Assembly: GCA_028823955.1 (NCBI GenBank)
Contig: JAPPFE010000035.1
Location: forward strand, 1 to 64,000
DNA: 64,000 nucleotides
Direction of reading: 5' to 3'
Source: Candidatus Dadabacteria bacterium
GTDB lineage: Bacteria > Desulfobacterota_D > UBA1144 > Nemesobacterales > Nemesobacteraceae
Within the stretch, counting starts at the first letter, position 1. Each line of letters begins with the position of its first letter. The position numbers and the translations under genes were made by a program. The notes below the pieces were generated by a model, which was given only the letters and a program-made list of their open reading frames with translations, searched no databases and was not told the DNA's origin. Shown one piece after another: positions 1 through 64,000 of this stretch.

Positions 1-77
1 TCAAACCGGTCAACTCACGTGTTTAGAAACCGGTCATTTAACTTACTCTCTACAGCAGAGCACCTTCGGGTGTCTCC

Positions 78-974
78 TTAAAGCCCTGCCCGTTTCATAA
101 GGTCCTTGGCCATAAGAGATCCTTCGGCGGAAGCTTTTTCCGAATCGCACTTCCAAGTGTTCCTGGAGACTGCCTTTTCCTCCATATCTATAAAAACAGA
201 ATGTGCCGATATTTTTCCAAGATGCACTCGCGCGCAGCATCCAAGCGGAATTTGGCAGTCTCCACCAAAAGTTTCCAGGAAGGAGCGTTCAAACACTGCT
301 ACGGTTTCTGTGTCCGGGTGCGTGATTGAGGATATGAGGTTTCTGGTTTCGGTATCATCTTCTCTGCATTCTATGGCGATTATTCCCTGACATGGGGCCG
401 GAACCATGTCATCCTGCGCAAGGTGTTGGGTAATGCGTTCGGAAAGCCCGAGCCGGTTGAGCCCCGCTGCGGCCAGAACGATTCCGTCAAGGTCTTCTGA
501 GAAAATTTTCTTTAGCCTAGTATCAACATTTCCCCTTATGGAAACAATTTCCAGATTAGGAAACCTGAAAAGTAGCTGAGCCCTTCTTCTTATGCTTCCG
601 GTCCCAACCCTGCCCTTCCCTTCGAGCTGTTCAAGGGTACGTCCGTCTGCTGAGACGAAAACATCTCTCGAGTCTTCTCTTTTAAGCACAGAACCTATGA
701 CGAGCCCGTCTGGGAGAACTGAAGGCATGTCCTTCATGCTGTGAACGGCGATATCTATTTCGTCTGAGAGAAGGCTCTGCTCTATTTCTTTTACGAAGAT
801 CCCCTTGCCACCCATCCGGGAAATATCCTCTTCGGAGTTTATATCTCCCGAGGTCTTTATTTCAGTTATTTCCGTTTCAAGTGAAGGGAAAGCAGCGCGA
901 AGTTCTGTTTCGACAAGGCGGGCCTGGCACAGGGCGAGCCTGCTACCCCTGGTCCCAATTCTCAGCTTCGTCAT
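78..974 (-). CDS. hemC: Porphobilinogen deaminase (hydroxymethylbilane synthase)
   Basis: Protein MTKLRIGTRGSRLALCQA...; HSMKDMP and GNVDTRLKK motifs. The ORF track starts at 1019, but the conserved start MTKLRIGTRGSR maps to 974. Confidence 0.95.
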   Translation of the reverse strand: MTKLRIGTRGSRLALCQARLVETELRAAFPSLETEITEIKTSGDINSEEDISRMGGKGIFVKEIEQSLLSDEIDIAVHSMKDMPSVLPDGLVIGSVLKREDSRDVFVSADGRTLEQLEGKGRVGTGSIRRRAQLLFRFPNLEIVSIRGNVDTRLKKIFSEDLDGIVLAAAGLNRLGLSERITQHLAQDDMVPAPCQGIIAIECREDDTETRNLISSITHPDTETVAVFERSFLETFGGDCQIPLGCCARVHLGKISAHSVFIDMEEKAVSRNTWKCDSEKASAEGSLMAKDLMKRAGL

Positions 975-2271
975 AAATATCTGTTGTGTCCTGTGAGGTC
1001 TCCACCGGGTCGAGCTCAAAAAGTCTTCTCGTTACCTCGGAGTAAAGAGCCGCTTCGTAGCCGGAAGTTCTCCTCTTCAGATTGGTGACCGGGTCGTGAA
1101 ATATCTTTCCGATTATTGAATTTGCCAGGCTCTCTATGATTTCTTTCTGTGCTCCGGTACCGCCCTCGAGTTTTCGAAGCGCTTTCTCGACCTCGGTCTT
1201 TTTTATTTTCTCGAATTTTTGCTTGATATCGATTATGATGGGAAAAACCTTAAGACTTTCCATCCAGTCCATAAAACCTCTTTCTACGTCCGCAACTATT
1301 TCTTCGGCTTTCTTTAGATTTTCTTTTCTGGAATTTAAGTTTTCGCCTCGAACAACTCTCAGGTCGTCTATGTCGTAGAGGTAAACCCCGGGAATTCTGT
1401 TTATCTTCGGATCTATATCGCGCGGGACGGCTATATCGATCATGAAGATCGGATCATTTTTCCTGAGCTTGAGAGACTGTTTTATGTGTTCACTTCTTAT
1501 TATGTAATCAGAAGACCCGGTCGCGGTAACAAGAATATCGATGTCTTTCAGACGGTAAAGCATCTCTTCGAACCTTACAGGTTTGCTCTTAAAGGATTGT
1601 GAAAATTTTTCCGCGTTATGGAAATTCTTACTCGTTACATAGAGTTCCCTTATGTTGTTTGAGATAAGGTGTTTTGCGAAGAGTTCTCCCATTTCACCGG
1701 TTCCCACCAGCATGGCGGTGCGGTTTGCAAGGTTCTCGAATATTCTTTTTGCAAGTTCCACTCCGAGGTAACTTATCGAGACCGCTTGAGAAGATATCCC
1801 CGTTTCGGCCCTAACTTTTTTCCCGGTGAAAAGAGCTCTGTTAAAAAGCCTGTTAAGTATGAGTCCGACCGTATTCTCGGAACGCGCTACGCTGTATGAA
1901 TTTTTGAGTTGGTTCAGGATCTGAGTTTCTCCGATTACCATGGAGTCAATGCTGGCCGCCACCCTGAAAAAATGTCTAACCGCATCAGATCCCAAGCGGG
2001 TATTCATATAGGGATAAAGGCTCTTGTCCCCAAGCTTATGAAAATCCAGAAGAAAGGACCTTATCTCCTCCTCGCATTTTCCACGGTTCTCGGTCACCGC
2101 ATATATCTCAACGCGGTTACAGGTGGACACTATGAAGCATTCAAGCACGTTTTCTCTTAAACGAAGGATTCCGAGTGCTTCCCTAATATCCTCATCAGAA
2201 AAAGAGAACTTCTCCCGCACTTCCACGGGGGTTGTCTTGTAGCTTATTCCGACTGAAACTATCTCTACCAT
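943..2271 (-). CDS. hemA: Glutamyl-tRNA reductase
   Basis: MVEIVSVGISYKTTPVEVREKF..., STCNRVEIYA, GETQILNQLK motifs; 3' end overlaps hemC start by about 32 bp. Confidence 0.96.
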   Translation of the reverse strand: MVEIVSVGISYKTTPVEVREKFSFSDEDIREALGILRLRENVLECFIVSTCNRVEIYAVTENRGKCEEEIRSFLLDFHKLGDKSLYPYMNTRLGSDAVRHFFRVAASIDSMVIGETQILNQLKNSYSVARSENTVGLILNRLFNRALFTGKKVRAETGISSQAVSISYLGVELAKRIFENLANRTAMLVGTGEMGELFAKHLISNNIRELYVTSKNFHNAEKFSQSFKSKPVRFEEMLYRLKDIDILVTATGSSDYIIRSEHIKQSLKLRKNDPIFMIDIAVPRDIDPKINRIPGVYLYDIDDLRVVRGENLNSRKENLKKAEEIVADVERGFMDWMESLKVFPIIIDIKQKFEKIKKTEVEKALRKLEGGTGAQKEIIESLANSIIGKIFHDPVTNLKRRTSGYEAALYSEVTRRLFELDPVETSQDTTDIYDEAENWDQG

Positions 2272-2300
2272 CTGCTTTTTCCGAAACCGATCTCGCGTAG

Positions 2301-3005
2301 TTATAAATTACCCGTGGATGGAACTATATCAATTTCGTCTATATTCGCTTCGAGGGGCTGGTTTATGACCGACAGGACTGTTTTCGCTGTAATTTCAGGA
2401 GACATCATCTTTGCCCTGTCCCATTCTCCGGGAAGAGAATCCCAGATGTCCGTCTTGGTCGGACCTGGCAAGACGGCGGAGACCTTTATTCCTCTGTCTC
2501 TTACCTCTTCCCTCAGCGAGTTAGTAAAACCTAGGACAGCGAACTTCGAAGCGCAGTAGGCTGCCCACCCGGGAAAGCCTTTTTTTGAAGCGTTCGAACC
2601 GATATTTACGATATGGCCTCCTCTTGGCATAAACGGAAGTGAATGTTTTACCATGAGAAAGGCCCCTTTTGCGTTTACAGACATCATCTCATCCCACTGT
2701 TCGGCGCTGGTTTTTTCTACTGGACCAGTGTGGACTACGCCCGCATTATTGATCAGTACGTCAATTCTCCCCTTTTTTTCAGCAACGCTTGAGATAAATT
2801 CCCTGACTTCCTCTTCGACCGATATATCAACGGAGGAAATCATGAAATTCCCGGCAAAAGACGATATTTCAGTCTCAAGAGAAGCCATGGTCTGGATATT
2901 CCTTGAGCAAAGTACCGTAAAAAACCCCGCCTCGAGTAATTCAATTGCGGTTGCTTTTCCTATGCCTCTTGCCGCGCCGGTTACAATCACAACTTTCTCA
3001 GCCAT
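2301..3005 (-). CDS. SDR family NAD(P)-dependent oxidoreductase (possible pterin-side-chain/sepiapterin-type reductase by context only)
   Basis: TGAARGIGKA nucleotide-binding motif, NNAG, YCASK active site; ATG overlaps the stop of the upstream PTPS paralog. Confidence 0.85.
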   Translation of the reverse strand: MAEKVVIVTGAARGIGKATAIELLEAGFFTVLCSRNIQTMASLETEISSFAGNFMISSVDISVEEEVREFISSVAEKKGRIDVLINNAGVVHTGPVEKTSAEQWDEMMSVNAKGAFLMVKHSLPFMPRGGHIVNIGSNASKKGFPGWAAYCASKFAVLGFTNSLREEVRDRGIKVSAVLPGPTKTDIWDSLPGEWDRAKMMSPEITAKTVLSVINQPLEANIDEIDIVPSTGNL

Positions 3006-3429
3006 CTTGTTTTTCCTCGAAATACTCAAAATAACTTTTCGGGTTCTCCCAGACCCTTATACTATCAAGCCTGCCCGGGACGATTTCTGTGAATTTCTGC
3101 CACAGGTATTTCCCTATATTTTCAACAGTCGATATGTTTTCCTGAAAAAAATCAATATCCCTGTCTATCCACTTGTAGTTAAGTTCTTCGATTACGGGTG
3201 CCGCCTGTTTTTCAAAGTCTATACGGTTTATGAGCATGCCCGTTTCATCGTCTATTTCTCCCCCTATTGCCACTTCCACCGTGTAGTCGTGTCCGTGTCC
3301 CGCGGGATTTGCACATTTGTCAAATATGGCAAAGTTTTCTTCGTCAGACAATCCTTCCATAAAAAGCCTGTGGCTTGCGGAAAACCTGAATATTCTCGTA
3401 AGAAGTACCTGCTCTTTTCTTTCTAGCAT
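2998..3429 (-). CDS. 6-pyruvoyl-tetrahydropterin synthase / QueD family paralog A (keeps Cys, lacks Asp-His)
   Basis: FSASHR...DKCANPAGHGHDY...GEIDDETGMLIN...ELNYKWIDRD...IRVWEN; zinc His residues and motif Cys present, DHKNL replaced by NYKWI. Confidence 0.9.
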   Translation of the reverse strand: MLERKEQVLLTRIFRFSASHRLFMEGLSDEENFAIFDKCANPAGHGHDYTVEVAIGGEIDDETGMLINRIDFEKQAAPVIEELNYKWIDRDIDFFQENISTVENIGKYLWQKFTEIVPGRLDSIRVWENPKSYFEYFEEKQDG

Positions 3430-3845
3430 TTGCGGTAGTCGACGAAAAGATCGTCCGTTTCATACACCCTTACCTTGTAAAGACGACAGTCATCCCTCTC
3501 GATGATTTTTTCCTCAATCACTTCCCACAGGACCCTTGCTATGTTCTCCGTCGTCGGTATAAGATCCTGAAAACGGGGGTTGTCCTCGTTTAGGTTCTTG
3601 TGGTCGAAATCAGCCAGAACCGATGAAATAATCTGCTTCAGATCAAAGAGATTGATTATCATGCCCGTCTCCGGGTTTATTTCTCCTTCCACTGTGACTT
3701 CGAGCACGAAATTGTGCCCGTGTCCGCCGGGCAGGCTCGATTTACCGTAGATTTCGCGGTTTTTCTCCTCACTCCAGTTTTTGTTCCAGTATCTGTGAGA
3801 AGCGGAAAACTCGACTTTCTTCGTTATGAGCTTTTTAAAAGACAT
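3423..3845 (-). CDS. 6-pyruvoyl-tetrahydropterin synthase / QueD family paralog B (keeps Asp-His, Cys replaced by Ser)
   Basis: EFSASHR...GKSSLPGGHGHNF...GEINPETGMIIN...DFDHKNL...VRVYETD; zinc His residues present, motif Cys is Ser (TCG). Confidence 0.9.
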   Translation of the reverse strand: MSFKKLITKKVEFSASHRYWNKNWSEEKNREIYGKSSLPGGHGHNFVLEVTVEGEINPETGMIINLFDLKQIISSVLADFDHKNLNEDNPRFQDLIPTTENIARVLWEVIEEKIIERDDCRLYKVRVYETDDLFVDYRKC

Positions 3846-3895
3846 CGATTTTGATCAAGCTGGCAACCAGTTTTACCCGAGGATCGGCCATGATC

Positions 3896-5455
3896 CTAAG
3901 GCCTGTTTTTCCGGATCTCCGGCACTGCGACGTCCGCGCGGAAAGCTTCCTGCTGCGTACCGTCTATCATTCTAGTTATCGTGGGTTCCATCTTTGAGAG
4001 AAAGGGCTGTGGGTAGATACCCATAAGGAATATCATAACGGCAAGAGGAATCATAAGGGCTATCTCTCTGGGATTAAGGTCTTTAAGCCCTGTGTTTATT
4101 TTCTTTACTATAGGTCCGAACATTACCCTCTGGTAAGCCCAGAGCATGTAAATGGCTCCGAGTACAAGCCCCGTGGCTCCAAGTACCGCGTACAAATAAC
4201 TCTCTGCGAACACTCCAAGCAGAATCAGAAATTCCCCTATAAAACCGTTTAGAAGAGGAAGTCCTATCGAGGAGAGCATGGCAATCATGAAAAACAGTGC
4301 GTAAATCGGCATTACCTTCGCAAGCCCACCGAACTCAGAAATCATTTTAGTGTGACGTCTTTCGTATATCATTCCGACGAGAATAAAAAGAGCGCCGGTT
4401 GAGAGACCGTGACCTATCATCTGGTAGACTCCGCCCTGTACACCGTGGAGATTGAATATGAACACGCCCAGCATTATAAGTCCCATGTGACTTACGCTTG
4501 AGTAAGCGACCAGCTTCTTGAGATCCGTCTGCATGAAGGCCACCATCGCTCCGTAGATTATCCCGATGATGGAGAGGGCTATTAAAACCCCTGTGTATGC
4601 TTCTATCGCCTCCGGGAAAAACGGGATAAGAAATCTTATCACTGCGTAGGTTCCCATCTTAAGCAGAACGCCGGCAAGTATTACGCTCCCGGGCGTGGGG
4701 GCTTCAACGTGCGCGTCGGGAAGCCAGGTGTGAAATGGAAACATCGGAACCTTGATTGCGAAGGCCAGGAAAAAAGCCAGAAACACAAGCCCCTGGGGAC
4801 TCAGTATCCCGTCAAAAGCAAGACTGGTCCTTTGGAGGTCGAAAAGATTCATTGACGCAAAGCCGAACTGGTCTATGTGGGCGTAGTACATGTAGATGAT
4901 CGCAACCAGCATAAGTCCGCTTCCAAGCGCCGTGTAGATGAAGAACTTTATTGCCGCGTAAATTCTTCTGGAGGACCCCCAGATTCCTATGATGAAATAC
5001 ATTGGGATCAGTACCGCTTCCCAGAATATAAAGAAAAGAATCATGTCGAGCGCGACAAAGGTCCCGATAAGCGCTGATTCAAGAAAAAGAGTAAGGCTGA
5101 GAAATGCTCTCCATCCGCCTTTTATCGCGTTCCAGGAACAAAGGACCGTGATGGGGAAAAGGAAGGTCGTTAGAAGCACAAGCAAAAGGCTGAGACCGTC
5201 GACTCCCAGATGATAAGACACCCCAAGCTCTGTCAGCCAAGGAATCTTCTCCTCAAACTGCATTGTGGAAAGCGAACCGTTAAAGCGGAAAAAAAGAGGA
5301 AGGGATATCAGGAATTCTACCAGCGTTATTACAAACGCAACTGCCTTTAACTGGTAATCGGAAACCTTCTGAAAATACGGCAGAACCGCGAGCACGACAG
5401 CTCCCAGAAGGGGGAAAAATACGAGCAGGGACAAAATGTTGTTATCGAGACTCAC
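3896..5455 (-). CDS. nuoM: NADH-quinone oxidoreductase subunit M (proton-translocating)
   Basis: Polytopic membrane protein with VDGLSLLLVLLT, FHTWLPDAHVEAPTPGSVILAGVLLKMGTY, LVAYSSVSHMG motifs. Confidence 0.93.
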   Translation of the reverse strand: MSLDNNILSLLVFFPLLGAVVLAVLPYFQKVSDYQLKAVAFVITLVEFLISLPLFFRFNGSLSTMQFEEKIPWLTELGVSYHLGVDGLSLLLVLLTTFLFPITVLCSWNAIKGGWRAFLSLTLFLESALIGTFVALDMILFFIFWEAVLIPMYFIIGIWGSSRRIYAAIKFFIYTALGSGLMLVAIIYMYYAHIDQFGFASMNLFDLQRTSLAFDGILSPQGLVFLAFFLAFAIKVPMFPFHTWLPDAHVEAPTPGSVILAGVLLKMGTYAVIRFLIPFFPEAIEAYTGVLIALSIIGIIYGAMVAFMQTDLKKLVAYSSVSHMGLIMLGVFIFNLHGVQGGVYQMIGHGLSTGALFILVGMIYERRHTKMISEFGGLAKVMPIYALFFMIAMLSSIGLPLLNGFIGEFLILLGVFAESYLYAVLGATGLVLGAIYMLWAYQRVMFGPIVKKINTGLKDLNPREIALMIPLAVMIFLMGIYPQPFLSKMEPTITRMIDGTQQEAFRADVAVPEIRKNRP

Positions 5456-5610
5456 GTTCAGGCGGACCGAAGCAAAAAGAATAAAATCGCCGTAATTATA
5501 CTTTCATAAAATTTTGTTCACAACCGCGCACGTGAAAAAATTCAAATTCCTGCGACAGGTCCTGAAAAAACTATTGATTACTGAAAGAAATACGGGTGAC
5601 GAAAAAGAAA

Positions 5611-5644
5611 AAGAGCGGAAAATATTTGATTATCTTCCGCTCTT
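5611..5644 (-). terminator. Rho-independent terminator-like hairpin downstream of the LLM oxidoreductase gene
   Basis: Perfect inverted repeat AAGAGCGGAA / TTCCGCTCTT; on the minus strand followed by a T-rich tract (TTTTTCTTTTTC). Confidence 0.75.
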
Positions 5645-5660
5645 CTGATCCGTGAATAAC

Positions 5661-6596
5661 TTAAGAATATGCTTTAGCTGTTATCTCCATTACCTCTATA
5701 TTACTCTGTTTTCCTACTGGTCCGGGAACCAATATTGCAAGATCGACTCCAGCTGCGAAATGCTCCTCAAGCTTTGCCTTGCAATGATCGGGCGTACCGG
5801 CAAGCGCTACTGAATCTATCAGTTCGTCTGTGAACGCTTCGGCCGGATTTGCTCCGTCCTGCACTTGGTCGATTATATCTCCGAAGCCTATGTTTCTTAT
5901 GAGTCTCTGGTAAAAAGGGAACCTGGCGTATGGACCGAGCCCTCTTTTGGCTGCGGCGACGGCCGCGGCTCCATCATCCGAGACAAAGGACGGAATGCCG
6001 TTTGTAATTGATATAGCTGAAGGATCCCTTTCCGCTTTCGCGGCGCCCGCAGCGACATGTTCTTTTAGGGTAGCTATATAGGCGGGAGGACAAAGATACG
6101 GCATAATGCCATCGGCAACCTCTCCAGCAAGCTCCGCGGCAGCTTTTGTAAGGCCGGCTATGTGGACCGGGAGATCGGGCACTTTTCTTTTAAGAGAAAG
6201 CCTTGGAGACGTTCCGTCGGCAAACGCCCTCACTTCCCCGACATAGCTTCTCATGGCCTCAATCGGGTTTCCCATGTCTATATCGTATCTGTTGTTGACG
6301 GGTTTATGGCTCACTCCGAGTCCGAGAATCATCCTTCCGTCCGTTATTTCCTGTATCGTAAGCGCTGTAGCGGTAGCAACTACCGGTTGACGCATGTATA
6401 TGTTGGCTATCCACGTTCCAACGTTTATCCTCTCTGTGCACTCGGCGAATACCTGAGCGTTCGTTATGGCGTTGTAAGGCGGTACTTCCGGAGAGAAAAT
6501 ACCGTCAAAACCCGCTTCTTCCGTGATCTTCGCAAGCCCCCTGAGATCGCTTATGCTGCATCCCCAAACCGGTGAAGTCGTTGCAATTTTTCCCAT
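5661..6596 (-). CDS. LLM class (luciferase-like) flavin/F420-dependent oxidoreductase
   Basis: LAKITEEAGFDGIFSPEV, INVGTWIANIYMRQPVVATATALTIQEITDGRMILGLGVSHKP motifs typical of the bacterial luciferase superfamily. Confidence 0.85.
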   Translation of the reverse strand: MGKIATTSPVWGCSISDLRGLAKITEEAGFDGIFSPEVPPYNAITNAQVFAECTERINVGTWIANIYMRQPVVATATALTIQEITDGRMILGLGVSHKPVNNRYDIDMGNPIEAMRSYVGEVRAFADGTSPRLSLKRKVPDLPVHIAGLTKAAAELAGEVADGIMPYLCPPAYIATLKEHVAAGAAKAERDPSAISITNGIPSFVSDDGAAAVAAAKRGLGPYARFPFYQRLIRNIGFGDIIDQVQDGANPAEAFTDELIDSVALAGTPDHCKAKLEEHFAAGVDLAILVPGPVGKQSNIEVMEITAKAYS

Positions 6597-6617
6597 TATA
6601 TCCTCCTTGAGTTTTTT

Positions 6618-7514
6618 TCAGTACTGGTTCACCACGTCTCTGTAGTAATCTGGACGAAGGAAAGCTTCGTCTCTTGTCTTTAACACTTCTTTTATCTCTT
6701 CAAGAACTCTGTTTTTTTCTTCAGGGAATTTCGCCCTGACGGGAAGATAATTTGATATGTGATTCGAGTAGAAATAGCCGTCGGAAAGCTCCGTATTCTC
6801 AACAATAGTCTCAAGCTCCTCTATCATTTGGAACTTGTCCGGAAGTTCAAAGAGACCCTCCTGCCATTGCTGGTAAATCGGTGCCCCGGGACGAAGCTGG
6901 AGAGAAAGAGCCCCGACGTATTCCGGGTCACACTCGGTAAGAAGCTTCCCGGTAGCCAAAGCGTGTTCCCTGCTCCTGTCCTTCCCGCCGATGCCGAGAA
7001 GCACCATGACCGAATTCATTATCCCGGAGGCTTTCAGTTTTCTTGAGGCTTCAACTGTCTCGGCAAAATTCGCTCCCTTCTCTATTCTCTCAAGAACCAC
7101 ATCGTCTCCGCTCTCAAAACCTATGTAGACCATGCTGAGGCCGTTTTCCCGGAGACGTGTGAGGTCTTCAACTGATTTTCTGAGTATGTCCCCTATGTTT
7201 GCGTACATGGTGATCCTTTCAATATCCGGGGCTTTCTCATAGAGATAGTTCATTATCTCCATCAGCTTAGCCGTGGAGAGTACAAGTGCGTTGCCGTCTG
7301 CAATGAAAACTCTTCGTTCAAGCAACCCGCTCTGCGCCGCGGCATCAATAATTTCTTTTATTTCCCCCATAGGCCTTACCCTGAACTTCTGGGTTTCCTT
7401 TCTGTACATGGCGCAGTAGGTGCACTTGTTATGGGAACAGCCGATTGTGGCCTGCAGAATGAAACTTTTATGCTCGCTTGGAGGGCGGAAAAAAGGCGTT
7501 ACATATTCAGTCAT
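6618..7514 (-). CDS. Radical SAM protein
   Basis: CxxxxxCxxC cluster motif (IGCSHNKCTYCAMYR) and radical SAM TIM-barrel-like sequence. Confidence 0.88.
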   Translation of the reverse strand: MTEYVTPFFRPPSEHKSFILQATIGCSHNKCTYCAMYRKETQKFRVRPMGEIKEIIDAAAQSGLLERRVFIADGNALVLSTAKLMEIMNYLYEKAPDIERITMYANIGDILRKSVEDLTRLRENGLSMVYIGFESGDDVVLERIEKGANFAETVEASRKLKASGIMNSVMVLLGIGGKDRSREHALATGKLLTECDPEYVGALSLQLRPGAPIYQQWQEGLFELPDKFQMIEELETIVENTELSDGYFYSNHISNYLPVRAKFPEEKNRVLEEIKEVLKTRDEAFLRPDYYRDVVNQY

Positions 7515-7710
7515 TACAGTAGAAATCTAACAAAATTTCAGAGTCTCTTCAATAAAACTTTGCAATGGCAGAAAGCATAGGTTATCCTTGCGCCGTAATG
7601 TTTGATCTCGAACCGCACGAAAAAGAAGGGTTTCACTATATCCTTGGCGTACCGTTGCTTATAGGGCTTATAATGGTCATCGCCTTTCTGACGCACATCA
7701 TCCTCACTCC

Positions 7711-8184
7711 TTAGCCCGTACCCCAACGGATTATCCGCAGCACAAGTTCGCGGATTTCGATTTCTACTCCCGTACTGTCCCGCAAGAGATATTCCCCGTC
7801 TTCTGTCTCTTCCCAGGTTGCCCCGAGAAGTTTTAAGTTCTTCTTTTGGCTTTGGGAGTCAGAATCAATTTTTCTCCCGACAAATGTAACGGCGTTTCCG
7901 TCCCCGCAAAAGACCATTACCAGCTTTGAAGTTCCGAAAAGCAGCAGAAAACCTCGAGTTTCTTCATCAGCATCAAAAACCGCGTGCATAAAGCCCCGAG
8001 GCGGAGCAACCACGCTGATTGCGTCTCGGCCATATTCTTTGTTTAAAGATTCCACGCAGGTCTCGAAGCTGCGACAGAGAAAATCCGAGGCCTTCTCCGC
8101 TTTTCCGCATGTTTTATCCGAGTCGGCCGAGACTTTCTCCTTTTCGTAGAACTCGGCAATCCATGGCTGTTTTTTTGTTTCCAC
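7711..8184 (-). CDS. Hypothetical protein (157 aa)
   Basis: Open frame with plausible composition between convergent/divergent neighbours; no recognised domain. Confidence 0.55.
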   Translation of the reverse strand: METKKQPWIAEFYEKEKVSADSDKTCGKAEKASDFLCRSFETCVESLNKEYGRDAISVVAPPRGFMHAVFDADEETRGFLLLFGTSKLVMVFCGDGNAVTFVGRKIDSDSQSQKKNLKLLGATWEETEDGEYLLRDSTGVEIEIRELVLRIIRWGTG

Positions 8185-8335
8185 GGTGTATTACCCTAAT
8201 AACTTTTCGCTTCCTACCTGGGGTCTACAGATGAAGAGCCTTATCGTTTTAAACATTGAAAAATCGGCAAATCGGCAAGCTTTCTCCCACTCTTCGCCGA
8301 AAATGCTTCAAATTCTTTGCTCGATGTAATAATAT

Positions 8336-10075
8336 ATGCTTCAAGGGGGACAAAAGATAGACAGAATCCATGGAAACACCTCAGGCCTCACCAGAAGCGA
8401 CCTGAAGAACCTGCTCAGAATATACAAGAGAAAAATCCCTCAAGACCATCTGGTCACCCTTGAATTTACGCGCACCCTCTTAGCCTTTTCGAAGGAACTC
8501 CGAAAAACCATAACGACATTTATCGACCGTAAGGGAAAGATAAGGTTCGTATTCATCGGAGAACCTTGCGATTTTCCTTTTGAAAATCTACTTGGAAGGA
8601 TGAGAAGAGCTAAATACAGGCTCAGGGGATTTCGCGCCGTAAGAACTAACCTCAAGGGGTCTGGTCTCACGAATTCTGATCTAGCGACCCTGGCAAATGA
8701 AAGACTCGATCTGGTAGCTTCTGTCTCTTTAGGTCAGAACGGCTCAGCGGGGCGCTTTGAGTACGCGAACCTTGTCCCACCAGACGGAGAAAACCATGCG
8801 AAATGGGAAATCTCGAAGTTTTCTGACGTAGGTCGCATAAACATTAACCTTGAACAGGAGATAGCCGCCATAGAACAGTCCCTAAGGAGCGCTTTTCTCA
8901 AGAACGGGGGCAAGGAAAACAGGGAAGGAGTCATACTTGTGGGGTTTAGCACCAAGTTTCGCTACCTTGCTGAAAAATCCTTGGAGGAGCTTAACTCCCT
9001 GGCTCTTTCCGCGGAAAAAGTAGTGCTCGACAAGATGGTCCAGATAAGAAAGAACGTTGATCCTCGTTACCTGGTCGGCAGAGGAAAACTCAGGGAGATC
9101 GCTCTTCACGCTAAGCACCTTGGGGCCGACACCATAATTTTCGACACGGAACTTACCCCCACCCAGGCAAACGCTATCGGGGAAGAGTCCAGTCTTGATA
9201 TAATGGACCGAAGCCAGCTGATAATACAGATATTCGCGAAACACGCCAAGACAAACGAAGGAAAAATCCAGGCAAGGCTTGCAGAATTCCAGTACAATCT
9301 GCCGAGACTTAAAGGCAAGGGGACGGCTTTTTCCCAGCTGGGGGGTGGAATAGGCACGAGAGGTCCCGGAGAGAAAAAACTTGAGCAGGAAAGAAGAAAC
9401 ATAAGAAAACAGATTGAACAGCTAGAAAAGCAGATTGACGGCCTTTGCAGAAGAAGGGAACACACGAGAAAGAACAGGAGAACCTCAATGATCCCGACCC
9501 TGTCTTTTATCGGGTACACGAATGTCGGCAAATCCACGCTTTTTAACCGCCTGACCAAATCCTCAATAGTTACCCAGGACAAGCTCTTCTCGACCCTTAA
9601 CCCGACGACAAGAAGGGTCATGCTTCCCGGAGGAAAGCATGTGCTCATGACAGACACCGTGGGCTTTATAAGCAAGCTTCCCAAGGAACTCATAAATGCG
9701 TTCAGGGCAACGCTTGAAGAAATAGGCGAAGCCGACCTGCTGCTTCATGTAGCTGATGCGAGTGATCCCGAAGTCAGGGACAAAATAGATTCGGTAATTA
9801 AGATCGTAGAATCCATGGAGTTCGAAGACATACCAAGCATTCTCGTGTTTAATAAGGTTGATCAGGCCGATGCAGACACACAAGCCGCTCTTCGCGAGAC
9901 ATTTCCTGAAACTCCGTTTGTATCAGCCAGAGACGGAAGAGATTTCAAAGAGTTACTTCTCTATTTAGAGAAATTCGTTGAAGAAACTGATGCGGATGCC
10001 AAACTTCGGAATTCTAACTTGGAAAAAGAACTGAAAGGCAGTTTCCCGCCTCCTCTGCTGCATAGTTCCCTTTAG
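8336..10075 (+). CDS. hflX: GTPase HflX, long form with about 200-aa N-terminal extension
   Basis: DPRYLVGRGK, FDTELTPTQ, LGGGIGTRGPGEKKLE, GYTNVGKSTLFN, TDTVGFI motifs. Confidence 0.93.
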   Translation: MLQGGQKIDRIHGNTSGLTRSDLKNLLRIYKRKIPQDHLVTLEFTRTLLAFSKELRKTITTFIDRKGKIRFVFIGEPCDFPFENLLGRMRRAKYRLRGFRAVRTNLKGSGLTNSDLATLANERLDLVASVSLGQNGSAGRFEYANLVPPDGENHAKWEISKFSDVGRININLEQEIAAIEQSLRSAFLKNGGKENREGVILVGFSTKFRYLAEKSLEELNSLALSAEKVVLDKMVQIRKNVDPRYLVGRGKLREIALHAKHLGADTIIFDTELTPTQANAIGEESSLDIMDRSQLIIQIFAKHAKTNEGKIQARLAEFQYNLPRLKGKGTAFSQLGGGIGTRGPGEKKLEQERRNIRKQIEQLEKQIDGLCRRREHTRKNRRTSMIPTLSFIGYTNVGKSTLFNRLTKSSIVTQDKLFSTLNPTTRRVMLPGGKHVLMTDTVGFISKLPKELINAFRATLEEIGEADLLLHVADASDPEVRDKIDSVIKIVESMEFEDIPSILVFNKVDQADADTQAALRETFPETPFVSARDGRDFKELLLYLEKFVEETDADAKLRNSNLEKELKGSFPPPLLHSSL

Positions 10076-10114
10076 TTTCCCAAGGGCTTTAGCAGTCTTG
10101 TTCGTAAAAGCAAT

Positions 10115-10163
10115 AAAACAAAAAGGGAGTGACCGTTCGCACGAACACCCCCTTTTTGTTTTT
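10115..10163. terminator. Bidirectional rho-independent terminator between hflX and the convergent small gene
   Basis: AAAACAAAAAGGGaGTG...CACCCCCTTTTTGTTTT inverted repeat with A-tract and T-tract on both sides. Confidence 0.8.
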
Positions 10164-10176
10164 TACTTCCGTGACC

Positions 10177-10374
10177 TTACCAAGGCTTAGACTTGTCGTC
10201 CACTCCATCTAGATTCTGGAGCCACTTTGTATGGTCATAAATTGCAGCGTTGAAAGTAAGAGCCAGAGTGGCGATTATAATACCAACATCGCTGTTCTTG
10301 GTCTGCTCGGCTCTTTTCTTTATCTTGTCATGAATCGGATCTGGAATATTGAACGTTATTTCTGCCATTACCAA
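10177..10374 (-). CDS. Small protein, possibly ribbon-helix-helix-like (65 aa)
   Basis: MAEITFNIPDPIHDKIKKRAEQTKNSDVG... resembles an RHH N-terminus; sits between a terminator and the nitroreductase gene. Confidence 0.5.
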   Translation of the reverse strand: MVMAEITFNIPDPIHDKIKKRAEQTKNSDVGIIIATLALTFNAAIYDHTKWLQNLDGVDDKSKPW

Positions 10375-10401
10375 AACCTCCTTGTTTATTTTTGATAAGA
10401 A

Positions 10402-11418
10402 CTAGTCGGCATCCCCAATGCCTTTTTCTTCCCTGTACTTCTGGATCTCCTCCCGCTTTACGGTCGGTTTGAGGGTAAAGCCCGAGGGGTCAGCGGATGC
10501 GCCCGCGACCGAAGCCTGGACTGCATCGGCACTGAGGGGTGCAGGTTTCTTGTCTCCCGCAAGATCCCCAAGCTGGGACTCTTCAAGCTGCCAGTCCGTA
10601 AGCCACTCGTCTCCGAGACCGAAACGCCTGGTGAGCTTGTTTATCTCCTCGAGTCTTCCGGGAAGAGGTCCTGCCGGCTGAAGCATGTTCAGATCCTCTA
10701 GAAGCTTTACTACCTCGGGGTCTCTCGGGAAAGCGTTTCCGACCTGCTTTTCGAAGAACATTGTTCCAAACGGGGGCCGGCTTCTTGCTCCGCCGCCGTC
10801 CATGCTTTCTGCGGGATAACCGACGGTCATAAGCCAGCTGAAAACGTAAGTGTCTGGAAGATTGAACTTTGCTTTCGTGTTCCTCCTGGCTCCACCGCTG
10901 GCACCGTTAAGACAGGTCCCGAGACCCAAGGACGTCGCAACAAGACAGGCGTTCTGTATCGCATTTCCAAGATCGATCGCAGCAAGACGGTGCAGTACCG
11001 CATCGGGAAGCATTGCGGCAAGCGGGAACAGCCTGGATACCCTGTCATATTCCCAGCCGTGCGCCTTATCGAGTGCTCCGGTTCTTAGAAGGTCGTGGAT
11101 AGACTGACCCATTGTGTCGTAGTTGGCCATGTCATAACACCAGAAGATAAGCACGGGGGCCATCTGCGTTGTGATCTGACTCCAGTCGGATATAAACTCC
11201 CATATTTCGGGATCTTCATCCCTGTATACAACTATTGCTCTTTGCCCATTGAAGTTGCCTGCCGTAGGAGAAAGCCGGGCAGCTTCCAGCATGGCCTGAA
11301 CCTTCCATTTCTCAACGGACTTATGCGGCTCATACCACCTGATGGACCTTCTTGTTCCTATGGAACTGAAAGTGTCCATGATACTACCAACTTCGCTGGC
11401 ACTTGGTACATCACTCAT
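10402..11418 (-). CDS. Nitroreductase family protein with C-terminal extension
   Basis: FSSIGTRRSIRWYEPHKSVEKWKVQAMLEAARLSPTAGNFNGQRAIVV; NAIQNACLVATSLGLGTCLNG. Confidence 0.82.
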   Translation of the reverse strand: MSDVPSASEVGSIMDTFSSIGTRRSIRWYEPHKSVEKWKVQAMLEAARLSPTAGNFNGQRAIVVYRDEDPEIWEFISDWSQITTQMAPVLIFWCYDMANYDTMGQSIHDLLRTGALDKAHGWEYDRVSRLFPLAAMLPDAVLHRLAAIDLGNAIQNACLVATSLGLGTCLNGASGGARRNTKAKFNLPDTYVFSWLMTVGYPAESMDGGGARSRPPFGTMFFEKQVGNAFPRDPEVVKLLEDLNMLQPAGPLPGRLEEINKLTRRFGLGDEWLTDWQLEESQLGDLAGDKKPAPLSADAVQASVAGASADPSGFTLKPTVKREEIQKYREEKGIGDAD

Positions 11419-11606
11419 ATTAATAACCTCCTATCTGGGTATTTTTTGTTCAGAATAAAGCTGAAACTGCATAACATCTCCGAACATCATACCACTAAAT
11501 CGCAGAAATTTCATCATCAAAAATCAAAATTCCTTAAATTTTACAATGCGGATAGTTTGGTATACATTTATCGCCGAAATTATAGCGCAAGCAGGAGGAG
11601 TTATTA

Positions 11607-12761
11607 ATGAGAGACGTATACATAATAGGAGTGGGAAACACCGCCTGCGGAAGATTTCCCGATAAACCGGCTCACATTCTCGCAAGAGAAGCCGCATGGG
11701 CCGCGATACAGGATTCGGGAATTCACGCGCGAAAGATAGAAATCGCCTTTTGCGGCCATGTCTACCAAGGCATGGGAGTCGGGCAGAGAGCGCTTAAGGA
11801 TATAGGACTTGTCGGACAGCCCACCATAAATGTGGAGGGTGCCTGCGGAAGCGGAACCCTTTCCCTGTGGGAAGCCTGGAGAACCGTGGCCTACGGTCAG
11901 TACGACATAGCGCTCGCTCTGGGCGTTGAGAATCTGAGCAGAATTCTCTCCGGTGGTCCCCTGCCCCTCGAGGAAGATGACCTTGAGGTATCCATAGGTA
12001 TGGGAATGCCCGGGCTCTACGCCATAAGAGCTTCAAAGTACATGAGCGAATACGGGGTCACGATTGAACAGCTGGCCGAAGTCGTCGTAAAAAGCCGCTA
12101 CCATGCTTCGCTCAATCCTCTTGCCCAGTACAGAAAGACTACAACCGTGGAAGAAGTGCTGGGTGCGCCGGTGATCGCCGACCCGCTTACGCGTAACATG
12201 TGCTGTCCCGTTGGAGACGCAGCCGCGGCCGCGGTGCTGTGTTCCGAGGAGCATGTCGGAGAGCTTGCTAAAAAGATGCCGATAAAGATCCTGGGATGCG
12301 TCGCGCAGTCGGGCAAATACAGCAGCCCCACAGGCCTTACCTGCGATCCTTCGGAGAACGTCTGGAGAACCTCCCAGATGGCTTACGAGATGGCGGGACT
12401 GGGGCCCGAAGACATGGACGTAGCCGAAATTCACGATGCTTTCTCAATAGCGGAAATGATGGTTGTCGAATCTCTCGGCTTTTGCGAGAAGGGAGAGGGA
12501 GCAACTCTCATAGACGAAAAAAGCACATGGGTCGGAGGCGACAAAGTCGCGGTCAACCCGAGCGGCGGCCTGCTTTCACGGGGACATCCGGTCGGAGCTA
12601 CGGGACTTCTTCAGACTGCCGAGATCGTAAGGCAGATAAGAGGGGAAGTCGAGCCGGAGCGCCAGGTAAAAGATGCAAAAGTCGGCATCATCGAGACCAT
12701 GGGAGGCGCCCAGCCCGCCATGGACGGAATTACCTGCGTCGTGAGCATCCTCGGGAAATAG
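11607..12761 (+). CDS. Thiolase family protein (acetyl-CoA acetyltransferase / SCP-x-like)
   Basis: NVEGACGSGTLSLWEAW nucleophile Cys region, EIHDAFSIAEMM, NPSGGLLSRGHPVGATGL. Confidence 0.9.
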   Translation: MRDVYIIGVGNTACGRFPDKPAHILAREAAWAAIQDSGIHARKIEIAFCGHVYQGMGVGQRALKDIGLVGQPTINVEGACGSGTLSLWEAWRTVAYGQYDIALALGVENLSRILSGGPLPLEEDDLEVSIGMGMPGLYAIRASKYMSEYGVTIEQLAEVVVKSRYHASLNPLAQYRKTTTVEEVLGAPVIADPLTRNMCCPVGDAAAAAVLCSEEHVGELAKKMPIKILGCVAQSGKYSSPTGLTCDPSENVWRTSQMAYEMAGLGPEDMDVAEIHDAFSIAEMMVVESLGFCEKGEGATLIDEKSTWVGGDKVAVNPSGGLLSRGHPVGATGLLQTAEIVRQIRGEVEPERQVKDAKVGIIETMGGAQPAMDGITCVVSILGK

Positions 12762-12941
12762 CGCAGATACGCTTTAATCGGCGTTCCTTGCAATTCATCG
12801 TTTTTTTCTGTGCAGCCAATCTGTGCGTGCGGTGTTTTAACCGCACTCAGGGGGCTATTGCGCGATCTTTTCTTGCTCCCTTTCCCCGCCCGTTTTCAAT
12901 TTCGGGCAATTCCTTGATTCCGCACAAAGAAGAATTATTTT

Positions 12942-15539
12942 GTGTCTGAGATGATTTCGCCTGAAAAATTCACATTGAAGGCTCAGGAAGCCATTCTGGA
13001 GGCACAAAACGCGGCTAGCGACGGCGGAAATCAGGTGATTGACCTGCCTCATCTGTTCGCGGCTCTTGTAAGTCAGCCCGGGATGCCGACCAAGATTCTG
13101 GAGCGACTGGAATCCGACCCCCGGGAGCTTGCGCGGACGGCCGCCGAGCAGATATCCAAGCTTCCCAAGGTGAAAGGGGCATCTGACCAGATATACATGA
13201 GCAGAGAACTTGATTCTGCCATCCGGTCGGCCGACAAGGAAGCGCACCATCTTGGAGACGCGTACGTGAGCACTGAACACCTTCTGATTGGAGTTGTTTC
13301 TCTCGCCTCCGGGGCCTTGGGAAACGGGTTTTCAGAATCAGGGGTGACTAAGGAAGGGATCTTAAAAGTACTTAAAGAACTGAGAGGTAACCAGACAGTG
13401 AACACGCAGAATCCTGAAGACACCATGGAACCGCTTCGCCAGTACGGAAAGGACTTCACCGAACTTGCCCGAAGCGGGAAGGTAGACCCGGTAATAGGAA
13501 GGGATGACGAGATAAGGAACGTGATACGGGTGCTCCTTCGAAGAACGAAGAACAACCCTGTGCTCATAGGGGAACCCGGAGTGGGGAAAACGGCCATAGT
13601 GGAGGGGCTGGCACAGCGCATAGTTGACTCCGATGTTCCCGAGGGACTTAAGGACAAAAAGTTGATTTCCCTAGATCTTGGATCCCTGCTTGCAGGAGCA
13701 AAATACAGGGGACAGTTCGAGGAGAGACTCAAGGCTGTGCTGAAGGAAGTCACGGAATCCCAAGGGGAGATAATTCTTTTCATAGACGAGATACACACCG
13801 TAGTTGGAGCCGGAGCGGCCGATGGAGCGATGGACGCGTCAAACATGCTAAAGCCAGCCCTTGCGCGCGGAGAACTTCACTGCATAGGTGCGACCACTCT
13901 TGATGAATACAGAAATCACATAGAAAAGGACGCAGCCCTTGAGCGGAGGTTTCAGCAGGTCTACGTCGATGAACCCTCCGTTGAGGAAACCGTATCGATC
14001 CTAAGGGGTCTTAAAGAAAAGTACGAGGTTCACCACGGGGTAAAAATTAAGGACGAAGCCCTTGTTGCCGCCTCCCAGCTTTCAAACAGGTATATCTCCG
14101 GGCGGTTTTTGCCCGATAAGGCCGTTGACCTGATGGACGAGGCCTCTGCACGGCTCAAAATGGAGATTGACTCTGTGCCGACGGAGATAGACGAGATAAA
14201 AAGGAAGATAATGCGCCTTGAGATAGAAAGGGAGGGATTCAGAAAAGAGCAGGATCCTGAACTTCGGGGAAAACTTGAAGAGATTGAGAAAAACCTCTCG
14301 GAACTGAAAGAGGAAGCGGAGATACTTGAAGCGCACTGGCAGAAAGAAAAAGACTGCATATCGAGGATAAGAAAGACCAAGGAGGAAATAGAAACCGGAA
14401 GAATGGATGCGGAGAGAGCACAGAGAGAGGGAGATCTCTCCCGCGCATCGGAATTTCTTTACGGCAGAATCCCGGAGCTTGAAAAGGATATGGAGAACCT
14501 CGGTGTGGAGCTCTCCGAAATACAGAGCCAGAGGAAAATGCTTCGCGAGGAAGTAAGTGCCGAGGATATAGCCGCGGTTGTGTCGAAATGGACGGGAATA
14601 CCAGTATCAAGCCTGGTTGAAGAGGAGGTCGAGAAACTCGTTCATATGGAAGAAAGACTCTCGAAGCGGGTGGTGGGACAGCCGGAGCCCATAAGACTGG
14701 TCTCAAATGCGCTTCGCAGGTCAAGGGCCGGGCTCTCCGATCCGAAAAGGCCGATAAGCTCGTTCATGTTTCTCGGGCCCACGGGGGTCGGGAAGACCGA
14801 ACTTGCCAGATCACTTGCCGAATTCATGTTTGATGATGAAGACGCGATCGTACGGATTGACATGAGCGAGTATATGGAGAAGCACTCGGTATCAAGACTG
14901 ATCGGAGCCCCTCCCGGATATGTCGGATACGAGGAAGGAGGACAGCTCTCGGAAACCGTGAGGAGACGACCCTACTCCGTGGTGCTTTTTGACGAGATAG
15001 AAAAAGCGCACTCCGATGTGTTTAACCTGCTTCTTCAGATTCTTGACGACGGAAGACTCACCGACGGACAGGGAAGAACCGTTGATTTCCGCAACACCGT
15101 AATAATAATGACCTCAAACCTGGGGAGCCAGCACATACAGGAGTCGTCAGGAAACAGTGAGGAAATGGAAAATAAGATAAACGAGATGCTCAGAAATTAT
15201 TTTCGTCCCGAGTTTCTAAACAGAATTGACGAAGTTGTCATATTCAGCGCCCTGAAAAGAACAGACCTCATTGAGATAGCTGAGATCCAGATTGGATACC
15301 TGAGAGAGAGGCTTGCGGAGAAAAATCTTGCCATAGAACTCTCCAAGAAAGCCGTTACAAGACTGGTTGATATTGGTTACGATCCCGTTTTCGGGGCAAG
15401 GCCCCTTAAACGCGCCGTACAGAAATATATACAGGACCCGCTTGCAAACGAGATATTGAAAGGAAATTTCAAGGATTCGGTCACGGTAAAAGTGGATCTG
15501 GACAAAGAAGGAAACTTCACCTTCGGAAGAAGCAACTAA
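12942..15539 (+). CDS. clpB: ATP-dependent chaperone ClpB
   Basis: Clp N domain, [18 protein letters not shown], coiled-coil middle domain, [20 protein letters not shown]-terminal D2-small domain. Confidence 0.97.
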
Positions 15540-15553
15540 GTGTTGGCGGACTT

Positions 15554-15904
15554 TTAAGTTACCGCTTCTATGGCTTCGGAGCGGGAATGAAGCACCGACA
15601 TGATCCGGTCAAAGCACGTGATCTCGAATATTTCTCTCATAGGTTTGGACAGGGAGCACACCGCGAATTTCGATTTGATGTCCTGTTGCCTTTTGGCGAC
15701 AAGCAGGATCGAGCGCAGTCCCGTGCTGTTGATGTAGGTCAGCCCTTTGAGGTCCAGAACTATAGGGACTTCCTGCCCCTGGATTTCCTGGAATATCGCG
15801 TTGTGAAATTCCCGTCCACTCAGGCCTTTGATCTCGCCGGATATGCTTATTATCAGAGCTCCTTTGAGCTGATCGACCTCGATTTTAACTTCTGAGTGGC
15901 TCAT
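15554..15904 (-). CDS. STAS-domain anti-anti-sigma factor family protein
   Basis: GEIKGLSGREF..., VLDLKGLTYINSTGLRSILLVAK typical SpoIIAA-like motif with phosphorylatable Ser. Confidence 0.88.
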   Translation of the reverse strand: MSHSEVKIEVDQLKGALIISISGEIKGLSGREFHNAIFQEIQGQEVPIVLDLKGLTYINSTGLRSILLVAKRQQDIKSKFAVCSLSKPMREIFEITCFDRIMSVLHSRSEAIEAVT

Positions 15905-16055
15905 TTTAAGTGCTTCTCTATACTATTCAGACGCTGCAGTATTATCTTGAATTTGCTCTACAGGGAAAATACATTAAGCCCATGCTCACATCTTATCACA
16001 CTTTTGGGCAGTGAAGTATATAAACCCCAAAATTTCCGTCCCGGGGTTCTTCTTC

Positions 16056-17789
16056 TTATCTCTGTTCAGCTAAAAGAGCAGCAATTTCTCCTGAGACTTC
16101 TTCTACCATAATGCTTATTCTCTCACCGGAGTTTCTATTCTTTATCTCCACCTTGCCCTCTTTCAGGCTTCTTTGCCCGATAGTGACCTGAATCGGGATT
16201 CCGAGCAGATCCGAGTCTTTGAATTTCACGCCAGCGGTCTCCGCTCTGTCATCAATAAGAACATCCACTCCATCGTGGAGAAGCGCTGAATATACTTTTT
16301 CCGCTGCGTCCCTCACATCCTGCTGTTTCATGTTTATCGGAAGCACGGAAACTTCAAACGGAGCTATGGGGACGGGAAATTTTATTCCGTACTCATCGTT
16401 ATTCTGTTCTATCGCTGCTGCTACCGTCCTTCCTATCCCGATTCCGTAACAACCCATAACAAGCGGTTTTTCCACTCCGTTCTCATCTACGTAGGTGGCT
16501 CCCATGGCTTCGCTGTACTTGGTTCCCAGCTTAAAAACATGACCGACTTCGATGCCTCTTGACGCCTTCAGAACTCCGTTTTCAGAAACCGGGCACGGGT
16601 CCCCTTCCCTTGCCACCCTTATGTCCGCATAGGAGTCGGCTTCAAAGTCCCGCCCGGGGTTAACGCCGGTTATGTGATAGTCGCCTTTGTTGGCTCCCGT
16701 TACGGCGTTTTTCATATTGCGAACGGATTTGTCCGCAATCACCCTCACGTTCTTTCTCTTAAGTCCCACGGGTCCGCTGAATCCGAGTGGCCCTCCTGAA
16801 ACTTCCAGAATTGTCTGCGGATCAGCAAGTTCTGCGACATCACATCCGAGAAAATTTCGAAGCTTGGTTAGACTGAGTTCTGCGTCTCCCCTTACGAGCG
16901 CAACGGCTGGCTCTGTTTCGGTATGCACTATAAGAGTCTTTATCAGTTTTTCCGGACCGACTTTTAAAAGCTGCGCCACATCCTCAACCGTCTTAAGGCC
17001 CGGGGTATGGACCTCGGAGACCTCTTCAAGTCCGGAGGTTGTTCTTAATCCCTCCCTTTCGTCTTCTGAAATGCCGATTTTTGCGAGTTCCAGATTGGCG
17101 GCGTAATCTGCCTCCGTGGAACTCATTATTACGTCTTCCCCGGTGTCGGCAGTCACCATGAACTCATGTGAGAAACTTCCGCCGATGTTTCCTGAATCGG
17201 CGGCAACCACGCTGAACGCGAGCCCGCATCTTTCAAATATACGCACATAGGCGTCGTACATCGCCTGGTAGGAACGATCCGCTCCCTCATCCGAAACGTC
17301 GAAGCTGTAGGCATCTTTCATTATGAATTCACGTGCCCTCATAACCCCAAAGCGGGGACGGATTTCATCCCTGAATTTCGTCTGTATCTGGTAAAAATTA
17401 ACGGGAAGCTGTTTGTAGGAACGAATCTCCTTCCTGACTATGTCCGTTATTATTTCCTCGTGCGTGGGCCCCAGACAGAAATCCCGCTCGGCTCGGTCCT
17501 TGAAGCGAAGCAACTCCTTTCCGTAGTAATCCCATCTGGCACTTTCGATCCAAGGTTCAGCCGGAAGCACTGCGGGCATGAGGAGCTCTATGGCTCCTGC
17601 CCTGTTCATTTCTTCCCGCACTATGTTTTCGACTTTTCTTATGGACCTGAGTCCCAAAGGAAGGTAGTTGTAGATCCCGGCCGCAAGCTTTCTTATCATG
17701 CCTGCTCTTACCATAAGCTTGTGACTTACGATCTCGGCATCCGAAGGATCTTCCTTGACCGTGGGTATGAAATAGGAAGAAAACCTCAT
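16056..17789 (-). CDS. proS: Prolyl-tRNA synthetase (bacterial type with editing insert)
   Basis: RFSSYFIPTVKEDPSDAEIVSHKLMVRAG; GPTHEEIITDIVRKEIRSYKQLPVNFYQIQTKFRDE; MGCYGIGIGRTVAAAIEQ. Confidence 0.97.
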   Translation of the reverse strand: MRFSSYFIPTVKEDPSDAEIVSHKLMVRAGMIRKLAAGIYNYLPLGLRSIRKVENIVREEMNRAGAIELLMPAVLPAEPWIESARWDYYGKELLRFKDRAERDFCLGPTHEEIITDIVRKEIRSYKQLPVNFYQIQTKFRDEIRPRFGVMRAREFIMKDAYSFDVSDEGADRSYQAMYDAYVRIFERCGLAFSVVAADSGNIGGSFSHEFMVTADTGEDVIMSSTEADYAANLELAKIGISEDEREGLRTTSGLEEVSEVHTPGLKTVEDVAQLLKVGPEKLIKTLIVHTETEPAVALVRGDAELSLTKLRNFLGCDVAELADPQTILEVSGGPLGFSGPVGLKRKNVRVIADKSVRNMKNAVTGANKGDYHITGVNPGRDFEADSYADIRVAREGDPCPVSENGVLKASRGIEVGHVFKLGTKYSEAMGATYVDENGVEKPLVMGCYGIGIGRTVAAAIEQNNDEYGIKFPVPIAPFEVSVLPINMKQQDVRDAAEKVYSALLHDGVDVLIDDRAETAGVKFKDSDLLGIPIQVTIGQRSLKEGKVEIKNRNSGERISIMVEEVSGEIAALLAEQR

Positions 17790-17857
17790 TCGTTTTTCTC
17801 CTTTAAAGTGATTTGAATTCAGCTGGAAAGCAATTTTGCGTTTGCGGGGTTTTCAGT

Positions 17858-18916
17858 TCAGTTAACGTAATTTCTCTCTATTTCCTTGACAAGCTCACCG
17901 ACCAAATCGGCTTCTCTGAAAGATTTTATCAGTTTTCCGTCCCGATAAAGCATTCCCTTGCCCCTTCCCCCCGCTATCCCTATATCGGCTTCCGCGGCCT
18001 CGCCCGGCCCGTTAACAACGCAACCCAGTATGGCGACTTTAACCGGTCTTGGAAGGTTAAAACCGGAAACACCTTGCTCAACTTCAGAAACCAGCTTCTC
18101 AAGATCTATTTCAAGTCGCCCGCATCCCGGACACGAGATAAGTTCAATTCCGTTGTTCCTGATTCCAAGGGACCTCAGTATGTTCATTCCGACAACTATC
18201 TCCTCCACGGGGTCACCGGTTAAGGACACCCTTATCGTGTCACCTATCCCTTCAGCCAGAAGCGCTCCGATTCCTATGGCGGATTTCACCGTCCCCATTC
18301 CCGGGGTCCCCGCCTCGGTAACTCCGAGATGGAGCGGATATTCGGTCTTGTCCGCGAGCATTCTGTATGCGGTAATCATTTTCCTCACGTCGGTGGACTT
18401 GACTGAAATCTTTATGTCGAGAAAATCAAGGCCCTCGAGTATGCCGACATGTCTCATTGCGCTCTCAACCAAGGCTTCGGCCGTTGGGTGTTTGTGCTTT
18501 TTGAGTATGTCTTTTTCAAGAGAGCCTGAATTCACGCCTATTCTTATGGGAATTCTTCTTTCCTTGCAGGCGTCAACCACGGCCTTTATTCTGTACCTGG
18601 CGCCGATGTTTCCGGGATTTATTCTCATCCCGTCGACTCCCTGTCTTATTGATTCAAGGGCCAGTTTGTAATCAAAGTGTATGTCTGAGACAAGGGGAAT
18701 TCTTATCTCTTTTCTTATCGCTCCCAGAGCCTTTGCGGCATCCATGTCGGGAACGGCGACCCTGACGATGTCACAACCCGCTTTCTCAAGTCTTTTTATC
18801 TGGGAAACCGTTGACGCAACGTCTCTCGTATCGGTAATAGTCATTGACTGAACCGAAACGGGAGCTCCCCCGCCTATTTTTACGTCGCCGATTGATATCT
18901 GCCGGGATTGCCTCAT
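17858..18916 (-). CDS. ispG: 4-hydroxy-3-methylbut-2-en-1-yl diphosphate synthase (IspG/GcpE)
   Basis: GGGAPVSVQSMTITDTRDV, RINPGNIG, LISCPGCGRLEIDL, GCVVNGPGEA motifs. Confidence 0.97.
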   Translation of the reverse strand: MRQSRQISIGDVKIGGGAPVSVQSMTITDTRDVASTVSQIKRLEKAGCDIVRVAVPDMDAAKALGAIRKEIRIPLVSDIHFDYKLALESIRQGVDGMRINPGNIGARYRIKAVVDACKERRIPIRIGVNSGSLEKDILKKHKHPTAEALVESAMRHVGILEGLDFLDIKISVKSTDVRKMITAYRMLADKTEYPLHLGVTEAGTPGMGTVKSAIGIGALLAEGIGDTIRVSLTGDPVEEIVVGMNILRSLGIRNNGIELISCPGCGRLEIDLEKLVSEVEQGVSGFNLPRPVKVAILGCVVNGPGEAAEADIGIAGGRGKGMLYRDGKLIKSFREADLVGELVKEIERNYVN

Positions 18917-19137
18917 AACTTGCGGAAAATGCTATTGAATAGTTATTATAGTGTCAAGAAAGCGTAAGGCTGAATGTATGTTTCAAGTACTTTCTTGGCT
19001 CGGCTAATACCCCGGAGTCTTTATTTCTTCTGAAGAGTTCGGCAAAGTATAAGAAGTAATCTAAGCGGCATAGAGGAAAGCCGACTCAATAAGTTTTTCA
19101 TAGTTATTAATAAAGAGGAAATCAGGAGACGAGAATC

Positions 19138-19542
19138 ATGGGGATAAAAAAGATAATCCAGATAGACAGGGGCGGTTCCTCCAAGGATAAAAGCTCCGTG
19201 TCTTTTACCAAGATTGAAAAGAAGAAAAAACCCGAAGACAGCCCGGAAATAACGGAAGAGACAGTCTACGGCGCTCTTAAGGATGTGTACGACCCCGAAC
19301 TTCCCGTGAGCATAGTAGATCTCGGACTTATTTACGACACCAAAATCTCCGGGCGCAACGTTCAAATCAAGATGACCCTTACCACCCCAGGGTGCGCCAT
19401 GGGGGCACATATAGCAGGCCAAGCTGAAATGGCCCTTAAAAGCGCGGGAGCCGATAACGTTCTTATAGAGGTGATATGGGATCCTCCCTGGAACCCCGAC
19501 ATGATATCCGAGGAAGGAAAAAAGAAACTGGGTATCTCTTAG
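19138..19542 (+). CDS. DUF59/MIP18-type metal-sulfur cluster assembly protein
   Basis: ALKDVYDPELPVSIVDLGLIYD, MTLTTPGCAMG motifs. Confidence 0.88.
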   Translation: MGIKKIIQIDRGGSSKDKSSVSFTKIEKKKKPEDSPEITEETVYGALKDVYDPELPVSIVDLGLIYDTKISGRNVQIKMTLTTPGCAMGAHIAGQAEMALKSAGADNVLIEVIWDPPWNPDMISEEGKKKLGIS

Positions 19543-19556
19543 GGGGAACTTTCCGC

Positions 19557-20603
19557 GTGGAACTAAACAGAGAACGGATAATAAAAGTTCTTAAGGGTGT
19601 TAACTATCCGGGATTTAACCGGGACATAGTGTCCTTCGGTCTCGTAAAAGACATTCTCGTGGAAGATTCGAAGGTGACCCTCTCCATAGTACTTCCCAAG
19701 CCCGACCAGAAACTTCAGTCCACAATCGAGGAAGAAGTCCGAAAAGCCATTTTCGGCATACCCGGAGTTGAAGACCTCTCGATGAAGATCGGCTCGCGAC
19801 CACAGAAGCAGATAACTGCCGATGCGGACAGTGAAAAAAGCAAACTTCCCGACATAAAGTACTACATAGCCGTCGCAAGCGGCAAAGGAGGGGTCGGCAA
19901 GTCAACAATAGCGACCAATCTCTCCCTGGCAATATCAAAAAAAAGACAGAAAGTCGGGCTTATGGATGCCGATATTTGGGGACCGAGCGCTCCCTTGATG
20001 ATGGGAATAAGCGAAAAACCCCGCGCAACCGCCGATGACAAGATCGTTCCCATAGAGAAATTCGGCCTCAAGGTAATGTCCATCGGTTTTCTCGTGAACG
20101 AAGAGGACGCCGTGATATGGAGAGGTCCCATGGTACACGGAGCGATAAAGCAGTTTATCGAGGACGTTGAGTGGAGCGGAACGGATTACTTGGTAATTGA
20201 CCTCCCTCCAGGCACCGGGGATGCCCAGCTTTCTCTGGCACAGACGGCCCCGATAAGCGGAGGGGTTATAGTAACCACTCCTCAGGACGTAGCTCTAGTG
20301 GACGTAAGAAGAGGGATACTGATGTTTAACAAACTGAATATTCCCATTCTCGGCATAGTGGAGAACATGAGCTATCTCGATATGCCCGATGTAAACGGCA
20401 AGATAGACATATTCGGCAGGGGTGGAGGAAGACGTATGGCAGAGAAATTTGAAGTTCCGTTTCTTGGAGAAATCCCAATCGATCCGCGGATAAGAATCGG
20501 CGGGGATAACGGAACCCCCATTGTGGAGTCTGATCCGCAAAGTGCAGCCGGAAAGGCCTTTTTTGAGATTGCAGACAGGATACTCGAATCCATAGAGAAC
20601 TGA
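19557..20603 (+). CDS. Mrp/NBP35 family P-loop ATPase with N-terminal DUF59 domain
   Basis: ASGKGGVGKSTIATNLSLAI, VIDLPPGTGDAQLSL, VENMSYLDMPDVNGKIDIFGRGGG. The ORF track starts at 19476 inside the upstream CDS; an in-frame GTG at 19557 (VELNRERIIKVL) is the likely start. Confidence 0.92.
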   Translation: MELNRERIIKVLKGVNYPGFNRDIVSFGLVKDILVEDSKVTLSIVLPKPDQKLQSTIEEEVRKAIFGIPGVEDLSMKIGSRPQKQITADADSEKSKLPDIKYYIAVASGKGGVGKSTIATNLSLAISKKRQKVGLMDADIWGPSAPLMMGISEKPRATADDKIVPIEKFGLKVMSIGFLVNEEDAVIWRGPMVHGAIKQFIEDVEWSGTDYLVIDLPPGTGDAQLSLAQTAPISGGVIVTTPQDVALVDVRRGILMFNKLNIPILGIVENMSYLDMPDVNGKIDIFGRGGGRRMAEKFEVPFLGEIPIDPRIRIGGDNGTPIVESDPQSAAGKAFFEIADRILESIEN

Positions 20604-20719
20604 CTGACAAATTTAACCACCCTAGCCAGCTCTCAAGAAGCTACCAATTAGTTGCCATCAGGAATACAGGTAGTTTTTCAATCAGGTGTATGAAGACTAT
20701 GATTGCGGAATGAAAGCAA

Positions 20720-21664
20720 TTAACTGTTTGCCAGCACCGAGCTCATCAGTGCTTCCCGGGAAGTGTGTTTTGGACGGAACCCGGTCTCTCGTGTCAGCTT
20801 CTCGTTGCTGGCCACCCACGGCCATCTTGCGTACTCGATCCCGCACGCGGGAGAATCTCTTTGCAGTCGCAGCATCCATGTTACCCACGTGATGACCGCG
20901 AGAAGCGGCGCTGGAAGGATAATCGCGCGTCTACCCGCAATGCTCGCAATCTCGCTATAGGCAACGGTCCCCTCTCCCGTGATGTTGAACACCCCGGAGG
21001 CAGGCTTCAGCAGGCACAGCTCAAAGGCGTCTAGCAGGTCGTCCAGATGGATGAACTGCATCTGCGGGTCCGCACCGAGAACGCGGACGCTCGCCAGTCT
21101 GAAAAAGACCTCAGTAACGAAGTTCTCGCACTGGGGCGCCATTACTGTGCACCCCCGCAGTATGGTGACGCGAGAGTTGGGATTGTTCATTGCGAATGTT
21201 TTCAGCTTGAGTTCCGCTGCGGCCTTGTTCTCAGCGTACTGAAAGCCTCGGACGGGCCTGACGGGTGATTCTTCGGTATACGGCTCCTCAGTCCCGGAAC
21301 GGGCGCCGTACACAGTGGTGCTGCTGAGGTAGACAAGGTGTTTTATGCCGGCAGCCCAGCAGTCATGTATCACCTGGGCCGTACCGCTGACATTCACCCT
21401 GTGCGCTGCCTTGCGGTCATGTCCGGGCCGCAAGAGAAAGGCCAAGTGGACAACCGCGTCAACCCGGTACTCTCGCAGAATGTCCGCAGTCGACTCCCGG
21501 ATGTCCTTCTGGAATGTTATGACTTTCGGAGAGGATATGTCTAGCAGGAGACAGTCAAGCGCTATAACTCTGTCCACATGGTCTGATTGTGCCAGTCTCT
21601 TCACCAGCCTTGAGCCGATGAACCCGGCCGCGCCCGTCACGGCGACAGTTTTCTTCTTGCTCAT
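20720..21664 (-). CDS. NAD-dependent epimerase/dehydratase family (extended SDR) protein
   Basis: VTGAAGFIGSRLVKRL, VHLAFLLRPG, YLSSTTVYG motifs. Confidence 0.87.
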   Translation of the reverse strand: MSKKKTVAVTGAAGFIGSRLVKRLAQSDHVDRVIALDCLLLDISSPKVITFQKDIRESTADILREYRVDAVVHLAFLLRPGHDRKAAHRVNVSGTAQVIHDCWAAGIKHLVYLSSTTVYGARSGTEEPYTEESPVRPVRGFQYAENKAAAELKLKTFAMNNPNSRVTILRGCTVMAPQCENFVTEVFFRLASVRVLGADPQMQFIHLDDLLDAFELCLLKPASGVFNITGEGTVAYSEIASIAGRRAIILPAPLLAVITWVTWMLRLQRDSPACGIEYARWPWVASNEKLTRETGFRPKHTSREALMSSVLANS

Positions 21665-21842
21665 GGAATCTCGTATTTTCTCGTCTATCTTCCGTTTCGT
21701 GGTCTACTGCTCGAATGTAGTCCGGCACGGTAGTCAAAAAAGGTACCTCCCGCGGGCAGCCAAGTATATAACCCCCTAATCAATTTCTTTTAATCTCAAG
21801 TAGTATTATAATGAGCATGAGAAAATCGGAGTTTTTACCTTC

Positions 21843-22790
21843 ATGAACGCGGAAAAAGATCTTTACGCGGTGCTCGGCGTACCGCGAAACGCGACGCAGG
21901 ACCAGATAAAGAAAGCGTACAGAGACCTCGCGAGGAAACACCACCCCGACATGAATCAGGGGGACAAAAGATCCGAGGAGAAGTTCAAGGAAATTCAGCA
22001 CGCTTACGAAACCCTCTCCGACCCCGAGAAGAAAAAAACCTACGACATGTTTGGAACAAGCAGTTTCGGTGGACAGAGAACAGGCGGAGGAAATTACAGG
22101 CAGTATTCACGGGGATTTCCTGACATAGATGAAATCTTTAAAGATATCTTTTCGCAGGGAGGAGGGGCTTACGGTATGGGTGGAGCGAGGGGAAGTTTCG
22201 GAGATGTTTTTGATTTCAGTAACGTGCGACAGCAGCCGAGAAGACCGAAAAACATTCAGCATACTTTAACCCTTGGTTTTGAAACCGCGGTAAAAGGTGG
22301 GGAAAAAGAGCTTCTGGTTAAGTCGCCCGAGGGCGGAACCAAGAAAATAACAGTCAAGATTCCGGCCGGGGTGAAAACCGGGTCCAAGGTAAGATTGCCG
22401 GGCAAGGGAGAGCAAATAAATTCCATGGCCGGAGACCTCATTCTCGAAATAAAGGTCTTGTCCCATCCGGTTTTTAGAAGAGAAAACGACGATATATATA
22501 TTGATCTTCCGCTAACAGTCTATGAGGCGGCCCTGGGAACGCTGATCGACGTGCCGACCATAGAAAGTCCTGTAAAACTTACTATCCCTCCCGGCGTGGG
22601 AAGCGGCACGAAAATGAGGCTCAGGGAAAAGGGAGTGAAAAATCCCAAGACCGGCGAACGGGGAGATCAGTTCGTAGTTATTCAGATAGCAATGCCGGAG
22701 GAATCCAGTGAGGATATGAAGAAACTCATGGACGAGATTAAAGAGAAATATCCCTACGACCCTAGAAAAAAACTCCTCCAGTATCTATAA
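21843..22790 (+). CDS. DnaJ C-terminal domain protein, CbpA-like (J domain, no zinc-finger domain)
   Basis: DLYAVLGVPRNATQDQIKKAYRDLARKHHPDMNQG; DVFDF; no CxxCxGxG repeats; C-terminal peptide-binding domain. Confidence 0.92.
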   Translation: MNAEKDLYAVLGVPRNATQDQIKKAYRDLARKHHPDMNQGDKRSEEKFKEIQHAYETLSDPEKKKTYDMFGTSSFGGQRTGGGNYRQYSRGFPDIDEIFKDIFSQGGGAYGMGGARGSFGDVFDFSNVRQQPRRPKNIQHTLTLGFETAVKGGEKELLVKSPEGGTKKITVKIPAGVKTGSKVRLPGKGEQINSMAGDLILEIKVLSHPVFRRENDDIYIDLPLTVYEAALGTLIDVPTIESPVKLTIPPGVGSGTKMRLREKGVKNPKTGERGDQFVVIQIAMPEESSEDMKKLMDEIKEKYPYDPRKKLLQYL

Positions 22791-22837
22791 TTGATCCAAC
22801 GGCGTTAAGAACTTACCTGTAAGGAGAGTGGTTTATC

Positions 22838-23101
22838 GTGAGCGGTGAAAAAGAAGAATTAAAGATGGACTTTTCGGGCTTTATTCTCTCATTAAACGCC
22901 TCAGCCCTCATTCATTTGGGTGAAATTCCCGATCCCCACTCAAAAAAAAGAGAAGTTAACATTCCGGCCGCCAAGCACACCATAACCATACTTGAGATAC
23001 TTGCGGAAAAAACCGAAGGGAATCTAACTGAAGAGGAAAAACAGCTTCTTGACGACATGATTTACAATATCCGCATGAAATACGTAAAGTCCCTGAGCTG
23101 A
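22838..23101 (+). CDS. DUF1844-like protein (GTG start)
   Basis: FSGFILSLNASALIHLGEIPDP...AKHTITILEILAEKTEGNLTEEEKQLLDDMIYNIRMKYV resembles the DUF1844 family. Confidence 0.75.
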   Translation: MSGEKEELKMDFSGFILSLNASALIHLGEIPDPHSKKREVNIPAAKHTITILEILAEKTEGNLTEEEKQLLDDMIYNIRMKYVKSLS

Positions 23102-23110
23102 TTCCCCTTT

Positions 23111-24016
23111 CTACATGGTCGAGAGCCTAAGAAACTCCGCGTATCTTTGCTCTATCTCCTCTTTCCGTAGCGAGCCCAGACGTCTTACGCTGAAATCCTC
23201 AACCGTAAAAGAAGCCAGCACACTCCCGTAGGCAACCCCTTTTTTGAAACCGGCAAAGTCAAGGTCCTTACCTCGAGATGCTACGTAGCCCATGAATCCC
23301 CCGGCAAAAGTATCTCCCGCTCCCGTCGGGTCAAGCACTTGCTCAAGCATGTAACTGGGGGCGAAAAACAGGTCCTCTCGAGAAAAAAGCAAGGCCCCGT
23401 ACTCTCCTCTTTTCACAATCAGAAATTCTGGTCCCATGTCCATTATCTTTCTCGCCGCTCTGACCATTAATGGTTCTTCGGATAGCTGTCTTGCTTCAGA
23501 ATCGTTTATTATGAGAATGTTGACTCTGCCGAGGAGTGTCTTCAGTTCCTGCAGTTTGTTGTCTATCCAGAAGTTCATGGTGTCGCAGGCCACAATTCGG
23601 GGTGAGCTTACCTGCTCAAGGACCTTCAACTGGATTTCAGGATCCGTGTTGGCCAGGAAAAGATAGTCGGCATTTCTGGATTTCTCGGGAACCACGGGGT
23701 CAAGTGATCCCAGAACACCAAGGGTGACGGAGACAGTTTCCGGATCTTTCATATCATAGTCGTATCTGCCTTCCCATCTGAAGGTTTCTCCGTCACTGCT
23801 GACGGTTACTCCCTCCGTATCAATGCCCCTTGAGCGAAGCAGCTCGGAATGAGCCTGGGGAAAATCCTCTCCAACGGAGGAAACCATATGAACATCCGTA
23901 AAATTACGGGCCGCCAGAGAGAAATAACAGGCAGACCCGCCGAGAACGTTTTCTTCTCTTCCAAAAGGTGTTTCTATGGTGTCAATTCCTACTGACCCTA
24001 CAACGACGATGCTCAT
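23111..24016 (-). CDS. PfkB/ribokinase family sugar or nucleoside kinase
   Basis: GGSACYFSLAARNF, DPTGAGDTFAGGFMGYVA motifs. Confidence 0.88.
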   Translation of the reverse strand: MSIVVVGSVGIDTIETPFGREENVLGGSACYFSLAARNFTDVHMVSSVGEDFPQAHSELLRSRGIDTEGVTVSSDGETFRWEGRYDYDMKDPETVSVTLGVLGSLDPVVPEKSRNADYLFLANTDPEIQLKVLEQVSSPRIVACDTMNFWIDNKLQELKTLLGRVNILIINDSEARQLSEEPLMVRAARKIMDMGPEFLIVKRGEYGALLFSREDLFFAPSYMLEQVLDPTGAGDTFAGGFMGYVASRGKDLDFAGFKKGVAYGSVLASFTVEDFSVRRLGSLRKEEIEQRYAEFLRLSTM

Positions 24017-24024
24017 TCGGACCT

Positions 24025-24879
24025 CTACATGTATTTTTTCACGATAAGTTCAAACCTGTTCTTGGTTTCTTCGGTTACGCAGTCCGAGGACGTTATTATA
24101 GAGTGACCCAAGGCACTCCCGCAAGGACATTCTCTTTCTTCAGGGATATTATCAACTACACCGGCTATTATTTTTTTTGCCGCTTCAACATTTTTATTCA
24201 TGATCTCGATTATGTCCGAAACCGTAACGTCGTCATGATCTTCGTTCCAGCAGTCATAATCAGTGCAAAGGGCTATTGTGGAATAGCAGATCTCCGCTTC
24301 CCTGGCAAGTTTCGCTTCCGGCATTGCGGTCATTCCTATTATGTCTGCTCCCCATTTTCTGTACAGATGGCTCTCCGCCCTTGTAGAGAACTGGGGACCC
24401 TCGATACAGATGTAGGTTCCTCCCGAATGGACCGTTCCGCCAAAGCCAAGCGATGCTTCCCGCAGACAACCTGATAGCACGGAGCACACCGGGTCGGCCA
24501 TTGAAACGTGGGCTACTATGCCACCTTCAAAGAAAGTAGAAGGCCTCCGCTTAGTGTTATCAATGAACTGATCAGGTATCACTATGTGCCCTGGTTCTAT
24601 TTCTTCCTTCAAGCTGCCCACGGCACTTACAGATATAATCCACTCGACTCCCATAGCTTTCATTGCGTATATATTCGCCCGGAAGTTTATCTCAGGCGGG
24701 GATACCGTGTGTCCTGTTCCGTGTCTTGGAAGAAAAACCATTCGCACACTGCCAAGGTTTCCCGTGAGTAGGCTTGAGGAGGGTTGGCCCCATGGAGTCT
24801 CCATGGAAACGGTTTTAACGTCCGAGAGCCCTTCCATTTCATAAAGACCGCTTCCGCCTATTACTCCTATGGTCTTCAA
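24025..24879 (-). CDS. mtnP: S-methyl-5'-thioadenosine phosphorylase
   Basis: IGVIGGSGLYEMEGL, FLPRHGTGHTVSPPEINFRANIYAMKAMG, GTYICIEGPQFSTRAES, IGMTAMPEAKLAREAEICYSTIALCTDYDCW. Confidence 0.95.
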   Translation of the reverse strand: MKTIGVIGGSGLYEMEGLSDVKTVSMETPWGQPSSSLLTGNLGSVRMVFLPRHGTGHTVSPPEINFRANIYAMKAMGVEWIISVSAVGSLKEEIEPGHIVIPDQFIDNTKRRPSTFFEGGIVAHVSMADPVCSVLSGCLREASLGFGGTVHSGGTYICIEGPQFSTRAESHLYRKWGADIIGMTAMPEAKLAREAEICYSTIALCTDYDCWNEDHDDVTVSDIIEIMNKNVEAAKKIIAGVVDNIPEERECPCGSALGHSIITSSDCVTEETKNRFELIVKKYM

Positions 24880-25538
24880 ACTTCCGTCTCCATCTGCTGA
24901 GATATCGGCTTCGCGACGATAATCACCCTTTTCTCACCTGAAAAAGGCAGTTCAAGTTCTTTTGTCAAAAGAAGTTCCATATATTCCGGATACCGGTTCG
25001 CGTAATCTTCCCATTCCTTCTTTCCCCGGGGCCCTTTCATTATAACCATCTCCCCTCCTATATCCAGATAAGGAGTACCGAGAGCCACGACAGTGCCAAC
25101 GCTCCCAAGAGCCCGGAACGTCACCCGGTCAAAAACCCCTCTCATCCCTCTATCTACTTCCTCGGCTCTCCCATGGTGAATATCAATACCATTGAGTCCG
25201 AGAGATCTTTTCACGTCCTTTAAAAAGGCAACTTTCTTTCCAACCGACTCAAGAAGCGTAACGTTAAGGGACGGGTCGTAGATAGAAAGCGGAATTCCGG
25301 GAAAACCGGCCCCCGTTCCTATGTCAATCACCCTTGAGCCGGGGGGCATGAATTCAGCCACTGTAAGGGAATCAATCAGGTGCTTGATTATGATTTCTCG
25401 GTCAGTGAGAACCGAACTCAGGTTTATGCGCCTGCCCCACTTGCGTAGCAGGTCAACATAAGAGAGGAAAAGATCGGTCCTGATGTTTTCAATACCTATT
25501 TGGTCTGCGCCTTCTATAAGAAGTCGTTCGTTAGTCAT
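24876..25538 (-). CDS. rsmG: 16S rRNA (guanine-N7)-methyltransferase RsmG
   Basis: INLSSVLTDREIIIKHLIDSLTVAEF, DIGTGAGFPGIPLSI, GRAEEV motifs. Confidence 0.93.
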   Translation of the reverse strand: MTNERLLIEGADQIGIENIRTDLFLSYVDLLRKWGRRINLSSVLTDREIIIKHLIDSLTVAEFMPPGSRVIDIGTGAGFPGIPLSIYDPSLNVTLLESVGKKVAFLKDVKRSLGLNGIDIHHGRAEEVDRGMRGVFDRVTFRALGSVGTVVALGTPYLDIGGEMVIMKGPRGKKEWEDYANRYPEYMELLLTKELELPFSGEKRVIIVAKPISQQMETEV

Positions 25539-26326
25539 TTTGATTCGCGAGCGTCAACATCGCTTATTCCCTTGAAGGCGAAGGTAAGGAATCCTGTGTG
25601 TGCCACGGTTCTGTTATCTGGGCGGGTCTTCCCCTTTTTCACCTGATAGTTCCTCATTATAAGCTCTACCGTTTCGATTCTCACAAAACCCGCTTCCTCA
25701 AGCGATTCCGCAGTTCTTTCCACCTGGTTGTATGTTGGGGAAATGCTCGCGATTCTCCCTCCGGAGGCAAGAGCCTCGTAAGCCGCCGGAATTCCATACC
25801 ATGGAGAAGGGAGATCAAGTATCGCGACATCGACATCTTTTTCCTTAAAACCTTCCCTGGCATCGCCACAGTTAAATTCCACGTATTCAGAAAGCCCCGC
25901 CCGTCGTACGTTATCTTTGGCATTATTCATGAACTGTTCTCTTTTCTCGTACGTATAGACTTTTCCGGAAGGGGCCACCGAATTCGCAAGCGCGATGGTA
26001 AGAGCTCCTGAGCCGGTTGCGGCTTCAACAACCCTGGCTCCCGCTCTCACGTCTGTTTTAAAGAGAATCAAGGCCGCATCCTTGGGATAAACGATCTGCG
26101 TAGCCCTTCTCACCTTCATAATTTTTTGCTCCACGGTAGGGTTAAGAAGTACAAAATCGTTTCCAAGGCTTGAGACTATCGTTTCTCCCCATTCTTTTCC
26201 CAGCGCGGCGGAGAGATCGAGTATCCCCATGTGAGAGCTGAACGACTTGCCCTCTTCTACCACCACCATGAAGCTTTTATTATCGGGTGAAACGAGGAGA
26301 ATGGTATCGCCGGATTTTATTTTCAT
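25535..26326 (-). CDS. tRNA (adenine-N1)-methyltransferase, TrmI family
   Basis: QIVYPKDAALILFKTDVRAGARVVEAATGSGALTIALANSVAPSGKVYTYEKREQF, DLPSPW motifs. Confidence 0.9.
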   Translation of the reverse strand: MKIKSGDTILLVSPDNKSFMVVVEEGKSFSSHMGILDLSAALGKEWGETIVSSLGNDFVLLNPTVEQKIMKVRRATQIVYPKDAALILFKTDVRAGARVVEAATGSGALTIALANSVAPSGKVYTYEKREQFMNNAKDNVRRAGLSEYVEFNCGDAREGFKEKDVDVAILDLPSPWYGIPAAYEALASGGRIASISPTYNQVERTAESLEEAGFVRIETVELIMRNYQVKKGKTRPDNRTVAHTGFLTFAFKGISDVDARESK

Positions 26327-27489
26327 GAAAGACGTTTCGCCCTCCCTGCACTTATAAAATATTTATAGGTAAAGATAATGCACCCCGCAAACATGAACAT
26401 TCCCGTTATCGAATACATGTTCGAAAAACCGTAATCTCGCGCTATGAGTCCGAGAGCGAAGGCAAAAAAGTTTATCCCAATGCTAAAAGACATGTTAAAC
26501 GCTCCCATCGCAGTTCCCCTTTCATCGTCAAGAGCTCTGTCGATAATCATCGCGCTTATGGTGGGATAGAGAATTCCGTAACCCAGACTGAAGACGAAAG
26601 AAACCAGAACGGCGCTCAAAGTGGAGTTTATGGAAAAAATCATCAGCAAGGACGACACCATGATAAGCATTGAGGGCAGGGCTATTTTCCTTCTCTCAAC
26701 AATATCTGGAAGCTTTCCTCCCAGGATCCTGATTAATATGACGGTTACCGAATATGTAAGAAAAAAGCTCCACGCATGAATTCCGTTTTCCTCAAGAAAA
26801 ACGGAGAAAAAATTAAGCATGCTTCCAAGCCCCACGGCAATTATAAGATTGACCAGCAGAAGCACGCGGAACCTCTCGGAGAAAACAACGTCGAAAAATC
26901 CGCTGAAAATGGATTTTTCGGATACCCTGAAGTTCCCCTCCCGCGAAAGAAAACACAGAATAAAGGCAAGCAGGCTAAACAAAGAGGTATAGAGAAAGAA
27001 GGTCGAGTAGCTGAATCTTTCGATCACAATTTCTCCGATAGTAGGTCCGACCGAGTAAGAAGCTATTGTGAAGGCTCCAAAAATGCCGAGTCCGTAAGCC
27101 CTTATTTCACTGGGAACATAATCGGAAACCGCAGTAGCGGCTGAGGTGAAGAAAAAAGCGAAAGCAATTCCCTGCATGAGTCTCAGGAGAAATATCTTTA
27201 CGTCAATATCCGATATAAAAATATAGAGAAAGGAAACCAGAAACATCAGAAAAGAACCCGCAAGCATGAACCTTCTTCGCCCGTAGTGGTCTATCAGATA
27301 AGCTACGAAGGGGATAGCTCCTATTGAAGTTATGCCAAAGGTGCCCATGACATAGCCTATGCGAGCCTCGTCACCCCCGATATCTTTTATGAAAAGCGGA
27401 AGCAGGAAAAAAGAGGAAAAATTGCAGAAAAAGAAAAAATTTCCCAAAGTGACGAGGGAAAAATCTCTGTACTTTTGTGCAAAAGACAT
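26323..27489 (-). CDS. MFS transporter
   Basis: Twelve-TM-like hydrophobic pattern with FVAYLIDHYGRRRFMLAG (MFS loop motif) and internal symmetry. Confidence 0.87.
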   Translation of the reverse strand: MSFAQKYRDFSLVTLGNFFFFCNFSSFFLLPLFIKDIGGDEARIGYVMGTFGITSIGAIPFVAYLIDHYGRRRFMLAGSFLMFLVSFLYIFISDIDVKIFLLRLMQGIAFAFFFTSAATAVSDYVPSEIRAYGLGIFGAFTIASYSVGPTIGEIVIERFSYSTFFLYTSLFSLLAFILCFLSREGNFRVSEKSIFSGFFDVVFSERFRVLLLVNLIIAVGLGSMLNFFSVFLEENGIHAWSFFLTYSVTVILIRILGGKLPDIVERRKIALPSMLIMVSSLLMIFSINSTLSAVLVSFVFSLGYGILYPTISAMIIDRALDDERGTAMGAFNMSFSIGINFFAFALGLIARDYGFSNMYSITGMFMFAGCIIFTYKYFISAGRAKRLS

Positions 27490-27610
27490 CCTAAATGGTG
27501 ACCCGAAAAAAGAAAGTGAGAAAGGGAGTTTACATGATTTTATACTTTCTATCAGGACAACTGTAGTTTTTTGACATGAAAAGGGCCCATGATATAATAC
27601 GGCATCTTCT

Positions 27611-27683
27611 GAGCCGTTAGCTCAGCTGGTAGAGCAACTGCCTTTTAAGCAGTGGGTCACAGGTTCGAATCCTGTACGGCTCA
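27611..27683 (+). tRNA. tRNA-Lys (anticodon TTT)
   Basis: Cloverleaf: acceptor GAGCCGT/ACGGCTC, D-loop AGCTCAGCTGGTAGAGC, anticodon loop CTTTTAA, T-arm ACAGGTTCGAATCCTGT; 3' CCA not encoded. Confidence 0.96.
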
Positions 27684-27692
27684 ATTCTTGCC

Positions 27693-27770
27693 GTCCCCGT
27701 CGTCTAGTCAGGCCTAGGACATCGGCCTTTCACGCCGGTAACAGGGGTTCAAATCCCCTCGGGGACGCCA
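27693..27770 (+). tRNA. tRNA-Glu (anticodon TTC)
   Basis: Acceptor GTCCCCG/CGGGGAC, anticodon loop CTTTCAC, T-arm CAGGGGTTCAAATCCCCTC, 3' GCCA encoded. Confidence 0.95.
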
Positions 27771-27858
27771 GAATAATCCCCGGCCTCAATTCGCTAGGTG
27801 TTTTCTATACTACGGAGTCAAGTCTTAACAAGAAGATGGGTTAAAACCGGCTTAAACT

Positions 27859-29418
27859 CTAGACATACTTTTCGTATTCTTTCTCGAAAAGCTCCGAAAG
27901 AGTACGAGCCTTGTGATCATATTCGTCCGGATCATCCCATGAAAGTCGAGGCTGTAGAAGAGTCGAATCGACTCCAGGGCAATCAACCGGCACGGAGAGG
28001 TCAAGTATAGGAACTTTGACAAACTCTCTGTCGTTAAGCAAACCGCTTACGGCTGCTGTAACAAGAGCTCTTGTGGATGGAAGAGGCATTCTCTTACCGA
28101 CCCCGAAAGGCCCGCCGGAAATTCCGGTATTTAGAAGCCATACGTTTACTTTGTGTTTTTCCATTCTCTCTTTCAGCATCGCTCCGTAGAACTTCGGAGG
28201 TCTTGGAAGAAAAGGAGACCCGAAACATGAGCTGAAAGTCGCCTGAGGTTTACTCACTCCCCTCTCGGTGCCGGCAACTTTCGCCGTGTAGCCCAGAAGG
28301 AAATAACGCATGGCTTGGTCGGAATCAAGCTTTGATATAGGGGGCAGGACTCCGAAAGCATCATAGGTAAGCATGAAAATACTTTTGGGAATACTGCCTA
28401 TTCCTTCCGGAACAATATTTTCGAGCATATCAATCTGGTATGCCCCGCGGGTATTCTCCGTATACCTGTCGCTGTCAAAATCTATCTTTCCTGTTTCCGG
28501 ATCAAGTTCGACATTTTCAAGAACCGAACCGAACTTAAGCGCTGCTTGATAAATCTCGGGTTCTGTAGTCGGGCTAAGCTTTATGGTCTTCGCATAACAG
28601 CCACCTTCGAAATTAAAAACCCCTTCATCAAACCAGCCATGTTCGTCATCTCCGATAAGCGCCCTTTCGGGATCAGCAGAAAGCGTGGTTTTCCCAGTTC
28701 CCGACAATCCGAAGAAAAGCGCCACATTTCCGTCCTTTCCGATGTTTGCCGAACAGTGCATTGGAAAAACGTTTTTTTCCGGCAGAAGAAAATTCATGGC
28801 GGCAAAAACGGATTTTTTCATTTCTCCCGCGTAGCGTGTACCACCGATAAGGGCAATTCTTCGGCTTAGGTTAAGAAATATAAAGGTTTCGCTGTTAAGA
28901 CCGTATTTTTCTGGGTTGTCTGCCTTAAAACCCGGGGCTGAAATGACTGTAAAACCCACTTCCTTATGCGGAAGCTCAGAAACGCCGGGTCGTATGAAGA
29001 GATTATTTACGAAAAGATTGTGCCAGGCGAATTCATTAATCACCCTCACGTTTGTTCTGTAGTCCGGATGAGCGCAGACCTGCAGGTCTCTCACGAAAAC
29101 GTCCTTCCCCTTGAAATAATCCATCACCTTCTCGTAAAAGTGATCAAATACCTCTGGTGATACGGGCTTGTTTACCGCTCCCCAGTCTATATTTTTTTCC
29201 GTGGAGGGCTCCTTTACCACAAATCTGTCCTTGGGGGATCTTCCAGTATGAGGGGAGGTGTAGCCTACAAAAGTTCCACTCTCGCCAATGTGTCCTTCGT
29301 TTCTCTTGATCGCCTCTTCGTAAAGCCTGGGAACGGAAAGGTTGTAGTATACTCCCGAAGGTTTCTTAAGTTGGTGTTTTTCTGAAAGCTCCTTTTCGAT
29401 TGAAAAATTCTCGGACAT
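27859..29418 (-). CDS. pckA: Phosphoenolpyruvate carboxykinase (ATP)
   Basis: RSPKDRFVV, FFGLSGTGKTTLSADPERALIGDDEHGW, NTGISGGPFGVGKRM motifs; probable start MSENFSIEK. Confidence 0.96.
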   Translation of the reverse strand: MSENFSIEKELSEKHQLKKPSGVYYNLSVPRLYEEAIKRNEGHIGESGTFVGYTSPHTGRSPKDRFVVKEPSTEKNIDWGAVNKPVSPEVFDHFYEKVMDYFKGKDVFVRDLQVCAHPDYRTNVRVINEFAWHNLFVNNLFIRPGVSELPHKEVGFTVISAPGFKADNPEKYGLNSETFIFLNLSRRIALIGGTRYAGEMKKSVFAAMNFLLPEKNVFPMHCSANIGKDGNVALFFGLSGTGKTTLSADPERALIGDDEHGWFDEGVFNFEGGCYAKTIKLSPTTEPEIYQAALKFGSVLENVELDPETGKIDFDSDRYTENTRGAYQIDMLENIVPEGIGSIPKSIFMLTYDAFGVLPPISKLDSDQAMRYFLLGYTAKVAGTERGVSKPQATFSSCFGSPFLPRPPKFYGAMLKERMEKHKVNVWLLNTGISGGPFGVGKRMPLPSTRALVTAAVSGLLNDREFVKVPILDLSVPVDCPGVDSTLLQPRLSWDDPDEYDHKARTLSELFEKEYEKYV

Positions 29419-29608
29419 GGTCGTCGCCTCCAAATTCCCTGTTACCTACAGATTTATGAGTAAAAATCTAGGAAAAAGTCAACTGTTTTATTAAAGGAGT
29501 TGTAAGATATATAAAGTTTCCCTTTTTGCAAGAACAAAAACCGAACTTGGCACCATATCCCTGTTCAATCCCCAGAATCCCGAGACCCAGACGGAGAACT
29601 CGTCCGAT

Positions 29609-30538
29609 TTATGTCTTCGCGTTAACTTCCGATATCCACTTTGTTATGGCATCTATCGAATCTTTGGGATTCTCTACGCAGTCGTGTTTCGCCCCCGGTA
29701 TATAGCGTAACGTCACATCTTCGTTGCCCGACTGATTCATTATGTTCTTAAGTTCCTTGGGTTCCCACACATCAACGATGTCGTCATCTTCTCCGTGGAT
29801 AAAGAGAACGGGAACCTTCACATTTTCTATAATTTCACAGGTTTTTGCATAGTAGGCCTGGGGTCCCCTCATATACCACCAAGTCCTGTAAGTAAACATC
29901 TCCCCGTCAACCGGGTTAAAAGAATCTCCCCAGGCTCTGTAGACGATAAATACCTGGTCGTTTTTCTTTTTCTCCGGATTCGGACCCAAAACCTCCCTGG
30001 CTTTCAGATAAATATCATCATAGGATGGAATACTCCTGTTTTTCTCAAGCCTTCTTTGCTGTGAATACGGCAGAGAATAGGAACACCCTTCCAGTATAAG
30101 GCCTTTTATCCCGAAAGAATCGGTCTGGGACGCATAGTAGACAGCCATGTTGGCCCCCAGGCTGTAGCCCAGCATGAAAATGTTGCGAAACCCTTCTTTT
30201 TGGAGAATATCCACCGATTCTTTCATCTCATGAATCGTGTCAGGAAAAATCCCCTCGCCCATTATCTGGCCCATAAACGCCATACGGGTATTTACAGAAA
30301 GCGTGCTTATATTTTTTTCCCTGAGAAGAGGGGGAAGTCTAAGGGGGGTTCCTCTCGTGAGAAAATGCCCCAATACTCCGTAGAGATTTATTATTATGGG
30401 AGATTCGTAAAGGTCTTCTTCCGACGCAAACTCAGGGGTGACAAGGAGAGAGTTCACCTCGAATCCGTCTTCAGTCTTATAGGTAAGGAGACTCTTCTGT
30501 TCGTTTCCCATCGCAGAATCAGATGAATCTTCTGTCAA
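29609..30538 (-). CDS. Alpha/beta hydrolase
   Basis: GYSLGAN nucleophile elbow, HGEDDDIVD acid region, AKHD histidine region. Confidence 0.82.
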   Translation of the reverse strand: MTEDSSDSAMGNEQKSLLTYKTEDGFEVNSLLVTPEFASEEDLYESPIIINLYGVLGHFLTRGTPLRLPPLLREKNISTLSVNTRMAFMGQIMGEGIFPDTIHEMKESVDILQKEGFRNIFMLGYSLGANMAVYYASQTDSFGIKGLILEGCSYSLPYSQQRRLEKNRSIPSYDDIYLKAREVLGPNPEKKKNDQVFIVYRAWGDSFNPVDGEMFTYRTWWYMRGPQAYYAKTCEIIENVKVPVLFIHGEDDDIVDVWEPKELKNIMNQSGNEDVTLRYIPGAKHDCVENPKDSIDAITKWISEVNAKT

Positions 30539-31421
30539 GCCATCTTATTATAATATCGCCCATTTCCTCTTCTTTTCCGTCGAGAGTATGGCCGGTATTG
30601 AGATAATATGCGGAAACATCGTCATTTCCGTTATCTATGGCTATTTGTGCAAGATTATGGGTCTCATCGGGTTTTACGAATTCATCGTTCCATCCCTGCA
30701 TGAGAAGAATCGGCAGTTTTATGTTCTTTATCTGCTCGTGGCTTTTTACGGCCCCCGCCTCCGGACCGGCGAGAAACCACCACGTCTTGTAAGTATATAT
30801 TTCGGTATGCTCCGGCCGGTAGGAGTTTCCTCTGGCCCTGAAAATAAGAATCGTTCTGTCCTGCTTTGAATCATGGGGATTATCGCCAAGTATCATCTTC
30901 GCTTCCTCGTATACCTCATCGTAGGAAGGCTGGCTTTCCCACTTATTCCATCTTCTTCTTATCGAGTCCGGGATAGAATAAGGAGTAGCGAGGGCAATCA
31001 CACCCTTTAGCAGCTCCGACTCGTCGGAATCCTGTTGGCCGCTTTTTACGGAGAGATACCTGAGAATCACCCCTCCACCCAGGCTGTAACCGGAAACAAT
31101 GATTTTCTCGTAACCGATTTCTCCCAAATATCTCACTACGCCGTCTATCTGCGAAATAGTGTCGTCCACTATTCCGAAGCCGAAGAAAAGCCCGAAATTG
31201 GCCAGTCTGGTATTTATTGCAATAGACGAATAGCCTGCCTTGGCGAGGATCGGCGGTAGGAATCTCTGGCTTCCGTCAAGAAAGTTCCCCAAAAACCCAT
31301 GAACATGGATAATTATAGTCTTTCTTTTTTCGGAGTCGTTATTAAGCGCTCTGTAGTAGAGGGCGTTAACCTTTCCTTTCCCGACTGGTACGGAAATCAG
31401 TTCCTGCTCTACATATTTCAT
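30519..31421 (-). CDS. Alpha/beta hydrolase (tandem paralog)
   Basis: HVHGFLGNF, GYSLGGG nucleophile elbow, QGWNDEFV, TGHT; overlaps the downstream paralog by 20 bp. Confidence 0.82.
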   Translation of the reverse strand: MKYVEQELISVPVGKGKVNALYYRALNNDSEKRKTIIIHVHGFLGNFLDGSQRFLPPILAKAGYSSIAINTRLANFGLFFGFGIVDDTISQIDGVVRYLGEIGYEKIIVSGYSLGGGVILRYLSVKSGQQDSDESELLKGVIALATPYSIPDSIRRRWNKWESQPSYDEVYEEAKMILGDNPHDSKQDRTILIFRARGNSYRPEHTEIYTYKTWWFLAGPEAGAVKSHEQIKNIKLPILLMQGWNDEFVKPDETHNLAQIAIDNGNDDVSAYYLNTGHTLDGKEEEMGDIIIRWLDRRFI

Positions 31422-31563
31422 TATTAGACACGGTTTTTTTAAGAAGTACTGATATTATAAAAGTCCTGCGGGCAAGTCAATAGCGGTGGCAATGAACTCC
31501 GATGATTGATAGGAACCTTAGCACTCGGAGATACCTCGAATCGTTTGCCTGAAATCGGTAAAT

Positions 31564-31800
31564 TCAGCAATCCGCAGTTTCTATTGTGACTGAATCAGGA
31601 TTTTGCATTAGAAAATCAGCTTTTTTCTTCGCCTCTGCCCAGTCCGGAGCCTCTCCAATCTTTACGAGCGTGTTTTTTGCGGTGGCTTTGAGGAAAAGAT
31701 GCCCCGTTTTCTTACTCCAGAAAATCTGCCAGTTATCCCCTTGGAAGTCTCTTAGCCATCCGAAAGGGAAAAATCCAGAATAATCACTGCCGGACTTCAT
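31564..31800 (-). CDS. Small hypothetical protein (78 aa)
   Basis: Open frame with start and stop between neighbours; sequence plausible but no recognised domain. Confidence 0.5.
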   Translation of the reverse strand: MKSGSDYSGFFPFGWLRDFQGDNWQIFWSKKTGHLFLKATAKNTLVKIGEAPDWAEAKKKADFLMQNPDSVTIETADC

Positions 31801-31836
31801 GTGTTTTTTCTCCCCCTGCGTTCCGTAATTATTTTG

Positions 31837-31862
31837 AAAACCGGGTGGAAATACCCGGTTTT
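31837..31862. terminator. Hairpin, possible terminator downstream of nth
   Basis: AAAACCGGGT-ggaaat-ACCCGGTTTT perfect inverted repeat; weak T-tract. Confidence 0.5.
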
Positions 31863-31906
31863 GCGCACAAAGCGCTTTCCAAAAACCTCTTTAACGCTAA
31901 CAGCTC

Positions 31907-32569
31907 TCACGATGCGTAAAGCTCCTCGAAATACAGGCATACATGGGATATTCCGCACTTCGAACATACGGGCTTTCTAGCCTTGCAGACATTTCTCCCG
32001 TGATCGCCCAGAGAATTTGAAAAAAATGTCCAGTCTTTTTCCGGAATGCACTTTCTAAGATCAAATTCAATCTTAACGGGATCGGAATTCGAGGTAAGAC
32101 CAAGTCGGCGGCTTAACCTCATTATATGGGTGTCAACTATTATTCCAGGTTTTCTGAAATAATTGCCGATTATAACATTTGCCGTCTTCCTTCCGACTCC
32201 CGGAAGTTTGACTAGCTCTTCCATCTCACAAGGGACTTCCCCCTCGTGTTTTTCTATTATCTCCCTGGAACAGTTTATTATCGCTTTTGCCTTATTTCTG
32301 TAAAAACCCGTTGATCTCACATCGTTTTGGAGTTCTTCCTCTGATGCACAGGAAAATGCCCCTAGGTCCGGGTACTTCTTGAAAAGTCCCGGGGTTATCA
32401 TATTTACTCGTTTATCCGTACACTGGGCAGAGAGAATAGATCCGACCAGAAGCTCCGATGCGTTCTTAAAAGCTAGATGACATTTTGCGTCCGGATAGGT
32501 TTTCTTCAGAAATTGAAGAATCTTCCGTGCTTTCTTTTTTACATCTTGGGTATTCATCCTGAACAGCAA
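31907..32569 (-). CDS. nth: Endonuclease III
   Basis: LVGSILSAQCTDKRVN, LVKLPGVGRKTANVIIGNYF HhH motif, C-x6-C-x2-C-x5-C Fe-S cluster at the C-terminus. Confidence 0.95.
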   Translation of the reverse strand: MLFRMNTQDVKKKARKILQFLKKTYPDAKCHLAFKNASELLVGSILSAQCTDKRVNMITPGLFKKYPDLGAFSCASEEELQNDVRSTGFYRNKAKAIINCSREIIEKHEGEVPCEMEELVKLPGVGRKTANVIIGNYFRKPGIIVDTHIMRLSRRLGLTSNSDPVKIEFDLRKCIPEKDWTFFSNSLGDHGRNVCKARKPVCSKCGISHVCLYFEELYAS

Positions 32570-32725
32570 AATATATACGTGAAACTTTTTAAGCTACAAG
32601 CTGATGCAGTCAGAAGGGTAAGGGAGCCTCCTTTGAACTTTTTCCACACTGCCATCTTGTCCGCATAAAAGTGCTTTCTCGAAGACAATCGGGATAGGGG
32701 GGAATCTCGCAATTCCGCCCCTCCC

Positions 32726-32761
32726 ACACCACCACGCGTACGGGTCCGTACGTGGCGGTTC
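32726..32761 (-). ncRNA. Group II intron domain V-like hairpin
   Basis: Minus strand GAACCGCCACGTACGGACCCGTACGCGTGGTGGTGTG forms a DV-like stem just after the RT stop codon, followed by a DVI-like hairpin. Confidence 0.75.
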
Positions 32762-32773
32762 GATAGATTTAAG

Positions 32774-34177
32774 CTACTGAATCGGACAACAGGAAGCAAG
32801 ACCAAGTTTCACAAGGGCATCATTCGGCAAAGCTATTGACAGCGCGGGACTCGCACTGATCCTCCACGGCCCGTGGGGACTGCCCGCGGTCTGCGCCGCC
32901 AAGTCCCTGTCGACCCCAAGACGACGTAATGCCTTGAACCGTGTGCGCCCCCTTTTCCACTGACGCCACGCTATGGCGCGTATCCGCCGCCTTATCCACT
33001 TGTCGAGTCTCCTCAACACCTCAGGAGTCTCGCACTTGCCGAAATACCCTCGCCACCCAGTTATATAGCGGGACAGCTCCTTGATAAGCTTAGTCAGACT
33101 TGTGCCCTTTACGCACCGCGTAAGCTCCCGCACCCTCTGCTTGAACCTGCCCAAAGCTTTTGGCGCTACACGACGCTTCGGCGCAGCTCCGGGCGTAAAG
33201 CTGAATCCCAGAAACGACCGTCTCGCAGGACGGTCTACCGCGCTTTTGGCCGCATTCACCACAAGCTTGAGCCTCTTCCCGAGAAACCCCGCTACCCCTT
33301 CCATCACCCGCTTCCCCGCTCGCCGTGACCGCACATAGATGTTACAGTCATCGGCATAACGCACGAATCGGTGCCCTCTCCTCTCGAGTTCCTTGTCAAG
33401 AACATCAAGCATAAGGTTTGACAGCAGCGGCGACAGCGGGCCGCCTTGGGGCACCCCCATCACCGTCGGACTTACCAGCCCTCCCTCAAGCACTCCGGAG
33501 TTAAGATATCCGCGTATAAGCTTGAGTATCCGCTTGTCCTCTACTCTTCTGGATAAAAGCCCCATCAGTATGTCGTGGTTCACCTTGTCAAAGAACTTCT
33601 CAAGATCAAGATCCACCACTATACGATAGCCCGCGCGAATATGCTCCTGCGCGCGTCTTATCGCCTGATGGGCCGAGCGTCCGGGCCGAAACCCGTAGCT
33701 GCTCTCGGAGAAACTGCTGTCCCACCGCTTCCCCAGCACCTGCCCCACCGCCTGCTGGATGAACCGGTCAAGCACAGTGGGCACCCCTAGCGGCCTCTTC
33801 CCCCCTCCCCCCTTCGGTATCTCCACTCGCCTTACCGGCTGGGGACTGTAGCTGCCTTCGAGCAGCCGGGCCCTGATTCCGGGCCAATGCTCCCTAAGAT
33901 AATCGCCCAGCTCTTCGACGGTCATTCCGTCTGATCCGGGCGCTCCCTTGTTGCGCCGGACTCGCTCCAGCGCCTTGCACAGATTGCCGGGCTCCAACAC
34001 CTCTTCCAGTGTCGGCCCAGCCGCCGGGCGTTCGGTATCGACTCGCGCCACGCAGACTTCGGTCCCTTCGCAAGACCCGCTTCGGGCTTCACCCTCGCTT
34101 CTTTTGCCAAAGGCCAGCTTAAGCTGGATTTTCTGCCGCTCTGCCTGCATGAGCTCGCCGCCCTCACTCCCTTCCAT
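32774..34177 (-). CDS. ltrA: Group II intron-encoded reverse transcriptase/maturase, no evident HNH endonuclease domain
   Basis: KGAPGSDGMTVEEL, VPTVLDRFIQQA, SSYGFRPGRSAHQA, PQGGPLSPLLSNLMLD, FVRYADDCNIYV (YADD), maturase domain. Confidence 0.95.
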   Translation of the reverse strand: MEGSEGGELMQAERQKIQLKLAFGKRSEGEARSGSCEGTEVCVARVDTERPAAGPTLEEVLEPGNLCKALERVRRNKGAPGSDGMTVEELGDYLREHWPGIRARLLEGSYSPQPVRRVEIPKGGGGKRPLGVPTVLDRFIQQAVGQVLGKRWDSSFSESSYGFRPGRSAHQAIRRAQEHIRAGYRIVVDLDLEKFFDKVNHDILMGLLSRRVEDKRILKLIRGYLNSGVLEGGLVSPTVMGVPQGGPLSPLLSNLMLDVLDKELERRGHRFVRYADDCNIYVRSRRAGKRVMEGVAGFLGKRLKLVVNAAKSAVDRPARRSFLGFSFTPGAAPKRRVAPKALGRFKQRVRELTRCVKGTSLTKLIKELSRYITGWRGYFGKCETPEVLRRLDKWIRRRIRAIAWRQWKRGRTRFKALRRLGVDRDLAAQTAGSPHGPWRISASPALSIALPNDALVKLGLASCCPIQ

Positions 34178-34552
34178 CGTTCGGGCCTTCGTTGCTTCGC
34201 AACTACTATGCCCTCTGCTGACTTCTGCGCCGCGTTAACGATCCTTGCGAATCGCTCAGTCCCTCTCCGGGACACAGCGCAGACCTCCCGAGGTAAGACC
34301 AGCCGCCTTCACCGCGCACCCGCCGAATTTACCCAAACGGCACTTGATGACTATGGACTTCGCGATCATTAGCTCGCTCGTCCGACCGCACAGGCCTCGT
34401 ATCCGGTTCTTGTCCATCGGGTCGCGGCTTTGCTGCGCGCTTCCTTCAGACAAAGCCTCGCGACTTTGCCCTTGCGCTTCGCTAATACTTCACCGCCATC
34501 AGGTTGTACAGAAGACTTACACTTCCGAGCTGCTGGTCATGCTCGGCACACT

Positions 34553-34592
34553 AAAAAAAGGGGGAAATGAAATTCTCAAGTCCCCCTTTTTT
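34553..34592 (-). terminator. Rho-independent terminator of the ferredoxin gene
   Basis: Minus strand AAAAAAGGGGGA...TCCCCCTTTTTTT; the group II intron begins 2 nt after the T-tract. Confidence 0.85.
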
Positions 34593-34619
34593 CTCTTTAA
34601 AGTACGTTCTTACTGAATT

Positions 34620-34886
34620 TTAGTCATTTCTGGCCGGTTCAAGGCCCTCTTTGCCCTCGAAAAAGTCTTTGTTTATGTCAATGAACTTCTGCCATTTCTC
34701 GGGCAATTCATCTTCGTGAAATATGGCATCCACCGGACAGGGGTCTACGCACGCTCCGCAATCTATACATTCATCAGGATGTATGATCAGTTGATCATCT
34801 CCCTCATATATGCAATCGACCGGGCACGCTTCAACACAAGCCTTGTCCTTCACTCCGATACATGGTTCGGCAATTATGTATGCCAT
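34620..34886 (-). CDS. Ferredoxin, 7Fe/2[4Fe-4S]-type (FdxA-like)
   Basis: [54 protein letters not shown]. Confidence 0.93.
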
Positions 34887-34992
34887 CTTTGAACCCTCCG
34901 AATTGGCACGTTACTACTTTACTAACTTATCATTTCTATACTAACTAAAGCACTTTCAAATAAAAGGCATCCGGATAATTGACACTTTATAT

Positions 34993-35331
34993 TCATTCTC
35001 CTTCCTGAGAAGGTTCCAAAGGTTCTTCAACAGGCGGAGAGGTTTCTTCAAACATTTCAATCGGCGATTTCTCCACCACCGAACCCGATATTGATTTTAC
35101 GGAAGTGTAACCGAGAAAAAGCGAGGTAATTACGAATATGAGCCCAAAGAGCCTGGTCATCTTCACAAGAAAAGGCATTGCACCGCTCGAACCAAAGAGC
35201 GACTCCGAACTTCCGCCTCCAAACATTGAACCTATGTCCGCGGACTTGCTCGGCTGAAGCAGTATGATCAGTACAAGAAGGATGCTGACAACAATATGAA
35301 TAATTTTCACCGACGGTATTAAGAACTCCAA
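34993..35331 (-). CDS. secG: Preprotein translocase subunit SecG
   Basis: IHIVVSILLVLIILLQPSKSADIGSMFGGGSSESLFGSSGAMPFLVKMTRL. Confidence 0.93.
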   Translation of the reverse strand: MEFLIPSVKIIHIVVSILLVLIILLQPSKSADIGSMFGGGSSESLFGSSGAMPFLVKMTRLFGLIFVITSLFLGYTSVKSISGSVVEKSPIEMFEETSPPVEEPLEPSQEGE

Positions 35332-35334
35332 TTT

Positions 35335-36129
35335 TTAACCCCCTACGGACTTTATTATTCTAAAAAAAGAGTCAGCTGAAAGACTTGCTCCTCCAACCAG
35401 AACCCCGCCAACTTCATCAACAGACATTATCTTTTCTATATTACCCGTTTTGACGCTTCCGCCATATAAAACTTTCACACTACCGCCCAAACCGGGAAAC
35501 ATCTCGGTTAAAAGCTCCCGTATATATCCGTGAACCTCAGCTATTTCCGAAGAAGTGGCATTTTTCCCCGTTCCTATGGCCCAGACCGGCTCGTATGCTA
35601 TGACGATATCTGAAATCCGTTCCTCATCCAGATCATGCAGCGCATTTTCTATCTGGGTCTTTGTCGGCGAGAAAAGCAGTTCTTTTCTCGCCGAAATGTC
35701 TTCACTTCCACGGATTGCTTCTTCCCTCTGGACTTCGGTTTCTCCCACGCAGAGAATTATTTTCAACCCGCAGGAGATTGATAGCAGAAGTTTTTCACGG
35801 ATTTGCTCATCAGTTTCCCCGAGGATGTGCCTTCTCTCCGAATGGCCAATAATAACCCAATTGCATCCGGCGTCTAAAAGCATCGGCGCGGAAATCTCAC
35901 CAGTGAACGCCCCGCTTATCCTGCCGAAAACGTTTTGAGCCCCAAGATCTATGTTTGAACCCGAGATGCGTCTCCCTACCACGTCGAGAACCGTATAGGG
36001 AGGCACAAGCACTACCTGACATGCGTCGTAATCTTCTCCAAGCAGGCTGACTATTGCACCGGATAACTCCAGTGCTTCCTCCCGAAGCAAATTCATTTTC
36101 CAGTTTCCAACGACAAGCTTTTTATCCAT
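35335..36129 (-). CDS. tpiA: Triosephosphate isomerase
   Basis: VVGNWKMN, IIGHSERR, AYEPVWAIGTGKNA, LYGGSVK motifs. Confidence 0.97.
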   Translation of the reverse strand: MDKKLVVGNWKMNLLREEALELSGAIVSLLGEDYDACQVVLVPPYTVLDVVGRRISGSNIDLGAQNVFGRISGAFTGEISAPMLLDAGCNWVIIGHSERRHILGETDEQIREKLLLSISCGLKIILCVGETEVQREEAIRGSEDISARKELLFSPTKTQIENALHDLDEERISDIVIAYEPVWAIGTGKNATSSEIAEVHGYIRELLTEMFPGLGGSVKVLYGGSVKTGNIEKIMSVDEVGGVLVGGASLSADSFFRIIKSVGG

Positions 36130-36226
36130 TTAGTACCCCGTGACGAAAATTTGTCTTATCCAGAAAAAGCGAGAAAGCTACTTCCTGATCACAAGCAATG
36201 CAAGCTTTTTTCTCTCCAAAAAATAC

Positions 36227-37366
36227 TTAACCCAAAAATTCACCCAGCCTTCTTATTCCCTCCCGTATGGAGTCAACCGACGTCGTATAGGAAAACCTGA
36301 GATAATCCCTTCCCCTGTCGCTGAAATCTATTCCGGGAGTTACGCCCACGTGGCAGTTCTCAAGAATATCAAATGCGAGGCTCCAGGAGTCTCGGCTCCA
36401 TCGAGAGGAATTCACGAAAACGTAGAACGCCCCCTTGGGCTCAACCGAAATATCAAATCCAACCGAGGAAAGCCCTTTTATCATCTCCTTCCTTCTTCTG
36501 TCAAACTCAGTCACCATTGCCTCGCTTCCCCCACCCCTCTTCACTTCCTCAATAGCGGCAACTCCTGCTTTCTGAACAAAAGATCCGGCGGAAATAAAGA
36601 GATTCTGCTGAAGCTTCTGCACGTACCTTACAAGGTCTTCCGGAACTATCATGTAACCAAGACGCCAACCTGTCATGGAGTAGAATTTAGCGAAGCCGTT
36701 TATCGCTATGGCGTTATCGGTGAATTCCAGAATGGAGTTAACGCGCGCGCCATAGACAAGACCGTGGTAGATTTCATCTGAAATCACGAAAAGACCCATC
36801 TCGGACAGTTCCTGGAGAACTTCTCTGTCCATAACCGCCCCGGTGGGATTCGCGGGAGAATTTACGAGAATAGCCTTTGTCTTTTTGCCGATATTCTTTC
36901 TGATTTCCGCAGGATCAACCTGATAACCGTCCCTTTCGTAAACAGGTATTTTCTTTGCGACTCCTCTCGCAACGCTTATTATCTGCGGATAACACGCGTA
37001 ATGCGGGTCCGTTATCAATATTTCATCCCCGGGGTTAAGAACGGTCAGCATTGCCAGCAAGAGCGCCGGGGAGCTGCCTATAGTTATTATTACCCTTTCA
37101 TACCCCACCTCTATTCCATAAGTACGGCTGTAATCCTCCGCGACGCTCTGGCGGAGCTCATCAATCCCAAGACTGCTTGTGTACTTGGTGTAACCTTTTT
37201 CTATCCATTTCGCGGCAGCAGAACATATTTCATCGGGAGTATTGAAATCAGGTTCTCCAACCTCGAAATGTATCACGTCTCGACCTTCATCCTCAAGGCG
37301 CTTAGCCCTCTCGAGGATATCCATTACGTAGAAAGGTTCTATGTTTTTAACCAAATCTGAAATCAT
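36227..37366 (-). CDS. Class I/II pyridoxal phosphate-dependent aminotransferase
   Basis: VGEPDFNTPDEI, SPANPTGAVMDREVL, AINGFAKFYSMTGWRLGY (PLP Lys region). Confidence 0.93.
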   Translation of the reverse strand: MISDLVKNIEPFYVMDILERAKRLEDEGRDVIHFEVGEPDFNTPDEICSAAAKWIEKGYTKYTSSLGIDELRQSVAEDYSRTYGIEVGYERVIITIGSSPALLLAMLTVLNPGDEILITDPHYACYPQIISVARGVAKKIPVYERDGYQVDPAEIRKNIGKKTKAILVNSPANPTGAVMDREVLQELSEMGLFVISDEIYHGLVYGARVNSILEFTDNAIAINGFAKFYSMTGWRLGYMIVPEDLVRYVQKLQQNLFISAGSFVQKAGVAAIEEVKRGGGSEAMVTEFDRRRKEMIKGLSSVGFDISVEPKGAFYVFVNSSRWSRDSWSLAFDILENCHVGVTPGIDFSDRGRDYLRFSYTTSVDSIREGIRRLGEFLG

Positions 37367-37404
37367 GTTGTGAAATCGCTCTTGGAATCAAGCAAAACAA
37401 AAAA

Positions 37405-37920
37405 TTAATCCTGTGTGGAGCCGAACCGCTGGTTGATCTGTTTTACAAGAAGATCCTTTTTAAGCCGTCTTAGCCTGTCAAAAAACAATATACCATCAAG
37501 ATGGTCAATTTCATGCTGAAGTACCCTTGACAACATTCCGTCCGCATCAATTGTGAAGCGCTTTCCTTTTCTATTGAGGGCAGATACACGAACGCGGTTT
37601 TTTCTTCTTACGTCCGCAAAAAATCCAGGTACGCTGAGACAACCTTCCTCTCCCACTTGGAACCCTTGAGAGGAAACAATCTCGGGATTTATAAGCTCGT
37701 AGAACTCCCTTTCTTCACTCTCAGGTAAAGGTACATCAACTACCAGGGCCCGGATATTCCTACCGATCTGTGGAGCCGCAAGTCCGATGCCATCTGCATC
37801 GCGGAGCGTCTCCGTCATATCATCCAAAAGACGTTCAAGGCCCTCACCTAACTCCTCCACGGGCAGGGATTTTCTCTTTAACTCAGGGGCGGGATAAACA
37901 AGGATATCAAGCAAAGGCAT
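37405..37920 (-). CDS. def: Peptide deformylase
   Basis: GIGLAAPQIG, EEGCLSVPG, LQHEIDHLDGILF motifs. Confidence 0.96.
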   Translation of the reverse strand: MPLLDILVYPAPELKRKSLPVEELGEGLERLLDDMTETLRDADGIGLAAPQIGRNIRALVVDVPLPESEEREFYELINPEIVSSQGFQVGEEGCLSVPGFFADVRRKNRVRVSALNRKGKRFTIDADGMLSRVLQHEIDHLDGILFFDRLRRLKKDLLVKQINQRFGSTQD

Positions 37921-37970
37921 CTGCGACGCTTATAATAGAAGGGTTGTTAGCAGACCTACGCCGTGGTCTG

Positions 37971-38261
37971 TCATTCATCACTGCTTTTTTCCGTAAGTTT
38001 CGGGGCAAGCCAGCTACTTACCCTAAACAGTGGAAGGGTTTTTTCGCCGATGTCTATTTTTTCGCCTGTTCTGGGATTTCTTCCTTCATAAGGCTCGTAA
38101 TCTTTTGTAAAGAAACTTCCGAAATGTCTTATCTCTATTCTTTCCCCATCGCGAAGCATCTCGGTCATGGCGTTAATTATGGCGTCCAGAACCTTTCTGG
38201 ATTCTACGGAATTAAGGTCGAATCTCCGCGAAAGCTCCTTTTCAATGTCCGATTTTTTCAT
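37971..38261 (-). CDS. HU/IHF family DNA-binding protein
   Basis: GERIEIRHFGSFFTKDYEPYEGRNPRTGEKI signature. Confidence 0.93.
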   Translation of the reverse strand: MKKSDIEKELSRRFDLNSVESRKVLDAIINAMTEMLRDGERIEIRHFGSFFTKDYEPYEGRNPRTGEKIDIGEKTLPLFRVSSWLAPKLTEKSSDE

Positions 38262-38358
38262 GATGTTTTGAAAATCAGTAAGGTTAGGACCTGATTTCTC
38301 ACTCTAGATATTTTAAAGCCGTTTGTCAAGTAAGCCCTCGATTTTGCGAGGAAAATCC

Positions 38359-41300
38359 TCAGTACCCGAGATTCGGCCGGAGCCATTTCTCCGCTTCTTC
38401 AAGAGCGATTCTCTTTCTTTTCGCGTAATCCAGAACCTGATCTTTGAGTATTTTGCCAAGAAAGAAATATCTCGATTCGGGATGGGCCATGTAGAACCCT
38501 GAAACCGAACTTGGCGGAGTCATGGCGAAGCTCTCAGTAAGCGATACACCCGTGTGTTTCTTCGCCTCGAGAATATCCCAGAGAATCTTTTTTTCCGTGT
38601 GGTCCGGACATGAAGGGTAGCCGGGAGCAGGCCTTATGCCTCTGTATTTTTCATTTATCAGGTCTTCGGAACTGAGCTTTTCATCTTTCCCGTAACCCCA
38701 GAGATCCCTTACTTTTTTATGAATCATCTCGGCAAGAGCTTCAGCTATCCTGTCCCCCAGCACACTTGTCATAATCGAATTGTAATCATCCCCTTTTCGC
38801 TTGAAATCCTCGGAGAACTGCTCAACCCCCTCCCCTGCAGTCACCACAAATCCCCCCATATAATCTTCTCTGCTCGAGACTTTTGGCGCTATAAAATCTG
38901 AAAGACAGTAATAGCGACCCTCTTTAGAACGCATCTCCTGCTGTCTTAGAAAATGAAACGTTGCCAGAGCCTGTCTTTCTTCCCCATAGATTTCAACATC
39001 GTCTCCGACACTGTTTGCGCGAAAGATTCCGACAACAGCGCAGGGGGTGAAGACCTTCTCCAAGATTATCCGTTTAAGGAGTGTTTGACCGTCCCGGTAA
39101 AGTTTTTTTGCCTGATCTCCTCTTTCGGTGTGCTCAAGTATTTTCGGAAAAACTCCTTTAAGTTCCCATGCCCAGAAAAAAGGAGACCAGTCGATGTAAC
39201 CGGCAACTTCTTCAAGAGAGATGCTGTCGAAGACAAAGACCCCAAGCCGCCCGGGGCACTCTATCGCAATATTATCCCAGTCGGTCGGAAACGCCTTCCC
39301 CCTGGCCTCTTCTATGGAAGCATATTCCGTCTGGCCGCGGGCTTTTTCAAAGCGCCGCTTCTGCTCCAAGTTGCTTTTTTTCAGTTTCTCCATGTAAAGC
39401 TGGGCTTTTTCCGGGTCCAGCATCTCGTTGCAGGCACCTACCACGAGCGAGGCATCAGCTACGTGATCAACTATACCGCTGTATCCCGGAGCTATTTTTA
39501 TCGCAGTATGAACCCTGCTTGTGGTCGCCCCGCCAATAAGAAGGGGGATGGAAAACCCTTCCCGTTCCATCTCTTTCGCGTTATACACCATTTCGTCAAG
39601 AGAAGGTGTAATCAGTCCGCTTAATCCTATGAAATCCGCGCGATGCTCTTTTGCAACGTTGAGTATTTTCTCGCAGGGAACCATTACCCCGAGGTCTATC
39701 ACTTCGTAGTTGTTACAGCCAAGAACCACAGACACTATGTTTTTTCCTATATCGTGGACGTCTCCCTTTACCGTCGCTATAACGAATTTCCCCTTGCCTC
39801 CCCCGCTTCCTTTTTTTTCCTCTTCCATAAAAGGCTGAAGGTGCGCAACGGCTCTTTTCATGACTCTGGCGCTTTTCACCACTTGGGGAAGGAACATTTT
39901 GCCGTCGCCGAAAAGATCTCCGACCACTTTCATGCCATCCATAAGAGGCCCCTCGATAACCTCAAGCGGGGATCCGTACTTAACCCTTGCTTCTTCCGTG
40001 TCATCCTCGATGAAGTCCGCTATGCCGTTTACAAGGGAGTGCTCAAGACGTTTTTCAACCCCAAGCTCTCTCCATTGCTTGGTATCCCTCTCCGCACTCC
40101 CGGACTTTACCCCTTCAAAATGTTTCGCGTATTCAACAAGACGCTCCGTGGCGTCGGGGCGACGGTTAAGAAGCACGTCTTCCACTTTTTCGAGAAGTTC
40201 AGGTTCAATGTCGTCGTAAACGGCTAGCATTCCAGCGTTTACTATTCCCATGTCAAGCCCGGCTTTTACGGCGTGGTAAAGAAACGCGCTGTGCATAGCT
40301 TCACGCACTACGTTGTTTCCCCTGAAAGAGAAGGATATGTTGCTTACTCCACCGCTTGTGAGTGCTTCGGGACAGGATTTCTTTATCTCCCTAACGGCCT
40401 CGATGAAATTCACGGCGTAGGAATTGTGTTCTTCGATCCCGGTTCCGACAGTAAGTATGTTCGGGTCAAAGATTATGTCGCAGGGGTCCATGCCTATTTT
40501 CTCAGTTAATATGCGGTAGGCCCTTTTGCAGATTTCCACCTTGTCCTCTTTTGAGGTCGCCTGGCCTTTTTCGTCAAAAGCCATTACCACGACTGAAGCA
40601 CCGTAGCGCATTGCCGCTTTTGCCTGTTCACAGAATACTTCCTCGCCTTCCTTAAGACTTATGGAATTTACAATGCACTTGCCCTGAATACATTTAAGTC
40701 CCTCCTCAATAACGGACCACTTGGAGCTGTCTATCATCACCGGAACCTTGGTTACCTCGGGTTCCGAAGCGATAAGGTTGAGGAAACGCTTCATGCAGGC
40801 TTCAGAGTCAAGAAGACCTTCATCGAAATTAACGTCTATTATGTTCGCCCCGTTCTCCACCTGTTGAAGAGCTACCGAAACAGCTCCTTCATAGTCTTCT
40901 TCCTTTACGAGTCTTGCGAACTTTGGAGAACCCGTAACATTGGTCCTCTCCCCAACCATTATGAAAGGTCCCTCGGCATCAGAGGTTATGGTAAGGGGTT
41001 CAAGGCCGCTTAGCCTGGTTGCGTCTTCGCGAACCGGGATTTCTCTCGGCGGAACATCTCTTAGTTTTTCAACCACCATTCCTATATGCTCCGGAGTGGT
41101 GCCGCAGCATCCGCCCACTATGTTGACAAAACCGCTTTCCGCGAAATCCAGAAGAAGAGTAGAAGTGATCTCCGGTGTTTCATCGTATCCCGTCTCGCTC
41201 AACGGGTTGGGAAGTCCAGCGTTCGGGTAGCAGCTTATGCGGCAGTCGGCTATTCGAGAGAGCTCCTCTATGTAAGGACGCATGTCCTCAGCCCCAAGCG

Positions 41301-42066
41301 CGCAGTTTATACCGACGCTGAAAGGTTTTGCGTGGCGAACGGAGTTCCAGAAAGCCTCCACAGTCTGTCCCGAAAGAGTGCGTCCGGATCGATCCGTTAT
41401 GGTAACGGAGATCATGACCGGAATCCTTTCCCCTCCACGCGAATCGAAAAAGCTCTCAATGGCGTATATGGCCGCTTTTAAGTTAAGGGTGTCAAAAGTG
41501 GTCTCAGGCAGAAGTATATCCACCCCTCCCTCGACAAGAGCCTCAGTCTGCTCGCGGTAAGCTTCAACCAGTTCTTCAAAAGAAACCGCCCTGTACGACG
41601 GATCGTTTACGTCAGGGGACATTGACGCTGTCTTATTGGTTGGACCCAGCGCTCCGGCAACAAAGCAAGCCCTCCCAGGGTTTTTTTTCATAAAATCAGA
41701 AGCTGCCTTCTTTGCGAGTTTCGCCGACTCGACATTAAGGGCTCTCACCCAGTTCTCAAGGCCGTAATCGGCCTGAGCTATTGAGGTGGAGCTAAAAGTG
41801 TTGGTCTCAACTATGTCGCAGCCGGCCTCAAAGTATTCTCTGTGGATTTCATATATAACGTCGGGTCTCGTGAGGGAAAGCAGATCGTTATTCCCCTTTA
41901 GGTCCACAGGATGATCAGAGAACAGATCTCCCCTGAAGTCCTCTTCTTCGAGGTCGTGCCTTTGGATCATCGTGCCCATGGCGCCGTCGAGGAAGACTAT
42001 CTTCTTTTTCGAAAGAGCCTCGAGATGCGCGGAGATTTTTATGTCCTTATATTCCGTATTCATCAC
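38359..42066 (-). CDS. metH: Cobalamin-dependent methionine synthase (full length)
   Basis: [50 protein letters not shown]12-binding motif, C-terminal activation domain. Confidence 0.97.
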
Positions 42067-42151
42067 TCCCTAACCTTGTTGAGAGGCCTTGCCTTTTTCT
42101 TTTTCCCTGATGGCAAATACCGCTTTACGGGAACAAGGAAAAACACGGAGT

Positions 42152-42943
42152 CTACCATATGTTTCTGAGTTCTCTTAACTTTATAAAAACCGCCATCGGA
42201 TCATTTTCCAAGGACGGGTCCTTTTTCCTGAGCGAGTCCAGAACATGCGGATCACTCGTTCTCATAAAAGGATTATAGGTTCTCTCCTCCCCCAGAGTTG
42301 AACGGGGAAACTTGTCCTCGGGAATTTCCTTGAGCTTTTTCTTCGCGGCTTTGTTCTCCGGTACAAGTTCAAGAGCGAATCTGAGGTTAGTCTCTGCGTA
42401 GTCATGACCGCAGAACATCTTGAGGCTGTCGGGAAGACCGGAGAGCTTAAAGGCAAAGGTTTCGTATAGGTCTTCGACTTTCCCCCTGAACTTTACGTTT
42501 CCACACCCTGAAACAAATACCGTATCGCCCAGAAAAATATTGTTCCCGATTACAAAGGAGACATGTTCCGGGCAGTGTCCCGGGGTATGAATCACCTGGA
42601 GTCGCTGCTTTCCGAAGTCTATCTCGTCTCCTTCCTCTATGCCTTCGCTTCTTGGAGCGACATAGTCAAGGGCCGTTGGATGAATAAGTATTTTCGAGGA
42701 GAGAAAGACCTTTATTATGGGGTTGTTTCCGTGAATATGGTCTGGATGGGCATGGGTATTCAGGACGTATCTAACCTTGTAATCTCTCTTTCTTATGATT
42801 TCAAGAAGAGTGATCGGATCAAGAGGGTCTATTACCACGCATTGCCCGGTTTCCTCGCACGCCACCAGATAATTGTAGTTGCTGTCGCTCTCGCCGACTT
42901 TGAAGCCATGTATTGAGAATCCGTCCTCGCTAATTACGTTCAT
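42152..42943 (-). CDS. MBL-fold metallo-hydrolase (hydroxyacylglutathione hydrolase-like)
   Basis: LNTHAHPDHIHGN, HTPGHCPEHVSF, GDTVF, CGHDYAETNLRFA motifs. Confidence 0.9.
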   Translation of the reverse strand: MNVISEDGFSIHGFKVGESDSNYNYLVACEETGQCVVIDPLDPITLLEIIRKRDYKVRYVLNTHAHPDHIHGNNPIIKVFLSSKILIHPTALDYVAPRSEGIEEGDEIDFGKQRLQVIHTPGHCPEHVSFVIGNNIFLGDTVFVSGCGNVKFRGKVEDLYETFAFKLSGLPDSLKMFCGHDYAETNLRFALELVPENKAAKKKLKEIPEDKFPRSTLGEERTYNPFMRTSDPHVLDSLRKKDPSLENDPMAVFIKLRELRNIW

Positions 42944-43128
42944 CGGGGTCTCCTTTTTGCGTGAAAGTGTACCTGAAAGCCTTATTGCGAATAAAAAAAC
43001 CGGGGTTGCCCACTACGGGCAATATGAGCAAAAACTTCTCTAAAACCTGCAGTGGGAGTCGCAGAATTTCTTTGACATCAAAAGCCGTTAAGGTAATTTT
43101 TACTCCCAATTGATTTTTTGGAGACACC

Positions 43129-44364
43129 ATGGGTTTCGTAGAATCTCTTAAATGCAAGGAATGCAGTGATCTTTATCCCAAGGAACCGAAGTATGTTTGT
43201 GAAACATGTTTCGGTCCTCTGGAAGCCGTATACAACTACGACGAGATAAAAAAGCATATCTCAAGAGAAAAAATAGCTTCCCGTCCGCAGAACATATGGA
43301 GATACAAGGAGCTTCTTCCGATTGACTCAGAACCCACCCTCGGAACCCAGGTGGGATACACTCCGCTTGTGCGGGCAAAAAACCTTGCAAAAGAGCTCGG
43401 GGTTTCGGAGATCTACGTGAAAAACGACGCGGTCTGCTACCCCACCCTCTCTTTTAAGGACAGGGTTGTATCCGTAGCGCTCTCAAAAGCAAGAGAGTTC
43501 GGATTCGATACGACCGGCTGCGCATCCACGGGAAACCTGGCAAACTCCGTATCAGCGATTTCCGCTTCCGGGAATCTGAAAAGCATCATACTTATTCCCT
43601 ATGACCTTGAACAGTCGAAAATACTCAACACCATAGTCTATGGAGCGAATCTCATAGGTGTAAAAGGCGGTTACGACGAAGTAAACAAGCTCTGCAGCGA
43701 AATTGCCAGTAAATACAACTGGGCCTTCGTGAACATAAACATGAGACCTTACTACTCCGAAGGTTCCAAGTCATACGCATTTGAGGTGATGGAGCAACTC
43801 GGATGGAAAGCCCCAAAGCACATAGTGGTCCCTATGGCAAGCGGTTCTCTTCTCACCAAGGTATGGAAAGCCATAAAGGAGTTTGAGTTGCTTGGGATCG
43901 TTGAGCCTCAGGGTTCAAAAATATATGGTGCTCAAGCAACGGGATGTTCACCCATATCGACTGCATTTAAAAACGACTGGGAGATGTTCAAGCCCGTAAA
44001 ACCGGATACCATAGCGAAATCCCTTGCTATTGGTACTCCGGCCGACGGTTACTACGCGATGAACATAATAAGGGAAAGCGGCGGAGCGGCTGAAGACGTA
44101 AGCGACGACGAAATAGTGGACGCGATAAAACTTCTTGCAAGAACCGAAGGCATTTACACCGAAACCGCGGGTGGAGTAACGCTGGGAGTAACGAAAAAAC
44201 TCATAGAGCAAGAAAAAATCCCCCGCAACGAGCCCATCGTGGTATCGATAACGGGAAACGGTCTTAAGACCCAGGATGCCGTCGAGGGAACTCTTGGAAA
44301 ACCCGCGGTGATAGGACCTTCCCTCGAGGACTTCGAAGAGCTATACAACAGTAAAAAACCCTAG
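43129..44364 (+). CDS. thrC: Threonine synthase with N-terminal zinc-ribbon-like motif
   Basis: CKECSDLYPKEPKYVCETCFGPLEAVY; LSFKDRVVSVALSKA (PLP Lys), STGNLANSVSA, ETAGGVTLGVTKKL. Confidence 0.93.
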   Translation: MGFVESLKCKECSDLYPKEPKYVCETCFGPLEAVYNYDEIKKHISREKIASRPQNIWRYKELLPIDSEPTLGTQVGYTPLVRAKNLAKELGVSEIYVKNDAVCYPTLSFKDRVVSVALSKAREFGFDTTGCASTGNLANSVSAISASGNLKSIILIPYDLEQSKILNTIVYGANLIGVKGGYDEVNKLCSEIASKYNWAFVNINMRPYYSEGSKSYAFEVMEQLGWKAPKHIVVPMASGSLLTKVWKAIKEFELLGIVEPQGSKIYGAQATGCSPISTAFKNDWEMFKPVKPDTIAKSLAIGTPADGYYAMNIIRESGGAAEDVSDDEIVDAIKLLARTEGIYTETAGGVTLGVTKKLIEQEKIPRNEPIVVSITGNGLKTQDAVEGTLGKPAVIGPSLEDFEELYNSKKP

Positions 44365-44439
44365 CGTTACGTGTTATAGTCATAGTATCCGGTTAGAAGC
44401 GGAATTTCGGATAAACCTAGGAAAAAACGGGAGAAAAAC

Positions 44440-44712
44440 ATGGTATCGGTAAGAATTCCAACCCCTCTTAGAAAGCTCTCAGGAGACAGGGACGAGCTTG
44501 ACATAGAAGCATCCACGGTATCCGCACTCATAGAGGAACTTGAGAGCGAATGTCCGGGAATAAAGAACAGGCTCTGCGATGAGAGCGGAAACGTGAGGAG
44601 ATTCATAAATCTCTACGTTAACAATGAAGATATAAGGTTTCTTGACGGAGTAGGGACAAAGCTTAGCGAAGGAGATGTCGTCTCAATCATCCCGGCGATA
44701 GCCGGAGGATAA
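44440..44712 (+). CDS. MoaD/ThiS family sulfur carrier protein, CysO-like
   Basis: [30 protein letters not shown]...[37 protein letters not shown] ending in GG. Confidence 0.9.
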
Positions 44713-44762
44713 GTCGGGCATATACGGCAAAAGCTTTAAAAGGTATCAGATAATACTTCAGT

Positions 44763-45845
44763 TTAGTGAATTAAGTCTCTTATTTTATTGAAGTATTTTT
44801 CGATCAAAGGTTCTTTTTCTTTCTTGTAGCTTCCGGCAAACTCCATTAAAACCTCTTTCTGTTTTTTGGTAAGCTTTTGAGGTATTATCACTTTTACCAC
44901 GACATACTGATCCCCAAGGCTCCCGGATTCCACATCCACAAGTCCTTTTCCTCTAAGCCTGAAAGTCTGCCCCGGCTGGGTTCCGGCCGGAATTTTCATT
45001 TTGGTAGTGCCCTTTAGAATCGGGACTTCCACCTCGTCTCCAAGAGCTGCCTGGGTGAAGCTTACAGGAAACTCACATACGATGTCATTTCCCTCCCGCG
45101 TGAAAATAGGGTGTTCCCGCACCATCACCTGTATGTAGAGATCTCCCGGAGGACCTCCTCGTGCCCCGGGTTCCCCCTCCCCCCTTATCACAAGCCTCAT
45201 TCCGCTGGAGATTCCGGCGGGTATGTTGACCTGTACCATCTTTTCGGTGTACGAAAGCCCGGACCCCCTGCAACTCACGCAGGGTTTCGTTATAATTTTC
45301 CCGCTTCCCCCGCACGAAGGACATCCCTGACTTATTGAAAACGGACCCTGGGAGAAAGCAACCGACCCCCTGCCTCCGCAACGGTCACAAATCGATTCTC
45401 CCCCGACTGCGGCCCCGGAACCGGAGCAGTCATCACAGAGTTTTCTTTTCCTGACCTTTATTTCTTTCTGTGTTCCGAACGCAGCTTCGTCAAAATCCAC
45501 TTCAAGATCATATCGAAGACTCTCCCCTTGCCGGACTCTGCCCCTTCTGCCCATACCTCCAGTGAAAACATCGTCGAAGAGATCACCAAAAAGGTCTCCG
45601 AATCCGGAGAAACCGCCCATTCCATCACCCGACATATGGCCGAAACTGTCATAACGGGCCCTTTTTTCCCTATCGTTAAGCACTTGGTAGGCCTCGTTTA
45701 TTTCCTTGAACTTCTCTTCGGCATCCTTATCCCCGGGATTGCGGTCAGGATGGTACTTGAAGGCAAGGTCCTTGTAGGAACTCTTTATGTCTTCAGGGGA
45801 AGCGTTTCTTTCAACGCCTAGTATTTCGTAGTAATCCTTAGCCAT
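44763..45845 (-). CDS. dnaJ: Molecular chaperone DnaJ
   Basis: [38 protein letters not shown]-rich region, four CxxCxGxG-like repeats. Confidence 0.97.
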
Positions 45846-45868
45846 TTGGGAGTTGGGAGACGGGAGCT

Positions 45869-46474
45869 TTAGTCAGCTTCTTCTTCAGAATCTTTTTCAG
45901 GGGTTTTCTCCGGGCCTTGGGACACCGATACCATCGAGGGTCGAAGCAGTCTTCCGTTTAGAAGGTAACCCTTCTGAACCTCCGAGATTATAGTCCCGCT
46001 TTCGTAAGTTTCCGAGTGCTCCTTGTAAACGGCTTCGTGGTAGCTGGGGTCGAAAACAGTTCCCTCGCCCGAATCTATTCCAGTAACGCCGAAGTTTTCA
46101 AGACCCGCAAGAAATTGCGCGTGAACAATCTTTATTCCGTCAAGAAAAGCTACGAAGTCCGTTTTTTCGCCGTGAGATTCTTCAGAAAGTTCGATGGCTC
46201 TTTCAATATTATCGAGAACGAAAAGCAGTTCCTTTAGCCTGTGCGCGTTTCCGAAATCAAGTATTTCCTGTTTTTCCTTCGCAAGCCTTTTCTTATAGTT
46301 ATCAAAATCCGCTGAAAGTCTCAGATATTTCTCCCTCAGGGCTTCAAGCTCGGCGGAAGTATCTTCTTCGGTTTCTTCCTCCCCCACTTCAGCATCGGAG
46401 ATTCCAGGCTCTTCTGAGTCTTCCGCACCGTTTTTCTTGTTTTCTTCAATGTCTGCTACTGTGTTCTCACTCAT
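45869..46474 (-). CDS. grpE: Nucleotide exchange factor GrpE
   Basis: [60 protein letters not shown]. Confidence 0.95.
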
Positions 46475-47505
46475 TCCGTAATTTCTCCGTTAACCCTCTT
46501 TGTAACCATTTTCGCCGTGTAGTTCACAAGCGGGATGATTTTTGAATAGTTCATTCGCGTGGGACCGAACACACCTAAGCTCCCGTAGCTGTTTCCCTTG
46601 TAATAAGGTGCCGCCACGAGGCTGAAACCGCGGGGCATTCCTTTCTCTGAACCTATAAAGACCTTTGAGTGGCCATCTTTTACAACCGACTTCAGAAAAT
46701 TGGAAAGAAGCTCCTGATCCTCGAGTATCTCTATTATGGTCTTATAGAGACTGGAATCTCCGAAATTCAAAGATTCGATAACCGAAATCTTCCCCTCTAT
46801 GAATATCCCCGCTTTTCTTTCCTTCTCGAAAAGCTCGCTGCTTATCCTGAGCACCTTTTCGAGGATTTCATTGTATTCGGTCGTGGTTCTCTTTATTTTC
46901 TCAAGCACCACTTTGCGCACCTGCTCGATCGTCAGGCCCAAAATAAGGCGATTAAGGTAGCCCCCTATCCTCTCGACCTGGGAATCCCTAATGGGTTTGG
47001 CAAGCCTGATGTAGGTTTTTTCCGTAAGCCCTCCCTCAAACACGAGAAAGATAAGGCATTCCCTCTCCCCCATCTTAATAAGCTTCGTAGATTTAACTCT
47101 GAGAGTGTTCCTCTGGGGAAGCATCGCAAGACCCGCAAGCTTAGTGAAATCGGAAAGTATCGAACTTGCAGCACTTATCACGTGATCGAGCGTGCCGTCA
47201 ATACCTTCATATTTGTTCTCAAGGAACTGCAGACCGAAGTCCGGTGAGTTTTCCACGTTAAGAATGTTCTCTACGTAATAATTTATTCCTTTCTCCGTGG
47301 GAAATCTGCCGGAAGAAACATGACTTTGGGCGAGAAAGCCCGCTTCCATGAGCGAATTAAGTTCTTGGCGAACGGTGGCCGGGGACCATTTTATATTGTA
47401 TTTCGATATAAGAGTCGAAGAACCTATAGGACTCCCTGTCTCAATAAAGTGGTCCACTACAAAGCTCAGAAAAGCCTCATTTCTTGGAGAGATTGGCTGT
47501 GTCAT
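46471..47505 (-). CDS. hrcA: Heat-inducible transcription repressor HrcA
   Basis: VDHFIETGSPIGSSTLISKYNIKWSPATVRQELNSLMEAGFLAQSHVSSGRFPTEKGINYYV; GVFGPTRMNYSKIIPLVNYTAK. Confidence 0.95.
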   Translation of the reverse strand: MTQPISPRNEAFLSFVVDHFIETGSPIGSSTLISKYNIKWSPATVRQELNSLMEAGFLAQSHVSSGRFPTEKGINYYVENILNVENSPDFGLQFLENKYEGIDGTLDHVISAASSILSDFTKLAGLAMLPQRNTLRVKSTKLIKMGERECLIFLVFEGGLTEKTYIRLAKPIRDSQVERIGGYLNRLILGLTIEQVRKVVLEKIKRTTTEYNEILEKVLRISSELFEKERKAGIFIEGKISVIESLNFGDSSLYKTIIEILEDQELLSNFLKSVVKDGHSKVFIGSEKGMPRGFSLVAAPYYKGNSYGSLGVFGPTRMNYSKIIPLVNYTAKMVTKRVNGEITE

Positions 47506-47719
47506 ATATTTCTGAAATATAATTTCCGCCTCCTATATTGTCAACGGAGTTATAAGTAAACTCTGTACCTGCAAACTACCCATAGACAATGCTAAATTAA
47601 CTAGCTCGTAATTGCCGGAATATAACTCCGGTAGTTTACGTAAATTAAGGAACAATGCTCTTATTTCAAATTGAGGCAATCTTTGACGATACGTCGATTA
47701 TAAATATAATTACCCCGAA

Positions 47720-49150
47720 ATGGAAAAATTTGACCTCACAGTTATAGGATCCGGTCCCGGGGGATACATCTCGGCAATAAGGGCTGCGCAGATGGGGATG
47801 AAAGTTGCCGTCATCGAGCGAGACAAACCAGGTGGCGTATGCCTTAACTGGGGATGCATACCTTCAAAAGCAATTCTCAAGTGTGCAGAGATGTACTCGC
47901 ACTTTCTTGACTCGAAACGTTACGGAATCACTCACAAGGGGTTATCCTTTGACTACTCGGAAGTAATAAAAAGCAGCAGGAAAGCCTCAACCTCTCTTAA
48001 CAAAGGTGTGGAGGGACTTTTCAAGAAAAACAAGATCACCCTTATAAGCGGCACGGGAAGACTCACCTCAAAACATGGAATTTCCGTTATCGGAAAAGAA
48101 TCACAGGATATAGAGAGTGAACGCATACTTCTCGCCACGGGATCTGTCCCTAGGACGCTTCCCGGCCTTAAGATTGACGGAAAAGTTGTGATGACAAGCG
48201 ACGAAGCGATAATGCACCCAGAGGTTCCCCGCTCTGTCGTGATAATAGGCGGAGGATACATAGGAATGGAATTTGCCTATGTCTATAACTCTTTCGGCAG
48301 CAAGGTAACCATAGTGGAAATGGAAAAACAGGTCCTGCCGGGGGCTGACGAAGAAGTAGCGAAAGAGGCAAAGAAGATATTCACGAAGCAGGGAATGACT
48401 ATCCTAAACGAGACTGTGTACAAAACCCTTAAGAAAACCTCGGGTTCCGCGACCGTGACAGTGGAGAGCACGGTTTCGGGTGAACAGAGCACTCTTAAGG
48501 CCGACATGGTGCTTGTGTCAGTTGGAAGAAAAGCCATAGCGAATGCGGCACCGACCTCTTTTGCCTTCTACGGCACGGGCGACAGCATGGGCCTTGAAGA
48601 TGTGGGAGTAGAACTTGATGAAAGAGGATTTATAAAGACAGACGAGAACTACATGACCACCTGCGCCAATATCTACGCGATCGGGGACGTGATCGGAGGT
48701 CCTATGCTTGCGCATAAGGCTTCAGAAGAGGGAGTGGTTGCTGTTGAAAGAATGAACGGCCTTAACTCTAAAGTCCATTATGACTCAATTCCCGGATGCG
48801 TTTACTGTCAGCCGGAAGTTGCCATGATCGGCCTTACGGAAAAACAGGCAAGAGACCAGGGATATGATGTGGATATAGGAAAATTTCCTTTCAGGGCTGT
48901 GGGGAAAGCGGTCGCCGTCGGAGAAACAGACGGTTTTGTAAAAATGATTTTCGACTCGAGGACAAAAGAACTTCTCGGAAGCCACATAATAGGCCACGGG
49001 GCAACCGAGATGATTGCGGAAATCGGAGTGGCAAAAACCTTAGAGACGACACCTTATGAAATAGCCACCACCCAGCACGCTCACCCCACACTCTCTGAAG
49101 CCGTAATGGAAGCAGCCCTTGATGCGCTTGGAAGAGTAAGGAACTTCTGA
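47720..49150 (+). CDS. lpdA: Dihydrolipoyl dehydrogenase
   Basis: GSGPGGYISAIRAAQMG, GGVCLNWGCIPSKAIL redox disulfide, GGGYIGMEFA, AIGDVIGGPMLAHKASEEG, HAHPTLSEAV. Confidence 0.96.
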   Translation: MEKFDLTVIGSGPGGYISAIRAAQMGMKVAVIERDKPGGVCLNWGCIPSKAILKCAEMYSHFLDSKRYGITHKGLSFDYSEVIKSSRKASTSLNKGVEGLFKKNKITLISGTGRLTSKHGISVIGKESQDIESERILLATGSVPRTLPGLKIDGKVVMTSDEAIMHPEVPRSVVIIGGGYIGMEFAYVYNSFGSKVTIVEMEKQVLPGADEEVAKEAKKIFTKQGMTILNETVYKTLKKTSGSATVTVESTVSGEQSTLKADMVLVSVGRKAIANAAPTSFAFYGTGDSMGLEDVGVELDERGFIKTDENYMTTCANIYAIGDVIGGPMLAHKASEEGVVAVERMNGLNSKVHYDSIPGCVYCQPEVAMIGLTEKQARDQGYDVDIGKFPFRAVGKAVAVGETDGFVKMIFDSRTKELLGSHIIGHGATEMIAEIGVAKTLETTPYEIATTQHAHPTLSEAVMEAALDALGRVRNF

Positions 49151-49167
49151 GGTACAAGACAGAACAC

Positions 49168-49860
49168 TTGGCCACTGCTCCAATGAGCACCCTAGATATA
49201 TACGAACTCGGGACTGTCCCCTACGAAAAGGCACTTGAATATCAAGAGAATCTTCTCGCCAAAAGAATCGCGGAAGAAATACAGGATTCCCTTATTCTGC
49301 TTGAACACCCGCCGACGATCACCACTGGAAGAAAGGGGAACACGGAGAACCTGCTTGTAAGAGAGGAGTATCTTAAAAAACACGGAATCTCCTTCGTACA
49401 CGCATCGAGGGGCGGAGATATAACCTTTCACGGTCCCGGACAGATCGTGGGCTATCCCATACTGAACCTCAAAAATCACGAGATGGACATTCGAAGGCAC
49501 CTGAGAAGTATTGAGGAAGTAATCATCAGGACGCTAGGCGACTTTGAAATCGAAGGCAGAAGAATAGATGGAGTCACAGGAGTCTGGGTAAAAAGAAGCA
49601 AGATAGCCTCTATAGGAATAGCTATCAGGAAATGGGTGACCTACCATGGGTTTGCCCTTAACGTCACCACGAATCTCGATTATTTCGAGCTGATACTCTC
49701 GTGTGGAATAACGGATGTGAGAATAACGTCTATAGGAAGCTGGCTTGGAAACGAAGGGAGTATTAGAATGGACGACGTCACACAGTCCGTAATAAAAAAC
49801 TTCATGGGTATCTTCGGTTTCGAAGACTTCACCCTAAAAGGCGAAAAAGAGATAAACTAA
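49168..49860 (+). CDS. lipB: Octanoyltransferase LipB
   Basis: LLEHPPTITTGRKG, RGGDITFHGPGQIVGYPIL, GVTGVWV, LSCGITD motifs. Confidence 0.95.
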   Translation: MATAPMSTLDIYELGTVPYEKALEYQENLLAKRIAEEIQDSLILLEHPPTITTGRKGNTENLLVREEYLKKHGISFVHASRGGDITFHGPGQIVGYPILNLKNHEMDIRRHLRSIEEVIIRTLGDFEIEGRRIDGVTGVWVKRSKIASIGIAIRKWVTYHGFALNVTTNLDYFELILSCGITDVRITSIGSWLGNEGSIRMDDVTQSVIKNFMGIFGFEDFTLKGEKEIN

Positions 49861-49892
49861 AGATTCTCAGAATCAGGGTTGGTAGTCAGAAA

Positions 49893-50210
49893 ATGTCAGA
49901 AGAAAGAATTCAAAAGTTTAAGAAGTTACTTGAGAAAAATCCCGCAAACCCCCTTGTTCACTATAGTCTTGCAAATGAATACTTCAAGCTTAACCGTTAC
50001 AAAGAAACCATAGAGACAATTAACACCTACCTCAAACTTAAAGACGATGAGGGGGCCGCCTATAGAATACTTGGCCATTGCTACACTGAACTTGTGATGC
50101 CAGATCAAGCAAAGGATGCCTATGAAAAGGGTATCCAGGCGGCATCAAGACATGGACATCCGGACATGGCTGAAGAGTTCCGCGATTACATAGAATCCTT
50201 GGACATCTAG
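49893..50210 (+). CDS. Tetratricopeptide repeat protein
   Basis: Repeated 34-residue pattern: NPLVHYSLANEYFKLNRYKETIETINTYLKL / AAYRILGHCYTELVMPDQAKDAYEKGIQAA. Confidence 0.85.
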   Translation: MSEERIQKFKKLLEKNPANPLVHYSLANEYFKLNRYKETIETINTYLKLKDDEGAAYRILGHCYTELVMPDQAKDAYEKGIQAASRHGHPDMAEEFRDYIESLDI

Positions 50211-50215
50211 GCACC

Positions 50216-50650
50216 TCAGTCTGCAAGCAGATTCCACTCAATCAGGATAGAACCGATAACTATAAAAGCGATCCCCGTAATCCTCATAGGTCCTGGGGCT
50301 TCTCCCAGAAAAAGATAAGCGTAGATGGCCGTAAACATGGGAAAGGTGGCCACTATCGCAACAATTTTTGAGGTATCGGCCATCTGAAGAGCCGTGAAAT
50401 AGAGAAAAAGACCGATCAATCCTCCGATCAGCCCCGAAAGAAGTATCCAGAAAAGCGTCCGGCCGTCGACGTCAATGACCTGCGCAAACCTGCCCGTAGC
50501 CAACACTAAACACACCAAACATAACGAAGTAAAAATAAATCTTATGGTGATTACCGAAAGCGGGGAAGCATCTTTCAGACTCAGTTTTTCAAAAATCGGG
50601 TTAATCCCGAATATCATAGCCACAAGAAAAGCAATAAAGGTAGCCTTCAT
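50216..50650 (-). CDS. Small EamA/DMT-family transporter (single-domain)
   Basis: MKATFIAFLVAMIFGINPIFEKLSLKDASPLSVITIRF...; about five TM segments; likely start at the internal Met. Confidence 0.78.
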   Translation of the reverse strand: MKATFIAFLVAMIFGINPIFEKLSLKDASPLSVITIRFIFTSLCLVCLVLATGRFAQVIDVDGRTLFWILLSGLIGGLIGLFLYFTALQMADTSKIVAIVATFPMFTAIYAYLFLGEAPGPMRITGIAFIVIGSILIEWNLLAD

Positions 50651-50837
50651 TTTATCCTCCTTAAATGCAACAGAACTCCCGTCAGGCCGCAAAACTTTTT
50701 TGGTTTTTTCACATATATTAGCAGTTTCCTGAATATTTTTCAGAACCTAAACTCAGCTGTAGAGGAAACTATCTGTCTTTTACATCCGTCTAGAACTTGT
50801 AGGATTCGGGCGAAGCAGGAATCTTTGTTCCGAGATA

Positions 50838-51218
50838 ATGGAAACTTCACAAAAAACAGTCTGCCTAGTAGCTGACGACATGTTCTTCTCGTCAAAGATT
50901 GAAAGCGCGACCAAACACCTTGGTATTGTTATGATAAAGGTAAAGAACCATAATGAGTTTCGAGACAAGATAGGAGGAAAAACAGTTGACCTCGTAATTG
51001 TTGATCTCGCCTCAAAGAGAATTGACACCGAAGATATCTTCACCAAGCTTAAAAGCTTTCCAGAACATCAAGGAACCTTCTGTATAGGATATCTGCCACA
51101 CGTGGAACGGGAGCTTGCCAGCAAATTCAGGGAAAAGGGAGTGGATCTCGTTATTCCAAGATCGAAATTCTCTCAGGAAATGAGCAAGATAATTGAAGAA
51201 CATCTAGAGTCGAAGTAA
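50838..51218 (+). CDS. Response-regulator receiver-like protein (possibly degenerate)
   Basis: VCLVADDMFFSSKIESA, VDLVIVDLAS resemble REC acidic pocket and phospho-Asp region; the Lys motif is not conserved. Confidence 0.6.
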   Translation: METSQKTVCLVADDMFFSSKIESATKHLGIVMIKVKNHNEFRDKIGGKTVDLVIVDLASKRIDTEDIFTKLKSFPEHQGTFCIGYLPHVERELASKFREKGVDLVIPRSKFSQEMSKIIEEHLESK

Positions 51219-51407
51219 AAACACAGATCTCCAGCCTTGAAAATATTCTTCTAGTGTAAGTGGTAGCGACTCGTACTCACGCAAAAATCCGCGGAAATTC
51301 ATATCACATCTGTAACCAAACCCCAATCATGAACCTAGCTTGACAATGAAAAGGGGAATAATAATAATGTTTCCAAAGTTTTTTCCCCAATACCTTGGTA
51401 GCAACTT

Positions 51408-52328
51408 ATGTCAGACGACCAATCCAAAATATGGTTTAACGGAAAAACAGTGCCTTGGGATGAGGCGAACGTGCACGTACTCACCCACACTCTGCACTAC
51501 GGCCTAGGCGCCTTTGAAGGCATAAGAGCTTACAAATGCTCTAACGGAAAATCAGCTGTCTTAAAACTTGCCGAACACATGGAAAGGCTTTATACCTCGG
51601 CGCACGTGGCCGGCATAGAAATTCCCTATGACATGCAGACCCTTTGCGATGCAGTAACGGACCTTCTACGTGAAAACGGACTTGATGAAGCTTACATCAG
51701 GCCAATAGCTTTTATCGGGCCGGGAAAAAAAGGAATACTTCCCGGAGACAACGCCGTAACCGTGGCGATAGCCGTATGGCCATGGGGGACATATCTGGGA
51801 GATGACGCGATTGCCAATGGAATCAGGGTAAAGATATCCTCCTACACTAGAATGCACGTTAACTCCTTTATGACCAAGGCCAAGATATGCGGAAATTACG
51901 TAAATTCAGTAATGGCCAGGCAGGAAGCCGCCGACCTCGGTTTTGATGAGGCAATACTGCTCGACTCAGAAGGTTACGTGGCCGAAGGAAGCGGGGAGAA
52001 CATCTTCATCGTTAGAAACGGGATTCTCAAGACTCCCCCTCTAACTTCCATACTGGAAGGAATAACCAGAAAGTGCGTTCTAGATCTCGCTGACGACGAA
52101 AGTATTACGGTAAAAGAGCAACGTTTCACGAGAGACGAGCTTTACATCGCGGATGAAGCCTTCTTCACCGGCACCGCCGCCGAAGTAACGCCGATCAGGG
52201 AAGTTGACGGCAAGAAAATAGGTTCCGGAAAACCCGGAGAAATAACGAAAAGACTCCAAGAAAGGTATTTCGCCGTAATAAAAGGAGAAGATGAGAAATT
52301 CAGGCACTGGCTTGATTACATCCCCTGA
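51408..52328 (+). CDS. ilvE: Branched-chain amino acid aminotransferase
   Basis: IWFNGKTVPWDEANVHVLTHTLHYGLGAFEGIRAY, EGSGENIFIVRNG, EGITRKCVLDLA, FFTGTAAEVTPI. Confidence 0.96.
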   Translation: MSDDQSKIWFNGKTVPWDEANVHVLTHTLHYGLGAFEGIRAYKCSNGKSAVLKLAEHMERLYTSAHVAGIEIPYDMQTLCDAVTDLLRENGLDEAYIRPIAFIGPGKKGILPGDNAVTVAIAVWPWGTYLGDDAIANGIRVKISSYTRMHVNSFMTKAKICGNYVNSVMARQEAADLGFDEAILLDSEGYVAEGSGENIFIVRNGILKTPPLTSILEGITRKCVLDLADDESITVKEQRFTRDELYIADEAFFTGTAAEVTPIREVDGKKIGSGKPGEITKRLQERYFAVIKGEDEKFRHWLDYIP

Positions 52329-52348
52329 ACCGGTCTCCCAGACTGAAA

Positions 52349-52981
52349 CTATAGTTTGCTTGCCTCGTTCATGGCCGTGAATCGAGGAACATTCTCAACG
52401 CGCTTAATCCAAGCTCGAATTGCAGGATATCCATCTAAAGCAAATCCACCTTCCTCAGCCACATGAGTGTATGCGTAGAGCGCAATATCAGCAATCGAGA
52501 AGCTCTCGGCAACTAGAAAAATATGAGAAGTCAGATGGTTTTCCATAAGAGCCAGCGCGGCTTCACCCGGCGCTTTTTTGGCTTCCAGCATAGCCAGCAC
52601 GTCGTCTGTCAACTCGCGATGCTGGCGCAAAAAACGTGAGGTAGCAATGTTTGGCTCATGGCTGTATTGCTCCCAGAATAACCATTGTAAAACCTGAGCT
52701 CGCTTGAAGGGTTCGGACGGCAGATAGTCGGTTCCTTCGGCAAAATGGAACAGGATTGCGTTTGATTCTGAAAGCACACGACCATCTTCAAACACCAAGG
52801 TCGGGATCTTTCCATTCGGGTTGATCGCCAGAAATTCCGGGGTTCGGGTCTCACCATTCAATATATCTAGATCGACTACTCGAAAAGCCTTGCCAGTAAG
52901 CCTAAGAATCAATCGGACCTTATAGCCATTGCCGGAAATCGGGTCGTCGTAAAGGGTCAACATAAGTGTTCCTCGGTACAT
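52349..52981 (-). CDS. Glutathione S-transferase family protein
   Basis: LTLYDDPISGNGYKVRLILRLTGK, NPNGKIPTLVFEDGRVLSESNAILFHFAEGT, SIADIALYAYTHVAEEGGF. Confidence 0.9.
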   Translation of the reverse strand: MYRGTLMLTLYDDPISGNGYKVRLILRLTGKAFRVVDLDILNGETRTPEFLAINPNGKIPTLVFEDGRVLSESNAILFHFAEGTDYLPSEPFKRAQVLQWLFWEQYSHEPNIATSRFLRQHRELTDDVLAMLEAKKAPGEAALALMENHLTSHIFLVAESFSIADIALYAYTHVAEEGGFALDGYPAIRAWIKRVENVPRFTAMNEASKL

Positions 52982-53116
52982 TCAGGATGGAGGAAGATAG
53001 GCTAGCACAACAAATCGTTGGGTACAAGAAGCAGCCAATAAGAAGAGAAAAATGCCTGATTACGCCCCCCCCCGGATCGTCTTTTTTCTTCAGGAAAAGA
53101 GCGATCGGCAAGGAAC

Positions 53117-54601
53117 TTACCTTTTCATAAGGTAGTTAACTATGGTTCTGACACCGAACCCAGATGCCCCATACTGATACCAGTCAGAAGATTTCTCCAC
53201 GTACGAGGGGCCAGCTATGTCTATATGGACCCACGGAACATCAGAAACGAAATTTTCAAGGAAAAGCGCTGCGGTTATCGCCCCGCCCCACCTGCTCCCG
53301 ACATTCTTAACGTCTGCCACGCGACTTCTTATTTCCTCCCTTAACTCCGCATCAAGAGGAAGTTCCCACATCTTCTCGCCGACATCGTCTGCGGAACCTA
53401 AAATCGATTTTACGAGATTCGCGTTATTACCCATAACCCCGGCGTTATGAAGGCCAAGCCCAACTATGCAGGCACCGGTAAGGGTTGCGAGATCTACTAT
53501 CTCGGAAACTCCAAGGCGGACCGCGTAACTGAGTGCATCAGAAAGCGCCACCCTGCCCTCCGCGTCGGTGTTTATAATTTCTATTGTCTTTCCGTTAAGA
53601 GCTGTTACCACATCATCCGGCTTGTAGGCAGAAGCGCCGGTCATATTTTCGGTGGCCGGGACAATTCCGTGAACGTTAACGCTGGGAGTCAGTTCTCCGA
53701 GTGCTTTCATGGTCCCTAGTACTACCGCCGCACCCGACATATCCATTTTCATCGTTCTCATACTGTCTGCGGGCTTAAGACACAGACCTCCCGAATCAAA
53801 AGTTATACCCTTGCCCACGATAGCAACTTTTTTACGGGATTTTACAGGAGGTGAGTAGGAAAGGTGTATGAACCTCGGAGGCTCACTACTTCCAAAAGAA
53901 ACCGCTGAGAGTCCTCCCATTCCCATTTGTCTTATCTCATCCCTATCAAGGACCTTGCAACTGATGTGTTCTGATCCTTCGGAAATCGAAAGAGCGTGTT
54001 CTGCGAGAATCGAGGGGGTAAGGATATTCGGAGGATCGTTAACAAGATCCCTTGAAAAAGCCACACTACTTGAAACAGCGCTGGCATATGCGGCCTCACC
54101 GCTGAAATAATTGGCCGAAATCCTCCTTGATGCTATACAAACTTCCTCTATCCGATTCTTCCTTCTTCCTGAAGACTTGAACTTCCCGTATTCATAGGTC
54201 CCGCAAGCCATGCCCTCGAGAAAAACCTTAAGAAACTCCCTATCCACGTTGGAAAAATCAACGGAGACGGTGCGGGAATGCTGGCCGGTTCTTGCAACCG
54301 CAATGTTTGCGGCGCGAAAGGCCTCAAGCGCCCCGAAATCTTCTTTTTTCCCAAGTCCAAGAAGAACGGCTGTTTTCGTATTGAAATCGCCAGGGGTATC
54401 AACTACAACTGTCTTTCCGAAAGCGCCTTTAAAATCAGACGACTTCACTTTGTCTGAAAGGAATCCTCCGAGTTTGCTATCGATTTTTCTAGCGGCAGCT
54501 GGAAGCCTCTGCCTCTCATAACAGAAAAAAACAACTGAATCCGACTCGACGTCGGCGACATTATCCTTTACCAGAAAAAACTCCATTTCTTCACCATTCA
54601 C
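53117..54601 (-). CDS. pepA: Leucyl aminopeptidase (M17)
   Basis: VAIVGKGITFDSGGLCLKP, MKMDMSGAA, NTDAEGRVALSDALSYA, DLATLTGA. Confidence 0.95.
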   Translation of the reverse strand: MNGEEMEFFLVKDNVADVESDSVVFFCYERQRLPAAARKIDSKLGGFLSDKVKSSDFKGAFGKTVVVDTPGDFNTKTAVLLGLGKKEDFGALEAFRAANIAVARTGQHSRTVSVDFSNVDREFLKVFLEGMACGTYEYGKFKSSGRRKNRIEEVCIASRRISANYFSGEAAYASAVSSSVAFSRDLVNDPPNILTPSILAEHALSISEGSEHISCKVLDRDEIRQMGMGGLSAVSFGSSEPPRFIHLSYSPPVKSRKKVAIVGKGITFDSGGLCLKPADSMRTMKMDMSGAAVVLGTMKALGELTPSVNVHGIVPATENMTGASAYKPDDVVTALNGKTIEIINTDAEGRVALSDALSYAVRLGVSEIVDLATLTGACIVGLGLHNAGVMGNNANLVKSILGSADDVGEKMWELPLDAELREEIRSRVADVKNVGSRWGGAITAALFLENFVSDVPWVHIDIAGPSYVEKSSDWYQYGASGFGVRTIVNYLMKR

Positions 54602-54730
54602 CCAGATTTAAAAATACAGCCCAAATACAGATATTTAACAAGAAGGTAATTCTACACTACCAACCCCCGGTAAAACAAAAAGAATTAATTAATATTAAGT
54701 GCTTCCATGGGTTTTTCCTAAGGATACAAG

Positions 54731-57700
54731 CTAACTAGAAACCCTGCCAGACGGTTCAAACACCAGCTCCGGCACTACTACTTCCCATTCATCGCACCTT
54801 ATTCTGTCCCGGTATTGGGAGTCCGAAATATCCTGGCTCCAAGCCACGATGGCAAAAACCGTTGCGGAATCACATCGCATTCCATCCGGGGGTGCAAATT
54901 TCTTGGCAAGCTGCCCTACTACCGTCCCCGAAGGGTCAAGCAATTCCCAGCGTCCATTTACAACCTGCGTTCTAAGCGGGTCTCCGGGAGACAGAGCAGA
55001 AATGGAATGATGCAGAGAGTGGCGGGCCTCTTTAGACCCCGCAAAGCCCAAATTTACATCTCTAAGGCCTAGTCTGCTAAAGCGGTTCTTAAACTCCGCG
55101 GATTCATCCGGCAGTTCGATCGGCTCGCGGAGTATCACCGAGGCATTGCCAAGCAACGTATCCTGCAGTTGATTGGGTTTCTCAAGGTATGCAAGCACCA
55201 GAGTCTTTTTCGCGCGTGTCATGGCTACATAGTACAACCTGCGCTCCTCATCCACGTCATTGCTGCTTCCGGTGTGATTCCAATCGCCGTCGAGTATAAC
55301 CACATGATCAAACTCAAGCCCTTTGGCTCTGTGCGCGCTCAGTAGCAGTAGCCCTCGCTGGCGGCGGCGTACTTGGCGACCCCATTCGGCAAGCCATTCA
55401 ATGAAGTGAACAACAGGCGTTTCCGCGCCACCGGTTTCAAGCGCATACTCCTCGACGGCCTCCCGCAGCAGATCGTTCCAGTAACCGGGCGTTTGCATAT
55501 CGAGCCAGCCGTTAAGATCCCCACCGTTAACAATGCCGCTTTTCTGTCCCCGCACCCATTCAACAAACACCCGGGTCTCCCGCAGTAGCCAGAAACTTGG
55601 GGGTTCTTCATTCCCCATCTGTACCGGGATGCCGTGAACTTCGCATAAGGAACGCACGGTATCCAGGTCTTCCCACTTACGTGCTATTACGGCGCACTCG
55701 GACCAGTCCCAGTCAGATGAGAGACTTTGAAGACGTGTGAATTCCGCTATTACCGTCTGTGCCTGTGAAACCGTGTCACGGCCCGCTGGCAATATCTGCA
55801 CCCTGCCCCGCGCTACCGGATCCAACCGCTCCCATTTACCGCCCCCCGGATCCCTTGAACGCGCGCGGTTAACGCGAATGGGATTGTCAACCTTCATACG
55901 TTCTCGCGCCGGTTCGATCACCGCATTTGCCGCCGAGATGATATGACTGGTAGAGCGGTAGTTCTCGATCAAAAAAGCGGGGCGGGATTTGTAATCCGCC
56001 TCAAACCGGCGGATAAATTTCACAGAAGCGCCTTTAAAAGCGTAGATATTCTGATCATCATCGCCTACGGCAAACAACGTGAGTTTGCCTTCCTCTTCAT
56101 TTAGCGTCCGCCCGGCCAAAGCCGATATCAACTCATACTCATCCGGGCCGATATCCTGATATTCGTCAACCAGTATCCAGCGAAAACCGGCAAGTAGCCG
56201 TTCACGCTGTTCATCCGATTGTTCAGGCGGTGCTCCTTCCCCGTGCAACAAGGCTACCGCATTGCGAAGCATTTTCCTGAAAAATTCGTCGTCCGGATTT
56301 TTGGCCGTTTCGGCAAAGCTGGCACCGACCAGACGCATGGCAAGAGCGTGACACGTAAGCACCGTTACTCCCGAGGCATCGCTGCCGACGAGATCCTTCA
56401 GGCGGCGGCGGATATCGACAGCCGCGTGACGGTTGTACGCCAAGGCCATTATGCTACGGGGATTTTCCCGTCTGACGCGCAGCAGGTAGGCGATGCGATG
56501 CACCAGCACCCGTGTCTTGCCGGAACCGGGACCGGCAAGAACCAGCACGTTTGTCTGTTCCCGATCATCGGCGACTATGCGCTGCTGAGCGGGACTGTTC
56601 AAGCTCTCAACTATTGCCCGCCACGATGCGGGCGTGGTTTCCCGGGCAAGTTCCCTCTGACGGTCGGGCAGCCAGCGGCTAAGGAAATCATCCTGCTTGA
56701 GGTTAAAGTAGTCAGAGACCAGTCTCTGGGCCTTGGACATGGAGTCAAGCCCTCTGTGCGCGAACTCAGCCATTATATGTATCTGCTGAACCCGCCCCCT
56801 GTAGTACTCTGCGAGAGGTTTGAAATCAACATTGGCGAAACCCCGTTTTTCATCTTTCAAATGGATACTCATTGCCGTACGGAACACCGTAAGTCCCCTG
56901 TTAAGACGAATTACTTCCTGTTCGTGAAGCCAGAGCAATGCGCGGTTCTGTAATCTGACTGGATCTTTGATTTGGCTCTTTAAAACCAGATCAGAGGTAA
57001 TCGTTCTTAAAAGTTTTCCAAGGGTTGTGTCAACCATAAGGTCCGTCCCGCGGGTTCCCCGCGGTACGCAAGCAAGCAGATGTCCGAGCAGCAGGTCAGC
57101 CGCGGCGCGACGGATTTCCGCGGTCTTCTCAAGCACGTCCCATTCCCGCCGGAGCGTTACCCGCACCGTATCTCCGTCGTGGTTTTGCACATCCAGGCTT
57201 CCCGTGTTGTCCCCTTCGCCCCGACCGTCATAAGCTATGCTGCGAAGAAGACTCAGCAATCGTTGCGGCAAAGGGTTTACCAGTCCTTGTTCCCGAAGTT
57301 TCTGCGCCGCCACCCGTAAAAGCAACGTAAATTTTCCTCCCTTTTTAATATCCGGTTCCATTTCTCGCATATACCCGATTAGAGCGGTCTCAAGATTCTG
57401 CGTTTCCTCAAAGCATTTAAGCGATGAGTGTTCCACACCTGAATGCACAAAGGCAGTCAGTATGACGTCATTGCTGGCTATGCCCAGATGCCCAAGGTTA
57501 TAAAGAGCGGCACTGACTCCCTCAGCGCTAAGACCCGATACGTACATGAGCTGATCAGTGGAAATACCTTCATCCATGTCCGCATCCATTATCGCCTCGA
57601 CAATTGACATAAGCTGACGACGATAGGAATCCTCAACAGGCTTTTTTTCAAGCCTGTCCAGAGCTTCCTTCAGCGAGTCGACCTGAAGGGAGGAGGGAAA

Positions 57701-59923
57701 CACGTTAATCAGATTCTCTTCCCGAGAAAGCAGTACGGCTTCTTCAAGCCAGGAGATAGCGGTCCGTACCCGGGTATCGTCGGTAGCTGAGTCTCTTATA
57801 AACTCATTATCCTCATCCTCAATCAGTATTTCACCGGCAGTTGCTATGACTTCGCCACCCAGACGTTTCTTCCGGTCCAATCTGCGCAAGGCTCTCAGGA
57901 TGCCATGAATCTCCCGGCGAGTGAGTCGCGAGCGCGCGGACATTCCAAACTGCCTCTCCACGTCTTCTTTAGCATAGAGCATTACGCAACGCGCAGGTTT
58001 CTGATCCCTCCCTGCCCTGCCCGCCTCCTGCAGGTAGTTCTCAAGTGAGCTAGGCATATCCGAATGGACCACAAGGCGTACATCGGGCTTGTCAATACCC
58101 ATGCCGAACGCGTTTGTGGCTGCAATGACGCGCAGGTCGCCTTCAATGAAACTCTGCTGCACGTTTTTCTTGGTTTCCGGCGGCAACCCGGCATGAAAAT
58201 GGTCCGCCGCAAGGCCCTTGTTCGCAAGGAACTCAGCCACTTCTTCACTTTGCCTGCGCGTCGCACAATACACGATGACACCTCCGGGCAAATCCGCCGA
58301 CAGGGCGTCTTCAATAACCTGGTAGATATGCGAGAATTTTTCAGGCTCATTCGTCGGCAAAACTTCAAACGTCAGGTTGGGGCGATCAGCCCCTCCGTTA
58401 AAAACGGTGAGATCAACTCCCAACTCTTCCTGGAAATAAAGCGTGATTTCCTCCATAACGTCAGGCTTGGCGGTCGCGGTAAGACAAAGCACGGGCGGTA
58501 TCGGCTCCTCTCCCGCCCTTTGGCGTATGAAACGTCCCACGTAGCGGTAATCGGGCCTGAAATCATGTCCCCACTTCGAGAGGCAATGTGCCTCGTCAAG
58601 CACCCACGCGCCGATCTCCCGCTGATCAAGCACCCGCCGAAGGGAACGGCTGCGAAGCTGTTCAGGTGAAATGATAAGCATGCTTGCGTCCCCGAGTCTT
58701 ACCCTGTCAAGAGCTTCTGCCCGTTCTGGCATGGAGAGCAATCCGTTTATGGTAACACACGAAATGATTCCCTTGGCCGCAAGTCCCGCCACCTGATCCG
58801 CCATGAGCGCGACCAAGGGGGAAATTACAACCGTCAAAGCACCGGTCTTATCGTAGCGTGAGAGGGCCGGGACCTGATAGCAAAGCGACTTGCCCGCGCC
58901 AGTGGGCATAATACCAAGAACATGGTCCCCTGCCATGACCATCTCAACTATCGCCTGCTGCATGGGACGACCATCGGGAACAGGCGGTTCCGGGCGGAAA
59001 TCGGGAAAGCCGAACCAGCGGGTAAGTTCCTTGCGGGCATCATGTCTTTCCCGGCACCAACTGCAGGCCGAATCGTTACAGACGGTATCGCGCAACCAGC
59101 GAACCAGACGCCCGGCTTCCGGAAACTGGTGGCGAACCCAGGGCGGCATGACTGAGTTCCCTCCCGATACGGAAAGCCACGCCAGAGCGTAGGCAAGCGC
59201 CCAGCCGTGGCGAGGGATGTCTTCTATAATATCGGCGGCTTGGGTCTTGCAGGCATTTTTCCCAAGCCGCTTAAGTATCACGGCGCGGGCCGTGGCGTCC
59301 GACGGGCGTTTCGAAAGCCTGATATCCGAGAAGAACATGTCGAAGCCCGACATCTTGTCCTGCGCCGTGGCAAGCCAGTGCCATGCCGCGAGCAGGTTCT
59401 GCGGAGCTTTTCGCAGAGCTTCGCATTCATCATTGAAAAGTTCGAGCGTGATTCGGGCGTCAAGCTCGGGATTGTTTCTTTGCCCTCGTTTTAACCCAGC
59501 GTCCTTGTAGTGCTTTACGAGACTGTGATAGGGGTTTCGGGGAAAAGCCAAGGGACTCAGCCAGAGCGTGTCCACCGCGGGCAGCTTCAGCAATCGCAAA
59601 TCAGGTTTCGCGGCAGCTAGGTAAGGTAGATCGAAATTAATGAGGTTGTGACCCAGAAGAAAGGATGCCCCGTCCGCAAGATCGTCAAGCTCCTTGAGTC
59701 TGGCCCGAAGGTCCCCGTCGCGGAAAAAAACAGTCTGCCCGGTATCCGGGCGTACGGCCGCGAAGGCGTGGATCCATTTGTTCTTTTTTCCGACTTCAAG
59801 GTCAAGCGAAAGATAGGAAGACTTCAAGGTTCTGGCTTTGCCGTGTGGCTTCTGCGCGTCATCACCGGTTTTGAGTTTTGATGAACCCCCTGCTCCACGG
59901 CCTCGAATTGGGCGTTTTGTCAT
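54731..59923 (-). CDS. Giant multidomain helicase: DEDD-type exonuclease-like domain + RecQ (SF2) helicase + UvrD/PcrA-like (SF1) helicase
   Basis: N-term YLSLDLEV...LLGHNLINFDLPYL...NNPELDARITLELF; RecQ GIMPTGAGKSLCYQVPAL, VLDEAHCLSKWGHDFRPDYR, QEAGRAGRDQKPARCV; SF1 VLVLAGPGSGKTRVLVHRIAYLL, ILVDEYQDIGPDEYELI, GDDDQNIYAFKGA, LLLLSAHRAKGLEFDHVVILDGDW, YVAMTRAKKTLVLAY. One uninterrupted 1730-codon frame. Confidence 0.95.
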   Translation of the reverse strand: MTKRPIRGRGAGGSSKLKTGDDAQKPHGKARTLKSSYLSLDLEVGKKNKWIHAFAAVRPDTGQTVFFRDGDLRARLKELDDLADGASFLLGHNLINFDLPYLAAAKPDLRLLKLPAVDTLWLSPLAFPRNPYHSLVKHYKDAGLKRGQRNNPELDARITLELFNDECEALRKAPQNLLAAWHWLATAQDKMSGFDMFFSDIRLSKRPSDATARAVILKRLGKNACKTQAADIIEDIPRHGWALAYALAWLSVSGGNSVMPPWVRHQFPEAGRLVRWLRDTVCNDSACSWCRERHDARKELTRWFGFPDFRPEPPVPDGRPMQQAIVEMVMAGDHVLGIMPTGAGKSLCYQVPALSRYDKTGALTVVISPLVALMADQVAGLAAKGIISCVTINGLLSMPERAEALDRVRLGDASMLIISPEQLRSRSLRRVLDQREIGAWVLDEAHCLSKWGHDFRPDYRYVGRFIRQRAGEEPIPPVLCLTATAKPDVMEEITLYFQEELGVDLTVFNGGADRPNLTFEVLPTNEPEKFSHIYQVIEDALSADLPGGVIVYCATRRQSEEVAEFLANKGLAADHFHAGLPPETKKNVQQSFIEGDLRVIAATNAFGMGIDKPDVRLVVHSDMPSSLENYLQEAGRAGRDQKPARCVMLYAKEDVERQFGMSARSRLTRREIHGILRALRRLDRKKRLGGEVIATAGEILIEDEDNEFIRDSATDDTRVRTAISWLEEAVLLSREENLINVFPSSLQVDSLKEALDRLEKKPVEDSYRRQLMSIVEAIMDADMDEGISTDQLMYVSGLSAEGVSAALYNLGHLGIASNDVILTAFVHSGVEHSSLKCFEETQNLETALIGYMREMEPDIKKGGKFTLLLRVAAQKLREQGLVNPLPQRLLSLLRSIAYDGRGEGDNTGSLDVQNHDGDTVRVTLRREWDVLEKTAEIRRAAADLLLGHLLACVPRGTRGTDLMVDTTLGKLLRTITSDLVLKSQIKDPVRLQNRALLWLHEQEVIRLNRGLTVFRTAMSIHLKDEKRGFANVDFKPLAEYYRGRVQQIHIMAEFAHRGLDSMSKAQRLVSDYFNLKQDDFLSRWLPDRQRELARETTPASWRAIVESLNSPAQQRIVADDREQTNVLVLAGPGSGKTRVLVHRIAYLLRVRRENPRSIMALAYNRHAAVDIRRRLKDLVGSDASGVTVLTCHALAMRLVGASFAETAKNPDDEFFRKMLRNAVALLHGEGAPPEQSDEQRERLLAGFRWILVDEYQDIGPDEYELISALAGRTLNEEEGKLTLFAVGDDDQNIYAFKGASVKFIRRFEADYKSRPAFLIENYRSTSHIISAANAVIEPARERMKVDNPIRVNRARSRDPGGGKWERLDPVARGRVQILPAGRDTVSQAQTVIAEFTRLQSLSSDWDWSECAVIARKWEDLDTVRSLCEVHGIPVQMGNEEPPSFWLLRETRVFVEWVRGQKSGIVNGGDLNGWLDMQTPGYWNDLLREAVEEYALETGGAETPVVHFIEWLAEWGRQVRRRQRGLLLLSAHRAKGLEFDHVVILDGDWNHTGSSNDVDEERRLYYVAMTRAKKTLVLAYLEKPNQLQDTLLGNASVILREPIELPDESAEFKNRFSRLGLRDVNLGFAGSKEARHSLHHSISALSPGDPLRTQVVNGRWELLDPSGTVVGQLAKKFAPPDGMRCDSATVFAIVAWSQDISDSQYRDRIRCDEWEVVVPELVFEPSGRVSS

Positions 59924-60065
59924 CCAACTTTCCTTAAAGGAACTTCGGGATATTTTACTTAATATTCCGTCCTAAATCTCTCACGGCATACGACTAATCT
60001 TTTAATATGGGGGTTTTTCAAATATCCTTTAACCGTCTAATCCAACTAAAAAGAGAAAATCACCC

Positions 60066-61214
60066 ATGATTCAAGAAGAAAGAATGACCCGTCATCTGAT
60101 GGATATCATACAGATAGACAGTCCATCAAAAAAGGAAAAGGATGTAGCCCTAAGGCTTGAGGAAGAAATGAAGGACCTAGGCGCTGATTGCTTTTACGAC
60201 GATGCAGGAGACAAGGTCGAGGGGAATATTGGCAACCTGATAGTCAAACTTCCCGGAACGAAAAAAAATGTTCCACCATTCTTTCTCTGCTCTCACATGG
60301 ATACCGTGAGTCCCGGAGAGGGAATAAAACCAAGAGTGGAAAACGGCATAATGAGAAGCGACGGTACGACGATACTGGGAAGCGATGATAAAAGCGGCGT
60401 ATCGATAATAGTCGAGGTGCTCAGGACCCTCAAGGAAAATAACATTCCCCATCCAGATATGGAGGTCGCGTTTACCATATGTGAGGAAATAGGCCTCCTA
60501 GGAGCAAAATTCCTTGACGCTTCAAACTTTAAAAGCCCATATGGAATAGTTCTTGACAGCAGCACACCGAAGAGACTCGTCCTCAGATGTCCGTGCTCCG
60601 ATATCATGGATGTAAAAATACACGGTGTCGAAGCGCATTCCGGACTTTGTCCCGAAAACGGGATAAGCGCCCTAGAAATATTAAGTGATGCGATCTCGAG
60701 AATGAGACTCGGAAGAATAGACCACGAGACAACGGCAAACATAGGAAAGGTAAAGGGAGGATCTGCGATAAACATAGTTCCCGGTCTCGTTGAAGTGAAG
60801 GCCGAGGCTCGAAGCCATGATGAAGGGAAGCTTGACGCACAGATACAGCACATGCAAGAGTGCTTTGTGGAAGCAGCAAAAAGCAGGAAAATCTTCCTAG
60901 ATGGGGAGCAACTCGGCGCCCTTGCAGAGGTCAAGATAGAACGCGTGTATCCCGTAATGAATGTCTCTCCACGGGCAACCGTGACTAACCTAGTACTTGA
61001 GGCTGCTGTAAATCTGGATCACGACATAGAACTCCACACAAGCGGCGGGGGGTGCGACGCGAACTTTATAAACGAGAAGGGAATCGAGTGCGTAAACCTT
61101 GGAACGGGAATGTACGAGCTTCATACTGTAAACGAATATCTGCTGCTCGATGAATTCCGCAGGTCAGCGGAGATAGTCCTTGAAACCATAAAACTCCACT
61201 CGGAAAAGAACTGA
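60066..61214 (+). CDS. M20 family metallopeptidase, PepT-like
   Basis: FLCSHMDTVSPGEGIKP, TTILGSDDKSGVSIIVEVL, AFTICEEIGLLGAK, VEAHSGLCPENG, TSGGGCDANF. Confidence 0.92.
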   Translation: MIQEERMTRHLMDIIQIDSPSKKEKDVALRLEEEMKDLGADCFYDDAGDKVEGNIGNLIVKLPGTKKNVPPFFLCSHMDTVSPGEGIKPRVENGIMRSDGTTILGSDDKSGVSIIVEVLRTLKENNIPHPDMEVAFTICEEIGLLGAKFLDASNFKSPYGIVLDSSTPKRLVLRCPCSDIMDVKIHGVEAHSGLCPENGISALEILSDAISRMRLGRIDHETTANIGKVKGGSAINIVPGLVEVKAEARSHDEGKLDAQIQHMQECFVEAAKSRKIFLDGEQLGALAEVKIERVYPVMNVSPRATVTNLVLEAAVNLDHDIELHTSGGGCDANFINEKGIECVNLGTGMYELHTVNEYLLLDEFRRSAEIVLETIKLHSEKN

Positions 61215-61217
61215 GCG

Positions 61218-61580
61218 ATGAAGGCTCTAATTCTGGTTGATCACGGAAGCACGGTAGAGGAAGCAAACGCCCTTCTCGAAGACGTAGCCGACAAGGCAAG
61301 AGCCTACCAAGACTCGCCGTTTGATATGGTTGAGCACTGCCATATGGAACTCTGTGAACCGTCAATAAAAGATGCTTTTCACAAATGCGTCGCGGCCGGA
61401 GCAAGCGACATAACGGTCCACCCGTACTTTCTTGTACCGGGAAGACATTCAAAATCCGATATACCCAGGATGGTAGCGGAGGCAGCGCGGGATTTTCCAC
61501 AAGTAAACTACAGGGTCACAGAACCACTGGGACTTCATGACAAGATAATAGAAGTCATATTTGAAAGATCTCTTGGGTAA
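61218..61580 (+). CDS. CbiX/SirB-family sirohydrochlorin chelatase-like protein, short single-domain form
   Basis: ALILVDHGSTVEEAN, HCHMELCEPSIKDAF, ITVHPYFLVPGRHSKSDIPRMV. Confidence 0.88.
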   Translation: MKALILVDHGSTVEEANALLEDVADKARAYQDSPFDMVEHCHMELCEPSIKDAFHKCVAAGASDITVHPYFLVPGRHSKSDIPRMVAEAARDFPQVNYRVTEPLGLHDKIIEVIFERSLG

Positions 61581-61597
61581 TCCTCGTATAAAACCTG

Positions 61598-62326
61598 ATG
61601 AAAAAATATTCGGCGGTACTTTTTGATCTTTTTGACACGCTTGTCATGTTCGAGCCGTCCCTTCTGCCGAAAGTAATGCTTAATGGAGAAACCTGGAACT
61701 CCACCGCGCAGCACGTTTTCACACGAATGCGAAGCAGTCTCGGTGAAATGGGATTTAAGGATTTTTACGAACCTTTCGTCGAAAGCCACAGGGAACTTCT
61801 GGAACTCAGGAAAAAGGATTTAAGAGAGTATCCAAACAGAAAAAGGTTTGAGATATTCATGGAGAAAATGGGTTTAAAAGAAGACGACGGCATGCTTGAG
61901 AAGTTCGTATTCTCACACATGGAAGGCCTCTGCGGAGCCATGGTATACCCGGAGCATCACACGGAGATTCTTCTGTACCTTAAGGAGAAAGGATACAGGC
62001 TTTCGGTCGTATCAAATTTCGATCACGCTCCTACGGCACGAGAGCTGCTTAGAAAGTTCGGAATTGCGGATTTCTTTGAACATATAGTGATATCAGAGGA
62101 AGTAGGCTGGAGAAAGCCTCACAGGAAAATATTCGAATTTGCCCTTGCCAGGTTCGACGAGAGTCCATCAGACGTTATTTTCATAGGAGATGATCCTGAA
62201 GCTGACATAATGGGGTCTTCAAATTGCGGGATTGACTCTGTATGGGTAAAAAGAAGAGAACAGTTCGCCCAGGCAAAACCGAAATTCATCATAAAAGATC
62301 TGGAAGATCTAAAGAAAATAATCTAG
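61598..62326 (+). CDS. HAD family hydrolase
   Basis: AVLFDLFDTLVMF, LSVVSNFDHAPTARELL, GWRKPHRKIFEFAL, FIGDDPEADIMGS. Confidence 0.9.
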   Translation: MKKYSAVLFDLFDTLVMFEPSLLPKVMLNGETWNSTAQHVFTRMRSSLGEMGFKDFYEPFVESHRELLELRKKDLREYPNRKRFEIFMEKMGLKEDDGMLEKFVFSHMEGLCGAMVYPEHHTEILLYLKEKGYRLSVVSNFDHAPTARELLRKFGIADFFEHIVISEEVGWRKPHRKIFEFALARFDESPSDVIFIGDDPEADIMGSSNCGIDSVWVKRREQFAQAKPKFIIKDLEDLKKII

Positions 62327-62341
62327 AAAGACACTGTTTTG

Positions 62342-64000
62342 ATGAAAAGACTCACCCGCACGGAAAAAAGACTTCCCGGTACAAGAAGCAAAAACCAAAT
62401 AGCCACAATACAGAGAATGCTTGAGAGAAAGTCCTCTCTTTACGCAGACAAGATCGCGTATTCCATAAGAAAAAATGATCTGTCTGTAAGTTCTCTCACA
62501 TTCAGAGAAGTTTTCACTCTTTTTACCCAGTTCTCAGCGTATCTCATGTCTCTAGGTCTTAAGAGAAGGGAACATGTGGCAATAGTGGGGGAGAACAGCC
62601 CCCAGTGGGCGATTTCCTACTTTGCGGTAATCTGGGCAGGCGCCATAGCCGTCCCACTTGACGCAAGGGCAAGAACAGAGCACATAAAACAGGTGCTCGC
62701 ACTTTCAGATTCAAGGTTTCTCATCGCCTCGGCGGGGTTTACGGAAGCTTTGAGTAACACAGGGGCGGTCGAGCGCATAATACCAATTGACAAGGCTCTT
62801 GAGGTTCAGTCGCACACTGAAAAAACCGTGCCCGCGGAAAAACTAGAACCCGAAGACATAGCCGATATAGTTTTTACCTCGGGAACAACAGGTAACCCCA
62901 AAGGCGTAATGCTCTCCCACGCGAGCATAATGTCAAACCTGGAGACACTTTACAGCGCCTTTCCAATAACAGAAAAAGACACAGCTTTTTCCATACTGCC
63001 CATTCATCACGTATATGAAAGAATAGGTGGAATACTGCTATCCTTTTACTGTGGGCAAAGAGTGTTTTTCTCAAGGAGCATAAAACCGAGGGAAATGCTC
63101 TCCGACCTTAAAGTAGCAAGACCGACCGTATGGCTTAACACCCCCTTGATACTCGAGAGACTGCTTCAGAGAATCGAACAGAACAAGGCAAAGAATTTCC
63201 TCACAAGGACCCTCCCCTCCGGGCTTTTCGGGAAAATGGCAAAAAAACGTCTGGGTCTTGACCGCCTCAGAATTATAGTAAGCGGCGGAGCCGCCCTCTC
63301 GGAACCGGCTTCCGAGGGACTTGAAAAATACGAATTCCCCCTCTTGCAGGGATACGGAATGAGTGAAACGGCTGCGGTTATATCCGCAAATCCCTTCTCG
63401 AAGCCGAAGAACACAAGCGGTGGCATGGTGCTTGAGAACAGCGAGGTTGAAATAAGAGATGTAGACTCCGAAGGAATCGGGGAAATATGCGTTAAAGGTC
63501 AAAGTGTAATGAAAGGCTATTACAAAAACCCCGGTGCGACAAAAGAGATCCTCTCGGATGACGGCTGGCTCAGAACCGGTGACCTCGGTTATTTTGATCA
63601 CGAAGGCTACCTATACATAACGGGAAGAAAAAAATCGGTTATCGTAACTAAGGGAGGAAAGAATATTTCTCCCGAGGAAATCGAAGAAAAACTCACTCCG
63701 CTTGAAACGGTTGAAGAAGCGATTGTATTCAGCCCGGATGATGAAAGGATACAGGCCGTGATATTTCCAGAGGCGGAGGGAATTTCCAAAAAGCTAGGAC
63801 AATTCCCCCAACACGGAGACGATCAGAGGATCTGGGACATCCTTAAAGGCGAGATAAGTGAACTTAATCGTCGGCTTGAGCCCCACAAAAGAATCAGTCA
63901 TTTTGCAGTTGCCAGAGAAGAATTACCAAAAACAACTACAAGAAAAGTAAAAAGATACCTTTTCAGAGACATGGACATATCCAAGACAACAAAGTTCATC
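62342..64000 (+). CDS. AMP-dependent synthetase/ligase (long-chain acyl-CoA synthetase-like), truncated by the window end
   Basis: Own translation from ATG 62342: MKRLTRTEKRLPGTRSKNQIATIQRMLERKSSLYADKIAYS...; IVFTSGTTGNPKGVMLSHASIMSN; LQGYGMSETAAVIS; GWLRTGDLGYFD. Frame stays open to 64000, so it is absent from the ORF list. Confidence 0.93.
   Translation, partial: MKRLTRTEKRLPGTRSKNQIATIQRMLERKSSLYADKIAYSIRKNDLSVSSLTFREVFTLFTQFSAYLMSLGLKRREHVAIVGENSPQWAISYFAVIWAGAIAVPLDARARTEHIKQVLALSDSRFLIASAGFTEALSNTGAVERIIPIDKALEVQSHTEKTVPAEKLEPEDIADIVFTSGTTGNPKGVMLSHASIMSNLETLYSAFPITEKDTAFSILPIHHVYERIGGILLSFYCGQRVFFSRSIKPREMLSDLKVARPTVWLNTPLILERLLQRIEQNKAKNFLTRTLPSGLFGKMAKKRLGLDRLRIIVSGGAALSEPASEGLEKYEFPLLQGYGMSETAAVISANPFSKPKNTSGGMVLENSEVEIRDVDSEGIGEICVKGQSVMKGYYKNPGATKEILSDDGWLRTGDLGYFDHEGYLYITGRKKSVIVTKGGKNISPEEIEEKLTPLETVEEAIVFSPDDERIQAVIFPEAEGISKKLGQFPQHGDDQRIWDILKGEISELNRRLEPHKRISHFAVAREELPKTTTRKVKRYLFRDMDISKTTKFI

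Follow-up and report, generated by a model that had tools for sequence, protein, structure and literature searches.

The locus raises the question of how two adjacent genes with the PTPS fold can be maintained when neither product carries a complete catalytic triad. It lies in a 64,000-nucleotide stretch (the window) from Candidatus Dadabacteria, a marine bacterium. The relevant features are listed below.

78..1019, minus strand: HemC, conserved neighbour and phylogenetic marker (start codon approximate)
943..2271, minus strand: HemA, glutamyl-tRNA reductase, conserved neighbour and phylogenetic marker
2301..3005, minus strand: short-chain dehydrogenase/reductase (SDR), its own start overlapping the end of A
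2998..3429, minus strand: paralog A, second gene of the pair, PTPS fold, 143 aa (Pfam match, residues, AlphaFold monomer)
3423..3429, minus strand: 7-bp overlap ATGCTAG, shared by the end of B (stop) and the beginning of A (start)
3423..3845, minus strand: paralog B, first gene of the pair, PTPS fold, 140 aa (Pfam match, residues, AlphaFold monomer)

Both products could be placed in the PTPS superfamily. Their scores against Pfam PTPS (PF01242/COG0720), 94 bits for A and 122 bits for B, exceed the curated cut-off of 22.4 bits, each has three zinc-binding histidines, and the fold of A is best matched by human PTPS. The AlphaFold monomer of A (mean pLDDT 78.3) gave human PTPS 3i2b as its best PDB match (TM 0.79, E 9.7e-14), and that of B (mean pLDDT 80.7) resembled it in confidence and secondary structure. 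The closest solved structures to both were human and rat PTPS.

Alignment to human PTPS showed that paralog A has Cys39 within a CxxxxxHGH motif (CANPAGHGH), zinc ligands His20, His45 and His47, and the Glu (WEN), with Asn-Tyr (ELNYKWID) at the position of human Asp88-His89. Paralog B has the Asp-His pair (Asp81-His82, in DHKNL), zinc ligands His17, His42 and His44, and the C-terminal Glu (YET), with Ser36 at the position of the motif Cys. This confirmed the reciprocal loss reported by the first-pass annotation, in which A lacks Asp-His, B lacks Cys, and both keep the zinc histidines and Glu; its coordinates, motifs and 7-bp overlap were also borne out when the sequence was re-read. That annotation had allowed that either chain might be catalytically complete through shifted residues. 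At the level of sequence this was excluded for both, as the three histidines of A are all zinc ligands and the only cysteines of B, residues 120 and 140, lie outside the motif. A and B jointly carry the full Cys/Asp/His triad and neither does so alone. B copies throughout the class, including those that have the catalytic Cys, conserve Cys120, some nine residues ahead of the C-terminal Glu.

The missing residues do not stem from a frameshift, from misassembly or from pseudogene decay, because the pair is adjacent throughout the class and selection on both genes is strongly purifying (within the genus, the median dN/dS is 0.07 in A and 0.05 in B). Asn-Tyr in A and Ser in B were found in every genome of the window's genus for which the residues were read. 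Wherever a genome of the class has both genes, B and A are adjacent in that order, and their junctions are mostly overlapping or abutting. With A as query among named genomes, eight of nine loci were from Candidatus Dadabacteria; the ninth (L113), proteobacterial, was an ordinary QueD and was set aside. In most Dadabacteria families the pair is followed by folE, the SDR gene, hemA and hemC. The SDR gene is conserved in families f1, f3, f6, f8 and part of f2, and was not found at the locus beside the pair in f7 and f4. Family f8 has further features of its own here. The product of folE in L067 (5786-6640) is extended at the N-terminus by about 100 residues, which by eye resemble a phosphoribosyltransferase, Pfam matching the cyclohydrolase part only, and a fused AsnC/NirDL-type siroheme decarboxylase-like protein (L067 7373-8410) lies between the SDR gene and hemA, where other f8 genomes have an ORF of similar size.

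The architecture of the family offers a way for two incomplete chains to work together. Nar et al. (1994) reportedly assigned Cys42, Glu133 and the zinc ligands of a site to one subunit and His89 to another. The title of Burgisser 1995, as cited in PMC7546909 and PMC2229834, describes the PTPS catalytic triad as intersubunit, and the enzyme is a dimer of trimers in which three monomers border each site (PMC7546909). A and B probably form a dedicated heteromer of the PTPS family, in which, following the family's plan, Cys, zinc and Glu of one subunit would meet Asp-His of its neighbour. If the rat hexamer plan holds, the mixed oligomer would be A3B3. Its sites would be of two classes, one pairing Cys(A) with Asp-His(B) and the other Cys(B) with Asp-His(A), and both would have worked ancestrally. 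Loss of Cys from B would have killed the second class in the window's lineage, and Asp-His of A, serving that dead class only, would be expected to decay stepwise, whereas selection would go on preserving Cys(A) and Asp-His(B).

The 49 pairs compared within Dadabacteria form a graded series of this kind. Both partners are intact in families f2, f3, f6 and f8. Genera g14 and g17 of f7 have Ser in B with A intact; genera g13, g15 and g16 of f7, together with f4 and genus g2 of f1, have Ser, Ala or Asn in B and Asp-Tyr (once Glu-Tyr) in A. The window's genus, with Ser in B, has Asn-Tyr in A. By count, 19 of 49 pairs keep both the B Cys and the A Asp-His (two further rows being incomplete), seven have lost only the former and 21 have lost both, and none of the 49 has lost the A Asp-His while keeping the B Cys. 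Asp-His of B is kept in all 49, and the Cys of A is never lost in readable rows. The f7 intermediates in g14 and g17 place the loss of Cys(B) before that of Asp-His in A, and the order in the series is B Cys, then A His, then A Asp.

Loss of Cys from B is followed by relaxation of Asp-His in A and not in B, as expected if Cys(B) and Asp-His(A) belong to one class of site. The partner residues, as read from these pairs, evidently co-evolve in trans, not in cis. This bears on the possibility that A and B form separate homo-oligomers that took on new, differing functions and dropped the residues they no longer needed. Such a history is compatible with the zinc ligands, Glu and purifying selection found in each chain, and single-residue changes are known to have altered the reaction of PTPS paralogs (PMC5041015, PMC2229834). 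It would, however, predict the opposite pattern, with relaxation within the same chain, whereas the residues lost after Cys(B) sit in A. Recurrent fusion, conserved gene order and overlap also favour a joint function, and we regard separate homo-oligomers as very improbable.

How often the residues were lost depends on the tree. With HemA and HemC (78-974) as markers, f7 was placed beside f2 and f3, which keep Cys in B, and apart from f1 and f4, and a single clade of f1, f4 and f7 was rejected (AU p = 0.005). On this placement Cys(B) was therefore lost at least two times, and Asp-His of A would have been lost at least three times within Dadabacteria, where loss counts in related genomes are non-independent, the event numbers come from trees of short proteins and two markers, and some branches of the marker tree are long. 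The A-protein tree contradicts the marker tree by joining f1 and f4 with f7 (97/88); this would fit one loss of Cys(B) and counts against repeated loss. All first-position domains grouped together (97/87), and a second clade took in 28 of the 31 second-position domains (95/84). The pair is therefore old and its order has been retained.

To place the pair more widely, 387 genomes across bacteria were surveyed and 62 multi-copy genomes were then re-examined. Many B-A pairs were found, the majority fused to one chain. In a second phylum, centred on G096, 74 of 85 genomes gave a match and the pair is a fused protein of about 280 aa. All 27 representatives have a first domain with Asp-His and no Cys and a second domain with Cys. 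The second-domain Asp-His is intact in some families and DY, DF, GF or HY in others, with at least four state changes. The reciprocal loss that the first-pass annotation proposed to look for in other genomes was thus found in Dadabacteria and in this second phylum, in the same direction. An adjacent pair in G106, the one genome of its phylum and so a single instance, follows the same pattern, with Asn or a gap for the first-partner Cys and loss of Asp from the second partner. Three QueD-type fusions (L140, L141 and L142, from G196, G214 and G333), which by their motif appear to be of separate origin, also keep Asp-His and lack the motif Cys in the first domain; in G333 (L142) the second domain has Cys and Asp-Arg for Asp-His, the His being lost. 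Read by eye, the first domains of these three also lack the C-terminal, pterin-binding Glu. The plasmid collection gave distant matches only, mostly single-copy and in rhizobia.

Across the 113 pairs compared (49 in the class and 64 outside), the second-partner Asp-His was lost solely where the first partner lacks Cys and keeps Asp-His, a pattern found in 38 strongly redundant pairs. Elsewhere, nine of the pairs sampled, representing about five lineages, have a first partner without Asp-His and a complete second partner. In these the Asp-His at work must be that of the second partner itself, and the pair is not universally composite. Pairs can, it seems, also settle on a complete second partner and a degenerate first. 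This outcome does not fit the window, since A there lacks Asp-His. The first-pass suggestion that two subunits rebuild one composite site is favoured by the comparisons for the lineages in which partner A decays after Cys(B) is lost, a course that recurs in the second phylum, and does not extend to every pair, some second partners being complete.

The same pairs bear on whether B is a non-catalytic scaffold or regulator and A an enzyme that works without Asp-His or with Tyr instead. Cys is kept in A in every readable pair, as this would require, and first partners can become pseudoenzymes: in G061, G155, G209, G293 and G379 the first partner has neither Cys nor Asp-His and the second is complete. 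First partners, however, shed Asp-His freely where the second retains its own, whereas the Asp-His of B is invariant, in 49 of 49 Dadabacteria and 27 of 27 of the second phylum. The A position drifts (Tyr, Phe, Asn-Tyr, Gly-Phe, His-Tyr), resembling decay and not a new catalyst. A scaffolding role for B is accordingly unlikely.

Two observations weigh against a mixed oligomer with one surviving class of site. B retains all three zinc histidines and Glu at the site expected to be dead, which simple death does not explain, and the short linker in the fusions would be hard to reconcile with a three-membered ring. The first could be accounted for by one hetero-oligomer with divided labour, in which the sites joining Cys(A) to Asp-His(B) produce an intermediate and the Cys-less zinc/Glu sites of B carry out a later step, for example side-chain cleavage; all zinc ligands and Glu in B of the Cys-losing lineages would then have a use. 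Such a site, however, has no recognised base in B, the residues that A would contribute in trans are degenerate and variable, and zinc histidines may persist for folding, so that divided labour seems very improbable. Natural fusions and overlapping or abutting genes indicate that the partners are co-produced. We consider it likely, from the residues and their order of loss, that the pair is an ancient heteromeric PTPS with one surviving class of site, predicted to catalyse a queuosine-precursor step. What is observed are the residue states with their order and distribution, the gene linkage, the purifying selection and the pathway genes, and from these the complex, its stoichiometry and its product are proposed.

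The pathway was judged from gene content. In the window's genome QueC adjoins QueE, the pair is the only PTPS, and there is no other QueD. In family f5 neither PTPS nor QueC is present, and folE is kept between nuoM and hemA. In f5 L121 (G026) and L125 (G025) the pair is cleanly absent between nuoM and folE, and folE, hemA and hemC remain. A biopterin pathway with an aromatic hydroxylase is less likely, as no pterin-dependent aromatic hydroxylase (PF00351) was found in 58 genomes of the class; the neighbouring SDR gene would fit biopterin synthesis, and other BH4 users are possible. The presence of QueC and QueE, the sole PTPS, the joint loss of PTPS and QueC in f5, the lack of a hydroxylase and the absence of the SDR gene from the f7 and f4 clusters together suggest that the pair most likely serves the 6-carboxytetrahydropterin (QueD) step of queuosine synthesis, rather than biopterin synthesis. 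The surviving site would convert dihydroneopterin triphosphate to 6-carboxytetrahydropterin for QueE and QueC. Its substrate would come from GTP cyclohydrolase IB (FolE2): the window's genus has no full folE, and lack of substrate was set aside because FolE2/GCYH-IB, present in 14 of 14 genomes, can supply dihydroneopterin triphosphate. In this genus (g1) folE is replaced by FolE2 (GCYH-IB; G000:C43:13464-14240), and genus g2 of f1 and family f4 have FolE2 alongside FolE, an intermediate state. The motif spacing, which is of the biopterin type and not that of QueD, counts against a queuosine role, and the pair may have a second use in a reduced-pterin pathway. Family f8 (L063-L065, L080-L091) has a third PTPS-II copy, standalone and complete, and may divide roles among its copies. 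In G045 and G052 no PTPS other than this copy was found.

If this account is true, a textbook homohexameric enzyme gains a heteromeric branch, and genomes preserve each step by which two intact copies became a one-sided composite site, with an order and direction of loss open to experimental replay. Annotating single PTPS/QueD genes by their residues would miscall both halves inactive, and Dadabacteria would have a candidate for the QueD step that is missing from their queuosine synthesis. On balance, we favour the broader proposal that the PTPS/6-carboxytetrahydropterin synthases include an ancient heteromeric or fused class, spread over several phyla, with trans catalysis between unequal subunits and repeated one-sided decay of one class of site. 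Current annotation does not recognise such a class, each gene being called an ordinary PTPS or QueD. The open-licence literature yielded no heteromeric or two-domain PTPS, which is weak evidence of novelty, and no described function for a fused two-domain PTPS. The earlier remark that no such pair was known to have been described holds for the literature searched, but the pair is no local oddity: B-A pairs, separate or fused, are old, occur in several phyla, and are in some cases intact.

Among known systems, animal PTPS (rat 1b66/1gtq, human 3i2b) shares with the pair its fold, three zinc histidines and Glu, with A the CxxxxxHGH spacing and with B the Asp-His loop. It differs in being the product of one gene, a homohexamer with six identical sites, whereas here there are two genes and part of the triad is missing from each chain. 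CxxxxxHGH is the PTPS-II, or biopterin-type, motif (PMC5041015). It is present in A and in intact relatives of B and is broken by Ser in B itself, and the full PTPS-II triad in a single product is found neither in A, for want of Asp-His, nor in B, for want of Cys. QueD (PTPS-I; E. coli 4ntk, 3qn0) resembles the pair in its probable pathway role, but is one polypeptide with CxxxHGH, a spacing different from that of A and B, and the two genes score 44 and 69 bits against the NCBIfam QueD model TIGR03367, both below its cut-off of 89.25. PTPS-III, from Plasmodium and bacteria, is like B in that the active-site Cys is replaced; there Glu takes its place and the product is altered (PMC2229834). The pair differs in having Ser, Ala or Asn at this position, in one partner of two and never Glu, and the PTPS-III motif ExxHGH is absent from the sequences of A and B. 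The fused proteins of the G096 phylum share with the window's pair the order of first and second partner, the first losing Cys and the second losing His, and differ in that a single chain of about 280 aa stands in place of two genes.
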